NCBI RefSeq assembly: GCF_009857135.1
Contig: NZ_CP047318.1
Coordinates: 5,704,001 to 5,768,000, forward strand
DNA from: Streptomyces sp. HM190
GTDB lineage: Bacteria; Actinomycetota; Actinomycetes; Streptomycetales; Streptomycetaceae
DNA: 64,000 nucleotides
Direction: 5' to 3'
Both the position numbers and the translations under genes were made by a program. Shown here in pieces: positions 1 through 64,000 of this stretch. The notes beneath the pieces were generated by a model. It was not told the origin of the DNA. It worked only from the letters and a program-made list of their open reading frames with translations, and made no database searches. Every line of letters begins with the position of its first letter. Positions within the stretch are counted from its first letter, which is position 1.

Positions 1-725
1 TGGCCATCCTCGTCGAGCAGATGCGCCGCGAGGGCTTCGAGCTGACCATCGGCAAGCCGCAGGTCGTCACCAAGGAGATCGACGGCAAGACGTACGAGCC
101 GGTCGAGCGCATGACGATCGACGTGCCCGAGGAGCACATGGGCGCCGTCACGCAGCTCATGGGTGTCCGCAAGGGCCGGATGGACAACATGTCCAACCAC
201 GGCTCGGGCTGGGTCCGCATGGAGTTCGTGGTGCCCTCGCGCGGCCTCATCGGCTTCCGTACCGAGTTCCTCACGCAGACCCGCGGCACGGGTATCGGGC
301 ACTCCATCCACGAGGGCTTCGAGCCCTGGTTCGGCACCCTGCAGACCCGTAACAACGGCTCGCTCGTCGCCGACCGCTCCGGCGCCGTCACCGCGTTCGC
401 GATGACGAACCTGCAGGAGCGCGGTGTGCTGTTCGTGGAGCCCGGCACCGAGGTGTACGAGGGCATGATCGTCGGCGAGAACTCCCGCGCCGACGACATG
501 GACGTCAACATCACCAAGGAGAAGAAGCTCACGAACATGCGGTCCTCGACCGCTGACGTCGCCGAGTCCATCGTCCCGCCCCGCAAGCTGTCGCTTGAGC
601 AGTCGCTGGAGTTCTGCCGGGACGACGAGTGCGTCGAGGTGACCCCGGAGGCCGTGCGCATCCGCAAGGTCAACCTGGACGCCCGCGAGCGCGCCCGCGC
701 CGCCAGCCGCGCCAAGCACGGCTGA
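1..725 (+). CDS. typA: Translational GTPase TypA/BipA, C-terminal part (5' end outside window)
   Basis: Only the last ~240 codons are present. TypA/BipA is a ribosome-associated GTPase related to EF-G that helps ribosome assembly and stress adaptation. The visible part corresponds to the EF-G domain V-like region and the TypA-specific C-terminal domain, including the typical stretch around [19 protein letters not shown] and a basic tail ending RAASRAKHG. The GTPase domain lies upstream of the window. The frame runs open from the left edge to the TGA at 723-725. Lying directly upstream of bldK matches the arrangement I recall from S. coelicolor. A ~470-bp gap separates it from bldKA, so they are probably separate transcripts. 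Confidence 0.95.
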
Positions 726-1197
726 CACAGCAGTCATCCGCGGCCCCCGGGGACCCGGCCCACCGCCCAGCGGCGGGCCGGGCCCGCGGCGTGCCCGCAC
801 ACGGGGGGGAACCGCTGCGGGGACCGGGGCTCCCGGACCGCTCGTGAAGGAGTGGTGGGGGACGGCCGGTCCCACGTCCCGAACCTCTCCACGAGCTGTC
901 GGTGTGCTGTGCGGCACTGTTCGCATATCGGTGTTCCGGCGATCAAGTTTCGGACATGTAAACAAAAATCCTTCACTGAATGTCCGATTCGCCGGAATCT
1001 GATCTCGCCTGTCAAGCGCGACCAGATGTCAATCTTTGCAATTTTTGCTCAAAATATGGACGGTAGGGAGATCCCTATGTCTTCCGCCCTTGACGCGCGT
1101 TGACTCACTTGGCGAAAGTTCCCCCAAAACGCAGAACCCGCCGGTAGCCGGATCTGTGCTGCGCTCAACTCTCCAACCCCCCGGGGGAAGAACACAC
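726..1197. other. typA-bldKA intergenic region (promoter region of bldK)
   Basis: This 472-bp non-coding stretch has two parts. The first ~200 bp are GC-rich. From about 905 to 1130 it becomes unusually AT-rich for this genome, as expected for a promoter region. It holds the bipartite inverted repeat at 934-997 (separate entry). A GGGGGAAG ribosome-binding site lies just before the bldKA ATG at 1198. I see no convincing short gene. Confidence 0.6.
934..997. promoter_or_regulatory. Bipartite inverted repeat upstream of bldKA (candidate operator or attenuator)
   Basis: Two nested perfect arms are visible. TTCCGGCGA (934-942) pairs with TCGCCGGAA (989-997). TCGGACAT (950-957) pairs with ATGTCCGA (980-987). 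They are joined by a 7-nt/1-nt asymmetric internal loop and an A-rich 22-nt terminal loop. No T-run follows, so it is not a simple terminator. A regulator-binding site or a structured leader for the bldK transcript is an inference. Confidence 0.5.
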
Positions 1198-2241
1198 ATG
1201 ACCAGTCCAACCAAGGCCGAGGGCTCCGGGCCCGCGGTCGCCTTGGACCCCGAACTGGCGGCGACCTCCGAGGTCGACAAGCCCAAGACCCTTGAGGGCC
1301 GTTCCCCCGGCCAGCTCATGTGGCAGCGCTTCAGGCGTGACCGTACCGGCATGATCTGCGCCGGGGTAGTGATTTTCTTCTTCGTCATCTCGCTGTGCGC
1401 GCCGCTGCTCACCGCGATCAGCGGCACCAACCCGTACACGCTGTACGGTCAGGACCCGACCTACGCGGACAGCCCCGTCCTCGACGACTTCGGTCTGCCG
1501 CTCGGCTACCTCGGCGGTGTCTCGGGGGACCACTGGTTCGGGGTCGAGCCGCAGTACGGGCGTGACCTGTTCGCCATGCTGATGTACGGCATGCGGACCT
1601 CGCTGTACATGGCGCTCGGTGTCACGGTGCTGCTGATGGCCACCGGCGTGATCATCGGTCTGATCGGCGGCTACTTCGGTGGTCGTACCGACTACTGGAT
1701 CGGTCGCGTCACCGACTTCTTCCTGTCCTTCCCGCAGCAGCTGTTCTTCATCGCCTTCATGCCCGTGGTCACCGCGTTCTTCGTGGACCCCCGGGAGGAG
1801 ACGCCCACCTACTTCCGAGCGGTGGCGATCCTGATCGTGCTCTGGCTGCTGGGCTGGATGGGAATGGCCCGGCTCGTCCGGTCCACGGTGCTGTCGCTGC
1901 GTGAGCGGGAGTTCGTGGAGGCGGCCAAGGTCTCCGGCGCCTCGCCGTGGCGGATCGTCCGCAAGGAGATCCTGCCGAACGTCGTCTCGCCGATCCTGGT
2001 GCAGTTCACGTATCAGCTGCCCAGCACGATCCTCACCATCGCGTTCCTCTCCTTCGCGGGTGTCGGCTTCGTCGAACCCACCCCGGACTGGGGAAAGCTT
2101 TTCGCAGCAGGCGCCAAGTACGCAGAACAGGACCCCGCGTTCATGTTCTTCCCGGGCGTGGCCCTGGTGATCTTCATCCTGTGCTTCAACCTCCTCGGAG
2201 ACTCCGTACGGGATGCGTTTGACCCCAAGTCCGGGCGCTGA
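1198..2241 (+). CDS. bldKA: BldKA: oligopeptide ABC transporter permease
   Basis: Inner-membrane permease (DppC/OppC type, 347 aa) of the BldK oligopeptide importer. In S. coelicolor this importer is needed for aerial hyphae formation and is thought to take up an extracellular peptide signal. A hydrophilic N-terminal extension of ~50 residues precedes the first membrane span (~52-74). Further spans follow, and the cytoplasmic EAA loop that contacts the ATPase starts EFVEAAKVSGASPWRIVRKE at ~240-260. The ATG at 1198 is chosen because GGGGGAAG lies 7-14 nt upstream, whereas the open frame continues further upstream without coding character. It is first in the five-gene order permease-lipoprotein-permease-ATPase-ATPase that is diagnostic of bldK. 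Confidence 0.9.
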   Translation: MTSPTKAEGSGPAVALDPELAATSEVDKPKTLEGRSPGQLMWQRFRRDRTGMICAGVVIFFFVISLCAPLLTAISGTNPYTLYGQDPTYADSPVLDDFGLPLGYLGGVSGDHWFGVEPQYGRDLFAMLMYGMRTSLYMALGVTVLLMATGVIIGLIGGYFGGRTDYWIGRVTDFFLSFPQQLFFIAFMPVVTAFFVDPREETPTYFRAVAILIVLWLLGWMGMARLVRSTVLSLREREFVEAAKVSGASPWRIVRKEILPNVVSPILVQFTYQLPSTILTIAFLSFAGVGFVEPTPDWGKLFAAGAKYAEQDPAFMFFPGVALVIFILCFNLLGDSVRDAFDPKSGR

Positions 2242-2343
2242 ACCGTCCATTGGTGGGGGGTGACTGCCGCCCCCGCGTCGGCCTACCAGCCGCGTCAGGC
2301 AGTACTCATGGATAACAACCGACAGGTAGGTGCATACACCGTC

Positions 2344-4137
2344 ATGAAGTCGCTCACCTCGCGCAGAGCCCGCGCCATAGTCGTCGCCCTCGCGGCCGGC
2401 TCCCTCGCGCTGACCGGCTGCTCGGAGAACAAGGGCACGAACTCCAGCGCCAACTCCAAGGAAGACCAGAAGAAGGCCGCTGAGCAGTCGAAGGCTGTGT
2501 CCTACGCCGACGCGAAGGCCTCCGCCGGTCCGGCCCCCGAGGTTCCCGGCGCCAAGAGCGGTGGCACCGTCACGGTCTACCAGGAGGCGGGCCTCACGCA
2601 CGTCGACCCGGGTCAGATCTACGTCTCGGACGCCGGCCAGCTCTCCAACCTGATCTTCCGCGGTCTGACCAACTTCTCCGAGGACGGCAAGGGCAACGTC
2701 TCGGTCGTGGGTGACATCGCCACCGACGCCGGCAAGTCCTCCGACGGCGGCAAGACCTGGACCTTCACGCTGAAGGACGGGATCAAGGACCAGAACGGCA
2801 ACGAGATCACCTCGGCCGACGTCCGCCACACCGTCGAGCGCACCTACGCCGAGTTCATCTTCGACGGCCCGACGTACCTGCAGAACTGGCTGAGCGGCCC
2901 GAAGTACCGGGAGGCCCTGCCGGACGGTGGCTTCGGCAAGAAGCACCTGCCGGACAGCGTCCTCGAGACGCCGGACGACAAGACCGTCATCTTCCACTTC
3001 GACACCGCGCGTCCGGACCTGCCGCAGACGCTCGCGATGCCGGGCTACTCCATCGTTCCGGAGAAGACCGACACGAAGGAGAAGTACGACAAGGCCCCGG
3101 TCGCCCTCGGCCCGTACAAGATCTCCGAGTACAAGGTCGGCAAGTCCCTCAAGCTCGTCAAGAACGACCAGTGGGACCCCAAGACCGACTCCGTGCGCCA
3201 CCAGTACGTGGACGGATGGGACTTCCAGTTCGGCGTCACCGAGTCCACGCAGACCAAGCGTCTGATCTCGGACCAGGGCGACTCCAAGAACGCCATCCAG
3301 TTCACGGGCAGCGTCGACGCCACGCAGATCCAGGACGTCATCAGCGACCCGTCCGTCAACAAGCGCACGATCAAGGGCTTCCAGCCCTACGTCATGCAGC
3401 TGACGTTCAACCTGGACCGCGTCAAGAACAAGACGGTCCGTGACGCCGTCACCTACGCGGTGAACTCCAAGTCGCTGATCGCCGGTGAGGGTGGCGCGTA
3501 CGGCGGCGACGTGGCCCCGAACCTGTTCGCCCCGACCCTGCCGGGCTACGAGAAGGACTACGACCCCTACGGCCGTCTGAAGACGCCGCAGGGCAACATC
3601 GAGAAGGCCAAGGAGCTCCTGAAGGACGTTCCGGCCGCGGAGAAGAAGCTCGTCTTCGCCTACGGCAACACCGAGCAGGGCCAGAAGCGCAAGGTGGCCA
3701 TCGAGGACGCCCTGGGCAAGGTCGGCATCGACGTCGTCTCCAAGGAGATCGACTCCGCCAGCTACTACCAGCAGATCGGTGAGCTGGACAACCCGTACGA
3801 CATGTACATCACGGGCTGGGGCCAGGACTGGCCGTCCCCGGGTACGGTCGTCACACCGATCTACGACGGTGACCAGGTCGCCAAGGGCTCGTCGAACTAC
3901 TCGCACATCAACGACCCGAAGGTCCAGGAGCTCATCAAGAAGGCCCTGACCCAGGAGCCGACCGAGGCCGCCAAGACCTGGCGCGACGCCCACCACTACA
4001 TCCTGGAGAAGGTCAACCCGGCCGCTCCGCTGTGGTACACGAAGCAGTTCCAGCTCTACGGCTCGAACATCGGCGGTGCCCGCTACAGCACCGAGTCCAG
4101 CTACATCGACGTCACCCGACTGTTCCTGAAGTCGTAA
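2344..4137 (+). CDS. bldKB: BldKB: oligopeptide-binding lipoprotein
   Basis: Extracytoplasmic substrate-binding protein (SBP family 5, 597 aa) that delivers peptides to the BldKA/BldKC channel. The N-terminus is a lipoprotein signal: basic MKSLTSRRAR, a hydrophobic stretch, and a lipobox LTGC with the lipidated Cys at ~25. A Lys/Ser-rich linker and the two-lobed binding domain follow. I chose ATG 2344 because signal peptide and lipobox follow at normal spacing; an in-frame ATG at 2308 would add 12 polar residues. Its 3' end is followed by a strong hairpin (4154-4187), a common way to make more binding protein than transporter subunits. Confidence 0.92.
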   Translation: MKSLTSRRARAIVVALAAGSLALTGCSENKGTNSSANSKEDQKKAAEQSKAVSYADAKASAGPAPEVPGAKSGGTVTVYQEAGLTHVDPGQIYVSDAGQLSNLIFRGLTNFSEDGKGNVSVVGDIATDAGKSSDGGKTWTFTLKDGIKDQNGNEITSADVRHTVERTYAEFIFDGPTYLQNWLSGPKYREALPDGGFGKKHLPDSVLETPDDKTVIFHFDTARPDLPQTLAMPGYSIVPEKTDTKEKYDKAPVALGPYKISEYKVGKSLKLVKNDQWDPKTDSVRHQYVDGWDFQFGVTESTQTKRLISDQGDSKNAIQFTGSVDATQIQDVISDPSVNKRTIKGFQPYVMQLTFNLDRVKNKTVRDAVTYAVNSKSLIAGEGGAYGGDVAPNLFAPTLPGYEKDYDPYGRLKTPQGNIEKAKELLKDVPAAEKKLVFAYGNTEQGQKRKVAIEDALGKVGIDVVSKEIDSASYYQQIGELDNPYDMYITGWGQDWPSPGTVVTPIYDGDQVAKGSSNYSHINDPKVQELIKKALTQEPTEAAKTWRDAHHYILEKVNPAAPLWYTKQFQLYGSNIGGARYSTESSYIDVTRLFLKS

Positions 4138-4153
4138 CTCTCTACGGCTGAAC

Positions 4154-4187
4154 GCGGGAGTGCGCACCAGGCGGAGCGCACTCCCGC
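4154..4187 (+). terminator. bldKB-bldKC intergenic hairpin (attenuator or mRNA stabiliser)
   Basis: A perfect 12-bp stem GCGGGAGTGCGC / GCGCACTCCCGC (4154-4165 with 4176-4187) closes a 10-nt loop. It is extended by GAAC/GTTC with one bulged G. No T-run follows, and bldKC starts ~50 nt downstream. Partial termination or 3'-end protection of the bldKAB message is the likely role. Confidence 0.65.
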
Positions 4188-4236
4188 GGTTCCGTGAACC
4201 CCCTCCACCGTCTCCGCAGAGAGCAGCCTTGCCGCC

Positions 4237-5214
4237 ATGCTTCAGTTCATCATCCGGCGATTGGCCGGCGCCGTCGTCACCCTGTTCCTGATCGGCGCAG
4301 TCACGTTCTTCCTCTTCGTCGCCGCACCTTCCGACTACGCCTCCCTGGCCTGTGGCAGGGACTGCTCCCCCGAGAGACTGGATGCCATCCGCCACGCGCT
4401 CGGTCTCAACGAACCGATCTTCAAGCAGTTCTGGGAGTTCATGTCCGGCATCGTGGTCGGCCGTGACTTCCCCGACGGCCACTGCGCCGCTCCGTGTCTC
4501 GGCCAGTCGTTCTACTCCGGCGACTTCGTCTGGGACACGATCATGGACCGGTTCCCGCTGACCCTGTCGCTGACGGTCGGTGCCATGACCGTCTTCCTGA
4601 TCGTCGGCATCGGCGCGGGCATGCTGGCCGCCTACCGGCGAGGCTCCCTGGTGGACAAGATCGCCACCGGCTCGTCCATGGTCCTCAGCTCGTTCCAGAT
4701 CTACTTCCTCGGCCCCATCGTGCTCACCATCCTCGTGTACAGCACGGGCTGGATGGAGGACCCCAAGTACGTGCCCTTCACCGAAGACCCCGTCGGCTGG
4801 CTCGTCGGACTGTCCATCCCCATGGTGGTGATGGCCACGATCTTCACCGCGCAGTACACGCGTATGGCGCGCGCCTCGATGATCGAGCAGCTCGCGGAGG
4901 AGCACGTGCGCACGGCGCGGGCCAAGGGCATGTCGAAGAAGTTCGTCTTCTTCCGCTACGCCTGGCGCGGTTCGCTCATCCCGATCGTCACCGTCCTCGG
5001 CATCGACATCAGCGCACTGCTGGGCGGCGGCGTGGTCACCGAGCTGACCTTCTCCCTCCAGGGCATCGGCCGCCTGGCCGTGGACGGAGCGATCAACAAG
5101 GACCTCCCGCTGACCATGGGTGTGATGCTGTTCGGAGCCTTCTTCATCCTGCTCCTGAACATCCTCGTCGACATCGTGTACGCCTGGATCGACCCGCGCG
5201 TCCGGCTCTCCTAG
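4237..5214 (+). CDS. bldKC: BldKC: oligopeptide ABC transporter permease
   Basis: Second membrane permease (DppB/OppB type, 325 aa) that pairs with BldKA. The first membrane span begins almost at the N-terminus (FIIRRLAGAVVTLFLIGAVT), as usual for this subfamily. The first extracytoplasmic loop has an uncommon set of Cys residues (CGRDCSPE near 40 and HCAAPC near 85), possibly forming disulfides. The EAA loop is EHVRTARAKGMSKKF at ~222. ATG 4237 lies ~100 bp after bldKB, beyond the hairpin. The stop is 15 bp before bldKD, so bldKCDE are probably translated from one message. Confidence 0.9.
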   Translation: MLQFIIRRLAGAVVTLFLIGAVTFFLFVAAPSDYASLACGRDCSPERLDAIRHALGLNEPIFKQFWEFMSGIVVGRDFPDGHCAAPCLGQSFYSGDFVWDTIMDRFPLTLSLTVGAMTVFLIVGIGAGMLAAYRRGSLVDKIATGSSMVLSSFQIYFLGPIVLTILVYSTGWMEDPKYVPFTEDPVGWLVGLSIPMVVMATIFTAQYTRMARASMIEQLAEEHVRTARAKGMSKKFVFFRYAWRGSLIPIVTVLGIDISALLGGGVVTELTFSLQGIGRLAVDGAINKDLPLTMGVMLFGAFFILLLNILVDIVYAWIDPRVRLS

Positions 5215-5229
5215 GAAGAACGAACCACC

Positions 5230-6291
5230 GTGACCACACTGACCAAGACCGAGGACGCCCCGGCCCCGACCGGGCCCGAGAGCTTCCTCTCGGTCCGTGA
5301 CCTGCGGGTGCAGTTCTCCACCGAGGACGGCATCGTCAAGGCCGTCGACGGGCTCTCCTTCGACGTCGAGCGCGGCAAGACCCTCGGCATCGTGGGGGAG
5401 TCCGGCTCCGGCAAGTCCGTCACCAACCTGACGATCCTGGGCCTGCACAACCCTCGGACCAGCCACATCGACGGCGAGATCCTGCTCGACGGCAAGGAAC
5501 TCGTCACCGCCCCGGAGAAGGAGCTGGAGCAGCTCCGCGGCAACAAGATGGCGATGATCTTCCAGGACCCGCTGACGGCCCTGTCGCCGTACTACACGGT
5601 GGGCCGGCAGCTGTCCGAGCCGTTCATGAAGCACCGCGGCGCCTCCAAGAAGGAGGCCAAGGACCGGGCCATCCAGATGCTGGAGAAGGTCGGCATCCCG
5701 CAGCCCAAGGTGCGCTTCGACGACTACCCGCACCAGTTCTCCGGCGGTATGCGCCAGCGCGCGATGATCGCCATGGCGCTGATGTGCGACCCCGACCTGC
5801 TGATCGCGGACGAGCCCACGACCGCGCTCGACGTGACCGTGCAGGCCCAGATCCTCGACCTGCTCAAGGACCTCCAGCAGGAGTTCGGCTCCGCGATCAT
5901 CTTCATCACCCACGACCTCGGCGTCATCTCCAACATGGCCGACGACCTGCTGGTGATGTACGCGGGCCGCGCCGTGGAGCGCGGCAGCGTCAAGGAGGTG
6001 CTGCGCACCCCCCAGCACCCCTACACCTGGGGCCTGCTCAGCTCGATGCCGCGCCTCGACGGCGACATCCACGAGACGCTGTCGCCGATACCCGGCTCGC
6101 CGCCCTCGCTGCTCAACCCGCCCACCGGCTGCCGCTTCCACCCCCGGTGCGCGTTCACCGGCGAGGTCACCGGCACGCTGTGCAGCGACACCCGTCCGCC
6201 GCTCGCCGACGGCCGCGCCGCCGCGTGCCACCTGACCGCGCAGCAGAAGCAGTCCATCTTCATCGACAAGATCCAGCCCCGGCTGCGCTAG
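5230..6291 (+). CDS. bldKD: BldKD: oligopeptide ABC transporter ATP-binding protein
   Basis: Cytoplasmic ATPase (DppD/OppD type, 353 aa) powering the BldK importer. Visible motifs are Walker A GESGSGKS (~57-64), the signature FSGGMRQR (~170), Walker [13 protein letters not shown] (~191-202) and the H-loop FITHDLG. The C-terminal oligopeptide-transporter domain has the Cys-containing motif [10 protein letters not shown] (~300). The start is GTG 5230, 15 bp after bldKC, with an upstream AGGAAG Shine-Dalgarno. Only 14 bp separate it from bldKE. The 353-aa length is normal for the family. Confidence 0.9.
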
Positions 6292-6305
6292 GGAGAACCG
6301 AGATC

Positions 6306-7448
6306 ATGAGCGACAACCTCACCCTCCCCGCACAGCAGGGCTCCACCGGCACCTCGACGGAGCCCCTCCTCGAGGTGCGGGGGCTCACCAAGCACTTCCC
6401 CATCTACGGCGGCTTCCCGATCAAGCGCAAGGTCGGCGCCGTGCAGGCCGTCGACGGCGTCGATCTGACCGTCGGCGTCGGCGAGAGCGTCGGCCTGGTG
6501 GGCGAGTCGGGCTGCGGCAAGTCGACCACCGGCCGGCTGATCACCCGGCTGCTGGAGCCCACCGCGGGCACGATCAGCTACCTGGGCCAGGACATCACCC
6601 ACGCCTCGCGCAAGCAGCTGGCGCCGGTGCGGTCCGACATTCAGATGATCTTCCAGGACCCGTACTCCTCGCTGAACCCGCGCCAGACCGTCGGCACCAT
6701 CATCAAGTCGCCGATGGAGGTCAACGGGATCGAGCCGGAGGGTGGCCGGGAGAAGAAGGTCCGCGAGCTCCTGGAGCTCGTCGGTCTCAACCCGGAGCAC
6801 TACAACCGCTTCCCGCACGAGTTCTCCGGCGGTCAGCGCCAGCGCATCGGCGTCGCCCGTGCCCTGGCCCTCAACCCGAAGCTGATCGTGGCGGACGAGC
6901 CGGTCTCCGCGCTGGACGTGTCGATCCAGGCGCAGGTGGTGAACCTGCTGCAGGAGGTGCAGCAGGAGCTGGGCATCGCCTTCCTGTTCATCGCCCACGA
7001 CCTCGCGATCGTGCGGCACTTCTCGCAGCGCGTCGCGGTCATGTACCTCGGCAAGGTGGTCGAGGTCGGCGACCGTGACGCCATCTACAACCGGCCCCGC
7101 CACCCGTACACCCACGCCCTGCTCTCCGCGGTCCCCGAGGTCGCGATCGACGACGAGACCGAGGCGAAGGAGCGGATCCGTCTCTACGGCGACGTCCCCT
7201 CCCCGATCTCCCCGCCGTCCGGCTGCCGCTTCCGCACCCGCTGCTGGAAGGCGCAGGACAAGTGCGCCAGCGAGGAGCCCCCGCTGCTGCAGATCTCCGG
7301 CAACCGTGACGGCCACCTGACGGCCTGCCACTTCCCGGAGGACCCCACCACGGAGGCCCGCGCCGAGGACGTCATCCTGGACCCCGCGCTGAAGGCGCTG
7401 GAGAAGGACGCGGCCGACGACACCGGGGCGAAGCCCGCCAAGGACTGA
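6306..7448 (+). CDS. bldKE: BldKE: oligopeptide ABC transporter ATP-binding protein
   Basis: Second ATPase (DppF/OppF type, 380 aa), forming a heterodimer with BldKD. Motifs are Walker [10 protein letters not shown] (~66-74), signature [15 protein letters not shown], Walker [13 protein letters not shown] and the C-terminal [15 protein letters not shown] segment typical of peptide importers. ATG 6306 is preceded by GGGAGAA. A Lys/Asp/Ala-rich C-terminal tail of ~40 residues follows the conserved domain. It is the last bldK gene, followed within 20 bp by a very strong terminator. Confidence 0.9.
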
Positions 7449-7460
7449 GACCAGGTCACC

Positions 7461-7506
7461 CACCGGCCCGGGGGCGGAGTCGCACGACTCCGCCCCCGGG
7501 CCGGTG
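7461..7506 (+). terminator. Terminator of the bldK operon
   Basis: A perfect 22-bp inverted repeat (7461-7482 with 7485-7506) rich in GC, with only two bases between arms, lies 12 bp after the bldKE stop. There is no long T-run, which is usual for Streptomyces terminators. Confidence 0.85.
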
Positions 7507-8080
7507 TCGTGCGTACGGGCGGTGACGACCGGCTGCGACGTGCGCCACCGGGTTCCGTCATCGCCGGCCGAGCGGGGCCGCGCCAGGCGATCCGGCCGGC
7601 CGAGCGGGTGCCGCCGCCGCGGCCATTGCGCTCCCGGCCCGCAGCTGTCAGGGACGGGCGTGCGGTGCGTGGCGCCCGGGTGGCGGGCGTTCCCCGGCAT
7701 GCCCCTCAACTCGCCCCGCGCCGCGTCGATGTGCCCTCCACGGCCTGAGCCGGACCTTCGTTCCTCGACCCGTGGCCGGCCCACCGGATGACGCCCGTCG
7801 GCCCCGCCATGACCGGCCCGAGGACCGCCCCACGCGCCCCCCTCACCCCCTCGAACCCCGCTCTTGCCGGGCCGAAGCCGGACCCGCCCCGACGCCACGC
7901 CCCGGCGAGGCGTCCCGCCGCTTCGGCCGCCGGGGAGGGCCCTCCCGGTGGCCCTCCCCGATGCCCTTCCACGGCTGCCCCCGCCCGGCGTTCCTCCTCG
8001 TACGGACCCCTCAGACATGCGGTATGCGAGAGATGTGCCGATATTGTCCGATAACGGGATCACTGATGAGGAGGCACTCG
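7507..8080. other. Intergenic region between the two peptide-importer operons
   Basis: This 574-bp stretch has no gene with convincing codon use on either strand. The first 450 bp are GC-rich with short direct repeats of CCGGCCGAGCGGG. The last ~60 bp, from about 8020, are less GC-rich and probably carry the promoter of the following operon. A GATGAGGAGG Shine-Dalgarno precedes the ATG at 8081. Confidence 0.5.
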
Positions 8081-9721
8081 ATGCGCGGAGCCACGCATGC
8101 CAGATGGGCCGCCGGCGCGGTCGCGGTGGCGCTCGCCGCGACCGGATGCGGCGGCGGGGACAGCGGCGGCAGCAGTGGCGGCGGTGACAGCGGCGCGGTG
8201 CTCAGCTCCTCCTGGGGTGACCCGCAGAACCCGCTGGAGCCGGCCAACACCAACGAGGTGCAGGGCGGCAAGGTGCTGGACATGATCTTCCGCGGGCTGA
8301 AGCGGTACAACGCCAAGACCGGCGCGGCCGAGGACATGCTCGCCGAGAAGATCGAGACGACGGACTCGCAGAACTTCACGATCACCGTCAAGGACGGCTG
8401 GACCTTCAGCAACGGCGAGAAGGTCACCGCCAAGTCCTTCGTGGACGCGTGGAACTACGGGGCCAGCCTGAAGAACAACCAGAAGAACGCGTACTTCTTC
8501 GAGTACATCCAGGGTTACGACAAGGTCCACCCGAGCGACGGCAGCAAGCAGACCGCCGACACCCTCTCCGGCCTGAAGGTCGTCGACGACCGGACGTTCA
8601 CCGTCGCGCTGACGCAGAAGTTCTCGACGTTCCCCGACACCCTCGGCTACAACGCCTACGTCCCGCTGCCCCAGTCGTTCTTCACCGACCACAAGGCCTG
8701 GCTGGCCAAGCCCGTCGGCAACGGCCCCTACGCCGTGGACTCCTACACCAAGGGCTCCCAGCTCTCCGTCCGGAAGTGGGACGGCTACCCGGGCGAGGAC
8801 AAGGCCCAGAACGGCGGCGTGGACCTCAAGGTCTACACGGACAACAACACCGCCTACACCGACCTGTTGGCCGGCAACCTCGACCTCGTGGACGACGTGC
8901 CCGCCGCCCAGCTGAAGAACGTCCAGGCCGACCTCGGCGACCGGTACATCAACACCCCGGCCGGCATCATCCAGACGCTGTCCTTCCCGTTCTACGACAA
9001 GGCGTGGAACAAGCCCGGCTCGGAGAAGGTCCGCGAGGGCCTGTCGAGGGCGATCGACCGCGACCAGATCACCGACACCATCTTCCAGAAGACCCGCACC
9101 CCCGCCACCGACTGGACCTCACCGGTGCTGGGCGAGGACGGCGGTTACAAGGAGGGCCTGTGCGGTGACGCCTGCGAGTACGACGCGGACGCCGCCAAGA
9201 AGCTGGTCAAGGAGGGCGGCGGCCTCCCCGGCGGCCAGGTCAAGATCACGTACAACGCGGACACCGGCTCCCACAAGCAGTGGGTCGACGCCGTCTGCAA
9301 CTCCATCAACAACGCCCTCGACAACGACCAGGCGTGCGTCGGCAACCCGGTCGGCACCTTCGCCGACTACCGCAACCAGATCACCGAGCGGAAGATGAGC
9401 GGCCCGTTCCGCGCCGGCTGGCAGATGGACTACCCGCTGATCCAGAACTTCCTCCAGCCGCTGTACTACACCAATGCCTCCTCCAACGACGGCAAGTGGT
9501 CCAACGCCGACTTCGACAAGCTCGTCAACGAGGCCAACGCCGAGGAGGACACCGCGAAGGCCGTGCAGAAGTTCCAGCAGGCCGAGGAAGTCGTCCGGGA
9601 CAACATGGCCGCCATCCCGCTCTGGTACCAGAACGGCAGCGCGGGCTACTCCCAGCGGCTCTCCAACGTGTCCCTGAACCCGTTCAGCGTGCCGGTGTAC
9701 GACCAGATCAAGGTCAGCTGA
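8081..9721 (+). CDS. Peptide ABC transporter substrate-binding lipoprotein
   Basis: Extracytoplasmic solute-binding protein (SBP family 5, 546 aa), the first gene of a second oligopeptide/dipeptide importer. The N-terminus carries a lipoprotein signal with the likely lipidated Cys in ALAATGC (~24), then a Gly/Ser-rich linker (GGGDSGGSSGGGDSG). ATG 8081 is chosen over the in-frame ATG at 8066 because GATGAGGAGG lies immediately upstream of 8081. It is about 50 residues shorter than BldKB and clearly a separate subfamily. Substrate is unknown; oligopeptides are inferred from the operon's Dpp/Opp architecture. Confidence 0.88.
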   Translation: MRGATHARWAAGAVAVALAATGCGGGDSGGSSGGGDSGAVLSSSWGDPQNPLEPANTNEVQGGKVLDMIFRGLKRYNAKTGAAEDMLAEKIETTDSQNFTITVKDGWTFSNGEKVTAKSFVDAWNYGASLKNNQKNAYFFEYIQGYDKVHPSDGSKQTADTLSGLKVVDDRTFTVALTQKFSTFPDTLGYNAYVPLPQSFFTDHKAWLAKPVGNGPYAVDSYTKGSQLSVRKWDGYPGEDKAQNGGVDLKVYTDNNTAYTDLLAGNLDLVDDVPAAQLKNVQADLGDRYINTPAGIIQTLSFPFYDKAWNKPGSEKVREGLSRAIDRDQITDTIFQKTRTPATDWTSPVLGEDGGYKEGLCGDACEYDADAAKKLVKEGGGLPGGQVKITYNADTGSHKQWVDAVCNSINNALDNDQACVGNPVGTFADYRNQITERKMSGPFRAGWQMDYPLIQNFLQPLYYTNASSNDGKWSNADFDKLVNEANAEEDTAKAVQKFQQAEEVVRDNMAAIPLWYQNGSAGYSQRLSNVSLNPFSVPVYDQIKVS

Positions 9722-9770
9722 GCCGTCCGGGCGGGCGCCCCGGCGCCCGCCCACTACCTCCGGAGTCCGT

Positions 9771-10694
9771 ATGGGACGGTATGTGATCCGGCGCCTGCTG
9801 CAGATGATCCCGGTCTTCGTGGGCGCCACCCTCCTGATCTTCCTGATGGTGAACGTGATGGGCGACCCCATCGCGGGTCTGTGCGGCGACCGGAAGTGCG
9901 ACCCGGCGACCGCCGCCCAGCTGCGCAGGGAGTTCGGCCTCGACAAGCCGGTGTGGCAGCAATACCTGACCTACATGGGCAACGTCTTCACCGGCGACTT
10001 CGGCACCGCCTTCAACGGGCAGGAGGTCACCGAGCTGATGGCCTCCGCCTTCCCGGTCACGATCCGGCTGACGATCGTCGCCATCCTCTTCGAGATCGTC
10101 ATCGGCATCACGTTCGGCGTCGTCACCGGGCTGCGGCGCGGCCGGCCCGTGGACACCGGGGTCCTGCTGACCACCTTGGTCGTCATCTCGGTCCCCACCT
10201 TCGTCACCGGTCTGCTGCTCCAGCTGCTGCTCGGCGTGGAATGGGGCTGGATCAGCCCGTCGGTCTCCTCCGACGCCCCCTTCGGCGAGCTGATCGTCCC
10301 CGGACTCGTCCTCGCCTCCGTCTCCCTCGCGTACGTCACCCGGCTGACCCGTACGTCGATCGCCGAGAACGCCCGCGGCGACTACGTCCGCACCGCCGTC
10401 GCCAAGGGCCTGCCCCGGCACCGGGTGATCCGCAAGCACCTGCTGCGCAACTCCCTGATCCCGGTGGTCACCTTCATCGGCACCGACATCGGGGCCCTGA
10501 TGGGCGGAGCCATCGTCACCGAGCGGATCTTCAACATCCACGGCGTCGGCTACCAGCTCTACCAGGGCATCCTCCGCCAGAACACCCAGACCGTCGTCGG
10601 CTTCGTGACCGTCCTCGTGCTGGTGTTCCTCGTCGCCAACCTGCTCGTCGACCTCCTCTACGCCGTACTCGACCCGAGGATCCGCTATGCCTGA
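9771..10694 (+). CDS. Peptide ABC transporter permease (DppB type)
   Basis: Membrane permease of 307 aa, with the N-terminal span RRLLQMIPVFVGATLLIFLM typical of DppB/OppB proteins. A short first extracytoplasmic loop holds CGDRKCD, and the EAA loop is ENARGDYVRTAVAKGLPRHR at ~198-217. ATG 9771 has GGAG about 7 nt upstream (CTCCGGAGTCCGT). Its last codons overlap the next gene by 8 bp, which suggests translational coupling with the second permease. Confidence 0.9.
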   Translation: MGRYVIRRLLQMIPVFVGATLLIFLMVNVMGDPIAGLCGDRKCDPATAAQLRREFGLDKPVWQQYLTYMGNVFTGDFGTAFNGQEVTELMASAFPVTIRLTIVAILFEIVIGITFGVVTGLRRGRPVDTGVLLTTLVVISVPTFVTGLLLQLLLGVEWGWISPSVSSDAPFGELIVPGLVLASVSLAYVTRLTRTSIAENARGDYVRTAVAKGLPRHRVIRKHLLRNSLIPVVTFIGTDIGALMGGAIVTERIFNIHGVGYQLYQGILRQNTQTVVGFVTVLVLVFLVANLLVDLLYAVLDPRIRYA

Positions 10695-11700
10695 GCCGCA
10701 GCCGGAGGAGCCGCACGTCTCGGGCGGCCAACGCTCCGCCGAGGACGGGGCGATCGCCTCGACGGGACTGGACGGCACCATGGACCTGGCCACCACCGAG
10801 GGGGAGACCCTGGAGAAGGGGCTCGGCAACGCCGACGCGGGCGGTCCGGCGGACAAGGCCCGCAGTCTGTGGTCCGACGCCTGGCGCGACCTGCGCCGCA
10901 ACCCCGTCTTCATCATCTCGGCGCTCGTGATCCTCTTCCTCGTCGTCATCTCCCTGTGGCCGTCGCTGATCGCCTCCGGCAACCCCCTCACGTGCGACCT
11001 CGCCAAGGCCCAGCAGGGGTCGCAGCCCGGCCACCCCTTCGGCTTCGACGGGCAGGGCTGCGACGTGTACACGCGGACCGTGTACGGGGCGCGAATCTCG
11101 ATCTCCGTCGGTGTCTGTGCCACGCTCGGCGTCGCGCTCCTCGGGTCGCTGCTCGGCGGGCTCGCCGGCTTCTTCGGCGGGATCTCCGACTCGTTCCTGT
11201 CCCGGATCACCGACGTCTTCTTCGCCATCCCCGTGGTGCTCGGCGGTCTGGTGCTGCTGTCGGTGGTCACCAGCAACAGCGTCTGGCCGGTCATCGGGTT
11301 CATGGTGCTGCTGGGCTGGCCGCAGATCTCCCGCATCGCCCGCGGCTCCGTCATCACCGCCAAGCAGAACGACTACGTCCAGGCCGCCCGAGCCCTCGGC
11401 GCCTCCAACTCCCGCATGCTGCTGCGGCACATCACCCCGAACGCCGTGGCCCCGGTCATCGTCGTCGCCACCATCGCGCTCGGCACCTACATCGCCCTGG
11501 AGGCCACCCTGTCCTACCTCGGAGTCGGTCTGAAGCCGCCCAGCGTCTCCTGGGGCATCGACATCTCCGCCGCCTCGCCGTACATCCGCAACGCCCCGCA
11601 CGCCCTGCTGTGGCCCTCCGGCGCCCTCGCGATCACCGTCCTGGCGTTCATCATGCTCGGCGACGCGGTCCGCGACGCCCTCGACCCGAAGCTGAGGTGA
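10687..11700 (+). CDS. Peptide ABC transporter permease (DppC type)
   Basis: Membrane permease of 337 aa, partner of the upstream DppB-type protein. The ~70-residue hydrophilic, acidic N-terminal extension before the first membrane span (FIISALVILFLVVISLWPSL) is longer than in typical DppC proteins. The EAA loop starts DYVQAARALGASNSRMLLRH (~228). The start ATG 10687 overlaps the previous gene by 8 bp. The next gene starts 9 bp after its stop. Confidence 0.9.
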   Translation: MPEPQPEEPHVSGGQRSAEDGAIASTGLDGTMDLATTEGETLEKGLGNADAGGPADKARSLWSDAWRDLRRNPVFIISALVILFLVVISLWPSLIASGNPLTCDLAKAQQGSQPGHPFGFDGQGCDVYTRTVYGARISISVGVCATLGVALLGSLLGGLAGFFGGISDSFLSRITDVFFAIPVVLGGLVLLSVVTSNSVWPVIGFMVLLGWPQISRIARGSVITAKQNDYVQAARALGASNSRMLLRHITPNAVAPVIVVATIALGTYIALEATLSYLGVGLKPPSVSWGIDISAASPYIRNAPHALLWPSGALAITVLAFIMLGDAVRDALDPKLR

Positions 11701-11709
11701 GCCGTCGTC

Positions 11710-12717
11710 ATGCTGCTCGAAGTGCGTGATCTCCGGGTGGAGTTCAGGACGCGGGACGGGATCGCCCAGGCGGTCAACGGGGTCGAGTACGCGGTCGACG
11801 CCGGACAGACGCTCGCGGTGCTGGGGGAGTCCGGGTCGGGCAAGTCGGTCACCGCGCAGGCGATCATGGGGATCCTCGACATGCCGCCGGGGCGGATCAC
11901 CGGCGGCGAGATCCTCTTCAAGGGCCGTGACCTGCTGAAGCTCAAGGAGGACGAACGCCGGAAGATCCGCGGCGCCGAGATGGCGATGATCTTCCAGGAC
12001 GCGCTCTCCGCCCTGAACCCCGTCCTGACCGTCGGCGACCAGCTCGGCGAGATGTTCGTCGTGCACCGGGGCATGTCCGGGAAGGACGCCCGCGCCAAGG
12101 CCGTCGAGCTGATGGACCGCGTCCGCATCCCGGCCGCGAAGGAACGCGTACGGGACTACCCCCACCAGTTCTCCGGCGGTATGCGCCAGCGCATCATGAT
12201 CGCGATGGCGCTGGCCCTGGAGCCCTCCCTCATCATCGCCGACGAGCCGACGACCGCGCTCGACGTCACCGTCCAGGCCCAGGTCATGGACCTCCTCGCT
12301 GAGCTGCGCCGCGAACTGGACATGGGCCTCATCCTGATCACCCACGACCTCGGCGTCGTCGCGGACGTCGCCGACCGCATCGCCGTCATGTACGCCGGCC
12401 GCATCGTGGAGTCCGCCCCCGTCCACGACATCTACAAGGCCCCGGCCCACCCCTACACCCGTGGCCTGCTCGACTCCATCCCGCGCCTGGACCAGAAGGG
12501 CCAGGAGCTCTACGCCATCAAGGGCCTCCCGCCCAACCTCATGAAGATCCCGCCCGGCTGCGCCTTCCACCCGCGCTGCCCCATGGCCCGCGACGTGTGC
12601 CGCACGGACGTGCCCCCGCTGTACGAGGTGACCCCGTCCGACGGCACCCGGGTGAGCGCCTGCCACTTCTGGAGGGAGTGCCTCGATGACCGAGTCGACG
12701 GCCACGTCAACGGTTGA
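11710..12717 (+). CDS. Peptide ABC transporter ATP-binding protein (DppD type)
   Basis: Cytoplasmic ATPase of 335 aa. Walker A GESGSGKS (~40-47), signature [15 protein letters not shown] (~155), Walker [13 protein letters not shown] (~176), H-loop LITHDLG, and the C-terminal [15 protein letters not shown] motif. It starts at ATG 11710, 9 bp after the permease. The 3' end overlaps the next ATPase gene by 32 bp in another frame, an unusually long overlap that still leaves both proteins with complete family domains. Confidence 0.9.
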
Positions 12718-13771
12718 GCCGATCCTGGAGGTCACCGGACTGGTCAAGCACTTCCCGTTGACCCAGGGCATCCTGTTCAAGAAGCACGTCGGCGCGGTCA
12801 GGGCCGTGGACGGGGTGGACTTCACGCTCGCCCCGGGCGAGACCCTCGGCATCGTCGGCGAGTCCGGCTGCGGCAAGTCGACCGTGGCCAAGATGCTGGT
12901 CAACCTGGAGCGGCCCACCGCCGGGTCGATCAAGTACAAGGGCGAGGACATCACCAAGCTCTCCGGCAGGGCCCTGAAGGCGGTGCGCCGCAACATCCAG
13001 ATGGTCTTCCAGGACCCGTACACCTCCCTCAACCCCCGGATGACGGTCGGCGACATCATCGGCGAGCCGTACGACATCCACCCCGAGGTCGCCCCCAAGG
13101 GCGACCGGCGGCGCCGGGTGCAGGAACTCCTCGACGTGGTCGGCCTCAACCCCGAGTACGTCAACCGCTATCCCCACCAGTTCTCCGGCGGCCAGCGCCA
13201 ACGCATCGGCATCGCCCGCGGGCTGGCGCTCCGCCCGGAGATCATCGTGGCCGACGAACCGGTCTCCGCGCTCGACGTGTCCGTCCAGGCCCAGGTGATC
13301 AACCTGCTGGAGCGGCTCCAGGGGGAGTTCGGGCTGAGTTACGTCTTCATCGCGCACGACCTGTCGATCGTGCGGCACATCTCCGACCGGGTGGGCGTGA
13401 TGTACCTCGGCCGGATCGTCGAGATCGGCCGCGACGCCGAGATCTACGACCACCCCACCCACCCGTACACCCAGGCCCTGCTCTCCGCCGTGCCCGTGCC
13501 CGACCCCGAGGCACGCGAGCACCGCGAACGGATCATCCTCGTCGGCGACGTGCCCTCACCGACGAACATCCCGTCCGGGTGCCGCTTCCGCACCCGCTGC
13601 TGGAAGGCCCGCGAGAAGTGCGAGCGGGAGGTGCCCGCGCTCGCGGTACCGGCGGAGTTCCGGCACGGGGCGGGCCCGGCCGCCCACGCCTCCGCCTGCC
13701 ACTTCGCGGAGGAGAAGCAGGTCGTCCCGCCGGAGGAGTCGCTGGACGATCAGGCCGAGGGGGCCGTGTAG
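12686..13771 (+). CDS. Peptide ABC transporter ATP-binding protein (DppF type)
   Basis: Cytoplasmic ATPase of 361 aa closing the second importer operon. Walker [10 protein letters not shown] (~59-67), signature [15 protein letters not shown], Walker [14 protein letters not shown]-loop FIAHDLS and the C-terminal [15 protein letters not shown] motif. The start ATG 12686 lies inside the previous gene, preceded by GGAGGGAG, so a 32-bp overlap is supported by its own ribosome-binding site. It is followed by a hairpin at 13881-13912 shared with the convergent peptidase gene. Confidence 0.9.
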
Positions 13772-13880
13772 GCGTACAAAAGCACACCAACCGCGTTAAC
13801 ACGCAGGCAACTTGACCGACGCCGTTCCGATATACGGACGCGCGAAGCTGAACAGCGTACGGCCGTGCGGGTGCCGTAAA

Positions 13881-13912
13881 CGGGCCGGGGCGCGCCATAT
13901 CGCCCCGGCCCG
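13881..13912. terminator. Bidirectional terminator between converging genes
   Basis: Perfect 12-bp stem CGGGCCGGGGCG / CGCCCCGGCCCG (13881-13892, 13901-13912) with an AT-containing 8-nt loop. It lies between the stop of the ABC ATPase (13771) and the stop of the minus-strand peptidase (13937). Confidence 0.75.
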
Positions 13913-13936
13913 TTGCCTGCCCGTTCCTCGGGAGGG

Positions 13937-16054
13937 CTACTCCAGACCCAGCGACCGCTTCAGGAAGTCCACCTGGAGCAGCAGCAGGTTCTCCGCCACC
14001 TGCTCCTGCGGCGTCATGTGCGTGACCCCGGAGAGCGGCAGCACCTCGTGCGGGCGGCCGTCCGCGAGGAGCGCGGAGGACAGCCGCAGGGCGTGGGCGA
14101 AGACCACGTTGTCGTCGGCCGTGCCGTGCACGATCATCAGCGGCCGGTGCGGTCGCGCGGGCGAGGAGAGCCCGCCGTCCGTCACCAGCGAACTGCCCGC
14201 GTAGGCCTCCGGGTGCGCGGCCGGGTCGCCGAGGTACCGCTCCGTGTAGTGGGTGTCGTACAGCCGCCAGTCGGTGACCGGGGCGCCCGCGATCCCGGCG
14301 TGGAAGACGTCCGGGCGGCGCAGGACGGCGAGGGCGGCCAGCCAGCCGCCGAACGACCAGCCGCGGATCGCCACCCGTGACAGGTCGAGGGGATGCGACC
14401 GCGCGAGGTCCCGCAGCGCGTCCACCTGGTCGTCCAGGGAGAGCGTGAAGTCGCCGTCGATCGCCTTCTCCCACGCGGGGGAGCGGCCCGGCGTACCCCG
14501 CCCGTCGGCGACCACCACCGCGAACCCCTGGTCGGCGAACCACTGCGAGGTGAGGTGCGCGTTGTGCGCCGCCAGTACCCGGGCGCCGTGCGGGCCGCCG
14601 TAGGGGTCCATGAGGACCGGCAGGGGGGTGACGCCGTCGTAGTCGCTCGGCATGAGCAGGGCGCACGGTACGCGGCGTGCGCCCCCCTGTGTGAACCGCA
14701 CGCGCGGCGACATACCGGGTTCTTCCGCGCAAGTCGCCACGGTGGCCACCTGCTTGCCCTCCCGCACCACCCGCACTCGGGACCCCGCCCGGTCCGGCAC
14801 GGCGGACACCAGGACCGTCACGCCCCCGGAACGCACCGCCGAGTGCACGCCGGGCTCCTCGGAGACCCGCTCCACCCCCAGCTCGTTCACCCGGTAGACG
14901 TGCACCTGGCCGATCTCCGGCTCGGCGGCCGACTCGCCGGCCGACGCCGCGACCAGGACATCGTCGTCGGACACGTCCAGCACCGCCCGGACGTGCAACT
15001 GCGAACCCGTCAGCGGGCGTTCGCCCACCGCCAGCACCCGCGCGCCGCCCTCGTCCGCGACACGCACGAGCTGCCCCGACGGACTCCACGCGGGCACCCC
15101 GGGGAAAAGATCAAGCCAATGTGGATCTTCGTCGGCGTGCACCATCCGCGTCGCCCCGGTGTCCGGGTCCACCGCCAGGAACAGCTGGCTGCGCTGGTCC
15201 CGCGCCTGCACCAGCAGCAGCGGCGCACCCGCCCCTGACCAGTGCACATGCGCCAGGTACGGATAGCGGGCCCGGTCCCACACGACCTCCGTGCGCGTCC
15301 CGGCCAGATCGATCACGAAGAGCCGCACCTCCGCGTTGGCGGTGCCGGCCGCCGGATACGCCACCCGCTGCGGGTCCCTTTCCGGCTGCGCGGGGTCCGA
15401 GATCCACCAGCGGCGCACCGGCGTGTCGTCCACGCGCGCCACGAGCAGCCGGTCCGACTCCGGCGACCACCAGAAACCACGGGAACGGCCCATCTCCTCG
15501 GCGGCGATGAACTCCGCCAGACCATGACTGACGTTCTCGGTGCCCTCCTCGGTGAGCGCCCGGTCTCCGCCGCCCTCCGCCTCCACCACCCGCAGCGTGC
15601 CGCCGGTGACGTACGCGACGTGCCGGCCGTCGGGGGAGGGGCGCGGGTCGATCACCGGTCCGGGGACGTCCAGTCCACGCGCCGTACCGGCCCGCAGCTC
15701 CGCCACGAAAAGCCGCCCCGACAAGGCGAAAGAGGCCAACTCCACGGCCGCGTCGGTGGCGTAGCCGACGATCCCGGCGCCGCCCTCGCGGCTGCGCTCA
15801 CGACGCGCCCGCTCCTCGGCGGACAACTCCTCGGAGGAACCGCCCAACAGTGCCAGTGGATCGGCCGCCACGCGCTCGGCACCCTCGGGCAGGTCCAGTA
15901 CCCACAGCTTGTTGGCCCGGTCGGTACCGGACGAGGAACGCAGGAACACGACACGGGAACCGTCGGGAGCGACGGAGAACGCGCGCGGCGCGCCGAGGCT
16001 GAAACGCTGTGTCCTGGCGTGCCGACGGGGGAAGGACTCGGGCTCGGTCGTCAT
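13937..16054 (-). CDS. S9-family peptidase (dipeptidyl-peptidase IV / prolyl oligopeptidase-like)
   Basis: Probable cytoplasmic serine peptidase of 705 aa that cleaves short, often proline-containing peptides. The N-terminal ~440 residues look like the DPP4-type beta-propeller; the C-terminus is the alpha/beta-hydrolase catalytic domain. The nucleophile is Ser~567 in GWSFGG, the acid is an Asp in HGTADDN (~647) and the base is His~679 in SGVTHMT. No signal peptide is visible. ATG 16054 gives the conserved N-terminus starting MTTEPESFPRRHARTQRFS; the frame is open further upstream but is not coding-like. It converges with the peptide-importer operon, which makes degradation of imported peptides an attractive but unproven role. 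Confidence 0.88.
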   Translation of the reverse strand: MTTEPESFPRRHARTQRFSLGAPRAFSVAPDGSRVVFLRSSSGTDRANKLWVLDLPEGAERVAADPLALLGGSSEELSAEERARRERSREGGAGIVGYATDAAVELASFALSGRLFVAELRAGTARGLDVPGPVIDPRPSPDGRHVAYVTGGTLRVVEAEGGGDRALTEEGTENVSHGLAEFIAAEEMGRSRGFWWSPESDRLLVARVDDTPVRRWWISDPAQPERDPQRVAYPAAGTANAEVRLFVIDLAGTRTEVVWDRARYPYLAHVHWSGAGAPLLLVQARDQRSQLFLAVDPDTGATRMVHADEDPHWLDLFPGVPAWSPSGQLVRVADEGGARVLAVGERPLTGSQLHVRAVLDVSDDDVLVAASAGESAAEPEIGQVHVYRVNELGVERVSEEPGVHSAVRSGGVTVLVSAVPDRAGSRVRVVREGKQVATVATCAEEPGMSPRVRFTQGGARRVPCALLMPSDYDGVTPLPVLMDPYGGPHGARVLAAHNAHLTSQWFADQGFAVVVADGRGTPGRSPAWEKAIDGDFTLSLDDQVDALRDLARSHPLDLSRVAIRGWSFGGWLAALAVLRRPDVFHAGIAGAPVTDWRLYDTHYTERYLGDPAAHPEAYAGSSLVTDGGLSSPARPHRPLMIVHGTADDNVVFAHALRLSSALLADGRPHEVLPLSGVTHMTPQEQVAENLLLLQVDFLKRSLGLE

Positions 16055-16279
16055 GCCCCGACCATATTGGCCATGCGCCCCCTTGTGCGGCCGTGCGCCG
16101 ATCGATGCGCGCGTTTGGATAGTTATGATCACTACCGCTGAGTGGGTATGAACCTGCTGGCCGCTGTACGGATTCACAACTGCGTCACCCGCGTCATCGA
16201 CCGACGACGTTTCTCACCGTCGCCGTTCGACAACTGCTTCGCTCCCCAGGTCCCAGGGAACTTTTGGAGGTGAGCCGCC

Positions 16280-16474
16280 GTGGCACTCTCGATTTCGGCG
16301 GTGGTGCTGCTGGCGATCATCGTCTTCATCCTGATCAAGAAGTCAGGGTTGAAGGCACCACACGCGATCATCTGCATCCTGCTCGGGTTCTACCTCGCCT
16401 CCTCGACCATCGCGCCGACGATCAGCGAGCTGACCACCAACATCGCGGGCATGATCGGCAGCATCAAGTTCTGA
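16280..16474 (+). CDS. Small hydrophobic membrane protein (64 aa), unknown function
   Basis: Two hydrophobic segments are visible: an N-terminal span (ISAVVLLAIIVFILIKK) and a second (HAIICILLGFYLASSTIA), separated by a short basic loop. The C-terminus is polar with Thr/Ser/Ile. GTG 16280 is preceded by TTTTGGAGGTGAG, a strong ribosome-binding site, so it is very likely translated. It stands alone between the divergent peptidase gene and mshB. I do not recognise a function; my impression that similar short proteins occur in other Streptomyces next to mshB is unchecked. Confidence 0.75.
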   Translation: MALSISAVVLLAIIVFILIKKSGLKAPHAIICILLGFYLASSTIAPTISELTTNIAGMIGSIKF

Positions 16475-16568
16475 GACCTCCGACCGCCCCCGGGCCCGCC
16501 CTCGCGCCCGTCCCTGTGCATGCCCGTGCCCCGCACGGGCGCCACCGGGCGCCTCGTAGGGTGGGCCC

Positions 16569-17501
16569 ATGACGGATCTGCCCGCTCGCCGACTGCTCCT
16601 GGTGCACGCGCACCCGGACGACGAGTCGATCAACAACGGCGCCACCATGGCCAAGTACGCGGCCGAGGGGGCGCGGGTGACGCTGGTGACCTGCACCCTC
16701 GGTGAGGAGGGCGAGGTCATCCCGCCCCACCTCGCGCATCTCGCGCCCGACCGCGACGACGCCCTGGGCCCCCACCGGGTGGGCGAGCTGGCCGAGGCCA
16801 TGAAGGAGCTGGGCGTCACCGACCACCGCTTCCTCGGCGGCCCCGGCCGCTACCGCGACTCCGGGATGATGGGCGTCGAGCAGAACGAGCGGCCCGGCGC
16901 CTTCTGGTCCGCCGACGTCGACGAGGCCGCCGCCCACCTCGTGGCGGTCGTCCGCGAGGTGCGCCCCCAGGTCCTCGTGACCTACGACCCGAACGGCGGC
17001 TACGGCCACCCCGACCACATCCAGGCCCACCGCGTCGCCATGCGCGCCGCCGACCTCACCGCCGACCCCGGCTTCCGCCCCGACCTGGGCGCCCCCTGGG
17101 CGATCGCCAAGGTCTACTGGAACCGGGTGCCGCGCGGTGTGATCGTCGAGGGTTTCGCCCGGCTCCGCCGCGACCTCGCCGAACCCGGCCGGCTGCCCTT
17201 CGAGCGGGCCGCCGCCGTCACCGACGTGCCCGGCGTGGTCGACGACCACATCGTCACCACCGAGATCGACGGCACCGGCTTCGCGGCCGCGAAGGCCGCC
17301 GCGATGCGCGCCCACGCCACCCAGATCGAGGTCGTCGAACCCTATTTCGTCCTCTCCAACGAGCTGGCCCAGCCCCTCCTCACCACCGAGTACTACGAGT
17401 TGGTGCGCGGCAGACGCGAAGGCGGCGGCCGGGAGAACGACTTGTTCGAGGGAATTCCTGGCAGCTCTTTCGAGGAAGTCCAGAACGGAACGGCCCTGTG
17501 A
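16569..17501 (+). CDS. mshB: MshB: GlcNAc-Ins deacetylase (mycothiol biosynthesis)
   Basis: Zinc-dependent deacetylase of 310 aa that removes acetate from N-acetylglucosaminyl-inositol, the second committed step in making mycothiol, the actinobacterial low-molecular-weight thiol. The LmbE-family metal motif AHPDDE is at 14-19, and the third metal ligand region [12 protein letters not shown] is near 145. Length and the conserved ending around [22 protein letters not shown] fit MshB rather than the closely related mycothiol-conjugate amidase Mca. ATG 16569 follows GTAGGGTGG. It is followed 64 bp later by a small membrane protein gene. Confidence 0.92.
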
Positions 17502-17565
17502 TGCGTACGACTGTGTATGACGAACGAGTGGCACGTCGGCGCGACGGCCGAGAGGCGGTCGCGCG

Positions 17566-17997
17566 ATGAAGCCGACCCAGCCGCCCACGGGCGGACAAGG
17601 CAGCGCGCTCGCCCAGCCGTTGAGCCTGCCCTCGCTCCCGCGGATCGCCGCATACCTGGGGCTCCTGCTGCTGGGAGCCGTGGTCGGCGTGGCCGGCGGG
17701 CTCGCCCAAGCGGCCTGGTTCCCGCTCGGATTGCTGCTGGCGCTGACCGCCGCGGCCGGGCTCTTCCTGGGCGGCGCCCGGACGACGGGCGGCAGGGCGG
17801 GGGCCGTTGCGCCGGCCGCCGGCTGGATGATCTCCGTGCTGCTGCTGACCTCCACCCGGCCGGAGGGCGACTTCCTCTTCGCCGCGGGAATCGGCTCGTA
17901 TCTCTTCCTGCTCGGTGGCATGGCTGTTGCTGTGATGTGCGCCACCCTTGGGTGGGGGCGGCAACCGGCCGGGTCCGGCGCCCGACTTGGGAAGTGA
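17566..17997 (+). CDS. DUF6113-like integral membrane protein
   Basis: A 143-aa protein with a short Pro/Gly/Ser-rich N-terminus and four predicted membrane spans (about 28-45, 47-68, 83-98, 106-125). The pattern resembles the actinobacterial DUF6113 family often found beside mshB. The conserved piece TSTRPEGDFLFA lies between spans three and four. Function is unknown; the location suggests a link to mycothiol or envelope genes only by neighbourhood. ATG 17566 has a weak GAGG upstream. Confidence 0.7.
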   Translation: MKPTQPPTGGQGSALAQPLSLPSLPRIAAYLGLLLLGAVVGVAGGLAQAAWFPLGLLLALTAAAGLFLGGARTTGGRAGAVAPAAGWMISVLLLTSTRPEGDFLFAAGIGSYLFLLGGMAVAVMCATLGWGRQPAGSGARLGK

Positions 17998-18157
17998 CGT
18001 ACCACTTCGCCGCAGTCGGGGGGTGCGGGTCCCGTGTGGGTTTCCCACGCGGTCGTGGGATACGCGCCGGAAGTGGCCAGTATGGTGGTGCGCGCCGCCG
18101 AGCTGCCCGCTGAGTTGAGGTCGTGACGGGCGGCGGAGCAAACCGGGAGAACCTGCC

Positions 18158-20254
18158 TTGAGTCGTGAAACTGACACTTCGTCCTCCGGGGCCAATGGGC
18201 GCGGCAGCACCGCGTACCCGTCGGGGACACCGCCGTACGGCACACCCATGGCCACCGAGGCCGGTGCCGACGCGGCCCGGTCGGCCGCAGGCGAGCGGCC
18301 GGACGGCCCCAAGACCGAGACCACGCTGACGACACGGGTCCGGATCAACATCCCCGGGTCCCGGCCGATCCCGCCGGTCGTCGTGCGCAAGCCGGTCGGT
18401 GACGGCGAGAGCCCGGCGGACGACGTCGGCTCCGAGTCGGAGACCACCGGCACCACGGCCATGCCCGTGCTCACGGACACCCCGGCGCCCGTGCCGGAGC
18501 CGTCCCCGGCGGCCGACGACAAGCCGACCAGCGACTGGTTCGCGCCACGCAAGAGCGCTCCCGCGGGCAAGGGCCCGAGCGGCGGTCACAGCAACGGCGC
18601 CGGGTTCTCCGCCGGTGCGGCGGCCGCGGCCGGCGGCCCGGCCCCCCGCCCCGGCGGCGGCAACGGCGCAGGCAGGCCGCCCGGCGCCCCCTCCGCCCAG
18701 CCCGGCGCCCCCCGCCCCGGCACGGGCGGCGCCCCCCGCCCCGGCGGTACGAACGGTGCCGGGCTCCCCGGTGCCACCGGCGCCGGACCGGTGGCTCCCG
18801 GCCACGGCGGCGGCACCGGCTCCTTCGACGTGTCGGCCGCGCTCGCCGCCGCCACGTCCGACCGCGAGGACCTGCCCTACTTCTCGGGCAACGGCGCCGC
18901 GGGCGGCCCCTCCGGCCCCACCGGCGGCCCCGTCACCGGTGACAGCCCCCTCGGCCCGCCCCCGACCCCCCGCGACCCCTTCGGCCCGGCCGCCGACTTC
19001 ACCTCCCCGGTCGATGCGGACTACGCCCAGCCCGGCGGCGGACTCAGCGACGACACCGCGGTCCTCACCCCGCAGCGTCCCGCCGACGGGTCCGCAGCCC
19101 CCGGCTACGGCGGCCCCGGCCCCCTGGACAACCCGTCCGGGCACACCCTGACCAGCGGCATCCCCGTGGTGCCCCCGGGCACGCAGGGCGCCCCCTTCGG
19201 CCCCGGCGACGGCACGACCCGGCACACCCCGCCGAAGCTGCCCGACCCCGGTGCGCAGCAGCAGAAGCCCGCCGGGGGCAAGGCCCCGAAGGCCGCGAAG
19301 CCCGCCAAGAAGAAGGGCCGCAGCAAGCTGGCCCTCCTCGGCGGCGGCATCGTCGTCCTCGCCGGCGGTGTCTACGGCGCCGGTCTCCTCATGAACCACT
19401 CCGACGTCCCCAAGGGCACCACCGTCCTCGGCGTCGACATCGGCGGCGGCACCCGCGACGAGGCCGTCAACAAGCTGGACAAGGCCTTCGCCGACCGCAC
19501 GAACAAGGAGCTGAAGCTTACGGTCGACGGTGGGACGGTCACGCTCCGGCCGGACCAGGTCGGACTCCAGTTCGACATGCAGGACACGGTCCGCGTCGCC
19601 GCCGTCAGCGACTACAACCCGGTCTCCGTGATCGGCTCCCTCTTCGGGCAGAAGCGCGTCGTCGAGCCCGTCATGCCGGTCGACGAGGAGAAGCTCCGGG
19701 CCGCGCTGGAGCGCGCCGCGGGCGGCTCAGGCTCCGCGAGCGACGGCACCGTGAAGTACGAGCCCGGCAAGGCCGTCCCCGTCTACGGCAAGAGCGGCAA
19801 GGGCATCGCCGTCGACCAGTCCTCCGACGCCGTCGAGAAGGCCTACCGCACCCAGGTCGAGACCGGCACGACGCCCGCCGTGAGCCTGCCGACCACCGCC
19901 AAGGAGCCGTCGGTCGACAAGGCCGAGGTCGACCGGTTCATGAGGGAGTTCGCGCAGCCGGCGATGTCCGCCATCGTCACCGTGCAGACGGACGCCGCGC
20001 ACTCGGTGAAGCTCAGCCCCGAGAACTCCCTGTGGAAGTTCCTCACCGTCAAGGCCGTCGACGGCAAGCTCGTCGACTCCTACGACGAGAAGGCTCTCCA
20101 GGAGCTCTACGGCGGCACCTTCGACGGCGTGCTGATCACCCGCGCCAACGGCGAGAAGACCCCGGTCAACGCCAAGGACGTCTACGGCGCCCTCCGCCTG
20201 GCCCTGAAGAGCAGGACCGAACGGGTCGCCGTGATCGACACGAACCCGACCTGA
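18158..20254 (+). CDS. Membrane-anchored protein with disordered Pro/Gly-rich N-terminus and VanW-associated peptidoglycan-binding-like domains
   Basis: A 698-aa protein. The first ~370 residues are low complexity (Pro, Gly, Ala, Thr) and presumably cytoplasmic. A Lys-rich patch (KAAKPAKKKGRSK) precedes a single membrane span near 390-410. The extracytoplasmic part has two repeats resembling the PG_binding_4 (YoaR/VanW-associated) domain: one around GVDIGGGTRDEAVNKLDKAF, and a second that includes KYEPGKAVPVYGKSGKGIAVD. No VanW domain follows, unlike YoaR-type proteins. The start is TTG 18158 with GGGAGAA upstream. A cell-wall sensing or anchoring role is inference. Its terminator is at 20268-20304. 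Confidence 0.7.
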   Translation: MSRETDTSSSGANGRGSTAYPSGTPPYGTPMATEAGADAARSAAGERPDGPKTETTLTTRVRINIPGSRPIPPVVVRKPVGDGESPADDVGSESETTGTTAMPVLTDTPAPVPEPSPAADDKPTSDWFAPRKSAPAGKGPSGGHSNGAGFSAGAAAAAGGPAPRPGGGNGAGRPPGAPSAQPGAPRPGTGGAPRPGGTNGAGLPGATGAGPVAPGHGGGTGSFDVSAALAAATSDREDLPYFSGNGAAGGPSGPTGGPVTGDSPLGPPPTPRDPFGPAADFTSPVDADYAQPGGGLSDDTAVLTPQRPADGSAAPGYGGPGPLDNPSGHTLTSGIPVVPPGTQGAPFGPGDGTTRHTPPKLPDPGAQQQKPAGGKAPKAAKPAKKKGRSKLALLGGGIVVLAGGVYGAGLLMNHSDVPKGTTVLGVDIGGGTRDEAVNKLDKAFADRTNKELKLTVDGGTVTLRPDQVGLQFDMQDTVRVAAVSDYNPVSVIGSLFGQKRVVEPVMPVDEEKLRAALERAAGGSGSASDGTVKYEPGKAVPVYGKSGKGIAVDQSSDAVEKAYRTQVETGTTPAVSLPTTAKEPSVDKAEVDRFMREFAQPAMSAIVTVQTDAAHSVKLSPENSLWKFLTVKAVDGKLVDSYDEKALQELYGGTFDGVLITRANGEKTPVNAKDVYGALRLALKSRTERVAVIDTNPT

Positions 20255-20267
20255 CGGAGCACGCGAG

Positions 20268-20304
20268 GCAGGGGGCACCCGGTGGCACACCGGGTGCCCC
20301 CTGC
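20268..20304 (+). terminator. Strong hairpin terminator
   Basis: Perfect 17-bp stem (20268-20284 with 20288-20304) and a GCA triloop, 14 bp after the stop of the membrane-anchored protein gene. Confidence 0.85.
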
Positions 20305-20397
20305 CCGTGTGTCACCCCCGCGGTACGACTTCTGCCATGTGGCACACAGGACCACCGACACGGCCGCCGAGGGGCCCGCGCGGACACCCTGCTTCCC

Positions 20398-20830
20398 ATG
20401 ACGACACAAGCGGTCCCGACCACCCCGGTGGTCGGGTCTCGGCCTGAAGCAGCCCGACACCGGCACGGCCCGCGTCCTCGGCACCACCCCTCGCGAGGCC
20501 GTCGTCGCGGGCCGCGTCCTCGTCCCGCACCGCGGCCGGCTGCCGGCCGACGGCACCGCCGCCGAGATCAAGGCGAGGGCCGGGGCCCGCAGGATCACCT
20601 TCGACCTGCCCGACGCCCCGGTCGACGAGGACCGCCTGCGGAGCCTGCTCTCCCTCGCCCCCCTCGACGTGTCCGGCCGTACCGTCCGCCTCCGGTCCAC
20701 CGACGCCGACGCGACCGTCCACGCCCGCCACGGCCTCGGCCCTCACCCCCGCACCCTCGAAGTGGCCGGACTCGGCCTCGAACAGGCATGCATGACGATC
20801 ACCGCCGAGATGGCTGAGCCGACGTGCTGA
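20398..20830 (+). pseudogene. Degenerate ABC-exporter ATP-binding protein with two internal deletions
   Basis: Three fragments of one protein remain. A plausible start MTTQAVPTTPVV is in one frame from ATG 20398. From about 20441, in another frame, comes GLKQPDTGTARVLG-TTPREAVVAGRV, which is the segment just after Walker A in ABC-2 exporters. It runs directly into HRGRLPADGTAAEIKARAGA and a C-terminal part ending GLEQACMTITAEMAEPTC, stop at 20828-20830. Walker A, the signature, Walker B and the H-loop are all missing. A few residues after the stop (LTTLASWGLIKREPTRALR, beginning at the overlapping GTG) look like the beginning of the former permease gene. This is inferred from pattern memory, not from an alignment. 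Confidence 0.6.
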
Positions 20831-20925
20831 CCACCCTCGCCTCGTGGGGCCTGATCAAACGGGAACCCACCCGGGCCCTGCGCAACCGCACCCCCACGGC
20901 CGGAACACGCGGCCCACCCCGCCCC

Positions 20926-21798
20926 TCAGTTCAACCGCGCCCGAGCCGCCCCCGCCTGCCGCCGCACCCGTTCCGCCGCGCTCTCGTCCACCTCCGCCAC
21001 CACCTGCGCGTACGCCTCCAGCTCCGCGGCCCCGCGCAGGAACTCCCCCCGCCGCACCAGCAACTGCGCCCACTCGTAGCGCAGCCGCGCCGGGTGCGAG
21101 GGCAGGGCCAGCGACAGCTCGATCGCCCACAGCGCCACGTCCGACCGCTCGGGCCGGGCCGCGGCCCACGCCCGCACGTTGTTCAGGACCCGCAGCACGA
21201 CGTCCAGCGGATCGGCCGGCCGCAGCATCCCCGGCTCCAGCGGACCGCCCGTCGCCCCCGCGACCAGGGTCTCCGCGTCGCTCCCGCTGAGCACCCGCCC
21301 CCCGTCGAACGGATCGGCCAGCACCTGCTCCTCCGCGGGCCCGAACCCCACGACGAAGTGCCCGGGCAGCGCGACCCCGTACACCGGCGCCCCCGCCCGC
21401 CGGGCCACCTCCATCCACACCACCGACAACAGGATCGGCAGCCCCCGCCGCCGCTCCAGCACCCGGTGCAGCAGCGACGACTCCAGCCGCTGGTAGTCCG
21501 CGGCGGAGCCGCGGAACCCGCACCGGTCCCCGAGCAGCCCCGCCAGCGCGAGCGCCCACGCGCGGGGCCCGCCGGGACGGTAGGGCAGTTGCCCGGCGAG
21601 CCGGTCCAGTTCGATCTGGGCGGCGTCGAGGCCGGCGTCGTCCAGCGCCCCGTCGCCCGCGGCGCCCACGAGCAGGCACAGCGCGGCGAGGTCGGGCCGC
21701 TCGGCCCGCGCCTCCGCGACGAACCGCCGCCGCACCTCGGCGGCCCGCACCGGCTCCGGCGGCAGGGGCGCACGCATGTCGGGGTGCCGCCCGCTCAT
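20926..21798 (-). CDS. Transglutaminase-like / SirB1-type protein
   Basis: A 290-aa protein with the transglutaminase-like core found in SirB1-type proteins: the segment around LESSLLHRVLERRRGLPILLSVVW and the His-containing YGVALPGHFVVGF. The C-terminal ~90 residues look helical, like TPR repeats (RLRYEWAQLLVRRGEFLRGAAELEAY). Catalytic activity is uncertain because the usual Cys-His-Asp triad is not obvious. The ATG at 21798 overlaps the stop of the upstream acetyltransferase gene (ATGA), so the two are probably translationally coupled. Confidence 0.75.
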   Translation of the reverse strand: MSGRHPDMRAPLPPEPVRAAEVRRRFVAEARAERPDLAALCLLVGAAGDGALDDAGLDAAQIELDRLAGQLPYRPGGPRAWALALAGLLGDRCGFRGSAADYQRLESSLLHRVLERRRGLPILLSVVWMEVARRAGAPVYGVALPGHFVVGFGPAEEQVLADPFDGGRVLSGSDAETLVAGATGGPLEPGMLRPADPLDVVLRVLNNVRAWAAARPERSDVALWAIELSLALPSHPARLRYEWAQLLVRRGEFLRGAAELEAYAQVVAEVDESAAERVRRQAGAARARLN

Positions 21799-22877
21799 GA
21801 CGGCCCGGACGACTCGGAACGGCCCGCGGACCCCTCGAAAGCCGTCGCCCCGGCCTCCTCGGACGCGCGGTCCTCGATCGCCCCGCCCTCGGGCGCCCGG
21901 TAGTGGTGGTACGCGTGGTGCGCGGCGAAGCCCATGCCCGCGTACAGCGTCCGCGCGGCCGCGTTGTCCGCCTCGACCTGGAGCCAGCCCGCCGAGGCCC
22001 CCTCCTCCAGCGCCCGCTGGGCCAGCGCGGCCATCACGGTCGTCGCGAGCCCCTCCCGGCGGCGCGCCGGGTCGACCTCCACGGCCGCGAAACCGGCCCA
22101 CCTCCCGTCCACGACGCACCGACCGATCGCCGCCGGCGCGGCCCCCTCGGCCCCCGGCACCGTCGCGAACCACACCGAGGGCCCGCGGCCGAGCACCTTC
22201 AGCGCGACCTCGCCGACCCCCTTGCGCCGGTAGCGGCCGAGCCATGCCGCGTCCGCCGTCCGGGACAGCCGCACCCCGGGGGCCTCCCGGTCCGCGACGG
22301 GCGCGAGCGCCCCGATCCACAGCTCCGCGGTGACCTCACGGGTCCACCCGCGGTCCTCCACCTCCGCGCAGAGCAGCTCCTGGGTGCCCTCGGCGCCCGT
22401 GGCCAGCTGCAGGTACGCGGGCAGCCCCCGGGCCGCGTACCAGCCGCGTACGGCCGTCAGGGCCTCGTCCAGGGGTATGCCTGGGTCGCCGAGGGGCAGC
22501 ACCGAGTTGGCGCGCCGGGTGAAGCCGGAGGCGGCCCGCAGCTCCCAGTCGCCGAGCGCCTCCCGCTCGACGGGCTGCCAGGCCCGCGCGCAGACCCGCG
22601 CCAGTTCCCCGTACGAGGCCGCGGGTCCCCGGCGGCGGGCGGGCGCGGCGGGCACCACCTTTCCCGCCACCAGTGACGACTCCTCGATCCGTACGCGCTC
22701 CCCGTCCCTGCGGGTGATCAGCAGCACGCCGGCATCCCATGATGTGAGAACACCGACCGTGTCGGTGAATTTCCGACCCGCGACGGCATCCTCGTCAACG
22801 CGCCGCACGGAGACGCGTTTTCCCACGTCAGCGGCGGAAACACGGATCTCGAGACGTCCACCGGCAGAGATTTCCAC
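21795..22877 (-). CDS. GNAT-family N-acetyltransferase (Rv0428c-like)
   Basis: A 360-aa protein. The N-terminal ~80 residues form an SH3-like beta domain (GKRVSVRRV...TDTVGVLTSWDAGVLLITRRDGERVRI). The C-terminal GNAT domain has the acetyl-CoA binding loop RRREGLATTVM (~295) followed by QVEADNAAARTLYAGMGF, typical of the last strand-helix of GNAT enzymes. The two-domain layout matches the mycobacterial protein family of Rv0428c, and as I recall from other actinomycetes it lies just upstream of and divergent from a ferredoxin gene. Substrate unknown. It is the first gene of a two-gene operon with the transglutaminase-like protein. Confidence 0.82.
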   Translation of the reverse strand: MEISAGGRLEIRVSAADVGKRVSVRRVDEDAVAGRKFTDTVGVLTSWDAGVLLITRRDGERVRIEESSLVAGKVVPAAPARRRGPAASYGELARVCARAWQPVEREALGDWELRAASGFTRRANSVLPLGDPGIPLDEALTAVRGWYAARGLPAYLQLATGAEGTQELLCAEVEDRGWTREVTAELWIGALAPVADREAPGVRLSRTADAAWLGRYRRKGVGEVALKVLGRGPSVWFATVPGAEGAAPAAIGRCVVDGRWAGFAAVEVDPARRREGLATTVMAALAQRALEEGASAGWLQVEADNAAARTLYAGMGFAAHHAYHHYRAPEGGAIEDRASEEAGATAFEGSAGRSESSGPS

Positions 22878-23017
22878 AGGTCAGTTCACCCCTCCTGTTC
22901 GGATCATGCCCAGGAACGGAGATACTAGGTGCGGGCATCGACGACGCCGCGCTCCCGCGCGCCAGGCGGCGGAGCCTGAGGAGGCCCGCCAGCGCCCTAT
23001 CGAGGAGGAACGACAGC

Positions 23018-23335
23018 GTGACCTACGTCATCGCGCAGCCTTGTGTCGACGTGAAGGACAAGGCGTGCATCGAGGAGTGCCCGGTCGACTGCATCTACGA
23101 GGGCCAGCGGTCCCTCTACATCCACCCGGATGAATGCGTCGACTGCGGTGCCTGTGAGCCGGTGTGCCCGGTCGAGGCGATCTTCTACGAGGACGACACT
23201 CCGGAGGAGTGGAAGGACTACTACAAGGCGAACGTCGAGTTCTTCGACGAGCTCGGCTCTCCCGGCGGTGCGAGCAAGCTCGGCCTGATCGAGCGTGACC
23301 ACCCCTTCATCGCCGCCCTGCCGCCGCAGGCCTGA
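23018..23335 (+). CDS. fdxA: Seven-iron ferredoxin (3Fe-4S/4Fe-4S), FdxA type
   Basis: Small cytoplasmic electron carrier, 105 aa. The Cys pattern is complete. Cys9, Cys17 and Cys50 fit the 3Fe-4S cluster; Cys21, Cys40, Cys43 and Cys46 fit the 4Fe-4S cluster. The C-terminal half (PEEWKDYYKANVEFFDELGSPGGASKLG) is the typical actinobacterial FdxA extension. GTG 23018 is preceded by a strong GAGGAGGAA. It is followed 175 bp later by dapC, as I recall from other Streptomyces. Confidence 0.93.
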   Translation: MTYVIAQPCVDVKDKACIEECPVDCIYEGQRSLYIHPDECVDCGACEPVCPVEAIFYEDDTPEEWKDYYKANVEFFDELGSPGGASKLGLIERDHPFIAALPPQA

Positions 23336-23510
23336 GGAAGCGACGCCGCGGGCCCGCCAGGCCGGTGGCCCGCGGCAGGCGCCGCCTCGGTCCCGTACGG
23401 TCCGATCGCCGTACGGGGCCGAGGCGTTCGCCGTCCGAGCAGTACGGAGGCCCGCGTCCCGTCCCCCGGGCGCGTACGGGGCGTTCGTGCGAGAAAGTGA
23501 GCCAGATCCC

Positions 23511-24611
23511 GTGTCCGCAGTCAGCGATCGTCTCCCCACCTTCCCCTGGGACAGGCTGGAGCCGTACAAGGCGACGGCCGCCGCCCACCCCGGCGGCATC
23601 GTCGACCTCTCCGTGGGCACCCCGGTCGACCCGGTCCCCGAGCTTGTCCAGAAGGCCCTGGTGGCCGCCGCCGACTCGCCGGGCTACCCGACCGTGTGGG
23701 GCACCCCCGAACTGCGGGACGCGATCACCGGCTGGGCCGAGCGCCGCCTCGGCGCCCGCGGGATCACCCACCATCACGTGCTGCCGATCGTCGGCTCCAA
23801 GGAACTGGTCGCCTGGCTCCCCACCCAGCTCGGCCTCGGCCCCGGCGACCGGGTCGCGTACCCGCGCCTCGCGTACCCGACGTACGAGGTGGGCGCCCGC
23901 CTCGCCCGCGCCGCGTACGAGGTCTACGACGACCCGACGCGGCTCGACCCCGAGGGCCTGGAGCTCCTCTGGCTGAACTCGCCGTCCAACCCCACCGGCA
24001 AGGTCCTCTCCCAGGAGGAGCTGACCCGGATCGTGGCCTGGGCCCGTGAGCACGGCGTCCTGCTCTTCTCCGACGAGTGCTACCTGGAGCTGGGCTGGGA
24101 GGCGGACCCCGTCTCGGTCCTGCACCCGGACGTCAACGGCGGCTCGTACGACGGCATCGTCGCCGTCCACTCCCTCTCCAAGCGCTCCAACCTGGCCGGG
24201 TACCGCGCGGCCTTCCTGCTGGGCGACCCGGCGGTGCTGAGCCCGCTCCTGCAGATCCGCAAGCACGGCGGCATGATGACCTCGGCCCCCACCCAGGCCG
24301 CCGTGGTCGCCGCCCTCGGTGACGACGCCCACGTCCGCGAGCAGCGCGACCGCTACGCCGCCCGTCGCGCCGCCCTCCGCGGCGCCCTGGAGCGCCACGG
24401 GTTCCGCATCGAGCACAGCGAGGCCAGCCTCTACCTCTGGGCCACCCGCGACGAGTCCTGCTGGACCACGGTCGCCCACCTCGCCGACCTGGGCATCCTC
24501 GTGGCCCCCGGTGACTTCTACGGCTCCGCCGGCGAGCACCACGTCCGCGTGGCCTTCACCGCCACGGACGAGCGGGTCGCGGCGGCGGTGGCCCGGCTGA
24601 CCCGGGCGTAG
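23511..24611 (+). CDS. dapC: DapC: N-succinyldiaminopimelate aminotransferase
   Basis: PLP-dependent class I/II aminotransferase of 366 aa in the succinylase route to meso-diaminopimelate and lysine, needed for peptidoglycan. Visible motifs are VGTPVDPVPE, the substrate-binding LNSPSNPTGKV, SDECYLELGW, and the PLP-lysine region HSLSKRSNLAGYR with the Lys near 224. GTG 23511 is chosen because the N-terminus MSAVSDRLPTFPWDRLEPYK is the family start. An in-frame GTG at 23487 would add eight residues. dapE lies 2 kb downstream, so two steps of the same pathway are close but not in one operon. Confidence 0.88.
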   Translation: MSAVSDRLPTFPWDRLEPYKATAAAHPGGIVDLSVGTPVDPVPELVQKALVAAADSPGYPTVWGTPELRDAITGWAERRLGARGITHHHVLPIVGSKELVAWLPTQLGLGPGDRVAYPRLAYPTYEVGARLARAAYEVYDDPTRLDPEGLELLWLNSPSNPTGKVLSQEELTRIVAWAREHGVLLFSDECYLELGWEADPVSVLHPDVNGGSYDGIVAVHSLSKRSNLAGYRAAFLLGDPAVLSPLLQIRKHGGMMTSAPTQAAVVAALGDDAHVREQRDRYAARRAALRGALERHGFRIEHSEASLYLWATRDESCWTTVAHLADLGILVAPGDFYGSAGEHHVRVAFTATDERVAAAVARLTRA

Positions 24612-24667
24612 CTCCGGCGGCGCCCGGGGTGGCTCCGGCGGCGCCCGGCGGTGACTCCGGCAGACGG

Positions 24668-24703
24668 CCGAAGGGGCCCGGGGGAGATCCCGGGCCCCTT
24701 CGG
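24668..24703. terminator. Bidirectional terminator after dapC
   Basis: Perfect 15-bp stem (24668-24682 with 24689-24703), 6-nt loop, between the convergent dapC stop (24611) and the stop of the secreted-protein gene (24728). Confidence 0.8.
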
Positions 24704-24727
24704 CTGCTGGAGCGGGTGTCGGCCGGG

Positions 24728-25171
24728 TCAGCCGAGCGGGCTCTTGACCGGCAGCGTGCCCGTGGGCAGGCCGCCCTTCGCGACGGAGTCCGTCGGCAGG
24801 CCGCCCTTCGTCGCGCCCTTGGCCGCGTCGCCCACGGCCGCCCCGGCGGTGCCCGCGGCGTCCCCGGCGGCCTTCTGCACGACGGGCGTCGTCTTCTTGA
24901 CGGTCTTCCCGCCGGTCTTGCTCACGGTCGGCAGGGTCTCCTTGGCCGCCTTGCCGCCGATGTCGCTCGCGACGCCGGTGACGCTCTGCGTCGCGCCGTC
25001 CACGGTGCTGCCGGCGTTCGCCCCGTCCACGGCGGACAGACCGCCCAGGTCCGGGGCGGCCGGGAGTTCGGGCGCCGCGCTCGCGGAGCCGGCCGCACCG
25101 ACCACGGAGGCCGCTCCCGCTGCGGTCAGCAGCGCGACATGGGCGATCCGGCGGGTCAGGGGGAGGGACAT
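24728..25171 (-). CDS. Secreted Ala/Gly/Thr-rich protein of unknown function
   Basis: A 147-aa protein with a classical Sec signal peptide: MSLPLTRR, a hydrophobic core, and a likely cleavage at ASA-AP (~32). The mature part is low complexity, with short repeats of KGGLPT and several KTGGKTVKKT-like basic stretches. No catalytic motif is visible. ATG 25171 has AAAGGAGC upstream. Similar proteins in Streptomyces are sometimes labelled ATP-binding, for which I see no support. It converges with dapC. Confidence 0.7.
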   Translation of the reverse strand: MSLPLTRRIAHVALLTAAGAASVVGAAGSASAAPELPAAPDLGGLSAVDGANAGSTVDGATQSVTGVASDIGGKAAKETLPTVSKTGGKTVKKTTPVVQKAAGDAAGTAGAAVGDAAKGATKGGLPTDSVAKGGLPTGTLPVKSPLG

Positions 25172-25564
25172 GGTGCTCCTTTGACGGAAGAGAACGGTGA
25201 AGTGTCCGGCCGTGCCCGGGAGTTGACCGCCGGATGGCTGTCGGCGTGATCGTTCCGGGCTCGGACGCAGTGACTACCGCTCGAAGTCCGCGAAGGTTGC
25301 GGCGGCCCGACGTAAAGAGTTGGCAATGCGTCGCATTATCGAATGCGGACAAAAAGCAATGAACGGCGCGTGGTTCTCTCGTCCGCCGAATCCCTATTGC
25401 CCCGTGCTCCCAAGGAATCCGCCGGGAGGAGGAGGCGCGGGCGACAACCCGCGCCCCCGTCGACCCGACGCGCCGCGCTTACCTTCGACGGGTGAGCCCC
25501 GATCCCCGCTGTCCAGAGACGATTCGGACCCCGACGCCCCCCGCGTCCCGGACCGGCGTGGCCC
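25172..25564. other. Intergenic region with a small palindrome
   Basis: The 393 bp lie upstream of the secreted-protein gene (minus strand) and downstream of the lysozyme-like gene. Around 25315-25400 the sequence is AT-richer and probably carries the promoter for the minus-strand gene. A short inverted repeat CGCATT-ATCG-AATGCG lies at 25332-25347 and could be an operator. No gene is seen. Confidence 0.45.
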
Positions 25565-26581
25565 CTACCGTCCCGTGACGATGCGGACCTCGGTCGCCGT
25601 GGAGCCGTCCGCCGCCGCGGCCTTGCGCCAGGCGCCGGCCCGGCCCTCGGCGACCCACTCCCGCCCGGCGTACGAGACCCGCTCGACCCCCAGCCGCGAG
25701 GAGTTCGCCACGGCCCAGTGCGCCAGCTCCCAGCCGCGCCGCCGCATGGCGTCGGCGCCCCCGGCGTCCGACACCGGGATCGTCAGCGCGGACACGGCCG
25801 GGCTCGGGCTCGCCCCGCTCGCCGGCGGCGCACCGGACGCCCCCGCACCGGCCGTCGAGCCGGCGGAGGGCGAGGACGTCACCACCGCCCCGGCCGTCTC
25901 GAACATCTTGTCGCCGAAGTCCCGCGCGAGGGCGCTGCGCACGGCCTCGGGGCCGCCGCCGTACTCGGCGGCCGAGGCCTCCAGGCGCCCCTCGCAGGTC
26001 AGCGTGGCCGCCGCCCGGCCCGTCAGCGCGGCGGCCAGCAGCGTGGCGTCCGGCTCGTGCTTGGCGTACGCGTCCGGGAAGCCGCTGCGCTGCACCTTCT
26101 GGGCGGCCACGGTCAGCGGCAGCTCCTCGTAGTCCGCGACCTTCACCAGGTGCTCGTAGAACTCGCCCGCCGCGTAGACGGGGTCCTGGATCTGCTGCTC
26201 GGTGCCCCAGCCCTGCGACGGCCGCTGCTGGAACAGCCCCAGCGAATCCCGGTCGCCGTGCGCGATGTTCCGCAGCCCCGACTCCTGCAGTGCGGTCGCC
26301 AGCGCGATCGTCACGGCCCGCTCGGGCAGGTCGCGGGAGGTGCCGACGGCCGAGATCGTCGCCGCGTTCGCCGCCTGCTCGGGAGTGAACTCGTACGACG
26401 TCTTGTCGTCGTCGGCCGACACCACCTTGCACTTCGGTGTGCCGTTGCCCCCGGTCAGGTACTGCATGGTCAGATACGCCCCCAGTGCGAGCAGCACGAC
26501 GAGGGCCGCCGCGAAACGCAGGAAGCAGCCCCCACGGCGACGGGGGCGGGGATGAGGAGAAACGGTGTACGACTCTGGCAC
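25565..26581 (-). CDS. Membrane-anchored lysozyme/transglycosylase-like protein
   Basis: A 338-aa protein with a cytoplasmic Arg-rich start (PHPRPRRRGGCFLR), one membrane span (~23-43) and an extracellular domain. The segment ALATALQESGLRN...GLFQQRPSQGWGT resembles the lytic-transglycosylase/lysozyme fold, with the candidate catalytic Glu in LQESG. The C-terminal ~70 residues form another small domain after an Ala/Ser/Pro linker. Proteins of this kind are often mislabelled heavy-metal transporter. The start is uncertain: GTG 26581 fits the family N-terminus but has no clear Shine-Dalgarno; TTG 26632 would add 17 residues. It is divergent from dapE, only ~120 bp away. Confidence 0.7.
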   Translation of the reverse strand: MPESYTVSPHPRPRRRGGCFLRFAAALVVLLALGAYLTMQYLTGGNGTPKCKVVSADDDKTSYEFTPEQAANAATISAVGTSRDLPERAVTIALATALQESGLRNIAHGDRDSLGLFQQRPSQGWGTEQQIQDPVYAAGEFYEHLVKVADYEELPLTVAAQKVQRSGFPDAYAKHEPDATLLAAALTGRAAATLTCEGRLEASAAEYGGGPEAVRSALARDFGDKMFETAGAVVTSSPSAGSTAGAGASGAPPASGASPSPAVSALTIPVSDAGGADAMRRRGWELAHWAVANSSRLGVERVSYAGREWVAEGRAGAWRKAAAADGSTATEVRIVTGR

Positions 26582-26700
26582 GCCGTACAAGGTACTGGAG
26601 GGTAATGGGAGCGCGCCCCGGGTTGTGGACAACCTCCTGGCGGGCGGCCGGAACCGGTCGGCGGCCGGGACCGCGAGGGCCGCGCGCTAGGGTCGAGGGC

Positions 26701-27780
26701 ATGGCCGACACCCCGATTGACCTCACGCTGGACGCCGCGCGGCTGACCGCGCAGCTCGTGGACCTCCCCTCCGAGAGCGGCACAGAGAAGCCCCTCGCGG
26801 ACGCGATCGAGACGGCGCTGCGGGACCTGCCCCACCTCACCGTCGAGCGCCACGGCAACAACGTCGTCGCCCGCACCCACCTGGGGCGGGCGGAGCGGGT
26901 GATCCTGGCCGGTCACATCGACACCGTGCCCATCGCGGACAACGTCCCCTCCCGCCTCGACGAGGACGGCGTCCTGTGGGGCTGCGGCACCTGCGACATG
27001 AAGTCCGGCGTCGCGGTCCAGCTGCGCATCGCGGCCACGGTGCCGTCCCCCAACCGCGACCTGACCTTCGTGTTCTACGACAACGAGGAGGTCGCGGCCG
27101 ACCTGAACGGACTGAAGCACGTCTCCGAGGCCCACCCCGAGTGGCTGGAGGGCGACTTCGCGGTCCTCCTGGAGCCCTCCGACGGCCAGGTCGAGGGCGG
27201 CTGCCAGGGCACCCTGCGGGTCCTGCTGCGGACGAAGGGCGAGCGAGCCCACTCCGCCCGCGGCTGGATGGGCTCCAACGCCGTCCACGCGGCCGCCCCC
27301 ATCCTCGCCCGCCTCGCCGAGTACCAGCCCCGGTACCCGGTCATCGACGGCCTGGAGTACCGCGAGGGCCTCAACGCGGTCGGCATCTCCGGCGGCGTCG
27401 CCGGCAACGTCATCCCCGACGAGTGCGTCGTCACGGTCAACTTCCGCTACGCGCCCGACCGTACGGAGGAGGAGGCCGTCGCCCACGTCCGCGAGGTGTT
27501 CGCCGACTGCGGCGTCGAGGAGTTCACCGTCGACGACCACAGCCCCGGCGCGCTGCCCGGCCTCTCCCACCCCGCCGCGGCCGCGTTCATCGAGGCGGTC
27601 GGCGGCACGCCCTCGCCCAAGTACGGCTGGACGGACGTCTCCCGCTTCAGCTCCCTCGGCGTCCCCGCGGTCAACTACGGGCCGGGCAACCCGCACTTGG
27701 CGCACAAGCGGGACGAGCGCGTGGACACCGCGAAGATCCTCGCGGGGGAGGAGCGCCTGCGGGCCTGGCTCACCGCGTGA
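26701..27780 (+). CDS. dapE: DapE: succinyl-diaminopimelate desuccinylase
   Basis: Zinc metallohydrolase of 359 aa that removes succinate from N-succinyl-LL-diaminopimelate, two steps before meso-DAP. Metal-binding and catalytic motifs are AGHIDTVP (His), CGTCDMKSG (Asp), YDNEEV (Glu pair) and LLEPSDG. The dimerisation domain with the conserved GERAHSARGWMGSNAVH follows, and the C-terminal His is in PHLAHKRDE. Length and motifs fit the actinobacterial DapE subfamily. It starts the segment that matches the Rv1202-Rv1232c gene order of mycobacteria. Confidence 0.92.
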   Translation: MADTPIDLTLDAARLTAQLVDLPSESGTEKPLADAIETALRDLPHLTVERHGNNVVARTHLGRAERVILAGHIDTVPIADNVPSRLDEDGVLWGCGTCDMKSGVAVQLRIAATVPSPNRDLTFVFYDNEEVAADLNGLKHVSEAHPEWLEGDFAVLLEPSDGQVEGGCQGTLRVLLRTKGERAHSARGWMGSNAVHAAAPILARLAEYQPRYPVIDGLEYREGLNAVGISGGVAGNVIPDECVVTVNFRYAPDRTEEEAVAHVREVFADCGVEEFTVDDHSPGALPGLSHPAAAAFIEAVGGTPSPKYGWTDVSRFSSLGVPAVNYGPGNPHLAHKRDERVDTAKILAGEERLRAWLTA

Positions 27781-27948
27781 GGCACCGTCGGGATTCGGCC
27801 GGTGATCCGCTGGAGATGAATCACCGCATATCGGCGGGCATCGGAACGCGTCGGCCGGTGGATCGCGGCGGACACGCCCGCTTCCCCCGTCCGTAACCCG
27901 CGTGGATCTACGCTGAACCGAACCACCAGCACGGCGGAGGGAGCGGAC

Positions 27949-28707
27949 ATGGCGACCGGCAACCCCGAGGACAGGAACCAGCCACCGGAGGAGCAGCGGC
28001 TGGGGCCGGTGTTGCGCAGACGCACCCAGGTGCAGGCGAGCACGACCGACCAACGGCTGCTGGACGCGGGCGGCCCCTCGGACTGGGTCCACACCGACCC
28101 CTGGCGGGTCCTGCGCATCCAGTCCGAGTTCATCGAGGGGTTCGGCACCCTCGCCGAACTCCCGGCCGCCATCAGCGTCTTCGGCTCCGCCCGGACGCCG
28201 GCCGGCTCACCCGAGTACGAGGCGGGCGTCCGGCTCGGCCGCGGCCTCGTCGAGGCGGGCTTCGCCGTCATCACCGGCGGCGGCCCCGGCGCCATGGAGG
28301 CGGCCAACAAGGGGGCCCTCGAAGCCGGCGGCACCTCCGTCGGCCTCGGCATCGAACTGCCCTTCGAACAGGGCCTCAACCCCTACGTCGACATCGGCCT
28401 CAACTTCCGCTACTTCTTCGTCCGGAAGATGATGTTCGTCAAGTACGCGCAGGGCTTCGTCGTTCTGCCCGGCGGCCTCGGCACCCTCGATGAACTCTTC
28501 GAGGCGCTCACTCTCGTCCAGACCCAGAAGGTGACCCGCTTCCCGATCGTCCTCTTCGGCGAGTCCTACTGGAGCGGCCTGGTCGACTGGCTCACCCACA
28601 CCCTCGTGGCCCAGGGCAAGGCCGGGGAGAAGGACCTGACCCTGTTCCACGTCACCGACGACGTGGACGAGGCGGTGGCCCTGGTCTCGAAGGAGGCGGG
28701 CCGCTGA
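27949..28707 (+). CDS. LOG-family protein (Rossmann-fold nucleotide-binding, TIGR00730)
   Basis: A 252-aa protein with the LOG (LONELY GUY) fold. GGGPGAMEAANKGA is near 110 and the signature PGGLGTLDELFE near 175. Family members are nucleoside-5'-monophosphate phosphoribohydrolases that release cytokinin-like bases. The ~60-residue N-terminal extension places it with the longer Rv1205-like proteins. ATG 27949 follows CGGAGGGAGCGG. Its position between dapE and folP2 is the same as in mycobacteria. A hairpin at 28729-28761 ends the gene. Confidence 0.85.
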   Translation: MATGNPEDRNQPPEEQRLGPVLRRRTQVQASTTDQRLLDAGGPSDWVHTDPWRVLRIQSEFIEGFGTLAELPAAISVFGSARTPAGSPEYEAGVRLGRGLVEAGFAVITGGGPGAMEAANKGALEAGGTSVGLGIELPFEQGLNPYVDIGLNFRYFFVRKMMFVKYAQGFVVLPGGLGTLDELFEALTLVQTQKVTRFPIVLFGESYWSGLVDWLTHTLVAQGKAGEKDLTLFHVTDDVDEAVALVSKEAGR

Positions 28708-28728
28708 CCGTGCCGGTCCGTCCGTGAC

Positions 28729-28761
28729 CGCGAAGCAGGGGGCGCGGCCTCCTGCTTCGCG
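28729..28761. terminator. Bidirectional terminator between LOG gene and folP-like gene
   Basis: Perfect 11-bp stem CGCGAAGCAGG / CCTGCTTCGCG (28729-28739, 28751-28761), lying between the two converging stops at 28707 and 28781. Confidence 0.75.
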
Positions 28762-28780
28762 ACGGGCGCGGGGCCCCGGG

Positions 28781-29641
28781 CTACGCCAGCCCCCGCCGGG
28801 CCACCGCCGGGTCCCGGTGCCCGGCGATCGCCCCCACCATGTCCAGCACCTGCCTGGTCTCCGCCACCTCGTGCACCCGGTACACCTGCGCCCCCAGCCA
28901 CGCCGACACCGCGGTCGTCGCCAGCGTTCCCACCACCCGCTCCTTCACCGGCCTGTCCAGCGTCTCCCCGACGAAGTCCTTGTTGGACAGCGACACCAGC
29001 ACCGGCCAGCCCGTCGCCACCATCTCCCCCAGCCGCCGTGTCGCCTCAAGGCTGTGCCGCGTGTTCTTCCCGAAGTCGTGACCGGGATCGATCAGCACGG
29101 ACTCCCGCGGCACCCCCAGCGCCACGGCCCGCTCGGCCAGCCCCACGGTCACCCGCAGGATGTCCGCCATCACGTCGTCGTACGTGACCCGGTGCGGCCG
29201 CGTACGGGGCTCGGCGCCCCCCGCGTGCGTGCACACCAGCCCCACCCGGTACCGGGCCGCCACCTCGGCCAGCCGTGGGTCGACCCCGCCCCAGGCGTCG
29301 TTCAGGAGGTCCGCCCCCGCTTCGCAGACGGCCTCCCCGACCTCGTGCCGCCAGGTGTCGACGCTGATGACCACCTCGGGGAACCGCCGCCGCACCTCGG
29401 CCACGAACCCCACCGTCCGGCGTGCCTCCTCCTCGGCGGTGACCTCCTCGCCGGGCCCGGCCTTCACCCCGCCGATGTCGATGATCGCGGCCCCCTCGGC
29501 GACCGCCTGCTCCACCCGAGCCAGCGCCGGCTCGTCCTGGAAGGTCGCTCCCTGGTCGTAGAAGGAGTCGGGCGTCCGGTTCACGATCGCCATGATCACC
29601 GGCTCGTGCGTGCCGAATTCCCGCTTGCCCAGCCTCAGCAT
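28781..29641 (-). CDS. folP2: Dihydropteroate synthase homologue (FolP2-like)
   Basis: TIM-barrel protein of 286 aa related to dihydropteroate synthase, which joins p-aminobenzoate to a pterin in folate synthesis. MAIVNRTPDSFYDQG, SVDTWRHEVG, LNDAWGG and LIDPGHDFGKN are recognisable. Two hallmark loops deviate: DIGGVKAGPG replaces DIGGESTRPG, and SLSNKDFVGE replaces the usual SRKSFIG-type segment. The same gaps occur in mycobacterial FolP2, which as far as I recall does not replace FolP1. Neighbouring LOG, DivIVA-like and tag genes match Rv1205-Rv1210. ATG 29641 is preceded by GAGAGGG; the frame stays open to 29743. Confidence 0.8.
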   Translation of the reverse strand: MLRLGKREFGTHEPVIMAIVNRTPDSFYDQGATFQDEPALARVEQAVAEGAAIIDIGGVKAGPGEEVTAEEEARRTVGFVAEVRRRFPEVVISVDTWRHEVGEAVCEAGADLLNDAWGGVDPRLAEVAARYRVGLVCTHAGGAEPRTRPHRVTYDDVMADILRVTVGLAERAVALGVPRESVLIDPGHDFGKNTRHSLEATRRLGEMVATGWPVLVSLSNKDFVGETLDRPVKERVVGTLATTAVSAWLGAQVYRVHEVAETRQVLDMVGAIAGHRDPAVARRGLA

Positions 29642-29760
29642 CCGCCGTGCCCTCTCCCCGAACGTCCCGTCGATCGACGGCCCTGCCCAACAGCCTGCGA
29701 CCTTAACTGTCAGACTCGCATGGCACGATCGGAGCGGACACACTCGAGGGGACCCCAGCG

Positions 29761-30111
29761 ATGTTCATGTTCTTGTTCCTGGTCGTCGCGCTCGCGGTCG
29801 TGGTGGCCGCGGTGACGCTCGCCGTGGTGGGCGGCGGCGAGAGCGCAGCCCTGCCCGAGGCGCCGGTCGAGCGGCTCCAGGACCCGCTGCCGGCCGACCG
29901 CCCGGTCGACCGCGCGGACGTGGAGGCCCTGCGCTTCCCCGTCGCCGTCCGCGGCTACCGCATGGTGGACGTCGACGACGCCCTCAGCCGCCTCAGCGCC
30001 GAGATCGCCGAGCGGGACGCCCGCATCGCCGACCTGGAGTCCGCGCTCGCCGGCGCCCGCGCGGCCACCACGACGTCCCTGCGCAAGCCGGAGGAGGGCG
30101 AGCACCGGTGA
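29761..30111 (+). CDS. DivIVA-domain membrane protein
   Basis: A 116-aa protein with an N-terminal membrane span (MFMFLFLVVALAVVVAAVTLAVV), a Pro-rich linker and a short DivIVA-like segment (RFPVAVRGYRMVDVDDALSRLSAEIAERDARIADLE) that would form a coiled coil. The homologue in mycobacteria (Rv1209) is also next to tag. A role in polar growth or membrane organisation is plausible from the domain. The stop overlaps the tag start (GTGA), so translational coupling is likely. ATG 29761 is at the very end of the folP2-tag divergent region, with GAGGGGACC upstream. Confidence 0.82.
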   Translation: MFMFLFLVVALAVVVAAVTLAVVGGGESAALPEAPVERLQDPLPADRPVDRADVEALRFPVAVRGYRMVDVDDALSRLSAEIAERDARIADLESALAGARAATTTSLRKPEEGEHR

Positions 30112-30731
30112 GCGACGGCACGGCCCTCGCCGGCCCGGACGGCGCCCCGCGCTGCCCCTGGGCCCTGTCCACCGAGGACTACGTGGCGTACCACGACGAG
30201 GAGTGGGGCCGCCCGGTCCACGGCGACGACGCGCTGTACGAGCGGCTCTGCCTGGAGGCGTTCCAGTCCGGCCTGTCCTGGATCACCATCCTCCGCCGCC
30301 GCGAGGGTTTCCGCGCCGCCTTCTCCGGCTTCCGGATCGCCGACGTGGCCGCCTTCACCGACGCCGACAAGGAACGGCTCCTCGCCGACCCCGGCATCAT
30401 CCGCAACCGCGCCAAGATCGAGGCCACGGTCGCCAACGCCCGGGTCCTCGCCGACTGGGCCCCCGGTGACCTGGACACCCTGATCTGGTCCCACGCACCC
30501 GACGCCGCCGGCCGCCCGGTCCCGAAGACCCTCGCCGACGTCCCCGCGGTCACCCCCGAGTCCACGGCCCTGTCGAAGGCGCTGAAGAAGCAGGGCATCC
30601 GCTTCGTCGGTCCCACCACGGCATACGCCCTGATGCAGGCGTGCGGCCTGGTCGACGACCACCTGGAGAGCTGTGTGGCGAGGAGGAGGCCGCTCCCGGG
30701 GGCGTCCTCGGCGACGACACGAACCTCCTGA
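30108..30731 (+). CDS. tag: DNA-3-methyladenine glycosylase I
   Basis: Base-excision repair enzyme of 207 aa that removes 3-methyladenine. The zinc-snap ligands of the Tag family are visible: Cys16 (RCPW), His29 (YHDEEWG), and the C-terminal His and Cys in DDHLESC. The core FQSGLSWITILRRREGFRAAF and the helix-hairpin-helix region FVGPTTAYALMQACGLV are typical. The C-terminal ~18 residues after DDHLESC are Arg/Ser/Thr-rich and not conserved. GTG 30108 overlaps the preceding gene by 4 bp. Confidence 0.9.
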   Translation: MSDGTALAGPDGAPRCPWALSTEDYVAYHDEEWGRPVHGDDALYERLCLEAFQSGLSWITILRRREGFRAAFSGFRIADVAAFTDADKERLLADPGIIRNRAKIEATVANARVLADWAPGDLDTLIWSHAPDAAGRPVPKTLADVPAVTPESTALSKALKKQGIRFVGPTTAYALMQACGLVDDHLESCVARRRPLPGASSATTRTS

Positions 30732-30773
30732 GGACGAGTGCCGGAGGAGCACGAGCGTCGAGGGGGCACGAGA

Positions 30774-30804
30774 AGGGCGCGCCCTCGGTTGAGCTGCGCG
30801 CCCT
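30774..30804. terminator. Short hairpin between tag and the crotonase gene
   Basis: 8-bp stem AGGGCGCG / CGCGCCCT (30774-30781, 30797-30804) between converging stops at 30731 and 30835. It is weaker than other terminators in the window. Confidence 0.45.
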
Positions 30805-30834
30805 GTCGAGCGGCGGCGGCCGCCGGGCCGGGTC

Positions 30835-31626
30835 TCAGCGGCCCAGGTACTTCGGCGTCTCCTTGTTCACGAACGCCCGCACGGCGATCGCGTGGTCCTC
30901 CGAGGCTCCCGCCCGGGTCTGCAACTCGTCCTCCTTGTCCAGCGTCTCCGCCAGCGAGTGCGACAACCCGTACGCCATGGCCTCCTTGATCGCCGCGTAC
31001 GCCACCGTCGGCCCCTCGGCCAGCATCCGCGCCACCTGCTCGGCCGCCTCGGGCAGGGCGGCCGACGGCACGATCCGGTTGGCGATCCCCAGCTCGTGCG
31101 CCTCCTGCGCCTTGATGCTGCGCGGGAACATCAGCAGATCGGCGGCGCGGCCAGGCCCGATGACGCGCGGCAGCGTCCACGAGACCCCGGAGTCGGCGGT
31201 GAGCGCGACCCCGGCGAACGACGTGTTGAACGCGGCGGTCTCGGCGACGACCCGGTAGTCCGCGGCCAGCGCGAAGCCCAGCCCGGCACCGGCGGCGACC
31301 CCGTTCACACCCGCCACCACCGGCTTCGGCATTCCCGCGATGGCCTTCACGATCGGGTTGTAGTGCTCCTTGACCGTGCTCATGACCTGCGTCGCGTCCT
31401 CGACGAGCAGCCCGATGTGCTCCTTGAGGTCCTGCCCCACGCAGAAGGCCCGGTCCCCGGCGGCGGTCAGCAGCACGGCCCGCACCGCGTCGTCCCCCGC
31501 GGCGGACTCCACGGCCTCCCGCAGCGCGACCTTGGTCGCGATGTTCAGCGCGTTCATCGCCTCGGGGCGGTTCAGCGTGATCGTCGCGAGTCCGTCGCGC
31601 ACCTCGTAGAGCACGGTGTCGGCCAT
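30835..31626 (-). CDS. Enoyl-CoA hydratase/isomerase (crotonase superfamily, PaaG-like)
   Basis: A 263-aa crotonase-fold enzyme acting on acyl-CoA esters. The oxyanion-hole region GDRAFCVGQDLKEH and GVNGVAAGAGLGFALAADYRV are clear. The two Glu residues of true enoyl-CoA hydratases are absent. Instead the active-site loop reads LTADSGVSWTLPR, where the Asp matches the catalytic Asp of PaaG-type ring-opened/delta3,delta2-enoyl-CoA isomerases. An isomerase-type reaction is therefore more likely than hydration. ATG 31626 lacks a perfect Shine-Dalgarno but matches the family start MADTVLYEV. Phenylacetate genes are not nearby, so the pathway is unknown. Confidence 0.85.
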   Translation of the reverse strand: MADTVLYEVRDGLATITLNRPEAMNALNIATKVALREAVESAAGDDAVRAVLLTAAGDRAFCVGQDLKEHIGLLVEDATQVMSTVKEHYNPIVKAIAGMPKPVVAGVNGVAAGAGLGFALAADYRVVAETAAFNTSFAGVALTADSGVSWTLPRVIGPGRAADLLMFPRSIKAQEAHELGIANRIVPSAALPEAAEQVARMLAEGPTVAYAAIKEAMAYGLSHSLAETLDKEDELQTRAGASEDHAIAVRAFVNKETPKYLGR

Positions 31627-32004
31627 GGCGGTTACCCCTCCGGTGTCGCGGCTGGTGACGTACTGGTCGGTACGCCCTGCGTCACAGCACAGCATGTCGG
31701 AGATCACCGGCGGTGGCGCGGGCCCGGCATGTGACCTGTGTCAAAGAATCACGATCGGCCCAGCGGCGACCGAAGTCGGTGTGGTGGCGCAGTATCGCAG
31801 CCACATCGCCGAATTGGGTGGTTTTGCTCGCGCGCGTTGCCCAAGCGATGCCTGCTGATGTTGGTCATCGGGTCATGAGATGCGGGATAATGGCCTGGAA
31901 GCAATGTGTTCGATGCCGGTGTCGCGTGTCCCCAGGTGGGCCCGCGCCTGCCCTCCAGGGCCGTCGGCTTTGGCGATGAGCTGGTTTCAGGAAGGGGAAC
32001 GAGC
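31627..32004. other. Divergent promoter region (crotonase gene / DUF3117 gene)
   Basis: 378 bp without a gene. The sequence from ~31740 to 31920 is AT-richer. A possible -10 GATAAT (31886-31891) with TTGGTC 19 bp upstream would drive the DUF3117 gene; the spacer is long, so this is tentative. Confidence 0.4.
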
Positions 32005-32172
32005 ATGGCGGCCATGAAGCCGCGGACGGGCGACGGCCCGCTCGAGGTGACCAAGGAGGGGCGGGGCATCGTCATGCGCGTTCCGCTCGAAGGCGGCGGT
32101 CGGCTCGTCGTCGAGCTGACCCCTGACGAGGCCGACGCCCTTGGCGACGCCCTCAAGAAGGTCGTCGGCTGA
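32005..32172 (+). CDS. DUF3117 small protein (Rv1211-like)
   Basis: A 55-aa conserved actinobacterial protein, MAAMKPRTGDGPLEVTKEG followed by a beta-rich segment RIVMRVPLEGGGRLVVEL-type and ending LGDALKKVVG. It is predicted to be a small soluble beta protein. The family has no assigned function that I know. ATG 32005 has AGGAAGGGGAAC upstream. It occupies the same relative position as Rv1211 in mycobacteria, and a strong terminator follows. Confidence 0.88.
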   Translation: MAAMKPRTGDGPLEVTKEGRGIVMRVPLEGGGRLVVELTPDEADALGDALKKVVG

Positions 32173-32198
32173 CGCGCGTAGCGACCCGTAGCTCTTCG

Positions 32199-32239
32199 GC
32201 TGCCCCGGTGCCACCCCTCGGTGGTGCCGGGGCAGCTTT
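32199..32239 (+). terminator. Intrinsic terminator after the DUF3117 gene
   Basis: 17-bp stem with two G-U pairs (32199-32215 with 32220-32236) followed directly by TTTGTGT, the clearest stem-plus-T-run in this half of the window. It can also serve the convergent methyltransferase gene ending at 32272. Confidence 0.85.
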
Positions 32240-32271
32240 GTGTCGGGGGGTGGCGGAGGAGGGCGGGAGCC

Positions 32272-32922
32272 TCAGCGCTTGACCGCGCAGAGCAGTCCGT
32301 CGCCCACCGGGAGCAGGGAGGGCACCAGCTCGGCGCTCTCACGGACCGTGCGCAACAGCTCCCGCAGGCGTATGACCTCGGTGGGCTGAGGGCCCGAGTC
32401 GACGGTGCGGCCGCTGGCGAAGACCCCCTCGAAGGCGACCAGCCCGCCGGGCCTGAGCAGACGCAACGATTCCGCGAGGTAGTCGAGGCTCTCCAGCCGG
32501 TCGCCGTCGCAGAAGACGAGGTCGTACCCGGAGTCCGCGAGCCGGGGCAGCACGTCGAGGGCGTGGCCCGGGATGAAGCGCGCGCGGTTGCTGGCGAAGC
32601 CGGCCGCGCGGAACGCCTGCCGGGCGAACTGCTGGTGCTCCGGCTCCGGATCGACGGTGGTCAGCACACCGTCCGGCCGCATGCCGTACAGCAGATGCAT
32701 GCCGGAGACGCCGGTCCCGGTACCGATCTCCGCGACCGCCTTCGCGTCCACGGAGGCCGCGAGCAGGCTCAACGCGGCGCCTGTGCCGGGCGACACCGAG
32801 CGCAGCCCTGCTTCCCGAGCCCGGTCGCGAGCCCAGCGCAGCGCGTCGTCCTCGGCGACAAAGGCGTCGGCGAACGCCCAGCTCGTCAGCCGGTTGCCGG
32901 TAATGACCCTCTCCTTATGCAC
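32272..32922 (-). CDS. O-methyltransferase (Rv1220c-like)
   Basis: SAM-dependent O-methyltransferase of 216 aa (methyltransferase family 3). The SAM-binding motif is AEIGTGTGVSG (~64-74), followed by GVLTTVDPEPEH and a metal/substrate region YDLVFCDGDR. The substrate is unknown. It is divergent from the ECF sigma gene exactly as Rv1220c is from sigE in mycobacteria. The start is uncertain: GTG 32922 is the longest reasonable start, but an AAGGAG motif lies inside the first codons, so translation could begin further in near the conserved RVITGNR. Confidence 0.82.
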   Translation of the reverse strand: MHKERVITGNRLTSWAFADAFVAEDDALRWARDRAREAGLRSVSPGTGAALSLLAASVDAKAVAEIGTGTGVSGMHLLYGMRPDGVLTTVDPEPEHQQFARQAFRAAGFASNRARFIPGHALDVLPRLADSGYDLVFCDGDRLESLDYLAESLRLLRPGGLVAFEGVFASGRTVDSGPQPTEVIRLRELLRTVRESAELVPSLLPVGDGLLCAVKR

Positions 32923-32960
32923 CCATGGACACCTGGGCGTGACTGTATCCGTTGCCGCCG

Positions 32961-32986
32961 GGAACCTGCTGATGGGACCGGTCGTT
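32961..32986 (+). promoter_or_regulatory. Predicted ECF-sigma promoter upstream of the sigma factor gene
   Basis: GGAACC (32961-32966), exactly 16 nt, then CGTT (32983-32986): the classical ECF -35/-10 pattern. Transcription would begin near 32991-32994, giving a long leader before the sigma coding region. The position suggests autoregulation by the adjacent ECF sigma factor. Based on the consensus only. Confidence 0.6.
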
Positions 32987-33180
32987 TAAAGGGATGAGTG
33001 AGTGACGGGGGCCGCGACGGGGGTCAAGTGATGGATCGGTACGGCGAACAGGCACCGGTGCAGGTGCTGGTGCCGACAAAGCCATATGAGCCGGATCGGC
33101 GTGATCAGCCGTATGAGGCACATCGGCGCACATCAAATTCTCGTAAAACCGCTTATCCGGAGCTAACGGGCGAGGTGGCT

Positions 33181-33969
33181 ATGGTAGGGGCTCCACTGGA
33201 CACCACCAGAGCCGATAGGGGAGGTGCGGCTGCGCCTGTGGATCGGGGAGGAGTGCTGCGGCGCTTTCTCGGATCGGCGGGTAGGCCGAAATCCGTGAAC
33301 GACACCGCTGACCACGCCCACGCCGACGCTGCCGCCGCAACCGGAGCGCAGACCGCGACCTTCACCACGGACGCGCACGCGCCGGCGTGGACTCCGCCCA
33401 CCTGGGAGGAGATCGTCAGCACCCACAGCGGCCGGGTCTACCGCCTCGCCTACCGTCTGACCGGCAACCAGCACGACGCCGAGGACCTCACCCAGGAGGT
33501 CTTCGTCCGCGTCTTCCGCTCCTTGTCGACGTACACGCCCGGCACCTTCGAGGGCTGGCTGCACCGCATCACCACGAACCTCTTCCTCGACATGGTCCGG
33601 CGCAAGCAGCGCATCCGCTTCGACGCCCTCGGGGAGGACGCGGCCGAGCGCCTGCCCAGCCGCGAGCCCACCCCGCAGCAGATCTTCAACGACGCGCACT
33701 TCGACGCCGACGTCCAGCAGGCTCTCGACACCCTCGCGCCGGAGTTCCGCGCCGCCGTCGTCCTCTGCGACATCGAGGGACTGTCGTACGAGGAGATCGC
33801 CGCGACCCTCGGCGTCAAGCTCGGTACGGTCCGCTCGCGGATCCACCGCGGCCGCTCCCAGCTCCGCAAGGCCCTCGCGCACCGCTCCCCGGAAGCCCGG
33901 GCCGAGCAGCGCCGCGGCTTCACGGTGCCTCGGGTGCCCGCGCTGGGAGGAGGGGGCGCGACCGCGTGA
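33181..33969 (+). CDS. sigE: ECF RNA polymerase sigma factor (mycobacterial SigE-like)
   Basis: Group 4 (ECF) sigma factor. Region 2 runs from [34 protein letters not shown] to [20 protein letters not shown]. Region 4 runs from [44 protein letters not shown] and binds the -35 element. It lacks region 3. Synteny (O-methyltransferase / sigma / zinc anti-sigma / HtrA / tatB) points to the orthologue of mycobacterial SigE; it is not the S. coelicolor protein of the same name. The start is not settled: ATG 33181 has GAGGTGG upstream, but codons up to GTG 33295 have low GC3, and ATG 33031 is also in frame. The stop overlaps the anti-sigma start (GTGA). Confidence 0.85.
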
Positions 33970-35183
33970 GTGGATCCCGGCCCACCCCTGCTGAGCAGCA
34001 TCTGGGAGACCGACTCTCCGCGCTGGTCGACGGAGAGCTCGGTCATGAGGCGCGCGAACGCGTCCTGGCGCATCTGGCCACATGCCCGAAGTGCAAGGCG
34101 GAGGCGGACGCCCAGCGCCGACTGAAGAACGTCTTCGCGGAGGCCGCTCCGCCGCCCCCCTCCGAGAGCTTCCTGGCCCGGCTCCAGATGCTCCCGGCGG
34201 GCGGCGACCTCGACGGCGCCTCCCCGCTGGACGGCGGAGGCTTCGGAGGAAGACTCCGGGGGACGCCCGGCGGCGCCGGGCTCCCGCTCGACTCCTCCGC
34301 CACCGGGGACCTGGCCGACTTCGGCGTCTTCGGCACCACCGGGGACTCCTTCGGCTACGTCCCCTCGGGTCCGCACAGCGGCGCGCTCTCACCGTCGGAA
34401 GGCCGTGGGCTGCTCGGCGGCCGGGGGCTGACGGGGGGACGCGGTTTCCTCGGTGACCGGGGCTTCCTCGCCGCGCGGGCCCTCCTCGGCGACCGGGGCG
34501 CGCTCGACGGGCGTTCCCCCTCCGGTGACCGAGGCCTCCCCGGCGGGCGCAGCGCGCTCCCCGACGACGGGGACAGCGGCGAGGGCCGGCCGGACACGGC
34601 CCCCGACGAGCGCGGAGCCACGGGTGACCGCGGCTTTCGGATCCACCACGTGAACCGGCACGAGGCCGAGCGTTCGGCCTCGCGCGGGATGCGGTTCGCG
34701 TTCGTGGCGGCCGGCGCGGTGTCGCTGGCCGCGATCGCGCTCGGCGGAATGACCTCCGGCATGCCCGCCGAGACGGTGGACGCGCGGGGCGGCGCCGGCT
34801 CCGGCAGCAACGTCACGCCTCTGCGCACCCAGACCACCGGAGCGGCCACGAGCCCCGACGCGCTGCGCCGCCGCGGTAGCGTCGCCCCCCTCCTCGGGCA
34901 GGGCCAGCGGGCCGAGGTGCCGGTGGCGCCGACGGAGGTCTCCGCGCCACTGCTGCCCGGGATCCCCGCGCCGGCCGGTCACCTCCGTCCGTCCGCGAAC
35001 CCGCTCACCACGCCCGTCCTCGCGGGCGTGGAGATCATGTCCCCGCTCATACGTCCGCTCACGGCGCCCCCGCCGCTCCAGTTGACGACGTGGTCCCGGA
35101 CACCCGAGCTGACCGCTCCGGGTCTGCTGACGGCCCCCGACCCCGCCTCGTCCCCCACACCCACCTCCCCTGCCCTCCGCTGA
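33966..35183 (+). CDS. Zinc-binding anti-sigma factor (RseA-like), membrane-anchored
   Basis: A 405-aa protein translationally coupled to the sigma gene. The N-terminal ZAS domain ([30 protein letters not shown]) has the His-x3-Cys-x2-Cys zinc motif and would hold the sigma factor inactive. A long linker with glycine-arginine repeats (~146-196) leads to one membrane span (~240-262, [20 protein letters not shown]). The extracytoplasmic tail is Pro/Thr-rich. Mycobacterial RseA is much shorter, so the linker and tail are additions. GTG 33966 shares four bases with the sigma stop. The following HtrA protease is the candidate to release the sigma factor under envelope stress. Confidence 0.85.
34401..34560 (+). 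repeat. Degenerate Gly-Asp/Gly-Arg repeats inside the anti-sigma gene
   Basis: The coding sequence specifies about eight imperfect copies of a 5-9 residue unit built on G(G/D)RG(L/F)L, for example [19 protein letters not shown]. They lie in the cytoplasmic linker between the zinc domain and the membrane span. Expanded low-complexity repeats of this kind often vary in copy number between strains. Confidence 0.6.
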
Positions 35184-35325
35184 CCCCGAGTTCTGCGCGC
35201 CGGCCCGCGAACCTGGTTGAATCCGGAGTGGGCCGTGTCCGCTCCGGCCGGTTCCGGCCGGCGGCACGCGGCCAACGGTGGGCGTCGGGCCGGTCCTCGG
35301 GACGGGCCCCAGGTGTGGGGAGAAC

Positions 35326-37716
35326 ATGAACGAGGGGAAGCCCACGAAGGGGAAGTGGTGGAGCCGACCCCGAGCGCACGGCGCGGGGGCCGGGACGACG
35401 GGGGACCACAGCGGGCCTTCGGGGGCCGACGGGCCGCCCGTGGACATGATCCGCGACGCCGACGGCGGAGCGGGCGACGAGAGCGGCGGCCGGTCGAGCG
35501 GCGGGGGCGGCACGGTGAGCCACGGGGGCGATTTCGAGTTGGAGCGACCCGCGACGACACCGGCTCCCGGCCACCCAGCCCCCGACGGCGACTTCGCTCT
35601 GGCCGACCCGGTACCACCGTCCCGGTCCCGACAGAGCGGGCCGGCGGAGGACACCGCGCCACGGCCCGGTTCGCCGCGGAGCGCCGACCGCGGTGACACG
35701 GACAGCGGTGACTTCGAGCTGGAGCGGCCGTTCTCCGCGGGCACGGGCGCCGACGCGGCGACGACTCCGAGCGGCGACGCGGGCAGGACGGTGTCGGCGG
35801 CTGAGGGCAGCGCGCACGTCGAGCAGGACGAGACGACCACACGCCTCGTGCTGGAGAAGAGCGCGGAGAAGCGCGCGGAGGCGACCGCGCCCCCGACTGG
35901 CGAAACGACTCCGCTCCCGCGTCACGAGGCGCCGAGCGCACCGGCCGCCGCTGCGATCGCGTCCACCCCCGCCGAGACCGCCGTGACCGCCGCTGCGCAC
36001 CCGATGGGTGCCCCGGCCCCCGCAGGAGGCCCGGCAGCGGCCGTGGAGCGCCCCAAGCCGCTGCACGACCCGGATCCCTACAGCACCCCGCCGTACGGCG
36101 AGCCCGGCCCCTGGGCGCCCGCGCCCCCGTTCCAGCACCCGGCGACAACCCCCGCGCACGGCACGACCGTTCAGCCGGTGGCACCGGGCCACGGTGGGCC
36201 GACCCCGACGGGTGACCCGGCGCCCGGCACGACGACCACCGTGGCGGCACCCCAGACCGCCGAGCCCGCCCCGCCGACGTACAGGGACGGCTCCCAGCCC
36301 ATGGCCCCGTCCCCCACGGACGGACCACACCCCGTGGTGCCGCCGCACGCGGGCGGCTCCCACCACGCAGCGCCCCCGCACGCGGGTGGCTCCCGGCCCA
36401 CCACGCCCGCGGCGCCCCCGTACCAGGACGCCACTGCACCCCCGTCGCCGGTCTACCCGGACACCTCCCCGCCCACCACTCCACCCCCCTACGCGGACGT
36501 CCTCCAAGGGGCTGCCCCGGAGCCTCGGGACCCCTGGCGGAACTACGACCCGTGGTCCGCGTCGGGGTCGTTGCAGCAGAACGGCGCCGGCGTCGACGAC
36601 ATGGCGCGGCGGCGGAGGCGCGGGAAGAAGATCCTCGTGGTGGGGGCCGTACTGATCGCGCTCGTGTCCGGCGGTGTCGGCGGGGCCGTGGGCGCGTATC
36701 TGGAGCGGAACGGCGGGGTCGGCGAGGTCGAGCTGCCGCAGTCCGGCGGAGGGACGAGCGGGCGCGCCCCGGACAGCGTCGCCGGGATCGCCGCCAGTGC
36801 CCTGCCCAGCGTCGTGACCCTCCATGTGAGCGGCTCGGACGCGCAGGGCACCGGCACCGGCTTCGTGCTCGACAGGCGGGGTCACATCCTCACCAACAAC
36901 CACGTCGTGGAGCCCGCCGGGGACGACGGCGAGATCACGGTCACCTTCAGCGGCGGCGAGACCGCGGAGGCCAGCCTGGTCGGCCGGGACAGCGGGTACG
37001 ACCTCGCCGTCGTCAAGGTGTCGGAGGTCGGCGGACTCAAGCCGCTGCCGCTCGGCAACTCCGACGACGTGCGGGTCGGTGACCCGGTCGTCGCGATCGG
37101 CGCGCCCTTCGACCTCGCCAACACCGTCACGTCCGGCATCATCAGCGCCAAGGAGCGGCCCATCACGGCCGGCGGGGACGGCGGCGACCGCAGCGACGTG
37201 TCCTACGTCGACGCGTTGCAGACCGACGCACCGATAAACCCCGGCAACTCCGGCGGCCCCCTCGTCGACGTCAACGCCCGCGTGATCGGCATCAACAGCG
37301 CCATCCGCTCCGCGGGCAGCGGCTCCGAGGCGGACGGCGGCCAGGCCGGTTCCATCGGGCTCGGCTTCGCGATACCGATCAACCAGGGCAAGCGTATCGC
37401 CGAGGAACTGATCAACACGGGCAAGGCGACGCACCCGGTGATCGGCGTGACACTCGACATGGACTACTCGGGTGACGGAGCCCGTGTCGGCGACGACAGC
37501 GACGGCACCGTCAAGCAGGGCGGACCCGCCGACCGGGCGGGCATCCGCGCGGGCGACGTGATCACCGAGGTCGACGGCCGGCGCGTCCACTCCGGCGACG
37601 AACTGATCGTCAAGGTGCGCGCCCACCGGCCCGGTGACCGCCTCGAACTCACCCTCCAACGGGACGGCGGGGAGCGGAAGGTCACCCTGACCCTGGGCTC
37701 CTCCGACGGGGGCTGA
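35326..37716 (+). CDS. htrA: HtrA/DegP-like membrane serine protease with long N-terminal cytoplasmic region
   Basis: A 796-aa type II membrane protease. Residues 1-430 are cytoplasmic, disordered and rich in Pro, Thr and Ala, and contain three copies of a (G)GDFxLxxP motif. One membrane span is at ~435-460. The trypsin-like domain has the triad His526 (TNNHVV), Asp559 (GYDLAVV) and Ser642 (GNSGGP). A C-terminal PDZ domain (GGPADRAGIRAGDVITEVDG) recognises substrates. Homologue of Rv1223. ATG 35326 has GGGGAGA upstream. Its position after sigma and anti-sigma genes suggests a role in envelope stress and proteolytic control of the anti-sigma factor. Confidence 0.88.
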   Translation: MNEGKPTKGKWWSRPRAHGAGAGTTGDHSGPSGADGPPVDMIRDADGGAGDESGGRSSGGGGTVSHGGDFELERPATTPAPGHPAPDGDFALADPVPPSRSRQSGPAEDTAPRPGSPRSADRGDTDSGDFELERPFSAGTGADAATTPSGDAGRTVSAAEGSAHVEQDETTTRLVLEKSAEKRAEATAPPTGETTPLPRHEAPSAPAAAAIASTPAETAVTAAAHPMGAPAPAGGPAAAVERPKPLHDPDPYSTPPYGEPGPWAPAPPFQHPATTPAHGTTVQPVAPGHGGPTPTGDPAPGTTTTVAAPQTAEPAPPTYRDGSQPMAPSPTDGPHPVVPPHAGGSHHAAPPHAGGSRPTTPAAPPYQDATAPPSPVYPDTSPPTTPPPYADVLQGAAPEPRDPWRNYDPWSASGSLQQNGAGVDDMARRRRRGKKILVVGAVLIALVSGGVGGAVGAYLERNGGVGEVELPQSGGGTSGRAPDSVAGIAASALPSVVTLHVSGSDAQGTGTGFVLDRRGHILTNNHVVEPAGDDGEITVTFSGGETAEASLVGRDSGYDLAVVKVSEVGGLKPLPLGNSDDVRVGDPVVAIGAPFDLANTVTSGIISAKERPITAGGDGGDRSDVSYVDALQTDAPINPGNSGGPLVDVNARVIGINSAIRSAGSGSEADGGQAGSIGLGFAIPINQGKRIAEELINTGKATHPVIGVTLDMDYSGDGARVGDDSDGTVKQGGPADRAGIRAGDVITEVDGRRVHSGDELIVKVRAHRPGDRLELTLQRDGGERKVTLTLGSSDGG

Positions 37717-37742
37717 CACCGGCGCACATGACAGCAACTTCA

Positions 37743-37769
37743 CAGGAGGGGCGGCCGTACCCCCTCCTG
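37743..37769 (+). terminator. Hairpin after the HtrA gene
   Basis: 9-bp stem CAGGAGGGG / CCCCTCCTG (37743-37751, 37761-37769), 27 bp after the protease stop. No T-run. Confidence 0.6.
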
Positions 37770-37929
37770 CCAGGCAAACAGCGGGGAAAACCCGTGGCGT
37801 GACCGTGGTCCGGGGCCGCCCGACAGTACCGGTTCGACAGCATCGCCGGGTACCGTGGACCCGGCCCGGACCACGGAAGACCTGCCGAGGCCCGCGGATC
37901 GGGACCGAGGACATCGCAAGGAGCTTCAG

Positions 37930-38379
37930 GTGTTCAATGACATAGGTGCGCTCGAGGTGGTGACGCTCGTCGTCCTCGCCGTGCTCGTCTTCGGTCCGGA
38001 CAAGCTCCCGAAGGTGATCCAGGACGTCACGCGGACCATCCGGAAGATCCGCGAGTTCTCGGACAGCGCCAAGCAGGACATCCGCAACGAACTCGGTCCC
38101 GAGTTCAAGGACTTCGAGTTCGAGGACCTCAATCCCAAGACGTTCATCCGTAAGCAGCTGGACAACGACGAACTGGGGCTGAAGGAGATCCGCAACGGCT
38201 TCGACCTGAAGAAGGAGATGGCCGAGCTGACGGACGCGGTCCACGGCCGGGAGTCCGAGTCGTCGTCCTCCGCCACCTCCGGCTCCTCCACCGGGTCCGG
38301 TGGAGCGGTCGACATGACCAAGAAGCGCGAGAAGCTCGGACTGGAAGAGCGCCCGCCGTACGACCTGGACGCCACCTGA
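37930..38379 (+). CDS. tatB: TatB: twin-arginine translocase subunit
   Basis: A 149-aa Sec-independent translocase component that, with TatC, binds twin-arginine signal peptides of folded exported proteins. The N-terminal membrane helix (FNDIGALEVVTLVVLAVLVFGPDKLPKVI) with the FGPDKLP hinge and the following amphipathic helix are diagnostic. The C-terminal part is Ser/Gly-rich and variable. GTG 37930 has AAGGAGC upstream. Mycobacterial tatB (Rv1224) occupies the same place after htrA. The gap to the protease gene is ~210 bp, so it may have its own promoter. Confidence 0.92.
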   Translation: MFNDIGALEVVTLVVLAVLVFGPDKLPKVIQDVTRTIRKIREFSDSAKQDIRNELGPEFKDFEFEDLNPKTFIRKQLDNDELGLKEIRNGFDLKKEMAELTDAVHGRESESSSSATSGSSTGSGGAVDMTKKREKLGLEERPPYDLDAT

Positions 38380-38703
38380 GCCGACCGCGTGGCCGCCGCC
38401 CGAAACCGGGCCCGCCCCATGTGCCCCCGGGCGCCGTCCGCACGGCCTCCCGCCTGCGCTTGTGCGCCGTACCCCCGCCTGCTGCCACACCCCCGGCACG
38501 TGACGCGATTCATACCGTCGCACGTCCTCGTACGGCCCGAAGCCGCCCGTACGCCGTCCCACGCGCCGGGCGCTTTCCCTGCTGCTCGCAGCGCTGTGGC
38601 TATGCTGCCCAGTTGTTGTGCGGACCGTAAGGAAAGCGAGCGCGACGCCCGAGAGGGGGGCGGGCCGCTCCGGTCCGTCGAGAGCGAGGAGGCGTCCGGG
38701 CAC
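38380..38703. other. Intergenic region after tatB
   Basis: 324 bp, GC-rich. Around 38580-38640 a TATGCT hexamer (possible -10) and an AAGGAAAG tract appear, followed by GAGGAGG ~13 nt before the next start. No gene is seen. Confidence 0.4.
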
Positions 38704-39375
38704 ATGGAGACGACGAGTCGGGTAGGCGCGCAGGCGTCGGCCGCGGAGGGCGGACAACAGCTGCCCTCCGCCCGGCGCACGGTCGACGGCTACCTGCTGG
38801 CGCCCTTCCCCTGGTACGGCCTCGACGAGGCCTTCACGGGACCGCGCTGGCTGATGCAGGTCGGTACCTCGGCGGAAGGCGCCGTCGAGCACGGTTCGGT
38901 CGGACACGGCGACGAGCCCTCGGTCCGCAACGAGTTCACGGCGGTCACGGACGACGAGCCCAAGGAGCGGTTCGCGGTCGTCGTGACCGTCGCCGCCAAC
39001 GACGTACGGCGCAGCGCCGACGGCACGGGCGTCCTGGAGGCCACCACGGTCTCCTCCGCCGCCTGGCTGGCCGGTGTGGGGCTGCTGTCCTTCACCTGGC
39101 CCGGACAACTGGACCACACCCTGAGAGACGACTGGCTGGACCAGCAGACGGAGACGGCGTGGGTCCTCGCGGACGACCTCGCCGGCCCCGACTGGTCGAC
39201 GCTGTCGCTGCCGGTGGACGGCGTCCCCACGCCGTTCCACTACCGCGAGTCCGAGTTCGGATGGGTGCTCGCCGGCTCGACCCCGGAAGGGGTGCACGTG
39301 GGGGCGTACGGGCGCGGGATGAGCGCGTACGGCCTCGGGTTCGCCATGATCAAGGACATCGCGACGTACGCCTAA
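38704..39375 (+). CDS. Conserved hypothetical protein (223 aa)
   Basis: A soluble protein with no signal peptide or membrane span. The core contains WLMQVGTSAEGAVEHGSVGHGDEP, FAVVVTVAANDVRRS and a C-terminal glycine-containing piece GVHVGAYGRGMSAYGLGFAMIKDI. It looks like a single globular beta-rich domain. I do not recognise a family function. ATG 38704 fits the drop in coding character upstream, although the GAGGAGG is rather distant. Its stop is 16 bp before the structured element at 39392-39568. Confidence 0.7.
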   Translation: METTSRVGAQASAAEGGQQLPSARRTVDGYLLAPFPWYGLDEAFTGPRWLMQVGTSAEGAVEHGSVGHGDEPSVRNEFTAVTDDEPKERFAVVVTVAANDVRRSADGTGVLEATTVSSAAWLAGVGLLSFTWPGQLDHTLRDDWLDQQTETAWVLADDLAGPDWSTLSLPVDGVPTPFHYRESEFGWVLAGSTPEGVHVGAYGRGMSAYGLGFAMIKDIATYA

Positions 39376-39391
39376 GCACCGTTGCAGTACC

Positions 39392-39568
39392 AGGGCGGGT
39401 TTCGAAAGGAGCGTCGTCTGCCCGAAGGGCAGGCCCGGCGGCGTCCGGTGCGTGCGATCGCACGGCGGAGGGTCGCCCCGGTACCGGTGGTTTCGGGGCG
39501 ATCCCGACAACGCGGCGAGCGTGTGTGCCGGACGCCGCCGGGCGGACGGGACTTTCGAAACCCGCCCT
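39392..39568. mobile_element. 177-bp element with perfect 17-bp terminal inverted repeats and nested stems (MITE-like or structured RNA)
   Basis: The ends AGGGCGGGTTTCGAAAG (39392-39408) and CTTTCGAAACCCGCCCT (39552-39568) are perfect inverted repeats. Inside lie a 6-bp hairpin with a GAA loop (39418-39432), a perfect 16-bp second helix (39433-39448 with 39528-39543), a 14-bp palindrome (39451-39464) and an 8-bp hairpin extended by G-U/G-C pairs (39473-39480 with 39494-39501). It encodes no protein and sits between converging genes. No obvious target-site duplication is seen. It could be a non-autonomous transposon remnant, a DNA cruciform or a 3'-UTR structure. Confidence 0.55.
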
Positions 39569-39595
39569 AGCGGTGCCGCCCGCGCCCAATGAGAA

Positions 39596-39627
39596 GGGGC
39601 ACCGCGTCGTGTGACCCGCGGTGCCCC
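39596..39627 (-). terminator. Terminator of the mrp gene
   Basis: 11-bp perfect stem GGGGCACCGCG / CGCGGTGCCCC (39596-39606, 39617-39627) with a 10-nt loop, 44 bp beyond the mrp stop on the minus strand. Confidence 0.75.
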
Positions 39628-39670
39628 GTCCGATACCCCCGAGAAGCGGTCTGCCGCCTCGGCAGGAGCC

Positions 39671-40804
39671 CTAGAACTTGTTCCTCGGGGTGATCCCCAG
39701 GCTCATGCCCGACAGGCCCCGCTGACGGCCGCCCAGCTTGCCGGCGATGGCTCGCAGGGCCGCGCCCGCCGGGGAGTCGGGATCGGAGAGCACGACCGGC
39801 CTGCCCTCGTCGCCGCCCTCCCGGAGCCGGACGTCGATCGGGATGCTGCCGAGGACGGGCACCGTGGCGCCGGTGGTCCGGGTGAGACCGTCGGCGACGA
39901 CCTGGCCGCCACCGGTGCCGAAGACGTCCACCATCTCGTCGCAGTGCGGGCAGGGCAGGCCCGACATGTTCTCGACCACGCCGACGATCTTCTGGTGGGT
40001 CTGGACCGCGATGGATCCGGCGCGCTCGGCGACCTCGGCCGCCGCCTGCTGCGGGGTCGTGACGACGACGATCTCCGCGTTCGGGACCAGCTGCGCCACC
40101 GAGATGGCGATGTCGCCGGTGCCCGGCGGGAGGTCCAGGAGCAGGACGTCCAGGTCGCCCCAGTAGACGTCCGCGAGGAACTGCTGGAGGGCGCGGTGGA
40201 GCATCGGGCCGCGCCAGACGACCGGCGCGTTGCCCTGGATGAACATGCCGATCGAGATGACCTTCACCCCGTTCGCGGACGGCGGCATGATCATGTTCTC
40301 GACCTGGGTGGGGCGGCCGTCGGCGCCCAGCATGCGCGGCACCGAGTGACCGTAGATGTCGGCGTCGACCACGCCGACCTTCAGACCGTCCGCGGCCATC
40401 GCTGCCGCCAGGTTCACCGTCACCGAGGACTTGCCGACGCCGCCCTTGCCGGACGCGACGGCGTACACGCGGGTGAGCGAGCCCGGCTTCGCGAAGGGCA
40501 CCTCGCGCTCGGTCTGGCCGCCGCGCAGGGCGGACGCCAGCTCACGGCGCTGCTCATCGCTCATCACGTCCAGTTCGACGTCGACGCGGGTGACGCCCTC
40601 GACCCGTGCGACCGCCTCCGTCACGCGCTGCGTGATGGTGTCGCGCATGGGGCAGCCGGAGACCGTCAGGTACACGGCGACTGCGACCGCTCCGTCCGCG
40701 CCGATCTCCACCGACTTGACCATCCCGAGTTCGGTGATGGGGCGGTTGATCTCGGGGTCGTTCACCGTCGACAGTGCCTCGCGCACCGCGTCTTCCGTAG
40801 CCAT
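39671..40804 (-). CDS. mrp: Mrp/NBP35-family iron-sulfur cluster carrier ATPase
   Basis: P-loop ATPase of 377 aa that delivers Fe-S clusters to apoproteins. An N-terminal MIP18/DUF59 domain (~1-85, with CPMRDTI) is fused to the ATPase. The deviant Walker A GKGGVGKSS is near 119, followed by DADIYGHSVPRMLG, DLPPGTGD and the cluster-binding CxxC in GLPCPHC. The C-terminus is IPIDVRLREGGDEGRPV-type. ATG 40804 is clear. Homologue of Rv1229c, keeping the mycobacterial order. The DUF1003 and MgtE-like genes lie upstream on the same strand. Confidence 0.9.
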   Translation of the reverse strand: MATEDAVREALSTVNDPEINRPITELGMVKSVEIGADGAVAVAVYLTVSGCPMRDTITQRVTEAVARVEGVTRVDVELDVMSDEQRRELASALRGGQTEREVPFAKPGSLTRVYAVASGKGGVGKSSVTVNLAAAMAADGLKVGVVDADIYGHSVPRMLGADGRPTQVENMIMPPSANGVKVISIGMFIQGNAPVVWRGPMLHRALQQFLADVYWGDLDVLLLDLPPGTGDIAISVAQLVPNAEIVVVTTPQQAAAEVAERAGSIAVQTHQKIVGVVENMSGLPCPHCDEMVDVFGTGGGQVVADGLTRTTGATVPVLGSIPIDVRLREGGDEGRPVVLSDPDSPAGAALRAIAGKLGGRQRGLSGMSLGITPRNKF

Positions 40805-40847
40805 AGGGACGATGGTACGGCGACGCGCGGGGCCCCTGGGAGCCCGG

Positions 40848-41531
40848 TCAGCGGTCGTCCATGTCACGCCCGCCGGGGTGCTCCGGCGGGAATACCGTCC
40901 TGGTCCCGCGATGTCCGTCGCCGTCGTGCTCGTGCAGTTCCCTGACCAGGTCCTGGAGCTCGGAGCGCAGCCAGTCCCGGGTGGCGACCTCACCGAGACC
41001 GATCCGCAGGGCCGCGATCTCCCTGGTCAGATACTCGGTGTCGGCGATCGACCGCTCGTTCTGCTTGCGGTCCTGTTCGAGGTTGACCCGGTCGCGGTCG
41101 TCCTGGCGGTTCTGCGCGAGGAGGATCAGCGGGGCCGCGTAGGACGCCTGCAGGGACAGCATCAGGGTCAGGAAGATGAAGGGGTAGTTGTCGAAGCGCA
41201 GGTCCCGCGGGGCCGAGACGTTCCACACCACCCACAGGATGATCACGACGGTCATCCAGACGATGAACCGCCCGGTGCCCAGGAACCGCGCGATCCGCTC
41301 CGAGAGCCGCCCGAACGCCTCCGGGTCCCATTCGGGCAGGAACCGCGCCCGGCGCGGCAGGGGCTGGTCGAGACGGATCCGCGGGCGCGCGCCGGCCCCG
41401 ACGGGCACGCGCTCCCGCGCGGGCGTTCCGGAGGACGGTGTGCGCTCGCGGATCACCGCCCCGGCGTGTGCCCGCTCGCGCCCGCCGGCCCGCCCGTCAC
41501 GCCCCTGGCGCTCGGCACGCTCAGGAACCAT
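40848..41531 (-). CDS. DUF1003 membrane protein
   Basis: A 227-aa protein with a basic N-terminus, two closely spaced membrane spans (about 88-106, FIVWMTVVIILWVVWNV; and 118-142, YPFIFLTLMLSLQASYAAPLILL) and a long C-terminal helical region rich in charged residues (NRQDDRDRVNLEQDRKQNERS). This matches the DUF1003 family (Rv1231c in mycobacteria). Function unknown. Its start overlaps the stop of the MgtE/CBS gene by 11 bp, so the two are probably cotranslated and may act together. Confidence 0.85.
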   Translation of the reverse strand: MVPERAERQGRDGRAGGRERAHAGAVIRERTPSSGTPARERVPVGAGARPRIRLDQPLPRRARFLPEWDPEAFGRLSERIARFLGTGRFIVWMTVVIILWVVWNVSAPRDLRFDNYPFIFLTLMLSLQASYAAPLILLAQNRQDDRDRVNLEQDRKQNERSIADTEYLTREIAALRIGLGEVATRDWLRSELQDLVRELHEHDGDGHRGTRTVFPPEHPGGRDMDDR

Positions 41532-42810
41532 GGGCGGCCCCCTCCACCTCGTCGTCGTCCAGCTGGAACTCCGTCTCCCGCCAGTCCTCCGGCAGCATGT
41601 GGTCCAGCACGTCGTCCACGGTCACCGCGCCCAGCAGCGAGCCGCTCTCGTCCACCACGGGCGCCGCCACCATGTCGTACGTCGCGAAGAACCCGGCCAC
41701 CTCGGGGAGCGCGGCGTCCGGTGCGAGCGGCTGGAGGTCGTCGTCCAGGATCGAGCTGACCAGGGTGTACGGCGGGTCCCGCAGCAGCCGCTGGAAGTGG
41801 ACCGTGCCGAGGTACTTCCCCGTCGGCGTCTCGTCGGGCGGCCGGCACACGTACACCTGGGCCGCGAGGGCCGGGGACAGATCGGGGTTGCGGACCCGGG
41901 CCAGCGCGTCGGCGACGGTGGCGTCCGGACGCAGCACGATCGGCTCGGTCGTCATCAGCCCGCCGGCGGTCTTCTCCTCGTACGCCATGAGCCGCCGTAC
42001 GTCCGCCGCCTCGTCCGGCTGCATCAGCGTCAGCAGCCGCTCCTGCTCGGCCTCCGGCAGCTCGGCCAGCAGGTCGGCCGCGTCGTCCGGGTCCATGGCC
42101 TCCAGGACGTCGGCGGCCCGCTCCTCCTTGAGCTTGCCGAGGATCTCGATCTGGTCGTCCTCAGGCAGTTCCTCCAGCACGTCCGCGAGACGGTCGTCGT
42201 CGAGGGCGGCGGCGACCTCGGCCCGGCGCTTGGCGGAGAGGTGGTGCAGCACGTTGGCGAGGTCGGCGGGACGGAGCTGCTCGAAGGTCGCGAGGAGGTT
42301 CTCGGCGCCCTGCCCGTGCTCCTCCAGCGAGAACCCGGTGACCGCCGACCACTCCACGGTCAGGGTCTCGCCCTTGTGCCGCCGGAACGCGCTGCCCTTC
42401 CCCTTGCGTACGAACACCCGGTCGATCTCCCAGTCCCGGCGGGCCGGCAGCTGCTGCACCGAGACGTCGAGGACCGTGACCTCCTCGCCCGTCTCCACGA
42501 GCCGTACGCGACGGTCCAGCAGCTCGCCGAGGACGAGCCGCTCGGTGGGCCGCTGCTCGAAGCGGCGCACGTTCACCACGCCGGTGGTGATGACCTGGCC
42601 GGACTCGATTCCGGTGACCCGCGTCATCGGCAGGAAGATGCGGCGTCGCGTGTGCAGTTCGACGACCAGGCCGAGCAGCCGCGGCGGCTTCCGCCCGACC
42701 CGCAGGATGGCCACGAGATCGCGGACGCGGCCCACCTGGTCGCCGTTGGGGTCGAAGACCGCGATCCCGGAGAGGTGGGAGACGAAGATCCGGGGCGCCA
42801 CCGCCGCCAT
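41521..42810 (-). CDS. Soluble MgtE-N/CBS-domain protein (Rv1232c-like)
   Basis: A 429-aa protein with three parts: an N-terminal PRC-barrel-like beta region (~10-160), an MgtE N-domain of helical repeats (FEQLRPADLANVLHHLSAKRRAEV through DEAADVRRLM, ~165-280) and a CBS pair (GGLMTTEPIVLRPDATV... DEAADVLDHMLPEDW-type ending). The membrane channel domain of real MgtE magnesium transporters is absent, so it is a cytosolic magnesium-sensing-like module. ATG 42810 has GGAAAGGGG upstream. The next gene encodes the DUF1003 membrane protein, a candidate partner. Confidence 0.85.
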   Translation of the reverse strand: MAAVAPRIFVSHLSGIAVFDPNGDQVGRVRDLVAILRVGRKPPRLLGLVVELHTRRRIFLPMTRVTGIESGQVITTGVVNVRRFEQRPTERLVLGELLDRRVRLVETGEEVTVLDVSVQQLPARRDWEIDRVFVRKGKGSAFRRHKGETLTVEWSAVTGFSLEEHGQGAENLLATFEQLRPADLANVLHHLSAKRRAEVAAALDDDRLADVLEELPEDDQIEILGKLKEERAADVLEAMDPDDAADLLAELPEAEQERLLTLMQPDEAADVRRLMAYEEKTAGGLMTTEPIVLRPDATVADALARVRNPDLSPALAAQVYVCRPPDETPTGKYLGTVHFQRLLRDPPYTLVSSILDDDLQPLAPDAALPEVAGFFATYDMVAAPVVDESGSLLGAVTVDDVLDHMLPEDWRETEFQLDDDEVEGAAHGS

Positions 42811-43056
42811 GAGCCGCCCCTTTCCTGCGCGTCGGGTGCGAGATCCGTGTGCTCTCCGGGTGCGTCCCGGACGGCGCGGGTCTTTCGCGACCATCGGGCG
42901 AGCCATACGGATTTGTCGGACGAGGAGGGCTTCAGGCTAGCCCGTCCCGATCGGATATGCCCTGGTGAGCGGTGCGGACGGACTGCCTCAGTGGTGCCCC
43001 GCGAGCCCCGGTACTCTGCGGTAGGCCTGGACTCCCCACGAAGAGGTGCATCGTCT

Positions 43057-43809
43057 GTGACTCCGACTCCCCGTACCCGAAGGGCCGCACTGGTGGGCGC
43101 CGTCTGCACCCTCGTGGCGAGCGGGCTGGGGCTCACCGGGTGCAGTGAGGATCCGAACGAGGGCACCAACGGAGTCGGCAGACTGACCCCCGAGAAGATC
43201 CAGACCAGGACGAAGGCGGCCGCCACGGCGGCGGACACCGTCCGGCTGTCCGGGTCCGTCGTCAGCAACGGCAAGACCTACAAGCTGGACGTGCGCCTGA
43301 AGGAGGGCGGCGGCACGGGCTCGGTGACGTCGGGCGACACCACGTTCCGGCTGCTGAAGGTCGGCGAGCACCTTTTCCTGAAGGCCGACGCCGAGTTCTG
43401 GGACCACGAGGACGCCGGGGGCAAGAACGACGACGACTCGGACGCGGCCGCCGCGGACAAGCTGGACGGCATGTACGTCAAGGTCCCCACCGGCGACCCC
43501 GCCTACCAGCGGTTCAGCGGCTTCACCGACAAGGACGTCCTGCTCAACAGCCTCCTCACCCTGCACGGCACCCTCTCCACCGACGGCCACCACGAGCAGT
43601 CCGGCACCCGCACCATCCGCATCACCGGCGACAAGGGCTCCGGCGGCACCCTCGACGTCTCCCTCGAAGGCACCCCCTACCCCCTCCGCCTGGTCCGCGG
43701 CGGCGACGCGGGCACCATCCTCCTCACCGACTGGGGGAAGGACTTCCCCCTGGAGGAACCGGACGAGAAGTCGGTGGTCGACTACGGCAAACAGCTCCCC
43801 ACGTCCTAG
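43057..43809 (+). CDS. LppX/LprG-like lipoprotein
   Basis: A 250-aa exported lipoprotein. The signal peptide has TPTPRTRR, a hydrophobic core and the lipobox LTGC with the lipidated Cys at ~29. The mature domain contains TVRLSGSVVSNGKTYKLDVRL, then a Gly/Asp-rich linker and a second half with GTRTIRITGDKGSGGTLDVSL. The half-beta-barrel pattern fits the LppX_LprAFG family, which binds lipids or lipoglycans at the membrane. The start GTG 43057 follows GAAGAGG. It stands alone, divergent from the MgtE/CBS gene. Confidence 0.75.
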   Translation: MTPTPRTRRAALVGAVCTLVASGLGLTGCSEDPNEGTNGVGRLTPEKIQTRTKAAATAADTVRLSGSVVSNGKTYKLDVRLKEGGGTGSVTSGDTTFRLLKVGEHLFLKADAEFWDHEDAGGKNDDDSDAAAADKLDGMYVKVPTGDPAYQRFSGFTDKDVLLNSLLTLHGTLSTDGHHEQSGTRTIRITGDKGSGGTLDVSLEGTPYPLRLVRGGDAGTILLTDWGKDFPLEEPDEKSVVDYGKQLPTS

Positions 43810-44011
43810 CGGGTCGGCGCGCGCCTGAGGCGGCGCCATGAAGGGGCGCCGGGGACGGCCCGTGACTGCCACAGCGGGCCGCGGCCACCGCCCGGCGCAC
43901 GCGTCGCCCGCCGCACGTCTCGCCGGACGCGTGCCCCGCCCGGCGTACGACCGCGCTCGGCGTACGACCGTGCTCGGCGCACGTCCGCGCTCGGTGGGCG
44001 GCCGGAGCCCT

Positions 44012-44557
44012 TCAGCCCTGCTTCTTCCGGCGTTTGAACAGCAACCGGGGCAACCCGGCCGGCACCGGCCGGCGCGTCGTCGCCGGTGTCGGCAGGGGAG
44101 CCCGCGCCAGATCGCCGTCGGGCAACGGCGCGGTCGTGCCCGTCGGCTCCAGACGGAGCACCCGGCACTCCCGTGCCCACCGCTCCGGCATGGCCTCGCC
44201 GTCGGGGGCGTTGAGCCGCTTCCCCTTCAGTTCGGCCACGGCCGCGTCCCACTCGGGCGACCGGGGTGCCAGCTCCACCACGGTGGCGCCCCAGGTCACG
44301 AGCCGCCCGCCCTTGTCCTTGCTGCGGACGGTCACCACGGCCGGGCCGCCGTCGACGAGGCCTGGCAGAGGCTGCTCGTCCGGCCCGTCGCCGACCAGGC
44401 ACACCGCGCCCTCGTGCCAGACGTGCCACAGGGCCCGCGACGGTACCTCGGGCCCCTGGGCGTGCGCCGTCGGCGTGCCGCCGCCGCTCACCCAGATGAG
44501 CCCGGACTTCTTGGTGGCCTCCTCGACGAGGGCCCGGTCGAGCAGCTGTTCCGTCAT
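44012..44557 (-). CDS. Conserved hypothetical protein, possible split-barrel (FMN-binding-like) fold
   Basis: A 181-aa protein without signal or membrane spans. The body alternates short beta strands (ALWHVWHEGAVCLVGD, PAVVTVRSKDKGGRLVTWGATVVELA), reminiscent of the pyridoxamine-phosphate-oxidase-like split barrel, and the last ~30 residues are basic and Pro-rich (PRLLFKRRKKQG). No catalytic residues can be assigned. ATG 44557. It lies 41 bp downstream of the corA stop on the same strand and may be cotranscribed with corA. Confidence 0.6.
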   Translation of the reverse strand: MTEQLLDRALVEEATKKSGLIWVSGGGTPTAHAQGPEVPSRALWHVWHEGAVCLVGDGPDEQPLPGLVDGGPAVVTVRSKDKGGRLVTWGATVVELAPRSPEWDAAVAELKGKRLNAPDGEAMPERWARECRVLRLEPTGTTAPLPDGDLARAPLPTPATTRRPVPAGLPRLLFKRRKKQG

Positions 44558-44598
44558 GCCGTCAGCCTAGGGCCTGGCCCCGCGGGGGAGCGGCGGGG

Positions 44599-45723
44599 CT
44601 ACAGCCAGCCGTTCCGCTTGAGCGTGCGGTGGATGCCCAGGCAGAGCGCGACCGTGACGCCGAGGACCACCGGGTAGCCGAACTTCCAGTGCGTCTCCGG
44701 CATGTAGTCGAAGTTCATGCCGTACACCCCGCACACCATCGTCGGCACGGCGATGATCGCCGCCCAGGAGGTGATCTTGCGCATGTCCTCGTTCTGGGCG
44801 ACCGAGGCCTGCGCCAGGTTCGCCTGGAGGATCGAGTTGAGCAGCTCGTCGAAGCCGACGACCTGCTCCTGCACCCGCGCGAGGTGGTCGGCCACGTCAC
44901 GGAAGTACTTCTGGATGTCCGGGTCGACCAGCCGCATCGGACGCTCGCTCAGCAACTGCATGGGCCGCACCAGGGGCAGCACCGCGCGCTTGAACTCCAT
45001 GACCTCGCGCTTGAGTTGGTAGATCCGGCCGGCGTCGGTGCCCCGGGGCGTGCCCTTGCGCCCGGGGGAGAACACCTCCGTCTCCACCTCGTCGATGTCG
45101 TCCTGCACGGCGTCGGCGACCGCCACGTACCCGTCGACGACATGGTCGGCGATGGCGTGCAGCACGGCCGACGGGCCCTTCGCGAGCAACTCCGGCTCGT
45201 CCTGCAGCCGGTGACGGAGCGCCCGCAGCGAGCCCTGGCCGCCGTGCCGGACGGTGATGAAGAAGTCCCGCCCGGTGAAGCACATCACCTCGCCGGACTC
45301 CACCACCTCGCTGGTGGCGGTGAGTTCGTCGTGCTCGACGTAGTGGATGGTCTTGAAGACGGTGAACAGGGTGTCGTCGTAGCGCTCCAGCTTCGGCCGC
45401 TGGTGCGCGTGCACCGCGTCCTCCACGGCCAGCGGGTGCAGCCCGAACTCGGCCGCGATACCGGCGAATTCGGCCTCGGACGGCTCGTGCAGACCGATCC
45501 ACACGAATCCGCCGTCCCGGCGCACCTGACGGATCGCCTCGTGCGGGGCGAGGGAGCGCTCGAACGTGACGCGCGCGCCGTCACGGTAGACCGCGCAGTC
45601 GACGACGGCCGTGGTCGCCTCCGCCGGGCGGGTGGCGTCGTACGCGGCCCCGTCCTTGCGCAGCGACAGCCGGGACGGCCGGGAGGGGCGGACCGCGGCG
45701 CGCAGGTTGTTGATCATCGACAT
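44599..45723 (-). CDS. corA: CorA-family magnesium/cobalt transporter
   Basis: Membrane channel of 374 aa for Mg2+/Co2+ uptake. A large cytoplasmic N-terminal domain (GFVWIGLHEPSEAEF, DALHAHQRPKLERYDDTLF-type motifs) is followed by long helices and two C-terminal spans. The selectivity motif YGMNFDYMPE sits between them, ending with a basic LKRNGWL. ATG 45723 has AGGAGTC upstream. Expression control by the divergent upstream region is possible, but no Mg2+ riboswitch was recognised there. Confidence 0.93.
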   Translation of the reverse strand: MSMINNLRAAVRPSRPSRLSLRKDGAAYDATRPAEATTAVVDCAVYRDGARVTFERSLAPHEAIRQVRRDGGFVWIGLHEPSEAEFAGIAAEFGLHPLAVEDAVHAHQRPKLERYDDTLFTVFKTIHYVEHDELTATSEVVESGEVMCFTGRDFFITVRHGGQGSLRALRHRLQDEPELLAKGPSAVLHAIADHVVDGYVAVADAVQDDIDEVETEVFSPGRKGTPRGTDAGRIYQLKREVMEFKRAVLPLVRPMQLLSERPMRLVDPDIQKYFRDVADHLARVQEQVVGFDELLNSILQANLAQASVAQNEDMRKITSWAAIIAVPTMVCGVYGMNFDYMPETHWKFGYPVVLGVTVALCLGIHRTLKRNGWL

Positions 45724-45859
45724 GGGCAGACTCCTTCGCAACGAAAGGCCGCCGACGACGGTTGGAACCACCCGGAATGAGGACGTTTTGACTTCCGATG
45801 TTTGGCACGTCCACAAAGCGGGGAGCACCGCACCGTCGCGGTGACAGCTTCGCTTGATT

Positions 45860-46130
45860 CAGATCGGCGGCGTCGGATCGATGAGGTCTGATCGGCGACG
45901 GCTGATCGATGAGGTGATCAAGGCGGTAAAGAAGTGCTCTTCCGTTGCGCGACGACCGACGAGCGGCACGACGCGAGTGAGGGTGGCAGCCAAGCAGAGA
46001 GCTGACGCGAGAGCTACGTGACTCAGCGGTCGGAAGAGCGGGTGGTACTGCACGGTCGACTTCGGTCCATCGCAGCCCCACCTCCTCCGGCCGGTCCCTC
46101 GTAAGGGACGTTCCATACCCCGTCCGGGGT
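45860..46130 (+). promoter_or_regulatory. T-box-like riboswitch candidate (possible isoleucine specifier)
   Basis: In order on the plus strand: a GTGATCAAGG segment (ATC at 45917-45919, a possible Ile specifier), AGAGAGC (45996-46002), GAAG, then GGGTGGTACTGCA (46040-46052), which differs at few positions from the T-box AGGGTGGNACCGCG. UGGU could pair with a tRNA ACCA end. TGC (46049-46051) pairs with GCA (46072-46074) around a GAC-UUCG-GUC tetraloop hairpin, and GGG (46040-46042) with CCC downstream, forming an antiterminator-like fold. GGTGG can pair instead with CCACC (46078-46082). The downstream gene is not an aminoacyl-tRNA synthetase, so this is tentative. Confidence 0.35.
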
Positions 46131-46260
46131 TCCCCGTAGGGGAGTCAGTTCTCTCCGGCCGGGACAAGAGGGCTTGAGAGCGACGCTTCTGCGTGCTGCC
46201 CGCGTGCTGTTCCGACCGGCGCCCAAGACTAACAGTCGACTGAAGTGTCAAGGCGCCCGT

Positions 46261-46287
46261 TTGCCTGTTCCTGACGAGTTCTATGCT
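46261..46287 (+). promoter_or_regulatory. Possible promoter for a leaderless mRNA
   Basis: TTGCCT (46261-46266) and TATGCT (46282-46287), spacer 15 bp (short). The ATG at 46294 is 7 bp after the -10, so transcription and translation could start at the same base. No Shine-Dalgarno precedes the ATG, which fits a leaderless message. Confidence 0.4.
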
Positions 46288-46293
46288 CGGTTC

Positions 46294-46878
46294 ATGGTTG
46301 ATGTTCTTCCGTTGGTGGAAGCCCGTTTGTGTTCCGCGCTGGGTGAGCCGGACGCGCGCGCAGCGGTCACCTTCCTCGGCACGGACCGCATCGAGGTGCT
46401 CCGTTTCACCGACGGCGACGTCGTCCGCTACGCCACGCTCGGCATGTCCGCCCAGCCGATGGCCGATCCCACCGCGGTCCTCGCCGACCCCGTCAAGGGC
46501 CCCCGCGCCGAACTCGTCCTGTCCGTACGGCACGGCATCGCCGACACCGACAAGGTGCTCCGCCCGCTCGCCGTCCTCGCCGCGTCACCCCAGGTGGAGG
46601 GTGTCGTCGTGGTGCCCGGTGCCTCCCTCGACGTGGGCGACCCGCTGTGGCCGGGCGCCCCCTTCACCTCCGTCCTCGTCGCCGAGTCCGGTGGCCTGGT
46701 GGAGGACCTCGAACTGGACGCCCCCGCCGAACCCGTCCGTTTCCTCCCCCTCCTTCCCATGACCCCCAACGAGGCGGCCTGGAAGCGGGTCCACGGCTCC
46801 CAGGCCCTCCAGGAGCGCTGGCTCACCCGGGGGACGGACCTGCGCGACCCCCTCCGTACGTCGGTCGCGCTGGACTAG
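46294..46878 (+). CDS. Suppressor-of-fused domain protein
   Basis: A 194-aa protein with the bacterial suppressor-of-fused (SUFU) fold: the N-terminal segment VLPLVEARLCSALGEPDARAAVTFLG, then VVRYATLGMSAQPM, RAELVLSV, and the C-terminal FLPLLPMTPNEAAWKRVHGSQALQERW. In bacteria this domain often occurs in immunity proteins and in stand-alone proteins of unknown role. ATG 46294 lacks a Shine-Dalgarno and may start a leaderless mRNA. It lies beyond the T-box-like region, which makes it the only gene that region could control. Confidence 0.8.
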   Translation: MVDVLPLVEARLCSALGEPDARAAVTFLGTDRIEVLRFTDGDVVRYATLGMSAQPMADPTAVLADPVKGPRAELVLSVRHGIADTDKVLRPLAVLAASPQVEGVVVVPGASLDVGDPLWPGAPFTSVLVAESGGLVEDLELDAPAEPVRFLPLLPMTPNEAAWKRVHGSQALQERWLTRGTDLRDPLRTSVALD

Positions 46879-47132
46879 GTCGGCCGCCCCCAGGCTCCCC
46901 CCATGACTCCCCCGTGTGACGGACGGCACGCCGCAGGTGACCGGCGGACGCCCGGCAGGTGGCCGAAAGTCGGCGTTTCCCTCCGTGGTGCGGGTAGGTG
47001 ATTCCGATGGCGGGTCCACCGGCCCCGGAGGGACCGGGCCGCCCTCCGGCGTCCGCCGGCCGTGCGCGGAATGTGACGCGCACACGCCGGACGGGTGATC
47101 GTCCTTGACGCGAGGAAGCACGGGGAGGACCG

Positions 47133-47783
47133 TTGAGCCCTATGAGGGGCGAACCCAGTTGCCCGAAGTGTGGTGGCCGGGTCAGGGCTCCCGGCCTCTT
47201 TGCCGACTCCTGGCAGTGCGCTGTACACGGGACGGTGCATCCGCTGCAGCCCGTGATCCCGCCCAGCGTCGAGGCCCTCAGCGTCGTGGTGCACCGCGCC
47301 CAGGTGCCGGTGTGGATGCCGTGGCCGCTGCCGGTGGGGTGGCTGTTCACCGGCGCGGCCTTCGCCGGCGACGACCGCAGCGGAGGGCGCGCCACCGCCG
47401 TGGCCTGCTCCGGTCCGGGGCCGCTCGGCGGCATGGGTGAGATGGTGCTCATCGCCGAGGAGCTCGGCGTGGGCCTCGGCGCCCGGTACGCCGGCGTCGA
47501 CGGACCCGACCCCGGGCCGTACCTCAGCGTGGAGAAACCACCCCAGGCGAAGGTGCTCGCCGCAGGACGCCCCACGCCCCTGTGGCATGTCCCCGGCACC
47601 CCCGACGACCGCGCGGTCTTCGCCGGCGAGGCGCTCGGCCTCTGGCTGTGGGCGGTCGTCTGGCCCGAACAGACGGGCCTGCTCATGTACGACGAACTGG
47701 TCCTGACCGACCTGCGGGACGCGGGTGCCGAGGTGGAACTGCTGCCGTGCGGCGCGCTCTCCCCACGCATCCTGGAGCCGTAG
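47133..47783 (+). CDS. Conserved actinobacterial protein with zinc-ribbon start (DUF6758-like)
   Basis: A 216-aa cytoplasmic protein. The N-terminus RGEPSCPKCGGRVRAPGLFADSWQCAVHG has a CxxC...CxxH zinc-ribbon-like arrangement. The body has conserved Trp/Pro-rich pieces (VPVWMPWPLPVGWLFTG) and a central glycine stretch (VACSGPGPLGGMGEMVLIAEELG). It resembles the DUF6758 family seen next to PHP-domain genes in Streptomyces. The start TTG 47133 is 5 nt after GGGGAGGA; the alternative ATG 47142 is too far from that site. It probably precedes the PHP gene on the same transcript. Confidence 0.72.
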   Translation: MSPMRGEPSCPKCGGRVRAPGLFADSWQCAVHGTVHPLQPVIPPSVEALSVVVHRAQVPVWMPWPLPVGWLFTGAAFAGDDRSGGRATAVACSGPGPLGGMGEMVLIAEELGVGLGARYAGVDGPDPGPYLSVEKPPQAKVLAAGRPTPLWHVPGTPDDRAVFAGEALGLWLWAVVWPEQTGLLMYDELVLTDLRDAGAEVELLPCGALSPRILEP

Positions 47784-47994
47784 GGCCCCCGAGCCTTTCT
47801 TCCCCGGCGGCCCGCCTGGAGGCCCCTGGCCCTGTCGCGACGCCTGCCGCACTGGGTGGGGGCCTGGACGGCAGCGGCCGCGTCTCCTCCGTGTGTAGGG
47901 GGCGCTTCCTGGTTTCGGGTGTGACCGGAGGGCTTCGGAAGGGCGCTATTCTTGAGTGTCCCCTTCCGCTTCGTCTGTGCCTGGAGTCCGCGTC

Positions 47995-48870
47995 GTGCGC
48001 ATCGATCTGCACTGCCACTCCACGGCCTCCGACGGCACGGACACCCCAGCCGAGCTGGTGCGGAACGCCCACGCCGCGGGCCTGGACGTGGTCGCGCTGA
48101 CCGACCACGACACCACCCGCGGGTACGCGGAGGCGATCGCCGCGCTGCCGCAGGGGCTCACGCTCGTCACCGGCGCCGAACTGTCGTGCCGCCTGGGCGG
48201 CGTCAGCATGCACATGCTGGCCTACCTGTTCGACCCGGACGAGCCCCGGCTGCTCGCCGAGCGCGAACTGGTCCGGGACGACAGGGTGCCGCGCGCCCGC
48301 GGCATGGTCGCCAAGCTCAACGAGCTGGGCGTACCGGTCACCTGGGAGCAGGTCGCGCGGATCGCCGGGGACGGCTCCGTGGGCCGGCCCCACGTGGCCA
48401 CCGCCCTCGTCGAACTCGGCGTCGTACCGACGGTGAACGACGCGTTCACCCCGCAGTGGCTCGCCGACGGAGGGCGTGCCCACATCGAGAAGCACGAGAC
48501 CGACCCGTTCGAGGCGATCCGGCTGATCAAGGGTGCCGGCGGGGTCGCGGTGTTCGCGCACCCCGCCGCCGCCAAACGGGGCCGCACCGTCCCCGAGTCC
48601 GCGATCGCCGACCTCGCCGCGGCCGGGCTCGACGGCATCGAGGTCGACCACATGGACCACGACCCGGCGACCCGGGCGCGCCTGCGCGGCCTCGCGAAGG
48701 AACTGGGGCTGCTCACCACCGGATCCTCGGACTACCACGGCAGCCGCAAGACCTGTGTACTCGGCGAGTACACGACCGACCCCGAGGTGTACGGGGAGAT
48801 CACGCGCCGGGCCACCGGGGCCTTCCCCGTCCCCGGCACCGGCGGGAACCAGTCGGTTCCCCGGCCGTAG
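47995..48870 (+). CDS. PHP-domain phosphoesterase (RNase AM / nucleoside-bisphosphatase-like)
   Basis: Metal-dependent phosphoesterase of 291 aa. The PHP motifs are RIDLHCHSTASDGTDTP (metal His residues), LTDHDTT, TGAELSC, FAHPAA and the C-terminal GSSDYHGS. This pattern fits the YciV/RNase AM branch, which dephosphorylates 3',5'-nucleoside bisphosphates and trims RNA 5' ends. Cytoplasmic. GTG 47995 with TGGAG ~9 nt upstream is preferred over the in-frame GTG at 47956 because the conserved fold begins at once. It is followed by marC. Confidence 0.85.
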   Translation: MRIDLHCHSTASDGTDTPAELVRNAHAAGLDVVALTDHDTTRGYAEAIAALPQGLTLVTGAELSCRLGGVSMHMLAYLFDPDEPRLLAERELVRDDRVPRARGMVAKLNELGVPVTWEQVARIAGDGSVGRPHVATALVELGVVPTVNDAFTPQWLADGGRAHIEKHETDPFEAIRLIKGAGGVAVFAHPAAAKRGRTVPESAIADLAAAGLDGIEVDHMDHDPATRARLRGLAKELGLLTTGSSDYHGSRKTCVLGEYTTDPEVYGEITRRATGAFPVPGTGGNQSVPRP

Positions 48871-49164
48871 GGCTCCCGGCGGTTCGGCCCGGGGCGCATG
48901 CGGCGGGTCGGGCGGGAGTACCTGACGGGCCGATCCAGGGACGACCCGGCGGGGCGGCGGTATCGCCACCCTGCCCTGAGTCCCTCCCTGCCCGTCCTCG
49001 CGCCGTCCCGCGCCTCGTTTCCTCCGCCTGGTCCTGGTCGGCGCGGGGCTTCCGCCCGGCCACGCCTGGCTCGCTCCGCGCCGCTCGCACCGTCCCGCTC
49101 GGCGATACGGGCGGTCGGCCCCTCACCCTTCTCCCCCTTCCGCACACTCTCGCAAGGCACCCCC

Positions 49165-49770
49165 GTGTTCGATCTCGCCGTCTTCGGTTCCCTCTTCCTC
49201 ACCCTGTTCGTGATCATGGATCCCCCCGGGATCACCCCGATCTTCCTGGGCCTCACCGCCGGGCGCCCCGCCCGGACGCAGAAGCGGATGGCGCTGCAGG
49301 CCGTCTGCGTGGCCGGTGGCGTGATCGCCGTCTTCGGTCTGCTGGGGCACCAGATCCTCGACTACCTGCATGTCTCCGTGCCCGCGCTGATGATCGCGGG
49401 TGGACTGCTGCTCCTGCTGATCGCGCTCGACCTGCTCACCGGGAAGACGGACGAGCCCAAGCAGACGAAGGACGTGAACGTCGCCCTGGTACCGCTCGGC
49501 ATGCCGCTGCTCGCCGGGCCCGGGGCCATCGTGTCGGTGATCCTCGCGGTGCAGAAGGCGGACGGTGTGGCCGCCCAGGTATCGGTCTGGGCCGCGATCC
49601 TGGCGATCCATGTCGTGCTGTGGCTGACGATGCGGTACTCGCTGCTGATCATCCGCGTCATCAAGGACGGCGGTGTGGTGCTGGTGACCCGCCTCGCGGG
49701 CATGATGCTGTCCGCGATCGCGGTGCAGCAGATCATCAACGGCGTCACGCAGGTCGTCCAGGGCGGCTGA
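49165..49770 (+). CDS. MarC-family integral membrane protein
   Basis: A 201-aa protein with six membrane spans. The first carries LFVIMDPPGITPIFLGLT, the family hallmark. The loop ALVPLGMPLLAGPGAIVSVIL before span four is also conserved. MarC proteins resemble transporters but have no settled substrate. GTG 49165 follows GCAAGG. The frame is open ~90 codons further upstream without coding character. A strong hairpin (49805-49848) ends the gene. Confidence 0.85.
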   Translation: MFDLAVFGSLFLTLFVIMDPPGITPIFLGLTAGRPARTQKRMALQAVCVAGGVIAVFGLLGHQILDYLHVSVPALMIAGGLLLLLIALDLLTGKTDEPKQTKDVNVALVPLGMPLLAGPGAIVSVILAVQKADGVAAQVSVWAAILAIHVVLWLTMRYSLLIIRVIKDGGVVLVTRLAGMMLSAIAVQQIINGVTQVVQGG

Positions 49771-49804
49771 TGCCTCGGTCACCGGCGCAGGTGCCGGACA
49801 TGGC

Positions 49805-49848
49805 AGAGCCCCGTACGGCGCACCTCGGTGCGGCCCGTACGGGGCTCT
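49805..49848. terminator. Terminator between marC and the 50-aa protein gene
   Basis: 14-bp perfect stem AGAGCCCCGTACGG / CCGTACGGGGCTCT (49805-49818, 49835-49848), with a smaller GCACC/GGTGC stem in the loop. It lies between converging stops and can act in both directions. Confidence 0.8.
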
Positions 49849-49896
49849 GAAGTCTGTACGGATCCGCCTCCCGTGAGGCGGTCGCGTCGGCCGGTA

Positions 49897-50049
49897 CTAC
49901 GAAGCGGTCACGTCGGCGGGGCGGATCCAGAGGCGCTGCCCGATGGCGGCGGCCTGCTGCACGATCCTGTTGACGGAGGCGGCGTCCACGACGGTGCTGT
50001 CCACGGGCGTGCCGTTGACGTCGTCGAGTCGCAGGATTTCGAAGCGCAT
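49897..50049 (-). CDS. Small conserved protein (50 aa) of unknown function
   Basis: MRFEILRLDDVNGTPVDST then VVDAASVNRIVQQAAAIGQR and LWIRPADVTAS. A single small alpha/beta protein with no membrane span or signal. ATG 50049 is preceded by AGGGAGAAGCC, a strong ribosome-binding site. I recall very similar short proteins in many Streptomyces, which supports a real gene. It diverges from the NYN gene across an AT-rich spacer. Confidence 0.75.
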   Translation of the reverse strand: MRFEILRLDDVNGTPVDSTVVDAASVNRIVQQAAAIGQRLWIRPADVTAS

Positions 50050-50136
50050 GGCTTCTCCCTTCGTCTGGTCGTCCTCCCGCTGGGGAGAACTACTGGTGGT
50101 GCGCGGGTCGTCGGTGCCCGTGTTCCATGAGGATTC

Positions 50137-50290
50137 AACGGTATGCGTGTTACAAACATTCCCTACGCTAAGGAAATTTTTCGAGAAGCTAATTACTGGC
50201 TGGTAAGCGACGTTGTGGGTGCGTCTACCTGGAAGCTGCAGGAACCTGTAAGACTGATTGGGACCGGTTGTGTTCGCACAGTGACCGCCG
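50137..50290. other. AT-rich spacer between the 50-aa gene and the NYN gene
   Basis: Base composition drops sharply here (runs such as AAATTTTTCGAGAAGCTAATTACTGG). A frame from ATG 50143 reads MRVTNIPYAKEIFREANYW but uses codons unlike the surrounding genes and runs on in the wrong frame through the NYN gene, so it is probably not a gene. The spacer most likely holds divergent promoters. Confidence 0.45.
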
Positions 50291-50305
50291 GGATGATGGA
50301 TGCAT

Positions 50306-51205
50306 ATGAACGACGACGACCTGACAGCGCTCGGCGCCCGCATCGACCGTACGAACGAACTGCTCCAGCGCATGCTCGCCGAGGTGGCGAAGACGCCCTC
50401 GACCCATGCGATCTTCGTCGACGCCGGGTATCTGTACGCGGCCGTGGGGCGGCTCGTCGCCGGAACGGAGGACCGGCGGTCCTTCGACCTCGACGCGGAA
50501 GGTCTCATCGACGCCCTGATCGACCGGGCCCGCACGATCTTCGCCGACAGCCGGCTGCTCCGGGTCTACTGGTACGACGGGGCGCGGCGCCGCATCCACA
50601 CGGCCGAGCAGCAGTCCATCGCCGAACTGCCGGACGTCAAGGTGCGGCTCGGCAACCTCAACGCGAACAACCAGCAGAAGGGCGTCGACTCCCTCATCCG
50701 CACCGACCTGGAGTCCCTGGCCCGGCACCGCGCCATCAGCGACGCGGCACTGCTCGGCGGCGACGAGGACCTGGTCTCGGCGGTCGAGGCCGCGCAGGGG
50801 TACGGGGCGCGCGTCCATCTGTGGGGCATCGAGGCGCCGGAGGGCCGCAACCAGGCCGAGCCGCTGCTCTGGGAGGTCGACAGCCAGCGCACCTTCGACC
50901 TCGACTTCTTCAAGCCGTACGTCTCCCGGCGCGCCGCCGTCCCGTACGAGTCCACCGCCGGGGCCCGGCCCACCCGTGAGGACGTCCGCTTCGTCGGCGC
51001 CCAGGTCGCCGCGAAGTGGCTTGCGTCCCGGGGCCGCGAGCCGCTCAAGGAACTCCTGCACGGCCACCCGTACCTGCCCGGCTCGGTGGACCAGGACCTC
51101 CTCGTCGAGGCGGAGGGGCTGCTCCAGTACTCGCTGAGGGGTCAGGCGGACCTGAGACGGGCGCTGCGGGACGGGTTCTGGGAGCACCTGCGGGCGCAGT
51201 ACTAG
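50306..51205 (+). CDS. NYN-domain (PIN-like) ribonuclease family protein
   Basis: A 299-aa protein with a coiled N-terminal ~30 residues (LGARIDRTNELLQRMLAEVAK), then a NYN domain. Conserved acidic positions sit in HAIFVDAGYLY, GVDSLIRTDL and AALLGGDEDLVSAVEAAQ, the triad expected to bind metal and cut RNA. The C-terminal ~90 residues form another helical domain. ATG 50306 and ATG 50300 are both possible; neither has a strong ribosome-binding site. Confidence 0.8.
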   Translation: MNDDDLTALGARIDRTNELLQRMLAEVAKTPSTHAIFVDAGYLYAAVGRLVAGTEDRRSFDLDAEGLIDALIDRARTIFADSRLLRVYWYDGARRRIHTAEQQSIAELPDVKVRLGNLNANNQQKGVDSLIRTDLESLARHRAISDAALLGGDEDLVSAVEAAQGYGARVHLWGIEAPEGRNQAEPLLWEVDSQRTFDLDFFKPYVSRRAAVPYESTAGARPTREDVRFVGAQVAAKWLASRGREPLKELLHGHPYLPGSVDQDLLVEAEGLLQYSLRGQADLRRALRDGFWEHLRAQY

Positions 51206-51308
51206 GCAGTAACCAGTACCAGCCCGTACCGGCAGAGGGCGTGCGTGTACGGAGTGGGGCTGGGGCTTCGACGGTGTTCGTGGCCGGTGGGGGCCTGTTC
51301 CGGTCGCT

Positions 51309-52178
51309 TCAGCCGGTCAGCTGGTCCCAGAAGCCGATCAGGGCGGCGGCTGTGGCCTTCGGCTGGTCCGTGTTGGGGGAGTGCTCGGCGGCGGCGATGA
51401 CGGTGCGGTGCGCGCGGAGGCGTGCGGCCATGTCGTCGAGGAGCGGGATCGGCCAGGTGTCGTCGCGCTCGCCGGACAGGACGTGCGTGGGCAGGCCGAG
51501 GGCGGCCAGCTCCGCGACTCGGTCGGGTTCCGAGCAGAGTTGCCGGCCGGTGGCGATGAGCTGCGCCGGGCTGTGGGCGAGCCAGCGGCGGCGCAGGTCG
51601 GCGCTGTCGTCCAGTCCCTCGTCGAGGCCGCCGGTGTCGGTCTCCTCCGGCGGTTCCATCGCCTGGATGGCGTCCCACACCTGCTCCATGCCCATCACGG
51701 CCAGGGCGTCCCGCAACAGTTTCACGCGCTGCTGCTGGCTCTCCGAGATCTGGGCGGGGCCCGAGGCCATCAGGGTGAGGGAGGCGAAGGAGGAGGGGGC
51801 CAGCAGGACGGCGGCACGGCAGATCTGGCCGCCGAGGGAGTGGCCGACGAGATGCAGGGTGGCGCCGTCTCCGACGACCCGCGCCTGGGCGAGCAGGTCC
51901 CTCGCCAGCTCGTCCTGCGCGTACGGCGACTCGTCGTCCTTGGGGCCCTCGCTCTCGTACTGGCCCCGTCCGTCCACGGCGACGGAGCGGTAGCCGGCCT
52001 TGGCCAACGGTTCGTGCAGCGCGATGAAGTCCTCCTTGCTGCCCGTGAACCCCGGTACGAGGAGCACGGTGCCCTTCACCGGGGTGCCCGCCTCGATGAC
52101 GGCGAACTCACCGCGCGAGGTGCGAAGCCGGTGGGCGCGGGCACCGGGGGGAAGGGCGAACGTGGGAGGACGGCTCAT
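51309..52178 (-). CDS. Alpha/beta-hydrolase
   Basis: A 289-aa hydrolase. The oxyanion region is LLVPGFTGSKEDF, the nucleophile Ser is in LVGHSLGGQ, the acid lies in SGERDDTWPI and the His in AAEHSPNTD. A cap region lies between strands six and seven (ESQQQRVKLLRDALAVMG). Substrate unknown. ATG 52178 starts MSRPPTFALPPGARAHRLRT. It lies downstream of the helicase gene on the same strand, but a terminator separates them. Confidence 0.85.
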   Translation of the reverse strand: MSRPPTFALPPGARAHRLRTSRGEFAVIEAGTPVKGTVLLVPGFTGSKEDFIALHEPLAKAGYRSVAVDGRGQYESEGPKDDESPYAQDELARDLLAQARVVGDGATLHLVGHSLGGQICRAAVLLAPSSFASLTLMASGPAQISESQQQRVKLLRDALAVMGMEQVWDAIQAMEPPEETDTGGLDEGLDDSADLRRRWLAHSPAQLIATGRQLCSEPDRVAELAALGLPTHVLSGERDDTWPIPLLDDMAARLRAHRTVIAAAEHSPNTDQPKATAAALIGFWDQLTG

Positions 52179-52287
52179 GGGGCGAGGGTAACCGGAGACC
52201 GGGGAGCGGGATCACCCTGGCGGGTGGTTCGGGTGGCCACCGTGGGACGAGAGGGCTGGGAGGCCAGGGCGTGCGGGGAACCAGCGC

Positions 52288-52324
52288 CGAAGGCCCGGCT
52301 CCCAGAGAGGGAACCGGGCCTTCG
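52288..52324 (-). terminator. Terminator after the DEAD-box helicase gene
   Basis: 11-bp perfect stem CGAAGGCCCGG / CCGGGCCTTCG (52288-52298, 52314-52324), 20 bp beyond the helicase stop on the minus strand. Confidence 0.75.
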
Positions 52325-52343
52325 CACAGCCAGTCACCCGACC

Positions 52344-55139
52344 TCAGCCGTCCGTCGGCTCAACAGCCGCTGCCGCCTTCCGTGCCCGCCGACGCGGCGC
52401 CGGCGTCTCGGCCGCAGCCGCGTCCTCGGCGGCGGCCGCAGCCGGAGCGGCGGCCTTGCGCGTGCGACGCGGCTTGGTGGCCTGCTCCTCCGTCGGCTGG
52501 GCCGGAACCGACGCCTCGACCGGCGCCTCGGCGACCTTCCGCGTACGGCGGCGGGTCTTGGGCGCGGCTTCCTCGGCCAGGGCCTCGGACGCGTCGACCG
52601 GTGCCTCCACGGCCTTGCGGGTGGTCCGGCGGCGGGTCTTGGGCGCGGCCTCCTCGGCGGTGGCTGTTCCCTCGACCGTCACCGCGGTCTTGCGGGTCCG
52701 GCGGCGGGGCTTGGCGGCCTCCTCGGCGGCGGGCGTGCCTTCGGCCGTGTCGAGCGCGGCCTCGGCGGCGGGCGCCGTCTCGGTGGTCGCGGGGGCGGGG
52801 GCCTCCGCGGCCTTCCGGGTGCGCCGACGCGTCTTCGGGGCGGCTTCCTCGGTGACCGTGCCCTCGACCGTGTCGACCGCGTCGACCGGCGCCTCGGCGA
52901 CCTTCCGCGTACGGCGGCGGGGCGCGGCTTCCTCGGCCAGGGCCTCGGACGCGTCGACCGGTGCCTCCACGGCCTTGCGGGTGGTCCGGCGGCGGGTCTT
53001 GGGCGCGGCCTCCTCGGCGGTGGCTGTTCCCTCGACCGTGACCTCGGCCGTCACCGCGGTCTTGCGGGTCCGGCGGCGGGGCTTGGCGGCCTCCTCGGCG
53101 GCGGGCGTGCCTTCGGCCGTGTCGAGCGCGGCCTCGGCGGCGGGCGCCGTCTCGGTGGTCGCGGGGGCGGGGGCCTCCGCGGCCTTCCGGGTGCGCCGAC
53201 GCGTCTTCGGGGCGGCTTCCTCGGTGACCGTGCTCTCGACCGTGTCGAGCGTCACCTCGGCGGCCGGAGCCTCCACCGGTTCCGCCGACGCGGTCTTGCG
53301 GGTGCGGCGGCGGCGCGGCTTCGCCTCCTCGCCAGCGGGCAGCGCGCCCGCGGTGTCCGCGACGCCCTCGACCGTGCTCACGGCCGAAGCCCTCACGGCA
53401 TCCGTGGCCGCCGTGGCGTCCGCGGCGACAGGGGTGGCGTCCAGGGCCTTCTGGGCCCCCTCCGTCTCCACCGTCGACGTCACCGGCTGGGCCGTCGGCG
53501 TCGCGCCGCTGCGGGTGCGGCGACGGCGGCGCGGCGTGCGGGGGCCGGCGTCGGGCTCGGTGGCCGTGCCCGACGTCTCCGTGGGCCGCGTCGGCTCGGT
53601 CACCGCCGTCGCCTCGGGGGCCGTCGCGTCCACGGCCGCGCCACCGCGCGTCCGGCGGCGCCGACGCGGCGTACGCGCCGGGCGCTCACGCTCGGTGGAC
53701 GCTGCCGGGCCGGAGGAACGGCCGCCGCGCCCGCGGGCACCGCGACCACCCGGCTCACCGAGGTCTTCCAGCTCCTCGGCGTCGAGACCGGCCCGAGTGC
53801 GCTCCGAGCGCGGCAGGACACCCTTGGTGCCTGCCGGAATGCTCAGTTCCTCGAAGAGGTGCGGGGACGTGGAGTACGTCTCCGGCGGGTCGTTGAAGTT
53901 CAGCTCCAGCGCCTTGTTGATCAGCTGCCAGCGCGGGATGTCGTCCCAGTCGACGAGCGTGATCGCGATGCCCTTGGCGCCCGCGCGGCCCGTACGGCCG
54001 ATGCGGTGCAGGTACGTCTTCTCGTCCTCGGGGGACTGGTAGTTGATGACGTGGGTGACGCCCTCGACGTCGATGCCGCGCGCGGCGACGTCGGTGCAGA
54101 CGAGGACGTCGACCTTGCCGTTGCGGAAGGCGCGCAGCGCCTGCTCACGGGCGCCCTGGCCGAGGTCGCCGTGGACCGCGCCGGCGGCGAAGCCGCGCTG
54201 CTTGAGCTGGTCGGCGAGGTCGGCGGCCGTGCGCTTGGTGCGGCAGAAGACCATGGCCAGTCCCCGGCCCTCGGCCTGCAGTATGCGCGCGACCATCTCC
54301 GGCTTGTCCATGTTGTGCGCGCGGTAGATGTGCTGCGAGGTGTTGCGGACCGTCGCGCCCTCGTCGTCCGGGGACGTGGCGCGGATGTGCGTCGGCTGGG
54401 ACATGTAGCGGCGGGCCAGCCCGATGACCGCGCCCGGCATGGTCGCCGAGAACAGCATCGTCTGCCGCTTCGGCGGCAGCATGTCGATGATCTTCTCGAC
54501 GTCGGGCAGGAAGCCCAGGTCGAGCATCTCGTCGGCCTCGTCGAGGACGAGGCACTTGACGTGCTTCAGGTTCAGCTTCTTCTGGCCGGCCAGGTCGAGG
54601 AGCCGTCCAGGCGTGCCGATGACGACGTCGACGCCCTTCTTCAGGGCCTCGACCTGCGGCTCGTAGGCGCGACCGCCGTAGATCGCGGTGACGCGGACGT
54701 TACGCACCTTGCCGGCCGTCAGCAGGTCGTTGGTGACCTGGGTGCACAGCTCGCGGGTGGGGACGACGACGAGCGCCTGCGGGGCGTCGGTGAGGTCCTC
54801 GGGCCTGGCCCGGCCCGCCTCGACGTCGGCGGGGACGGTGACCCGCTCAAGGAGCGGGAGACCGAAGCCGAGCGTCTTGCCGGTGCCGGTCTTGGCCTGG
54901 CCGATGACGTCCGTGCCGGAGAGGGCGACCGGGAGCGTCATCTCCTGGATGGGGAAGGGAGTGACGATGCCGACGGCTTCCAGGGCCTCGGCCGTCTCGG
55001 GAAGGATTCCGAGATCTCGAAAAGTCGTAGTCAGGGTGCTGCCTCTTCTGTGTACGCGGTGTGGCGCGAGCGCGGGGGTCGTGTCGTCCGACCGTGCCTG
55101 TAGGACATCGGCCGCCCTCACGGGCTGGCCGTGTGGCAC
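52344..55139 (-). CDS. DEAD-box RNA helicase (RhlE-like) with long basic repeat tail
   Basis: ATP-dependent RNA helicase with a ~430-residue core: Q motif FPIQEM, Walker A AKTGTGKT, PTRELCTQ, DEAD box, SAT, and HRIGRTGRAG. The C-terminal ~440 residues are low complexity, built of repeated (K/P)xRRRTRK units separated by Ala/Glu/Thr/Val spacers, which likely bind RNA. The tail contains a recent tandem duplication (52521-53252). The start is unclear. GTG 55139 lacks a good Shine-Dalgarno. The conserved family start (M)TTTFRDLGILPE corresponds to a CTG at 55034 with AGAAGAGG at the correct spacing. Homologue of Rv3211. Confidence 0.85.
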   Translation of the reverse strand: MPHGQPVRAADVLQARSDDTTPALAPHRVHRRGSTLTTTFRDLGILPETAEALEAVGIVTPFPIQEMTLPVALSGTDVIGQAKTGTGKTLGFGLPLLERVTVPADVEAGRARPEDLTDAPQALVVVPTRELCTQVTNDLLTAGKVRNVRVTAIYGGRAYEPQVEALKKGVDVVIGTPGRLLDLAGQKKLNLKHVKCLVLDEADEMLDLGFLPDVEKIIDMLPPKRQTMLFSATMPGAVIGLARRYMSQPTHIRATSPDDEGATVRNTSQHIYRAHNMDKPEMVARILQAEGRGLAMVFCRTKRTAADLADQLKQRGFAAGAVHGDLGQGAREQALRAFRNGKVDVLVCTDVAARGIDVEGVTHVINYQSPEDEKTYLHRIGRTGRAGAKGIAITLVDWDDIPRWQLINKALELNFNDPPETYSTSPHLFEELSIPAGTKGVLPRSERTRAGLDAEELEDLGEPGGRGARGRGGRSSGPAASTERERPARTPRRRRRTRGGAAVDATAPEATAVTEPTRPTETSGTATEPDAGPRTPRRRRRTRSGATPTAQPVTSTVETEGAQKALDATPVAADATAATDAVRASAVSTVEGVADTAGALPAGEEAKPRRRRTRKTASAEPVEAPAAEVTLDTVESTVTEEAAPKTRRRTRKAAEAPAPATTETAPAAEAALDTAEGTPAAEEAAKPRRRTRKTAVTAEVTVEGTATAEEAAPKTRRRTTRKAVEAPVDASEALAEEAAPRRRTRKVAEAPVDAVDTVEGTVTEEAAPKTRRRTRKAAEAPAPATTETAPAAEAALDTAEGTPAAEEAAKPRRRTRKTAVTVEGTATAEEAAPKTRRRTTRKAVEAPVDASEALAEEAAPKTRRRTRKVAEAPVEASVPAQPTEEQATKPRRTRKAAAPAAAAAEDAAAAETPAPRRRARKAAAAVEPTDG
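52521..53252 (-). repeat. Tandem ~366-bp in-frame duplication in the helicase tail
   Basis: Two adjacent copies, 52521-52886 and 52887-53252, are almost identical. Differences seen are a 6-bp loss in the second copy (removing Lys-Thr from PKTRRR), a 12-bp insertion (around 53038-53050) and a few single-base changes such as CCC/CTC near 53234. The sum keeps the reading frame. The near-identity suggests recent duplication by slippage or unequal recombination. Confidence 0.85.
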
Positions 55140-55448
55140 GGGACCACTGCCGACGCTCTAGCGCTCATACCGCTGAGGGGTTCCCTCCGGACGCCGTACG
55201 CAGAGTGCCGTACGGAACAGGAGGGCTGTCGGGTCGGAGCCGATCGGGCCACCGACCGGGCATCCTCATGCGTGCGGCCTGTCGAAGACGGTCGAGATAC
55301 CGTGGTGGTGCGTCGACGTACTCGGCAGGCGCATTACCACCATACCCCGGAAACGCGCACATGCGATGGCCGATTTGGTCACGTAGTCGTTGTCACACCG
55401 ATCGACCGGGCCCTTCCGCCGTGCGCAGAGCGGGCTATTGTGCGCTTC
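55140..55448. other. Divergent region between the helicase and MiaE-like genes
   Basis: 309 bp. No gene is seen. It must hold promoters for both divergent genes. Moderately AT-rich patches occur around 55300-55400. Confidence 0.4.
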
Positions 55449-56210
55449 ATGACCACGTCTGACAAGCCTGAGAACGCCGCCGGTACCGCTGGGACGGCCG
55501 AGACCGCCGAGGTCACCGGCATCGCCGCCCAGGACTGGGCCCAAGCCGCGGCCGACCCGCAGTATCGCGCCGCCGTCGTGGATCTGCTCGGAGCGCTGGC
55601 GTACGGGGAACTGGCGGCGTTCGAACGGCTCGCGGAGGACGCGAAGCTGGCGCCGACGCTCGTCGACAAGGCGGAGCTGGCGAAGATGGCCGCCGCCGAG
55701 TTCCACCACTTCGAGAGGCTGCGGGACCGGCTCACGGAGATCGGCGAGGAGCCGACGCACGCCATGGAGCCGTTCGTGGACGCGCTCGACGGCTTCCACA
55801 AGCAGACGGCGCCCTCGGACTGGCTGGAGGGCCTGGTCAAGGCGTACGTCGGCGACTCGATCGCCAGTGACTTCTACCGGGAGGTCGCGGCGCACCTCGA
55901 CTCCGACACACGCGGGTTGGTGCTCGCGGTCCTCGACGACACCGGGCACGCCGAGTTCGCGGTGGAGAAGGTGCGGGCCGCGATCGACGAGGACCCGCGG
56001 GTCGGCGGGCGGCTCGCGCTGTGGGCGCGGCGGCTGATGGGCGAGGCGCTGTCGCAGTCGCAGCGGGTCGTGGCCGACCGGGACGCCCTGTCCACGATGC
56101 TCGTGGGCGGCGTGGCCGACGGGTTCGACCTGGCCGAGGTGGGCCGGATGTTCTCCCGCATCACCGAGGCCCACACGAAGCGGATGGCGGCGCTCGGCCT
56201 GGCCGCGTGA
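55449..56210 (+). CDS. Ferritin-like protein of the tRNA hydroxylase MiaE-like family
   Basis: A 253-aa protein with a ferritin-like four-helix core carrying the di-iron ligand pattern: YGELAAFERLAEDA (Glu), EFHHFERLRDRL (Glu/His), and a second pair around ASDFYREVAAHLDSD and DDTGHAEFAVEK. It resembles MiaE-type tRNA-(2-methylthio-N6-isopentenyl)adenosine hydroxylases and Rv3210c of mycobacteria, which also sits beside the helicase gene. ATG 55449. The first 25 residues are Ala/Thr/Glu-rich and probably flexible. The exact substrate is unproven. Confidence 0.8.
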   Translation: MTTSDKPENAAGTAGTAETAEVTGIAAQDWAQAAADPQYRAAVVDLLGALAYGELAAFERLAEDAKLAPTLVDKAELAKMAAAEFHHFERLRDRLTEIGEEPTHAMEPFVDALDGFHKQTAPSDWLEGLVKAYVGDSIASDFYREVAAHLDSDTRGLVLAVLDDTGHAEFAVEKVRAAIDEDPRVGGRLALWARRLMGEALSQSQRVVADRDALSTMLVGGVADGFDLAEVGRMFSRITEAHTKRMAALGLAA

Positions 56211-56398
56211 ACCGCTGACCGCTGTGGGCGTCGACGGCGGCGCCGCCGTCGGCTGCCGGCGCCGTGAGCCCTCAGTCGTCGTGGGGCGCTGCGCCCTTGG
56301 CGTCCGTGGGAGGCCGCGGGGCTTTCGTGGGCGGTCGCGTCCGCTCGGTGGCGCCGCGGCCCGGTGTCTCTTCTGAGGGCTCGTCGGGAGGCTCGCCC

Positions 56399-56668
56399 TT
56401 ACGCGGGGGCCGAGCTGCGTCGAAAACGCTCCGTCGGCCGCAGCAGGAGCGACAAGGACGCCGCGGCGACGATCGCGCCGCCGCTGAGGAGCACCAGGAC
56501 ATGGGTGGAGCCCAGGGCGCTGTGGGTGAGGAACGCGCCGAAGAGGGCGCCCGCCACGCCGGTCGGCAGGACGAGCGTGCGAGCCGGCAGACGGTGCGGC
56601 AGGCGGTAGACGGCGGCCCAGGCGAGGGCGAGTCCGACGAGTGCGGATCCGAGCGCTTCCAAGAACAT
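56399..56668 (-). CDS. Small membrane protein (89 aa) of unknown function
   Basis: Three hydrophobic spans (about 4-22, 32-52, 56-75) separated by short loops: FLEALGSALVGLALAWAAVY, LVLPTGVAGALFGAFLTH and GSTHVLVLLSGGAIVAAASL. The C-terminus is basic (RPTERFRRSSAPA). ATG 56668 is preceded by GGAGGGAACC. I recall similar proteins in other Streptomyces near DUF3107. No functional motif is visible. Confidence 0.72.
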   Translation of the reverse strand: MFLEALGSALVGLALAWAAVYRLPHRLPARTLVLPTGVAGALFGAFLTHSALGSTHVLVLLSGGAIVAAASLSLLLRPTERFRRSSAPA

Positions 56669-57010
56669 GATCGGGTTCCCTCCCGCACGGCCTGGCCTGG
56701 GCAAATCGGTCGTAGCCGGTACTACCCGCGAGTCACGGAACGCAATCCTCCTCCACGGACGAGTTGTGGCTGCGCTGTGCGTTTCGGGGCGCGGGAGCCG
56801 AGGGATCCGGGCATCGGGGAACCAGCGGGCATGCGCGGGAGCCGAGGCATTCGGGGGACACGGGGAACCTGCGGGAGCGCGCGGGCGGAGAGGCCGGTGC
56901 GTACGGTCCGGGGCGCCTGCGAGCGCACCGGGGCGCACGGGATGCATGCGCGGAGGGGCCCGGTGGTCTCACACCACCGGGCCCCTCCGTATGCCTCGTG
57001 CGCCTCTCGG
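56669..57010. other. Intergenic region upstream of the small membrane protein gene
   Basis: 342 bp. It contains short direct repeats rich in GGGACC/CGGGAGCC-type sequence and the terminator at 56952-56988. No convincing gene is seen. Confidence 0.4.
56952..56988 (-). terminator. Terminator of the DUF3107 gene
   Basis: Perfect 15-bp stem GGAGGGGCCCGGTGG / CCACCGGGCCCCTCC (56952-56966, 56974-56988), 22 bp past the DUF3107 stop on the minus strand. Confidence 0.82.
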
Positions 57011-57238
57011 CTACAGCGCGCTGAAACCGACCTTGCGGACGGTCGGCTCGCCGATGTCGATGTAGGCGAGACGGTCGGCCGGGATCAGCACCTTGCGACC
57101 GTGCTCGTCCGTGAGGCTCAGCAGCGCCGACTTGCCGGTCAGCGCCTCGGACACAGCACGCTCGACCTCCTCGGCACTCTGACCGCTCTCCAGAACGATC
57201 TCGCGGGGCGCGTGCTGCACGCCGATCTTGACCTCCAC
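57011..57238 (-). CDS. DUF3107 small protein (Rv3208A-like)
   Basis: A 75-aa soluble protein: VEVKIGVQHAPREIVLES, SAEEVERAVSEALTGKSALLSL, then DEHGRKVLIPADRLAYIDIG and a basic TVRKVGFSAL end. It is a conserved actinobacterial family of unknown function, found next to the TetR gene in mycobacteria as here. GTG 57238 with GAGGGACAT upstream; the frame is open a further 19 codons without conservation. Confidence 0.87.
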   Translation of the reverse strand: MEVKIGVQHAPREIVLESGQSAEEVERAVSEALTGKSALLSLTDEHGRKVLIPADRLAYIDIGEPTVRKVGFSAL

Positions 57239-57367
57239 GGCTATGTCCCTCCGACGGTCAGTGAAGTGCGCGGGCGTCCGCGCCGTACCCAGCACACATT
57301 AGCCCGGTGAGGGGACGTCCACCCTCCGCTCGGCAACGCCAGGAGCGAACAGGGTGCGGGAACAAAA

Positions 57368-57403
57368 CCCCGGACCAGGGGTGTACCGAACACCGGTCCG
57401 GGG
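57368..57403 (-). terminator. Intrinsic terminator of the TetR gene
   Basis: Nested stem CCCCGGACC / GGTCCGGGG (57368-57376, 57395-57403) with an inner GGTGT/ACACC stem. On the minus strand it is followed by TTTTGTT, a proper U-run. Confidence 0.85.
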
Positions 57404-57417
57404 CCGTGGGGTGACGC

Positions 57418-58059
57418 TCAGTGGTGCTCGATGCCGTGCAGCGGGAAGCCGGCGATGCCGCGCCACGCCAGCGAGGCCAGGAGCTGGACCGCCTGCTCGC
57501 GCGGGACGCTGCGGTCGCTGTGCAGCCAGGACCGCGCCACGACCTGGGCGAGACCGCCCAGCCCGGAGGCGAGGAGCATCGACTCCGCGCGCGACAGACC
57601 GGTGTCCTCGGCGATGACGTCGCAGATGGCCTCCGCGCACTCGTTCGTGACCTTGTCGACGCGCTCGCGCACGGCGGGCTCGTTCGTCAGGTCCGACTCG
57701 AAGACCAGCCGGAAGGCGCCGCCCTCGTCCTCGACGTAGGCGAAGTACGCGTCCATCGTGGCCCGTACGCGCTGCTTGTTGTCGGTCGTCGAGGCGAGAG
57801 CCCCGCGCACGGCCTGGATGAGGGACTCGCAGTGCTGGTCCAGCAGAGCCAGGTAGAGGTCGAGCTTGCCCGGGAAGTGCTGGTAGAGAACCGGCTTGCT
57901 GACGCCGGCGCGCTCGGCGATGTCGTCCATCGCGGCCGCGTGATAACCCTGGGCCACGAAGACTTCCTGGGCGGCGCCCAGCAGCTGGTTCCGTCGGGCT
58001 CGGCGCGGAAGGCGTGTGCCCCGCGGGCGTGCCGCCTCTGTCTGCTCGATGGCTGTCAC
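57418..58059 (-). CDS. TetR-family transcriptional regulator
   Basis: A 213-aa repressor-type protein. The N-terminal helix-turn-helix domain runs from RRNQLLGAAQEVFVAQGYHAAAMDDIAERAGVSKPVLYQHF to FPGKLDLYLALLDQH. The C-terminal ligand-binding domain is helical (YVEDEGGAFRLVFESDLTNEPAVRERVD). GTG 58059 with GGGAGGCGG upstream. Homologue of Rv3208 (a TetR regulator in mycobacteria). The target genes are not known; the alpha/beta-hydrolase and small genes around it are candidates. Confidence 0.88.
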   Translation of the reverse strand: MTAIEQTEAARPRGTRLPRRARRNQLLGAAQEVFVAQGYHAAAMDDIAERAGVSKPVLYQHFPGKLDLYLALLDQHCESLIQAVRGALASTTDNKQRVRATMDAYFAYVEDEGGAFRLVFESDLTNEPAVRERVDKVTNECAEAICDVIAEDTGLSRAESMLLASGLGGLAQVVARSWLHSDRSVPREQAVQLLASLAWRGIAGFPLHGIEHH

Positions 58060-58334
58060 GCCGCCTCCCAAAATCGTCCATGTGCGGTGTGCGCCGCGCC
58101 GCCATCGTACTTTTCGGTAACCCTGGTGCGCGCGGTGCGAGCGCAGAATTTCACGGACCGGACGCCGGGGAAAGTGCCGCGGACCACGTCAAACACGGGC
58201 AGGGCGGACAGGGAGAAGTCCTTGCCCGTCACCGATCGTCGTCCTCCGCGTCACCGGCGGTCGTCCTCGGGAGGTGGGGCGGCTGCGGGTGCGCGGCCGT
58301 GGCCAGGTCGCCGGACGTCCCGGCTGGGGCCGTC

Positions 58335-58559
58335 CTAGCGGTAGTCGTCCTCGTCGAGGTCGACCACGCGGGCCTGTTCGGCGAGGTCGGCCGGGTTGGC
58401 GGCGCCCGGGTCGACGTCGGTCAGCGGGTCGTCCCGGCCCGGGGTGACGTAGGTGTGCTGCTCGGCGATATCGGCCTCGGGGGCCTCGACGTCGTCGATC
58501 TTCACGGAATCGGCCTCCGTCTCCGCGAACGTCTCGGGATCGGTGGGGTCAACGGCCAT
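58335..58559 (-). CDS. Small acidic protein (74 aa), unknown function
   Basis: MAVDPTDPETFAETEADSVKIDD then VEAPEADIAEQHTYVTPGRDD and a tail ending DEDDYR. Very acidic, without hydrophobic segments, probably disordered. ATG 58559 is preceded by GGGGAGACC, a strong ribosome-binding site, so translation is likely. It is on the same strand as TetR but ~275 bp upstream of it. Confidence 0.65.
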   Translation of the reverse strand: MAVDPTDPETFAETEADSVKIDDVEAPEADIAEQHTYVTPGRDDPLTDVDPGAANPADLAEQARVVDLDEDDYR

Positions 58560-58814
58560 CTTGGTCTCCCCTTCCTGTTCCTGTTCCCGCCTGCCTCGGT
58601 GCTGCCGGAACGCTGTGGAGCGGCAGGGGCCACGTACGGGCGTGCCTTGTCGCCTACGAGCCTAGGAGACAGCCCAAGGTGGCGCTATGCGGTCCGGTGG
58701 TGACGGGACTTCGGGTTCCGGCGTGGTCGCGGTGACCACGCCGTGGTCCGGTACCCCGCCTGGCGCGGCTGGATCTGTGACGGCGAACACGTGAACCACT
58801 ACGTGATCGTCTCG

Positions 58815-58820
58815 TAACAT
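58815..58820 (+). promoter_or_regulatory. Possible -10 element of a leaderless mRNA
   Basis: TAACAT ends 7 bp before the ATG at 58827, with TGAACC about 17 bp further upstream. No Shine-Dalgarno precedes the ATG. This fits a leaderless start; consensus evidence only. Confidence 0.4.
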
Positions 58821-58826
58821 TGCCGC

Positions 58827-59987
58827 ATGTCTTCGACCGAGCTGCCGTCCCTGATGACCGCCACCGCGTCGCCGAAGGCGAGTTCCGTGCGCGTGGCGCC
58901 CGGGGAGCGGCTCAGGTCGGTGAGACTGCCGGGGATCACTCTGGCCGTCCGGTCGAGAACACCGGCCCGCGACGATCTGCCGCCCGCCCTGTACGTACAC
59001 GGCCTGGGCGGCTCCTCGCAGAACTGGTCGGCGCTGATGCCGCTGCTCGACGGTTCGGTGGCCAGCGAGGCCGTCGACCTGCCCGGTTTCGGCGACTCGC
59101 CGCCGCCGGACGACGGCAACTACTCGGTCACGGCACACGCGCGTGCCGTCATCCGCTATCTCGACGCGTCCGGGCGCGGCCCGGTGCACCTCTTCGGCAA
59201 CTCCCTCGGCGGCGCGGTCAGCACCCGCGTCGCGGCCCTGCGCCCCGACCTCGTCCGGACGCTGACGCTGGTGTCGCCCGCCCTGCCCGAACTGCGTGTG
59301 CAGCGCACCGCGGTGCCGACCGGCATGCTCGCGGTCCCCGGTGTCGCCGCGCTCTTCACCCGCTTCACCAGGGGGTGGACGGCCGAGCAGCGCGTCCGGG
59401 GTGTCATGGCGCTCTGCTACGGCGACCCCGGCCGCGTCACCGAGGAGGGCTTCCGCAACGCGGTGGAGGAGATGGAGCGGCGCCTCCAGCTCCCCTATAT
59501 GTGGGACGCGATGACGCGGTCCGCGCGCGGCATCGTCGACGCGTACACCCTGGGCGGGCAGCACTCGCTGTGGCGCCAGGCCGAGCGCGTCCTCGCCCCG
59601 ACGCTCCTCGTCTACGGCCGCCGCGACCGGCTCGTCGGCTACCGCATGGCCCAGCGCGCCGCCCGCGCCTTCCGCGACTCGCGCCTCGTCTCCCTGCCGG
59701 ACGCCGGGCACGTCGCCATGATGGAGTACCCGGAGGCGGTGGCCGCAGCCTTCGGCGACCTGCTGGCCGATACGGTCAGGAGGGCGTCGAACGGTGTGGG
59801 AGGCTCTGAGGGACATGGCTCCGGGGCGCGGCGATCGGGCGTACGGGGCGCGGCGACGTCGGCCCGGGACGGGGCGGACACGGAGCGGGTGAACGGGGAG
59901 TCCGTGAACGGCAAGCCGGCGCAGGGCGAGCCTGACGATTCCGTCGGGGACGGTGCCGTCCCCGACGCACCCGCAGTGGGGAGCTGA
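58827..59987 (+). CDS. Alpha/beta-hydrolase (Rv3207c-neighbour type)
   Basis: A 386-aa hydrolase. Motifs are LYVHGLGGSSQNW (oxyanion hole), the nucleophile Ser in LFGNSLGGAV, the acid in YGRRDRLVGY and the His in LPDAGHVAMMEYP. The last ~70 residues after the fold are Gly/Ala/Glu-rich and probably disordered. Substrate unknown. ATG 58827 may begin a leaderless message. The next gene, the DUF3152 metalloprotease, starts 9 bp after its stop, so the two form an operon. Confidence 0.85.
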   Translation: MSSTELPSLMTATASPKASSVRVAPGERLRSVRLPGITLAVRSRTPARDDLPPALYVHGLGGSSQNWSALMPLLDGSVASEAVDLPGFGDSPPPDDGNYSVTAHARAVIRYLDASGRGPVHLFGNSLGGAVSTRVAALRPDLVRTLTLVSPALPELRVQRTAVPTGMLAVPGVAALFTRFTRGWTAEQRVRGVMALCYGDPGRVTEEGFRNAVEEMERRLQLPYMWDAMTRSARGIVDAYTLGGQHSLWRQAERVLAPTLLVYGRRDRLVGYRMAQRAARAFRDSRLVSLPDAGHVAMMEYPEAVAAAFGDLLADTVRRASNGVGGSEGHGSGARRSGVRGAATSARDGADTERVNGESVNGKPAQGEPDDSVGDGAVPDAPAVGS

Positions 59988-59995
59988 GGCGCGGC

Positions 59996-61708
59996 GTGGG
60001 ACGACACAGCCGCAAGGGGCGGGCGCCGAAAGGCGACACGAGCGAGAAGCCGGCGGCGGCCCCAGGGGGCCCGTCGGCAGGGGAGGACCGCGGGGCGGTG
60101 CTCGGCGGGCCGCGCCCGTCCGGGCCGCCCAACCCGCCTGGCCCGTACGGTTCTTCGCGTTCAGCGAGCCCATCCGGCTCATCGCGTTCACCGGGTCCGC
60201 CCGGTTCTTCGCGGTCACCGGATCCGTCCGGCTCCTCGGGTGCGCCGGGGCGTGGGATCCCGCGGGGATACGACGGTGTCTCAGGGCCGGGAGCGCGACG
60301 CCTTTCCGACGGCCCGCCCGCGCATGGTTTGCCCCGTTCCACCGAGGGCCCGGCCGGGCGCGGTGCCCCGCGATTCCCCGACGGCACGCCGGCGCACGGG
60401 TTTCCGCGCCTGCCGGACGGTACGCCCGCCCATGGGTTTCCGCGTCTGGCGGACGGCGGTCCGGGGCCGGGAGCGCCTCGTTTCCCGGACGGCACGCCGG
60501 CGCACGGTTTCCCCCGTCTCCCCGACGGCGCACCCGGCCGCGGCTTCCCGCAGAGCCGCGGCGGACATCCCGAACAGCGTGAAGCAGGCGGCGGCTGGGG
60601 TCGGTTGGGCGATGAGACGCGACCACGCCCAGATGCTGGGCAGAGTGCGTACGGGGCTTCTGCGGGGGCCCCGTACGGCGCGTCCGGCGACCCTTCGTAC
60701 GGCGCCCCGTCCGACGACACCGGGGTGCCGTCCTCCGCCGCACCCGCGCAGGCGCAGGAGCGGCGGGTCCCCATTCCCCGGCAGCGGCAGGAGGTCGTGC
60801 CCCCGCCGCCCGGCGGGCCGCGGCAGGCCTACCTGGACGCCTTCGACGAGGAGGAGCCGCACATCGGTGCCCCCGACGAGAGCCAGGACACCGCGAGGGG
60901 CGGCAAGGGGCTGGCGTTCGCGGGGATCGCGGCCGCGGCCGTCACCACCGTGCTCGCGGTCATCGTCGGCGGGCAGGTCACCAGTGGCCAGGAGGACACC
61001 GCCGCCCGTGCGCAGGCCGCCGACGCGGCGGACCGCGACGTACGGGGCGCCTCGCGCAGCGACGACCGGCCAACGCCGTCCAACCCGCCGCGTGTGAGCG
61101 CGACCCCGCTCTCGTACGACGAGAAGATGGACAGGAAGTACGAACTCGCCGCGGACCTCGAAGGCAACGGCAAGTTCCAGACCGTCAAGGGCTTCGACAA
61201 GGCGCCCGGGACAGGACGGAAGTACCGGTATCGGGTCGATGTCGAGGAAGGGCTCGGCCTCGACGCGGAACTGTTCGCCCAAGCCGTCCAGAAAACGCTG
61301 AACGACGAACGGAGTTGGGCACACAACGGCGGACGCACCTTCGAACGGATCTCCTCCGGGAAGCCCGACTTCGTGATCACGCTGGCCAGTCCGGGCACCA
61401 CCGCCGTGTGGTGCGAGAAGTCAGGGCTGGACACGACGGTGGACAACGTGTCGTGCGACTCGGCCGCCACCGAACGCGTGATGATCAACGCCTATCGCTG
61501 GGCCCGGGGTTCGAAGACCTACGGCGACCGCATCCATGCGTACCGGCAGATGCTGATCAACCACGAGATCGGGCACCGCCTCGGCTACAGCCATGTGACC
61601 TGCGACAAGGACGGCGACCTCGCCCCCGTCATGCAGCAGCAGAGCAAGTTCCTCTCCTTCGACGGGATCACGTGCAAAGCGAACCCGTGGGCCTTCCCCG
61701 GAGGCTGA
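59996..61708 (+). CDS. DUF3152 membrane-anchored zinc metalloprotease-like protein
   Basis: A 570-aa protein. The N-terminal ~270 residues are cytoplasmic, repetitive and Pro/Gly/Ser-rich, including two copies of a 36-residue unit. One membrane span is near 301-325 (LAFAGIAAAAVTTVLAVIVGG). The extracellular DUF3152 domain ends with the metzincin motif HEIGHRLGYSH, where three His bind zinc and the Glu is catalytic. Homologue of Rv3207c. GTG 59996 follows GGGGAGCTGAGG and is 9 bp from the hydrolase gene. The substrate is unknown; a cell-surface role is expected. Confidence 0.85.
   Translation: MGRHSRKGRAPKGDTSEKPAAAPGGPSAGEDRGAVLGGPRPSGPPNPPGPYGSSRSASPSGSSRSPGPPGSSRSPDPSGSSGAPGRGIPRGYDGVSGPGARRLSDGPPAHGLPRSTEGPAGRGAPRFPDGTPAHGFPRLPDGTPAHGFPRLADGGPGPGAPRFPDGTPAHGFPRLPDGAPGRGFPQSRGGHPEQREAGGGWGRLGDETRPRPDAGQSAYGASAGAPYGASGDPSYGAPSDDTGVPSSAAPAQAQERRVPIPRQRQEVVPPPPGGPRQAYLDAFDEEEPHIGAPDESQDTARGGKGLAFAGIAAAAVTTVLAVIVGGQVTSGQEDTAARAQAADAADRDVRGASRSDDRPTPSNPPRVSATPLSYDEKMDRKYELAADLEGNGKFQTVKGFDKAPGTGRKYRYRVDVEEGLGLDAELFAQAVQKTLNDERSWAHNGGRTFERISSGKPDFVITLASPGTTAVWCEKSGLDTTVDNVSCDSAATERVMINAYRWARGSKTYGDRIHAYRQMLINHEIGHRLGYSHVTCDKDGDLAPVMQQQSKFLSFDGITCKANPWAFPGG
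60361..60558 (+). repeat. 108-bp repeat units in the DUF3152 gene
   Basis: The coding sequence for GAPRFPDGTPAHGFPRL recurs with a period of 108 bp (36 residues), and a shorter sub-unit FPRLPDGTPAHG repeats within it. The ACGGCACGCC anchors lie at 60381 and 60489. Codons differ somewhat between copies, so the repeats are older than the helicase duplication. Confidence 0.7.
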
Positions 61709-61736
61709 TTTGCTGACGCCGCGTAGTCGACCAATC

Positions 61737-61767
61737 CCCTAGCGCGACAAAACGCGCCCCGCTAGGG
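61737..61767. repeat. Hairpin 1 in the leader of the glycosyltransferase gene
   Basis: CCCTAGCG / CGCTAGGG (61737-61744, 61760-61767) with an A-rich loop. It lies just after the DUF3152 stop and before hairpin 2. Confidence 0.55.
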
Positions 61768-61793
61768 AAAGTTACGACCGTTCACCCCTTTTG

Positions 61794-61825
61794 GTGGCGC
61801 GACGGACAACCGTCCGTCGCGCCAC
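61794..61825. terminator. Hairpin 2 (terminator-like) upstream of the glycosyltransferase gene
   Basis: 13-bp perfect stem GTGGCGCGACGGA / TCCGTCGCGCCAC (61794-61806, 61813-61825), extendable by one C-G pair. It may terminate the DUF3152 message or be part of the glycosyltransferase leader. Confidence 0.6.
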
Positions 61826-61906
61826 GGTCATGTCCGCATACGTTCGTCCCGCTGCGAGCCGCCGGGTGAACGGCGGCTCCCCAAACAGGAGATCGGGGGT
61901 GCACAC

Positions 61907-63742
61907 GTGCGCATCGGACTGCTTACGGAGGGTGGCTATCCGTATGTGAGCGGTGATGCCAGGCTCTGGTGCGACCGACTCGTGCGGGGGCTGGAGCGAC
62001 ACGAGTTCGACGTCTACGCGCTCAGCCGCAGCGAGCAGCAGGAGGACGAGGGCTGGGTCCCGCTTCCGCCGCAGGTCAGCCGCGTTCGGACCGCACCGCT
62101 GTGGACCGCCGAGGACGACGGTGTGGTTCACGGCCGCCGGGCGCGACGCCGCTTCGCGGAGGCGTACGGCGAACTGGCGTCGGTGCTCTGCTCCGCCGGG
62201 ACACCGGAGTCGCGGGAAGCCCTCAAGGCGGCCGCCGGCCTTGAGGCGGACCGTTTCAGCAACGCGCTGTACAGCCTCGCCGAACTGGCCCGCGAGGAGG
62301 GCGGACTGGTGGGCGCCCTACGCTCGGAAGCCGCCGTCCACACGCTGGAACGCGCCTGTCGTGCGCCGGGCGCACTCGGAGCGGCGCGCGAGGCCCGCGT
62401 AGCGGATCTGCTGACCGTCGCCGGCCATCTCGAACGCGCCCTGCGCCCCCTCTCGCTCGACTGGTACGAGAACGGCGGGCTCGGCTCGGTCGACCTGTGC
62501 CACGCCGCCGCCGGCGGCGTGGCCGCGCTCCCCGGCCTGCTGGCCGCCCACTTCCACGGGGTGCCGCTCCTGGTCACCGAGTACGGCGTCCCGCTGCGCG
62601 CGCACTATCTCGGGACCTGCGGTGACGCGCCGGTGCGCGCCCTGCTCGCGGCCTTCCACCGGCGCCTGACCGTCGAGGTGTACCGGCGCGCTGCCCGCCT
62701 CACCCCCGGAAACACCCACGCCCGACGCTGGCAGGAGCGCTGCGGCGCCGACCGGGCGAAGATCCGCACGGTCTATCCCGGCATGGAGGTGTCCCGCTTC
62801 GCCGAGGTCGGGGAGGCCCCGGAGAGCGCGGACCCCCACACCCTGGTGTGGGTCGGCCGCGTCGAACCGGCCAAGGACCTGATCTCGCTGCTCCATGCCT
62901 TCGCCGAGGTCCGCGGGGCGGAGCCGAAGGCCCGGCTCAGGATCGTCGGAGCGGCCGCGGGCGACGAGGGGGCCGCCTACCTCGGCCACTGCAGAGCCCT
63001 GGCCGCCCAGCTCTTCCCCCACGAGGCCGACCGTGTGCCCGCCGCCGGTGACAACCCGGTCTCCTTCGAGGAGATCGGCGACCCCGCCGTCCCCGACCTG
63101 GCGGTGGCGTACGCGTCCGGTGCCGTCGTCGTCCTGTCGAGTGTCGTCGAGGGGTTCCCCACCAGCCTCGTCGAAGCCATGTTCTGCGGACGGCCCACGG
63201 TGTCCACGGATGCCGGCGCGGTCGTCGAGGTCATCGGCGGGACGGGGCTCGTCGTCCCGCCGCGCAATCCGAAGGCGCTCGCGGAGGCGTGCGTGGCGCT
63301 GCTGCGCGCACCTGAGCGCCGTGCGCGCCTCGGCGCGGCCGCCCGCGCACGCGCCCTCGAACTCTTCACGGTCGAGCAGAACGTCGCCGCGTTCCGCGAC
63401 CTCTACCTGGAGATCGTCTCCCGCACCCCGGTACGGAAGGTCGTCCTCGACCAGGCCGGTGAGCCCCTGCCGTTCGGCGCGCCCGCCGAAGCCCACGTCC
63501 CCGGCCGCTGGACCGAGCCCCGGCCGGCGGCGGGCGGTCTCGGTGCGGCGGGCGGTCTCGGTGTGACGGATGTGGCGGATGGGGCTGGTGTGGCGAGTGG
63601 GGCCAGTGTGGCTGGCGGCGCGGGCCTCGGCGGGGTGGTCTCCGGGCGTCCCCGCTGGGCCGTCGACACCCCCGTCCGCTCCACGGGAACGCACCCCGCC
63701 GCCACCGGTGAACCCGTGCCCGCGGGGGAGGGAGCGCGATGA
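61907..63742 (+). CDS. GT4-family glycosyltransferase with DUF3492/PelF-like N-terminus
   Basis: A 611-aa glycosyltransferase. The N-terminal half starts MRIGLLTEGGYPYVSGDARLWCDRLVRGLERHEFDVYAL, the DUF3492 pattern of PelF-type enzymes, which use a nucleotide sugar to extend an exopolysaccharide. The GT4 catalytic half has TLVWVGRVEPAKDLISLLHAF, AVVVLSSVVEGFPTSLVEAMFCGRP with the EGFP-type motif, and GTGLVVPPRNPKALAEA. The last ~90 residues are Gly/Ala/Val-rich and non-conserved. GTG 61907 follows GGGGGT. Its stop overlaps the next gene by 4 bp (ATGA). Confidence 0.82.
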   Translation: MRIGLLTEGGYPYVSGDARLWCDRLVRGLERHEFDVYALSRSEQQEDEGWVPLPPQVSRVRTAPLWTAEDDGVVHGRRARRRFAEAYGELASVLCSAGTPESREALKAAAGLEADRFSNALYSLAELAREEGGLVGALRSEAAVHTLERACRAPGALGAAREARVADLLTVAGHLERALRPLSLDWYENGGLGSVDLCHAAAGGVAALPGLLAAHFHGVPLLVTEYGVPLRAHYLGTCGDAPVRALLAAFHRRLTVEVYRRAARLTPGNTHARRWQERCGADRAKIRTVYPGMEVSRFAEVGEAPESADPHTLVWVGRVEPAKDLISLLHAFAEVRGAEPKARLRIVGAAAGDEGAAYLGHCRALAAQLFPHEADRVPAAGDNPVSFEEIGDPAVPDLAVAYASGAVVVLSSVVEGFPTSLVEAMFCGRPTVSTDAGAVVEVIGGTGLVVPPRNPKALAEACVALLRAPERRARLGAAARARALELFTVEQNVAAFRDLYLEIVSRTPVRKVVLDQAGEPLPFGAPAEAHVPGRWTEPRPAAGGLGAAGGLGVTDVADGAGVASGASVAGGAGLGGVVSGRPRWAVDTPVRSTGTHPAATGEPVPAGEGAR

Positions 63743-64000
63743 GCGAGCTGCGATGGGACGGCCCGGAGATGTCCGGCGGGCCCGAGTGCGGTCTCAGCAG
63801 GCTCGACCACGGCTCCAGTCGGCCCGAGGGCAGTGTCCGCACCTCCCCCGAACCTGAACCGGCCCCCGCCTCCGGGGGCGGGGCCGTGGACCCCGTGAAA
63901 GCTCTGATGCACCGGCACCGGGTGCTGTGCGAACGCGCCGTGGACCCGCTGGAGATCGCCGCCGGGCTGGAGGCCCACGGGGTCACCGACCGCACGGCCG
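63739..64000 (+). CDS. Protein downstream of the glycosyltransferase (N-terminal part only)
   Basis: The gene runs off the right edge after 87 codons. The visible part begins MSELRWDGPEMSGGPECG, is flexible to ~50, then becomes helical and basic (VKALMHRHRVLCERAVDPLEIAAGLEAHGVTDRTA). ATG 63739 overlaps the glycosyltransferase stop by 4 bp, so the products are probably made together. I expect a membrane protein to follow, from similar operons I recall in Streptomyces, but the window does not show it. Confidence 0.6.
   Translation, partial: MSELRWDGPEMSGGPECGLSRLDHGSSRPEGSVRTSPEPEPAPASGGGAVDPVKALMHRHRVLCERAVDPLEIAAGLEAHGVTDRTA

Follow-up and report, generated by a model that had tools for sequence, protein, structure and literature searches.

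The 177-bp interval at positions 39392-39568 of the window (the whole analysed stretch of 64,000 nucleotides from Streptomyces sp. HM190) is, by comparison of its copies, a non-autonomous transposon of the miniature inverted-repeat (MITE) type. Very probably, this MITE is moved in trans by IS5-family transposases into CTAG sites. It carries a conserved 105-nt core that may act as RNA at the 3' ends of genes. A preliminary description of the sequence had proposed a miniature transposon, a structured RNA or a protein-binding cruciform. The first two readings are compatible, as the element is a MITE with a conserved fold inside it.

The anatomy given in that description was confirmed. The ends are perfect 17-bp inverted repeats, AGGGCGGGTTTCGAAAG on the left (39392-39408, plus strand) and its exact complement on the right (39552-39568, minus strand; 17/17 bases), which were seen in the sequence, in the copies and in a repeat search, where they formed part of a 24-nt pair at 88%. 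The nested perfect 16-bp helix pairs GCCCGGCGGCGTCCGG at 39433-39448 with CCGGACGCCGCCGGGC at 39528-39543 (16/16) and was part of a 29-nt pair at 79% in the repeat search. The smaller hairpins were also found, namely a central one at 39470-39504 and an accessory one, GCCC-GAA-GGGC, located on the plus strand between the left end and the core (about 39418-39433; sequence and fold). The stability of the folded interval was matched by none of 200 dinucleotide shuffles: the RNA fold of 39380-39640 had an energy of -176.4 kcal/mol, compared with -132.6 (sd 5.2) for the shuffles (z -8.5). Alignment of the copies gave better bounds for the element, GGGCGG...CCGCCC at 39393-39567 (plus strand, as oriented by the core), between a left target site CCAG (39390-39393), a degenerate CTAG, and a right target site CTAG (39567-39570). 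The 105-nt structured core occupies 39436-39540 on the plus strand, where covariance model R1 scored 103.6 bits against 31.4 bits on the other strand.

The element lies, as if inserted, between the stop of the upstream gene at 39375 and a terminator-like inverted repeat at 39593-39630, as had been described. The upstream gene (38602-39375, plus strand) had no Pfam match at E 0.001. The inverted repeat, detected by the repeat search, is the ordinary terminator-like repeat of the convergent genes and stands outside the element. The downstream gene on the minus strand (39671-40993 as the longest ORF, stop side 39671, with a gene finder start at 40804) is of the mrp type and encodes a Mrp/NUBPL-type P-loop ATPase. 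The statement that the element contains no gene is supported by the covariation and by one-base length changes among copies, yet two mechanical ORFs, of 62 and 79 codons, run across it. An identical 14-base stretch, CACCGTTGCAGTAC, precedes the element in the window (39376-39389) and another copy (L013), and is perhaps the end of another repeat.

A BLAST search of the source genome (7.76 Mb, one contig) with a 188-base query detected 21 near-full-length copies including that of the window, the other 20 at 86-94% identity, together with shorter pieces. Dispersed copies with the same ends, which the earlier reader had named as support for a mobile element, were therefore present, with the end consensus CTAGGGCGTGTTTCGAAAG. 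A search of the genome for the end pattern, with 3 mismatches, yielded 77 end-like sites, whereas the reversed control yielded 1. The 77 include pairs with a spacing of 947 bp (12 places), six 66-bp pairs and one 85-bp pair. A hit at 920488 (L080) was rejected as a chance match inside a gene. The seven short forms of 66 bp and 85 bp contain no core, and their existence suggests that mobility does not depend on the core, provided that those forms moved as such. At G000:C1:6970026-6970368 (L068, L105, L113), two core elements whose end types differ adjoin each other head to head.

Empty sites were identified in relatives. A query built from the two sequences that flank the element in the window found matches in 385 of the 392 genomes of the genus. 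Of the foreign loci, the 29 that matched best were fetched; there the distance from the gene end to the mrp end was 43-160 bp, compared with 274 in the window. A gap of 43-160 bp is too short for a 177-bp element, which is therefore absent from all 29. Ordinary hairpin terminators were visible at this locus in relatives without the element. Another copy of the source genome, 2265324-2265503, lies on the nadA stop codon (the gene was identified through Pfam NadA); beside nadA, the element was absent in 16/16 relatives searched. The nearest relative at this locus (G139) reads GCC-GTAG-CCC where the source genome reads GCC-GTA[element]TGG-GCCC, and the nadA stop is GTAG in 10 of the 16 relatives and TAA or TGA in the remainder. 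Judged from these comparisons, the insertion at the window locus is recent and lineage-specific.

Two IS5-type elements with similar ends reside in the same genome. The first, a 947-bp IS, occurs at 12 places; by their scores, 10 of these copies are identical to the query and two nearly so. Its ends are similar but not identical to the consensus of the element family, with 2/18 bases differing per end. Its two overlapping frames carry DUF4096 and DDE_Tnp_1 domains and both score above the cut-off of the NCBIfam IS5 model NF033580; similar DNA on Streptomyces plasmids is annotated as IS5 family transposase. The flanks read C-TA...TA-G in all four copies viewed. One copy of this IS directly adjoins a copy of the element with a common CTAG site, at G000:C1:6989390-6990515 (L061). 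A second end type, AAGGGCTGTCCCGTAA, was displayed by five core elements, a 61-bp core-less form and an 873-bp IS, whose ends TAAGGGCTGTCCCGTAA are common to the second-type core elements. The 873-bp IS encodes a 256-aa DDE transposase, the best match of which was NF033581 at 119.3 bits, below the model cut-off of 140. A search of both IS (L060, L294) with model R1 gave no core match. Since the ends of two different IS5-type transposons match those of core elements, both transposons are associated with the same core in one genome, and we infer with high confidence that mobility is through IS5-type transposases acting on the element. The element is thus short, has terminal inverted repeats, is dispersed in multiple copies, has empty sites in relatives and has ends in common with an autonomous IS. 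The reading as a miniature transposon was borne out by the dispersed same-end copies, the lineage-specific insertion and the resident IS with similar ends. Membership of the REP/RAYT systems, defined in PMC3733652 as 20-40 bp palindromes with an IS200/IS605-type transposase, was rejected, as neither the element size nor the DDE-type partner fits.

The insertion site is CTAG, on both sides in most copies. The palindromic site and the end repeat make duplications of TA and of CTAG look alike, as at the empty GTAG of G139 versus GTA[element]TGG. Gene ends came from a simple gene finder based on codon usage, whose calls were checked in the window. In 13/26 copies of the source genome, 32/65 copies of relatives (with distance classes set by arm length) and 11/34 copies of genome G290, 56 of 125 in total, the site's TAG coincided exactly with the stop codon of a neighbouring gene. 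Copies inside a predicted gene numbered 0/26, 3/65 and 0/34, respectively. In three foreign copies (L035, L044, L179), a predicted reading frame surrounds the element and continues across it without a stop. The gene-end address of the copies is sufficiently explained by the rarity of CTAG inside genes: the 64-kb window has 16 CTAG sites, whereas 165 are expected from base composition (about tenfold depletion), and seven of the 16 are predicted stop codons while none is inside a predicted gene. A special targeting of stop codons is unneeded, as 7/16 in the window is much like the 56/125 of the copies.

Directional targeting was likewise rejected. The gene on the 3' side of the core was on the opposite strand in 7/7 plasmid contexts with annotated neighbours (two further regions had none), but this fell to 17/26 in the source genome, 43/65 in relatives and 21/34 in G290, and the insertions that hit a stop codon exactly are split between the two sides of the core (5 and 8 among the 13 of the source genome). 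With these counts the idea was dropped, and a 3'-end preference via CTAG suffices. The orientation to neighbours is not consistently fixed, and therefore many copies would be read on the wrong strand by the neighbouring gene. Another palindromic repeat bounded by CTAG, AGAAGGCTCATGAAGATCTTGGG..., adjoins several copies (L015, L018, L024, L078); insertions seem to nest at CTAG sites.

Part of the element matched in 316 of 392 sampled genus genomes at E 0.001, with two candidates scored per genome. In the source genome, the covariance model identified 26 cores of at least 75 bits, the next match having 49.9. Core matches at E 1e-9 were found in 17/41 relatives, up to 48 per genome, comprising 13/25 in the genus and 4/15 in another family of the order. 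A core variant occurred on Actinospica contigs (39 stretches, two species), and 5/5 scored loci matched the model. In a sample of the phylum, where 13 candidates were scored per genome under strict filters, six of 296 genomes matched and all were Streptomyces. The core is known from Streptomyces and Actinospica. Copies were also located on 34 Streptomyces plasmid records at 57 places. A phage search gave no copies, and one contig of a viral collection holds a copy. No annotated feature lay under the match in 27/28 plasmid rows with some annotation, although two of those records are hardly annotated.

The interior of the element recurs inside other ends. An alignment by sequence of 36 cores, picked for diversity from the fetched loci and excluding rows with large inserts and the most divergent family, was folded by RNAalifold into one irregular hairpin of 41 pairs, 20 of which changed on both sides. 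In comparison with 500 shuffles, which ignore kinship, paired cells amounted to 96.3% (86.2% in shuffles), double-changed cells to 148 (52 expected) and covariation to 0.340 (0.160 expected), and no shuffle was as high on any of the three. The number of further pair types, 49, was closer to the expected 43.6, and five of the 500 shuffles reached it. Control structures slid by 1-3 columns paired only 26-53%. The internal loops are nearly invariant (AUCGCAAGGCG and CAACGC.GCGAG in the core alignment), and a GA/GA internal pair step read from the alignment is swapped for CC/GG or CG/CG in some copies. Rfam 15 covariance models applied to the window locus and seven other loci gave only sub-threshold matches, with no family at its gathering score. 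Some copies with different ends (G066 L330-L335, L076, L077, L086) contain an additional hairpin, about 39-45 nt long, at a similar point of the 3' arm, GGATGGGG...CTCGAGCGAAGCCGAGAGC...GGGG. The partial BLAST matches in G066 that looked like deletion derivatives are copies of about 220 bp whose 3' arm contains such a hairpin, about 39 nt long.

The pairing is also asymmetric between strands. Across 134 distinct cores, the helix displayed 797 G-U cells and 79 A-C cells. The six mostly-wobble pairs accounted for 582 versus 1; at the other pairs the cells numbered 215 versus 78, a bias that shrinks to 17 versus 11 when counted pair by pair. The control, the outer 20 bases of the ends, gave 46 versus 33. 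In RNA folding, the modelled strand (plus in the window) was more stable than its complement in 147/147 distinct cores (-74.7 versus -55.5 kcal/mol). These results indicate that a single strand of the core folds, and since the wobble pairs favour one strand, RNA is likelier than single-stranded DNA. The covariation and the strand asymmetry of the core thereby lend partial support to the structured-RNA reading of the preliminary description.

The same observations bear on a DNA role. A core that serves as a single-stranded DNA hairpin in replication, conjugation or transposition, as a target for the transposition machinery or a host factor, and that is conserved for the sake of mobility, would be consistent with the covariation, which fits any folded single strand, and with the many end types that the core has travelled with; with DNA energies the modelled strand was also the better one in 145/147 distinct cores. 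We consider this improbable, however, since RNA tolerates conserved tandem wobbles better, there are forms without the core, and the partner IS5-family transposases are DDE enzymes. DDE transposases of the IS5 family are not known to use single-stranded hairpin intermediates. A double-stranded protein-binding site or cruciform, of a nucleoid or partition type, agrees with the inverted-repeat anatomy but appears very improbable, because wobble pairs on one strand are not expected of a site in duplex or cruciform form, and because the paired arms vary freely in sequence with their pairing preserved. That proposal of the preliminary description is not favoured for this reason.

The position of copies at gene ends and the long GC-rich hairpin would also suit a mere stable bidirectional terminator or insulator, for which any strong hairpin would suffice. 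This is unlikely in our view: near-invariant unpaired bases (ATCGCAAGGCG, CAACGC.GCGAG) and one-strand wobbles are superfluous for a simple or bidirectional terminator, and at the window locus the relatives have ordinary terminators but not the core. An RNA fold recognised at the 3' ends of genes is the most likely role of the core on the sequence evidence, a reading in which we place at least as much doubt as confidence.

The same core sits within about 16 end types, and comparison of trees and ends indicates that ends are exchanged around it. End-pair calls were usable in 144/158 unique copies, the 14 with no or out-of-range TIR call being left out. Among 18 end-type clusters, two mis-anchored ones of one copy each were dropped, and 16 types in 138 copies were kept; the types were separated at a distance of 30%, which leaves the common one broad. 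On the core tree (104 columns, most forks unresolved), the 16 end types needed 27 changes, compared with a minimum of 15 and a shuffled mean of 59; the end label is therefore clustered but not one-to-one with the core. The cores with the commonest ends do not form one clade (AU p 4.2e-7), while end types AAGGGCTGTCCCGTAA and AGTGCCGTGACCGG each form one clade, with support of 100 and 98. Copies L081 and L083 have cores 97% identical and ends 58% alike.

Changes confined to single copies were compared between parts of the element. Per site, the ends had 0.675, the core 0.276 and the inner linker 0.139 such changes in the source genome; the values in G290 were 0.25, 0.095 and 0.139, respectively. 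The ends thus degenerate faster than the core does (p 0.0012 and p 0.04). The single-copy core mutations did not save pairing (G-U 6, A-C 8). Selection on inserted cores after insertion is not claimed, because the linker is as conserved as the core and the singletons save no pairs. Both observations, including the source-genome rates of core and linker, speak for the core being unselected passenger DNA, in which covariation and asymmetry would stem from few ancestors and arm-to-arm gene conversion, and homogeneity from conversion or recent bursts. We give this only a small chance, as conversion yields identical arms and not wobble pairs, and as many pairs change in several ways with unchanged loops, across end types and two families. 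Somewhat more tentatively than its recognition at gene ends, the structured RNA may be a long-lived passenger, in Streptomyces and Actinospica, of many IS5-type MITEs with unrelated ends, in which the RNA rather than the transposon end would be the unit of descent and a portable 3'-UTR element, delivered by CTAG and recognised via its internal loops.

Similar systems are known. The Correia/NEMIS elements of Neisseria are likewise small gene-less inverted-repeat elements; they have a TA-type target and, as far as is known, one end type per family, and NEMIS is cut by RNase III. In contrast, the fold of the present element is conserved across its end types. PMC2229807 describes RNA secondary structures of Correia/NEMIS that act on transcripts of adjacent genes. 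QMITE2 of Coxiella (150-190 bp) resembles the element in size and in its mainly 3' untranslated and intergenic location, those QMITE copies that touch functional genes do so at the 3' ends, and some MITE copies are sRNA genes, but QMITE2 has variable direct repeats of 7-11 nt, no CTAG site and an unrelated host (PMC5896051). The pneumococcal RUP and MITEs in general are also short, without coding capacity, with ends of 15-30 bp through which transposases recognise and mobilise them; the portions of PMC2229807 and PMC3733652 on them contain no conserved structured core independent of the ends. Mosaic TIMEs derived from Tn3 (PMC4133298) are non-autonomous and give rise to mosaic transposons, but they belong to the Tn3 family and their cargo arises between two elements, whereas here the ends are exchanged around one core. 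The two Streptomyces IS5-family IS agree with the element in ends and CTAG-type site and differ in possessing transposase genes and no core. The element is therefore of a known kind, a bacterial MITE, and its conserved core with interchangeable ends is new; the open-licence literature searched contained no description of the element or its core.

In the mechanism that we propose, IS5-family transposases would recognise the ends of the element and join it into CTAG sites in trans. Insertion would mostly spare genes and regenerate the stop codon, because CTAG is rare and largely confined to TAG stops and intergenic DNA. When transcription reads through from the neighbouring gene, the core would act as RNA, folding in the 3' untranslated region, where it might be recognised by a protein or nuclease, or might end or insulate the transcript. 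The insert might thereby be tolerated or useful, and exchange of ends would let one core ride whichever IS5-type element is active.

If the core is RNA, Streptomyces genomes would hold dozens of near-identical folded elements at 3' ends that are listed in no RNA catalogue, and these would constitute a natural experiment on the ends of mRNAs. A transposon with a conserved inside and interchangeable ends would be the reverse of the usual MITE, and the rarity of CTAG would offer a simple route by which a transposon may spare its host, by landing on stop codons.
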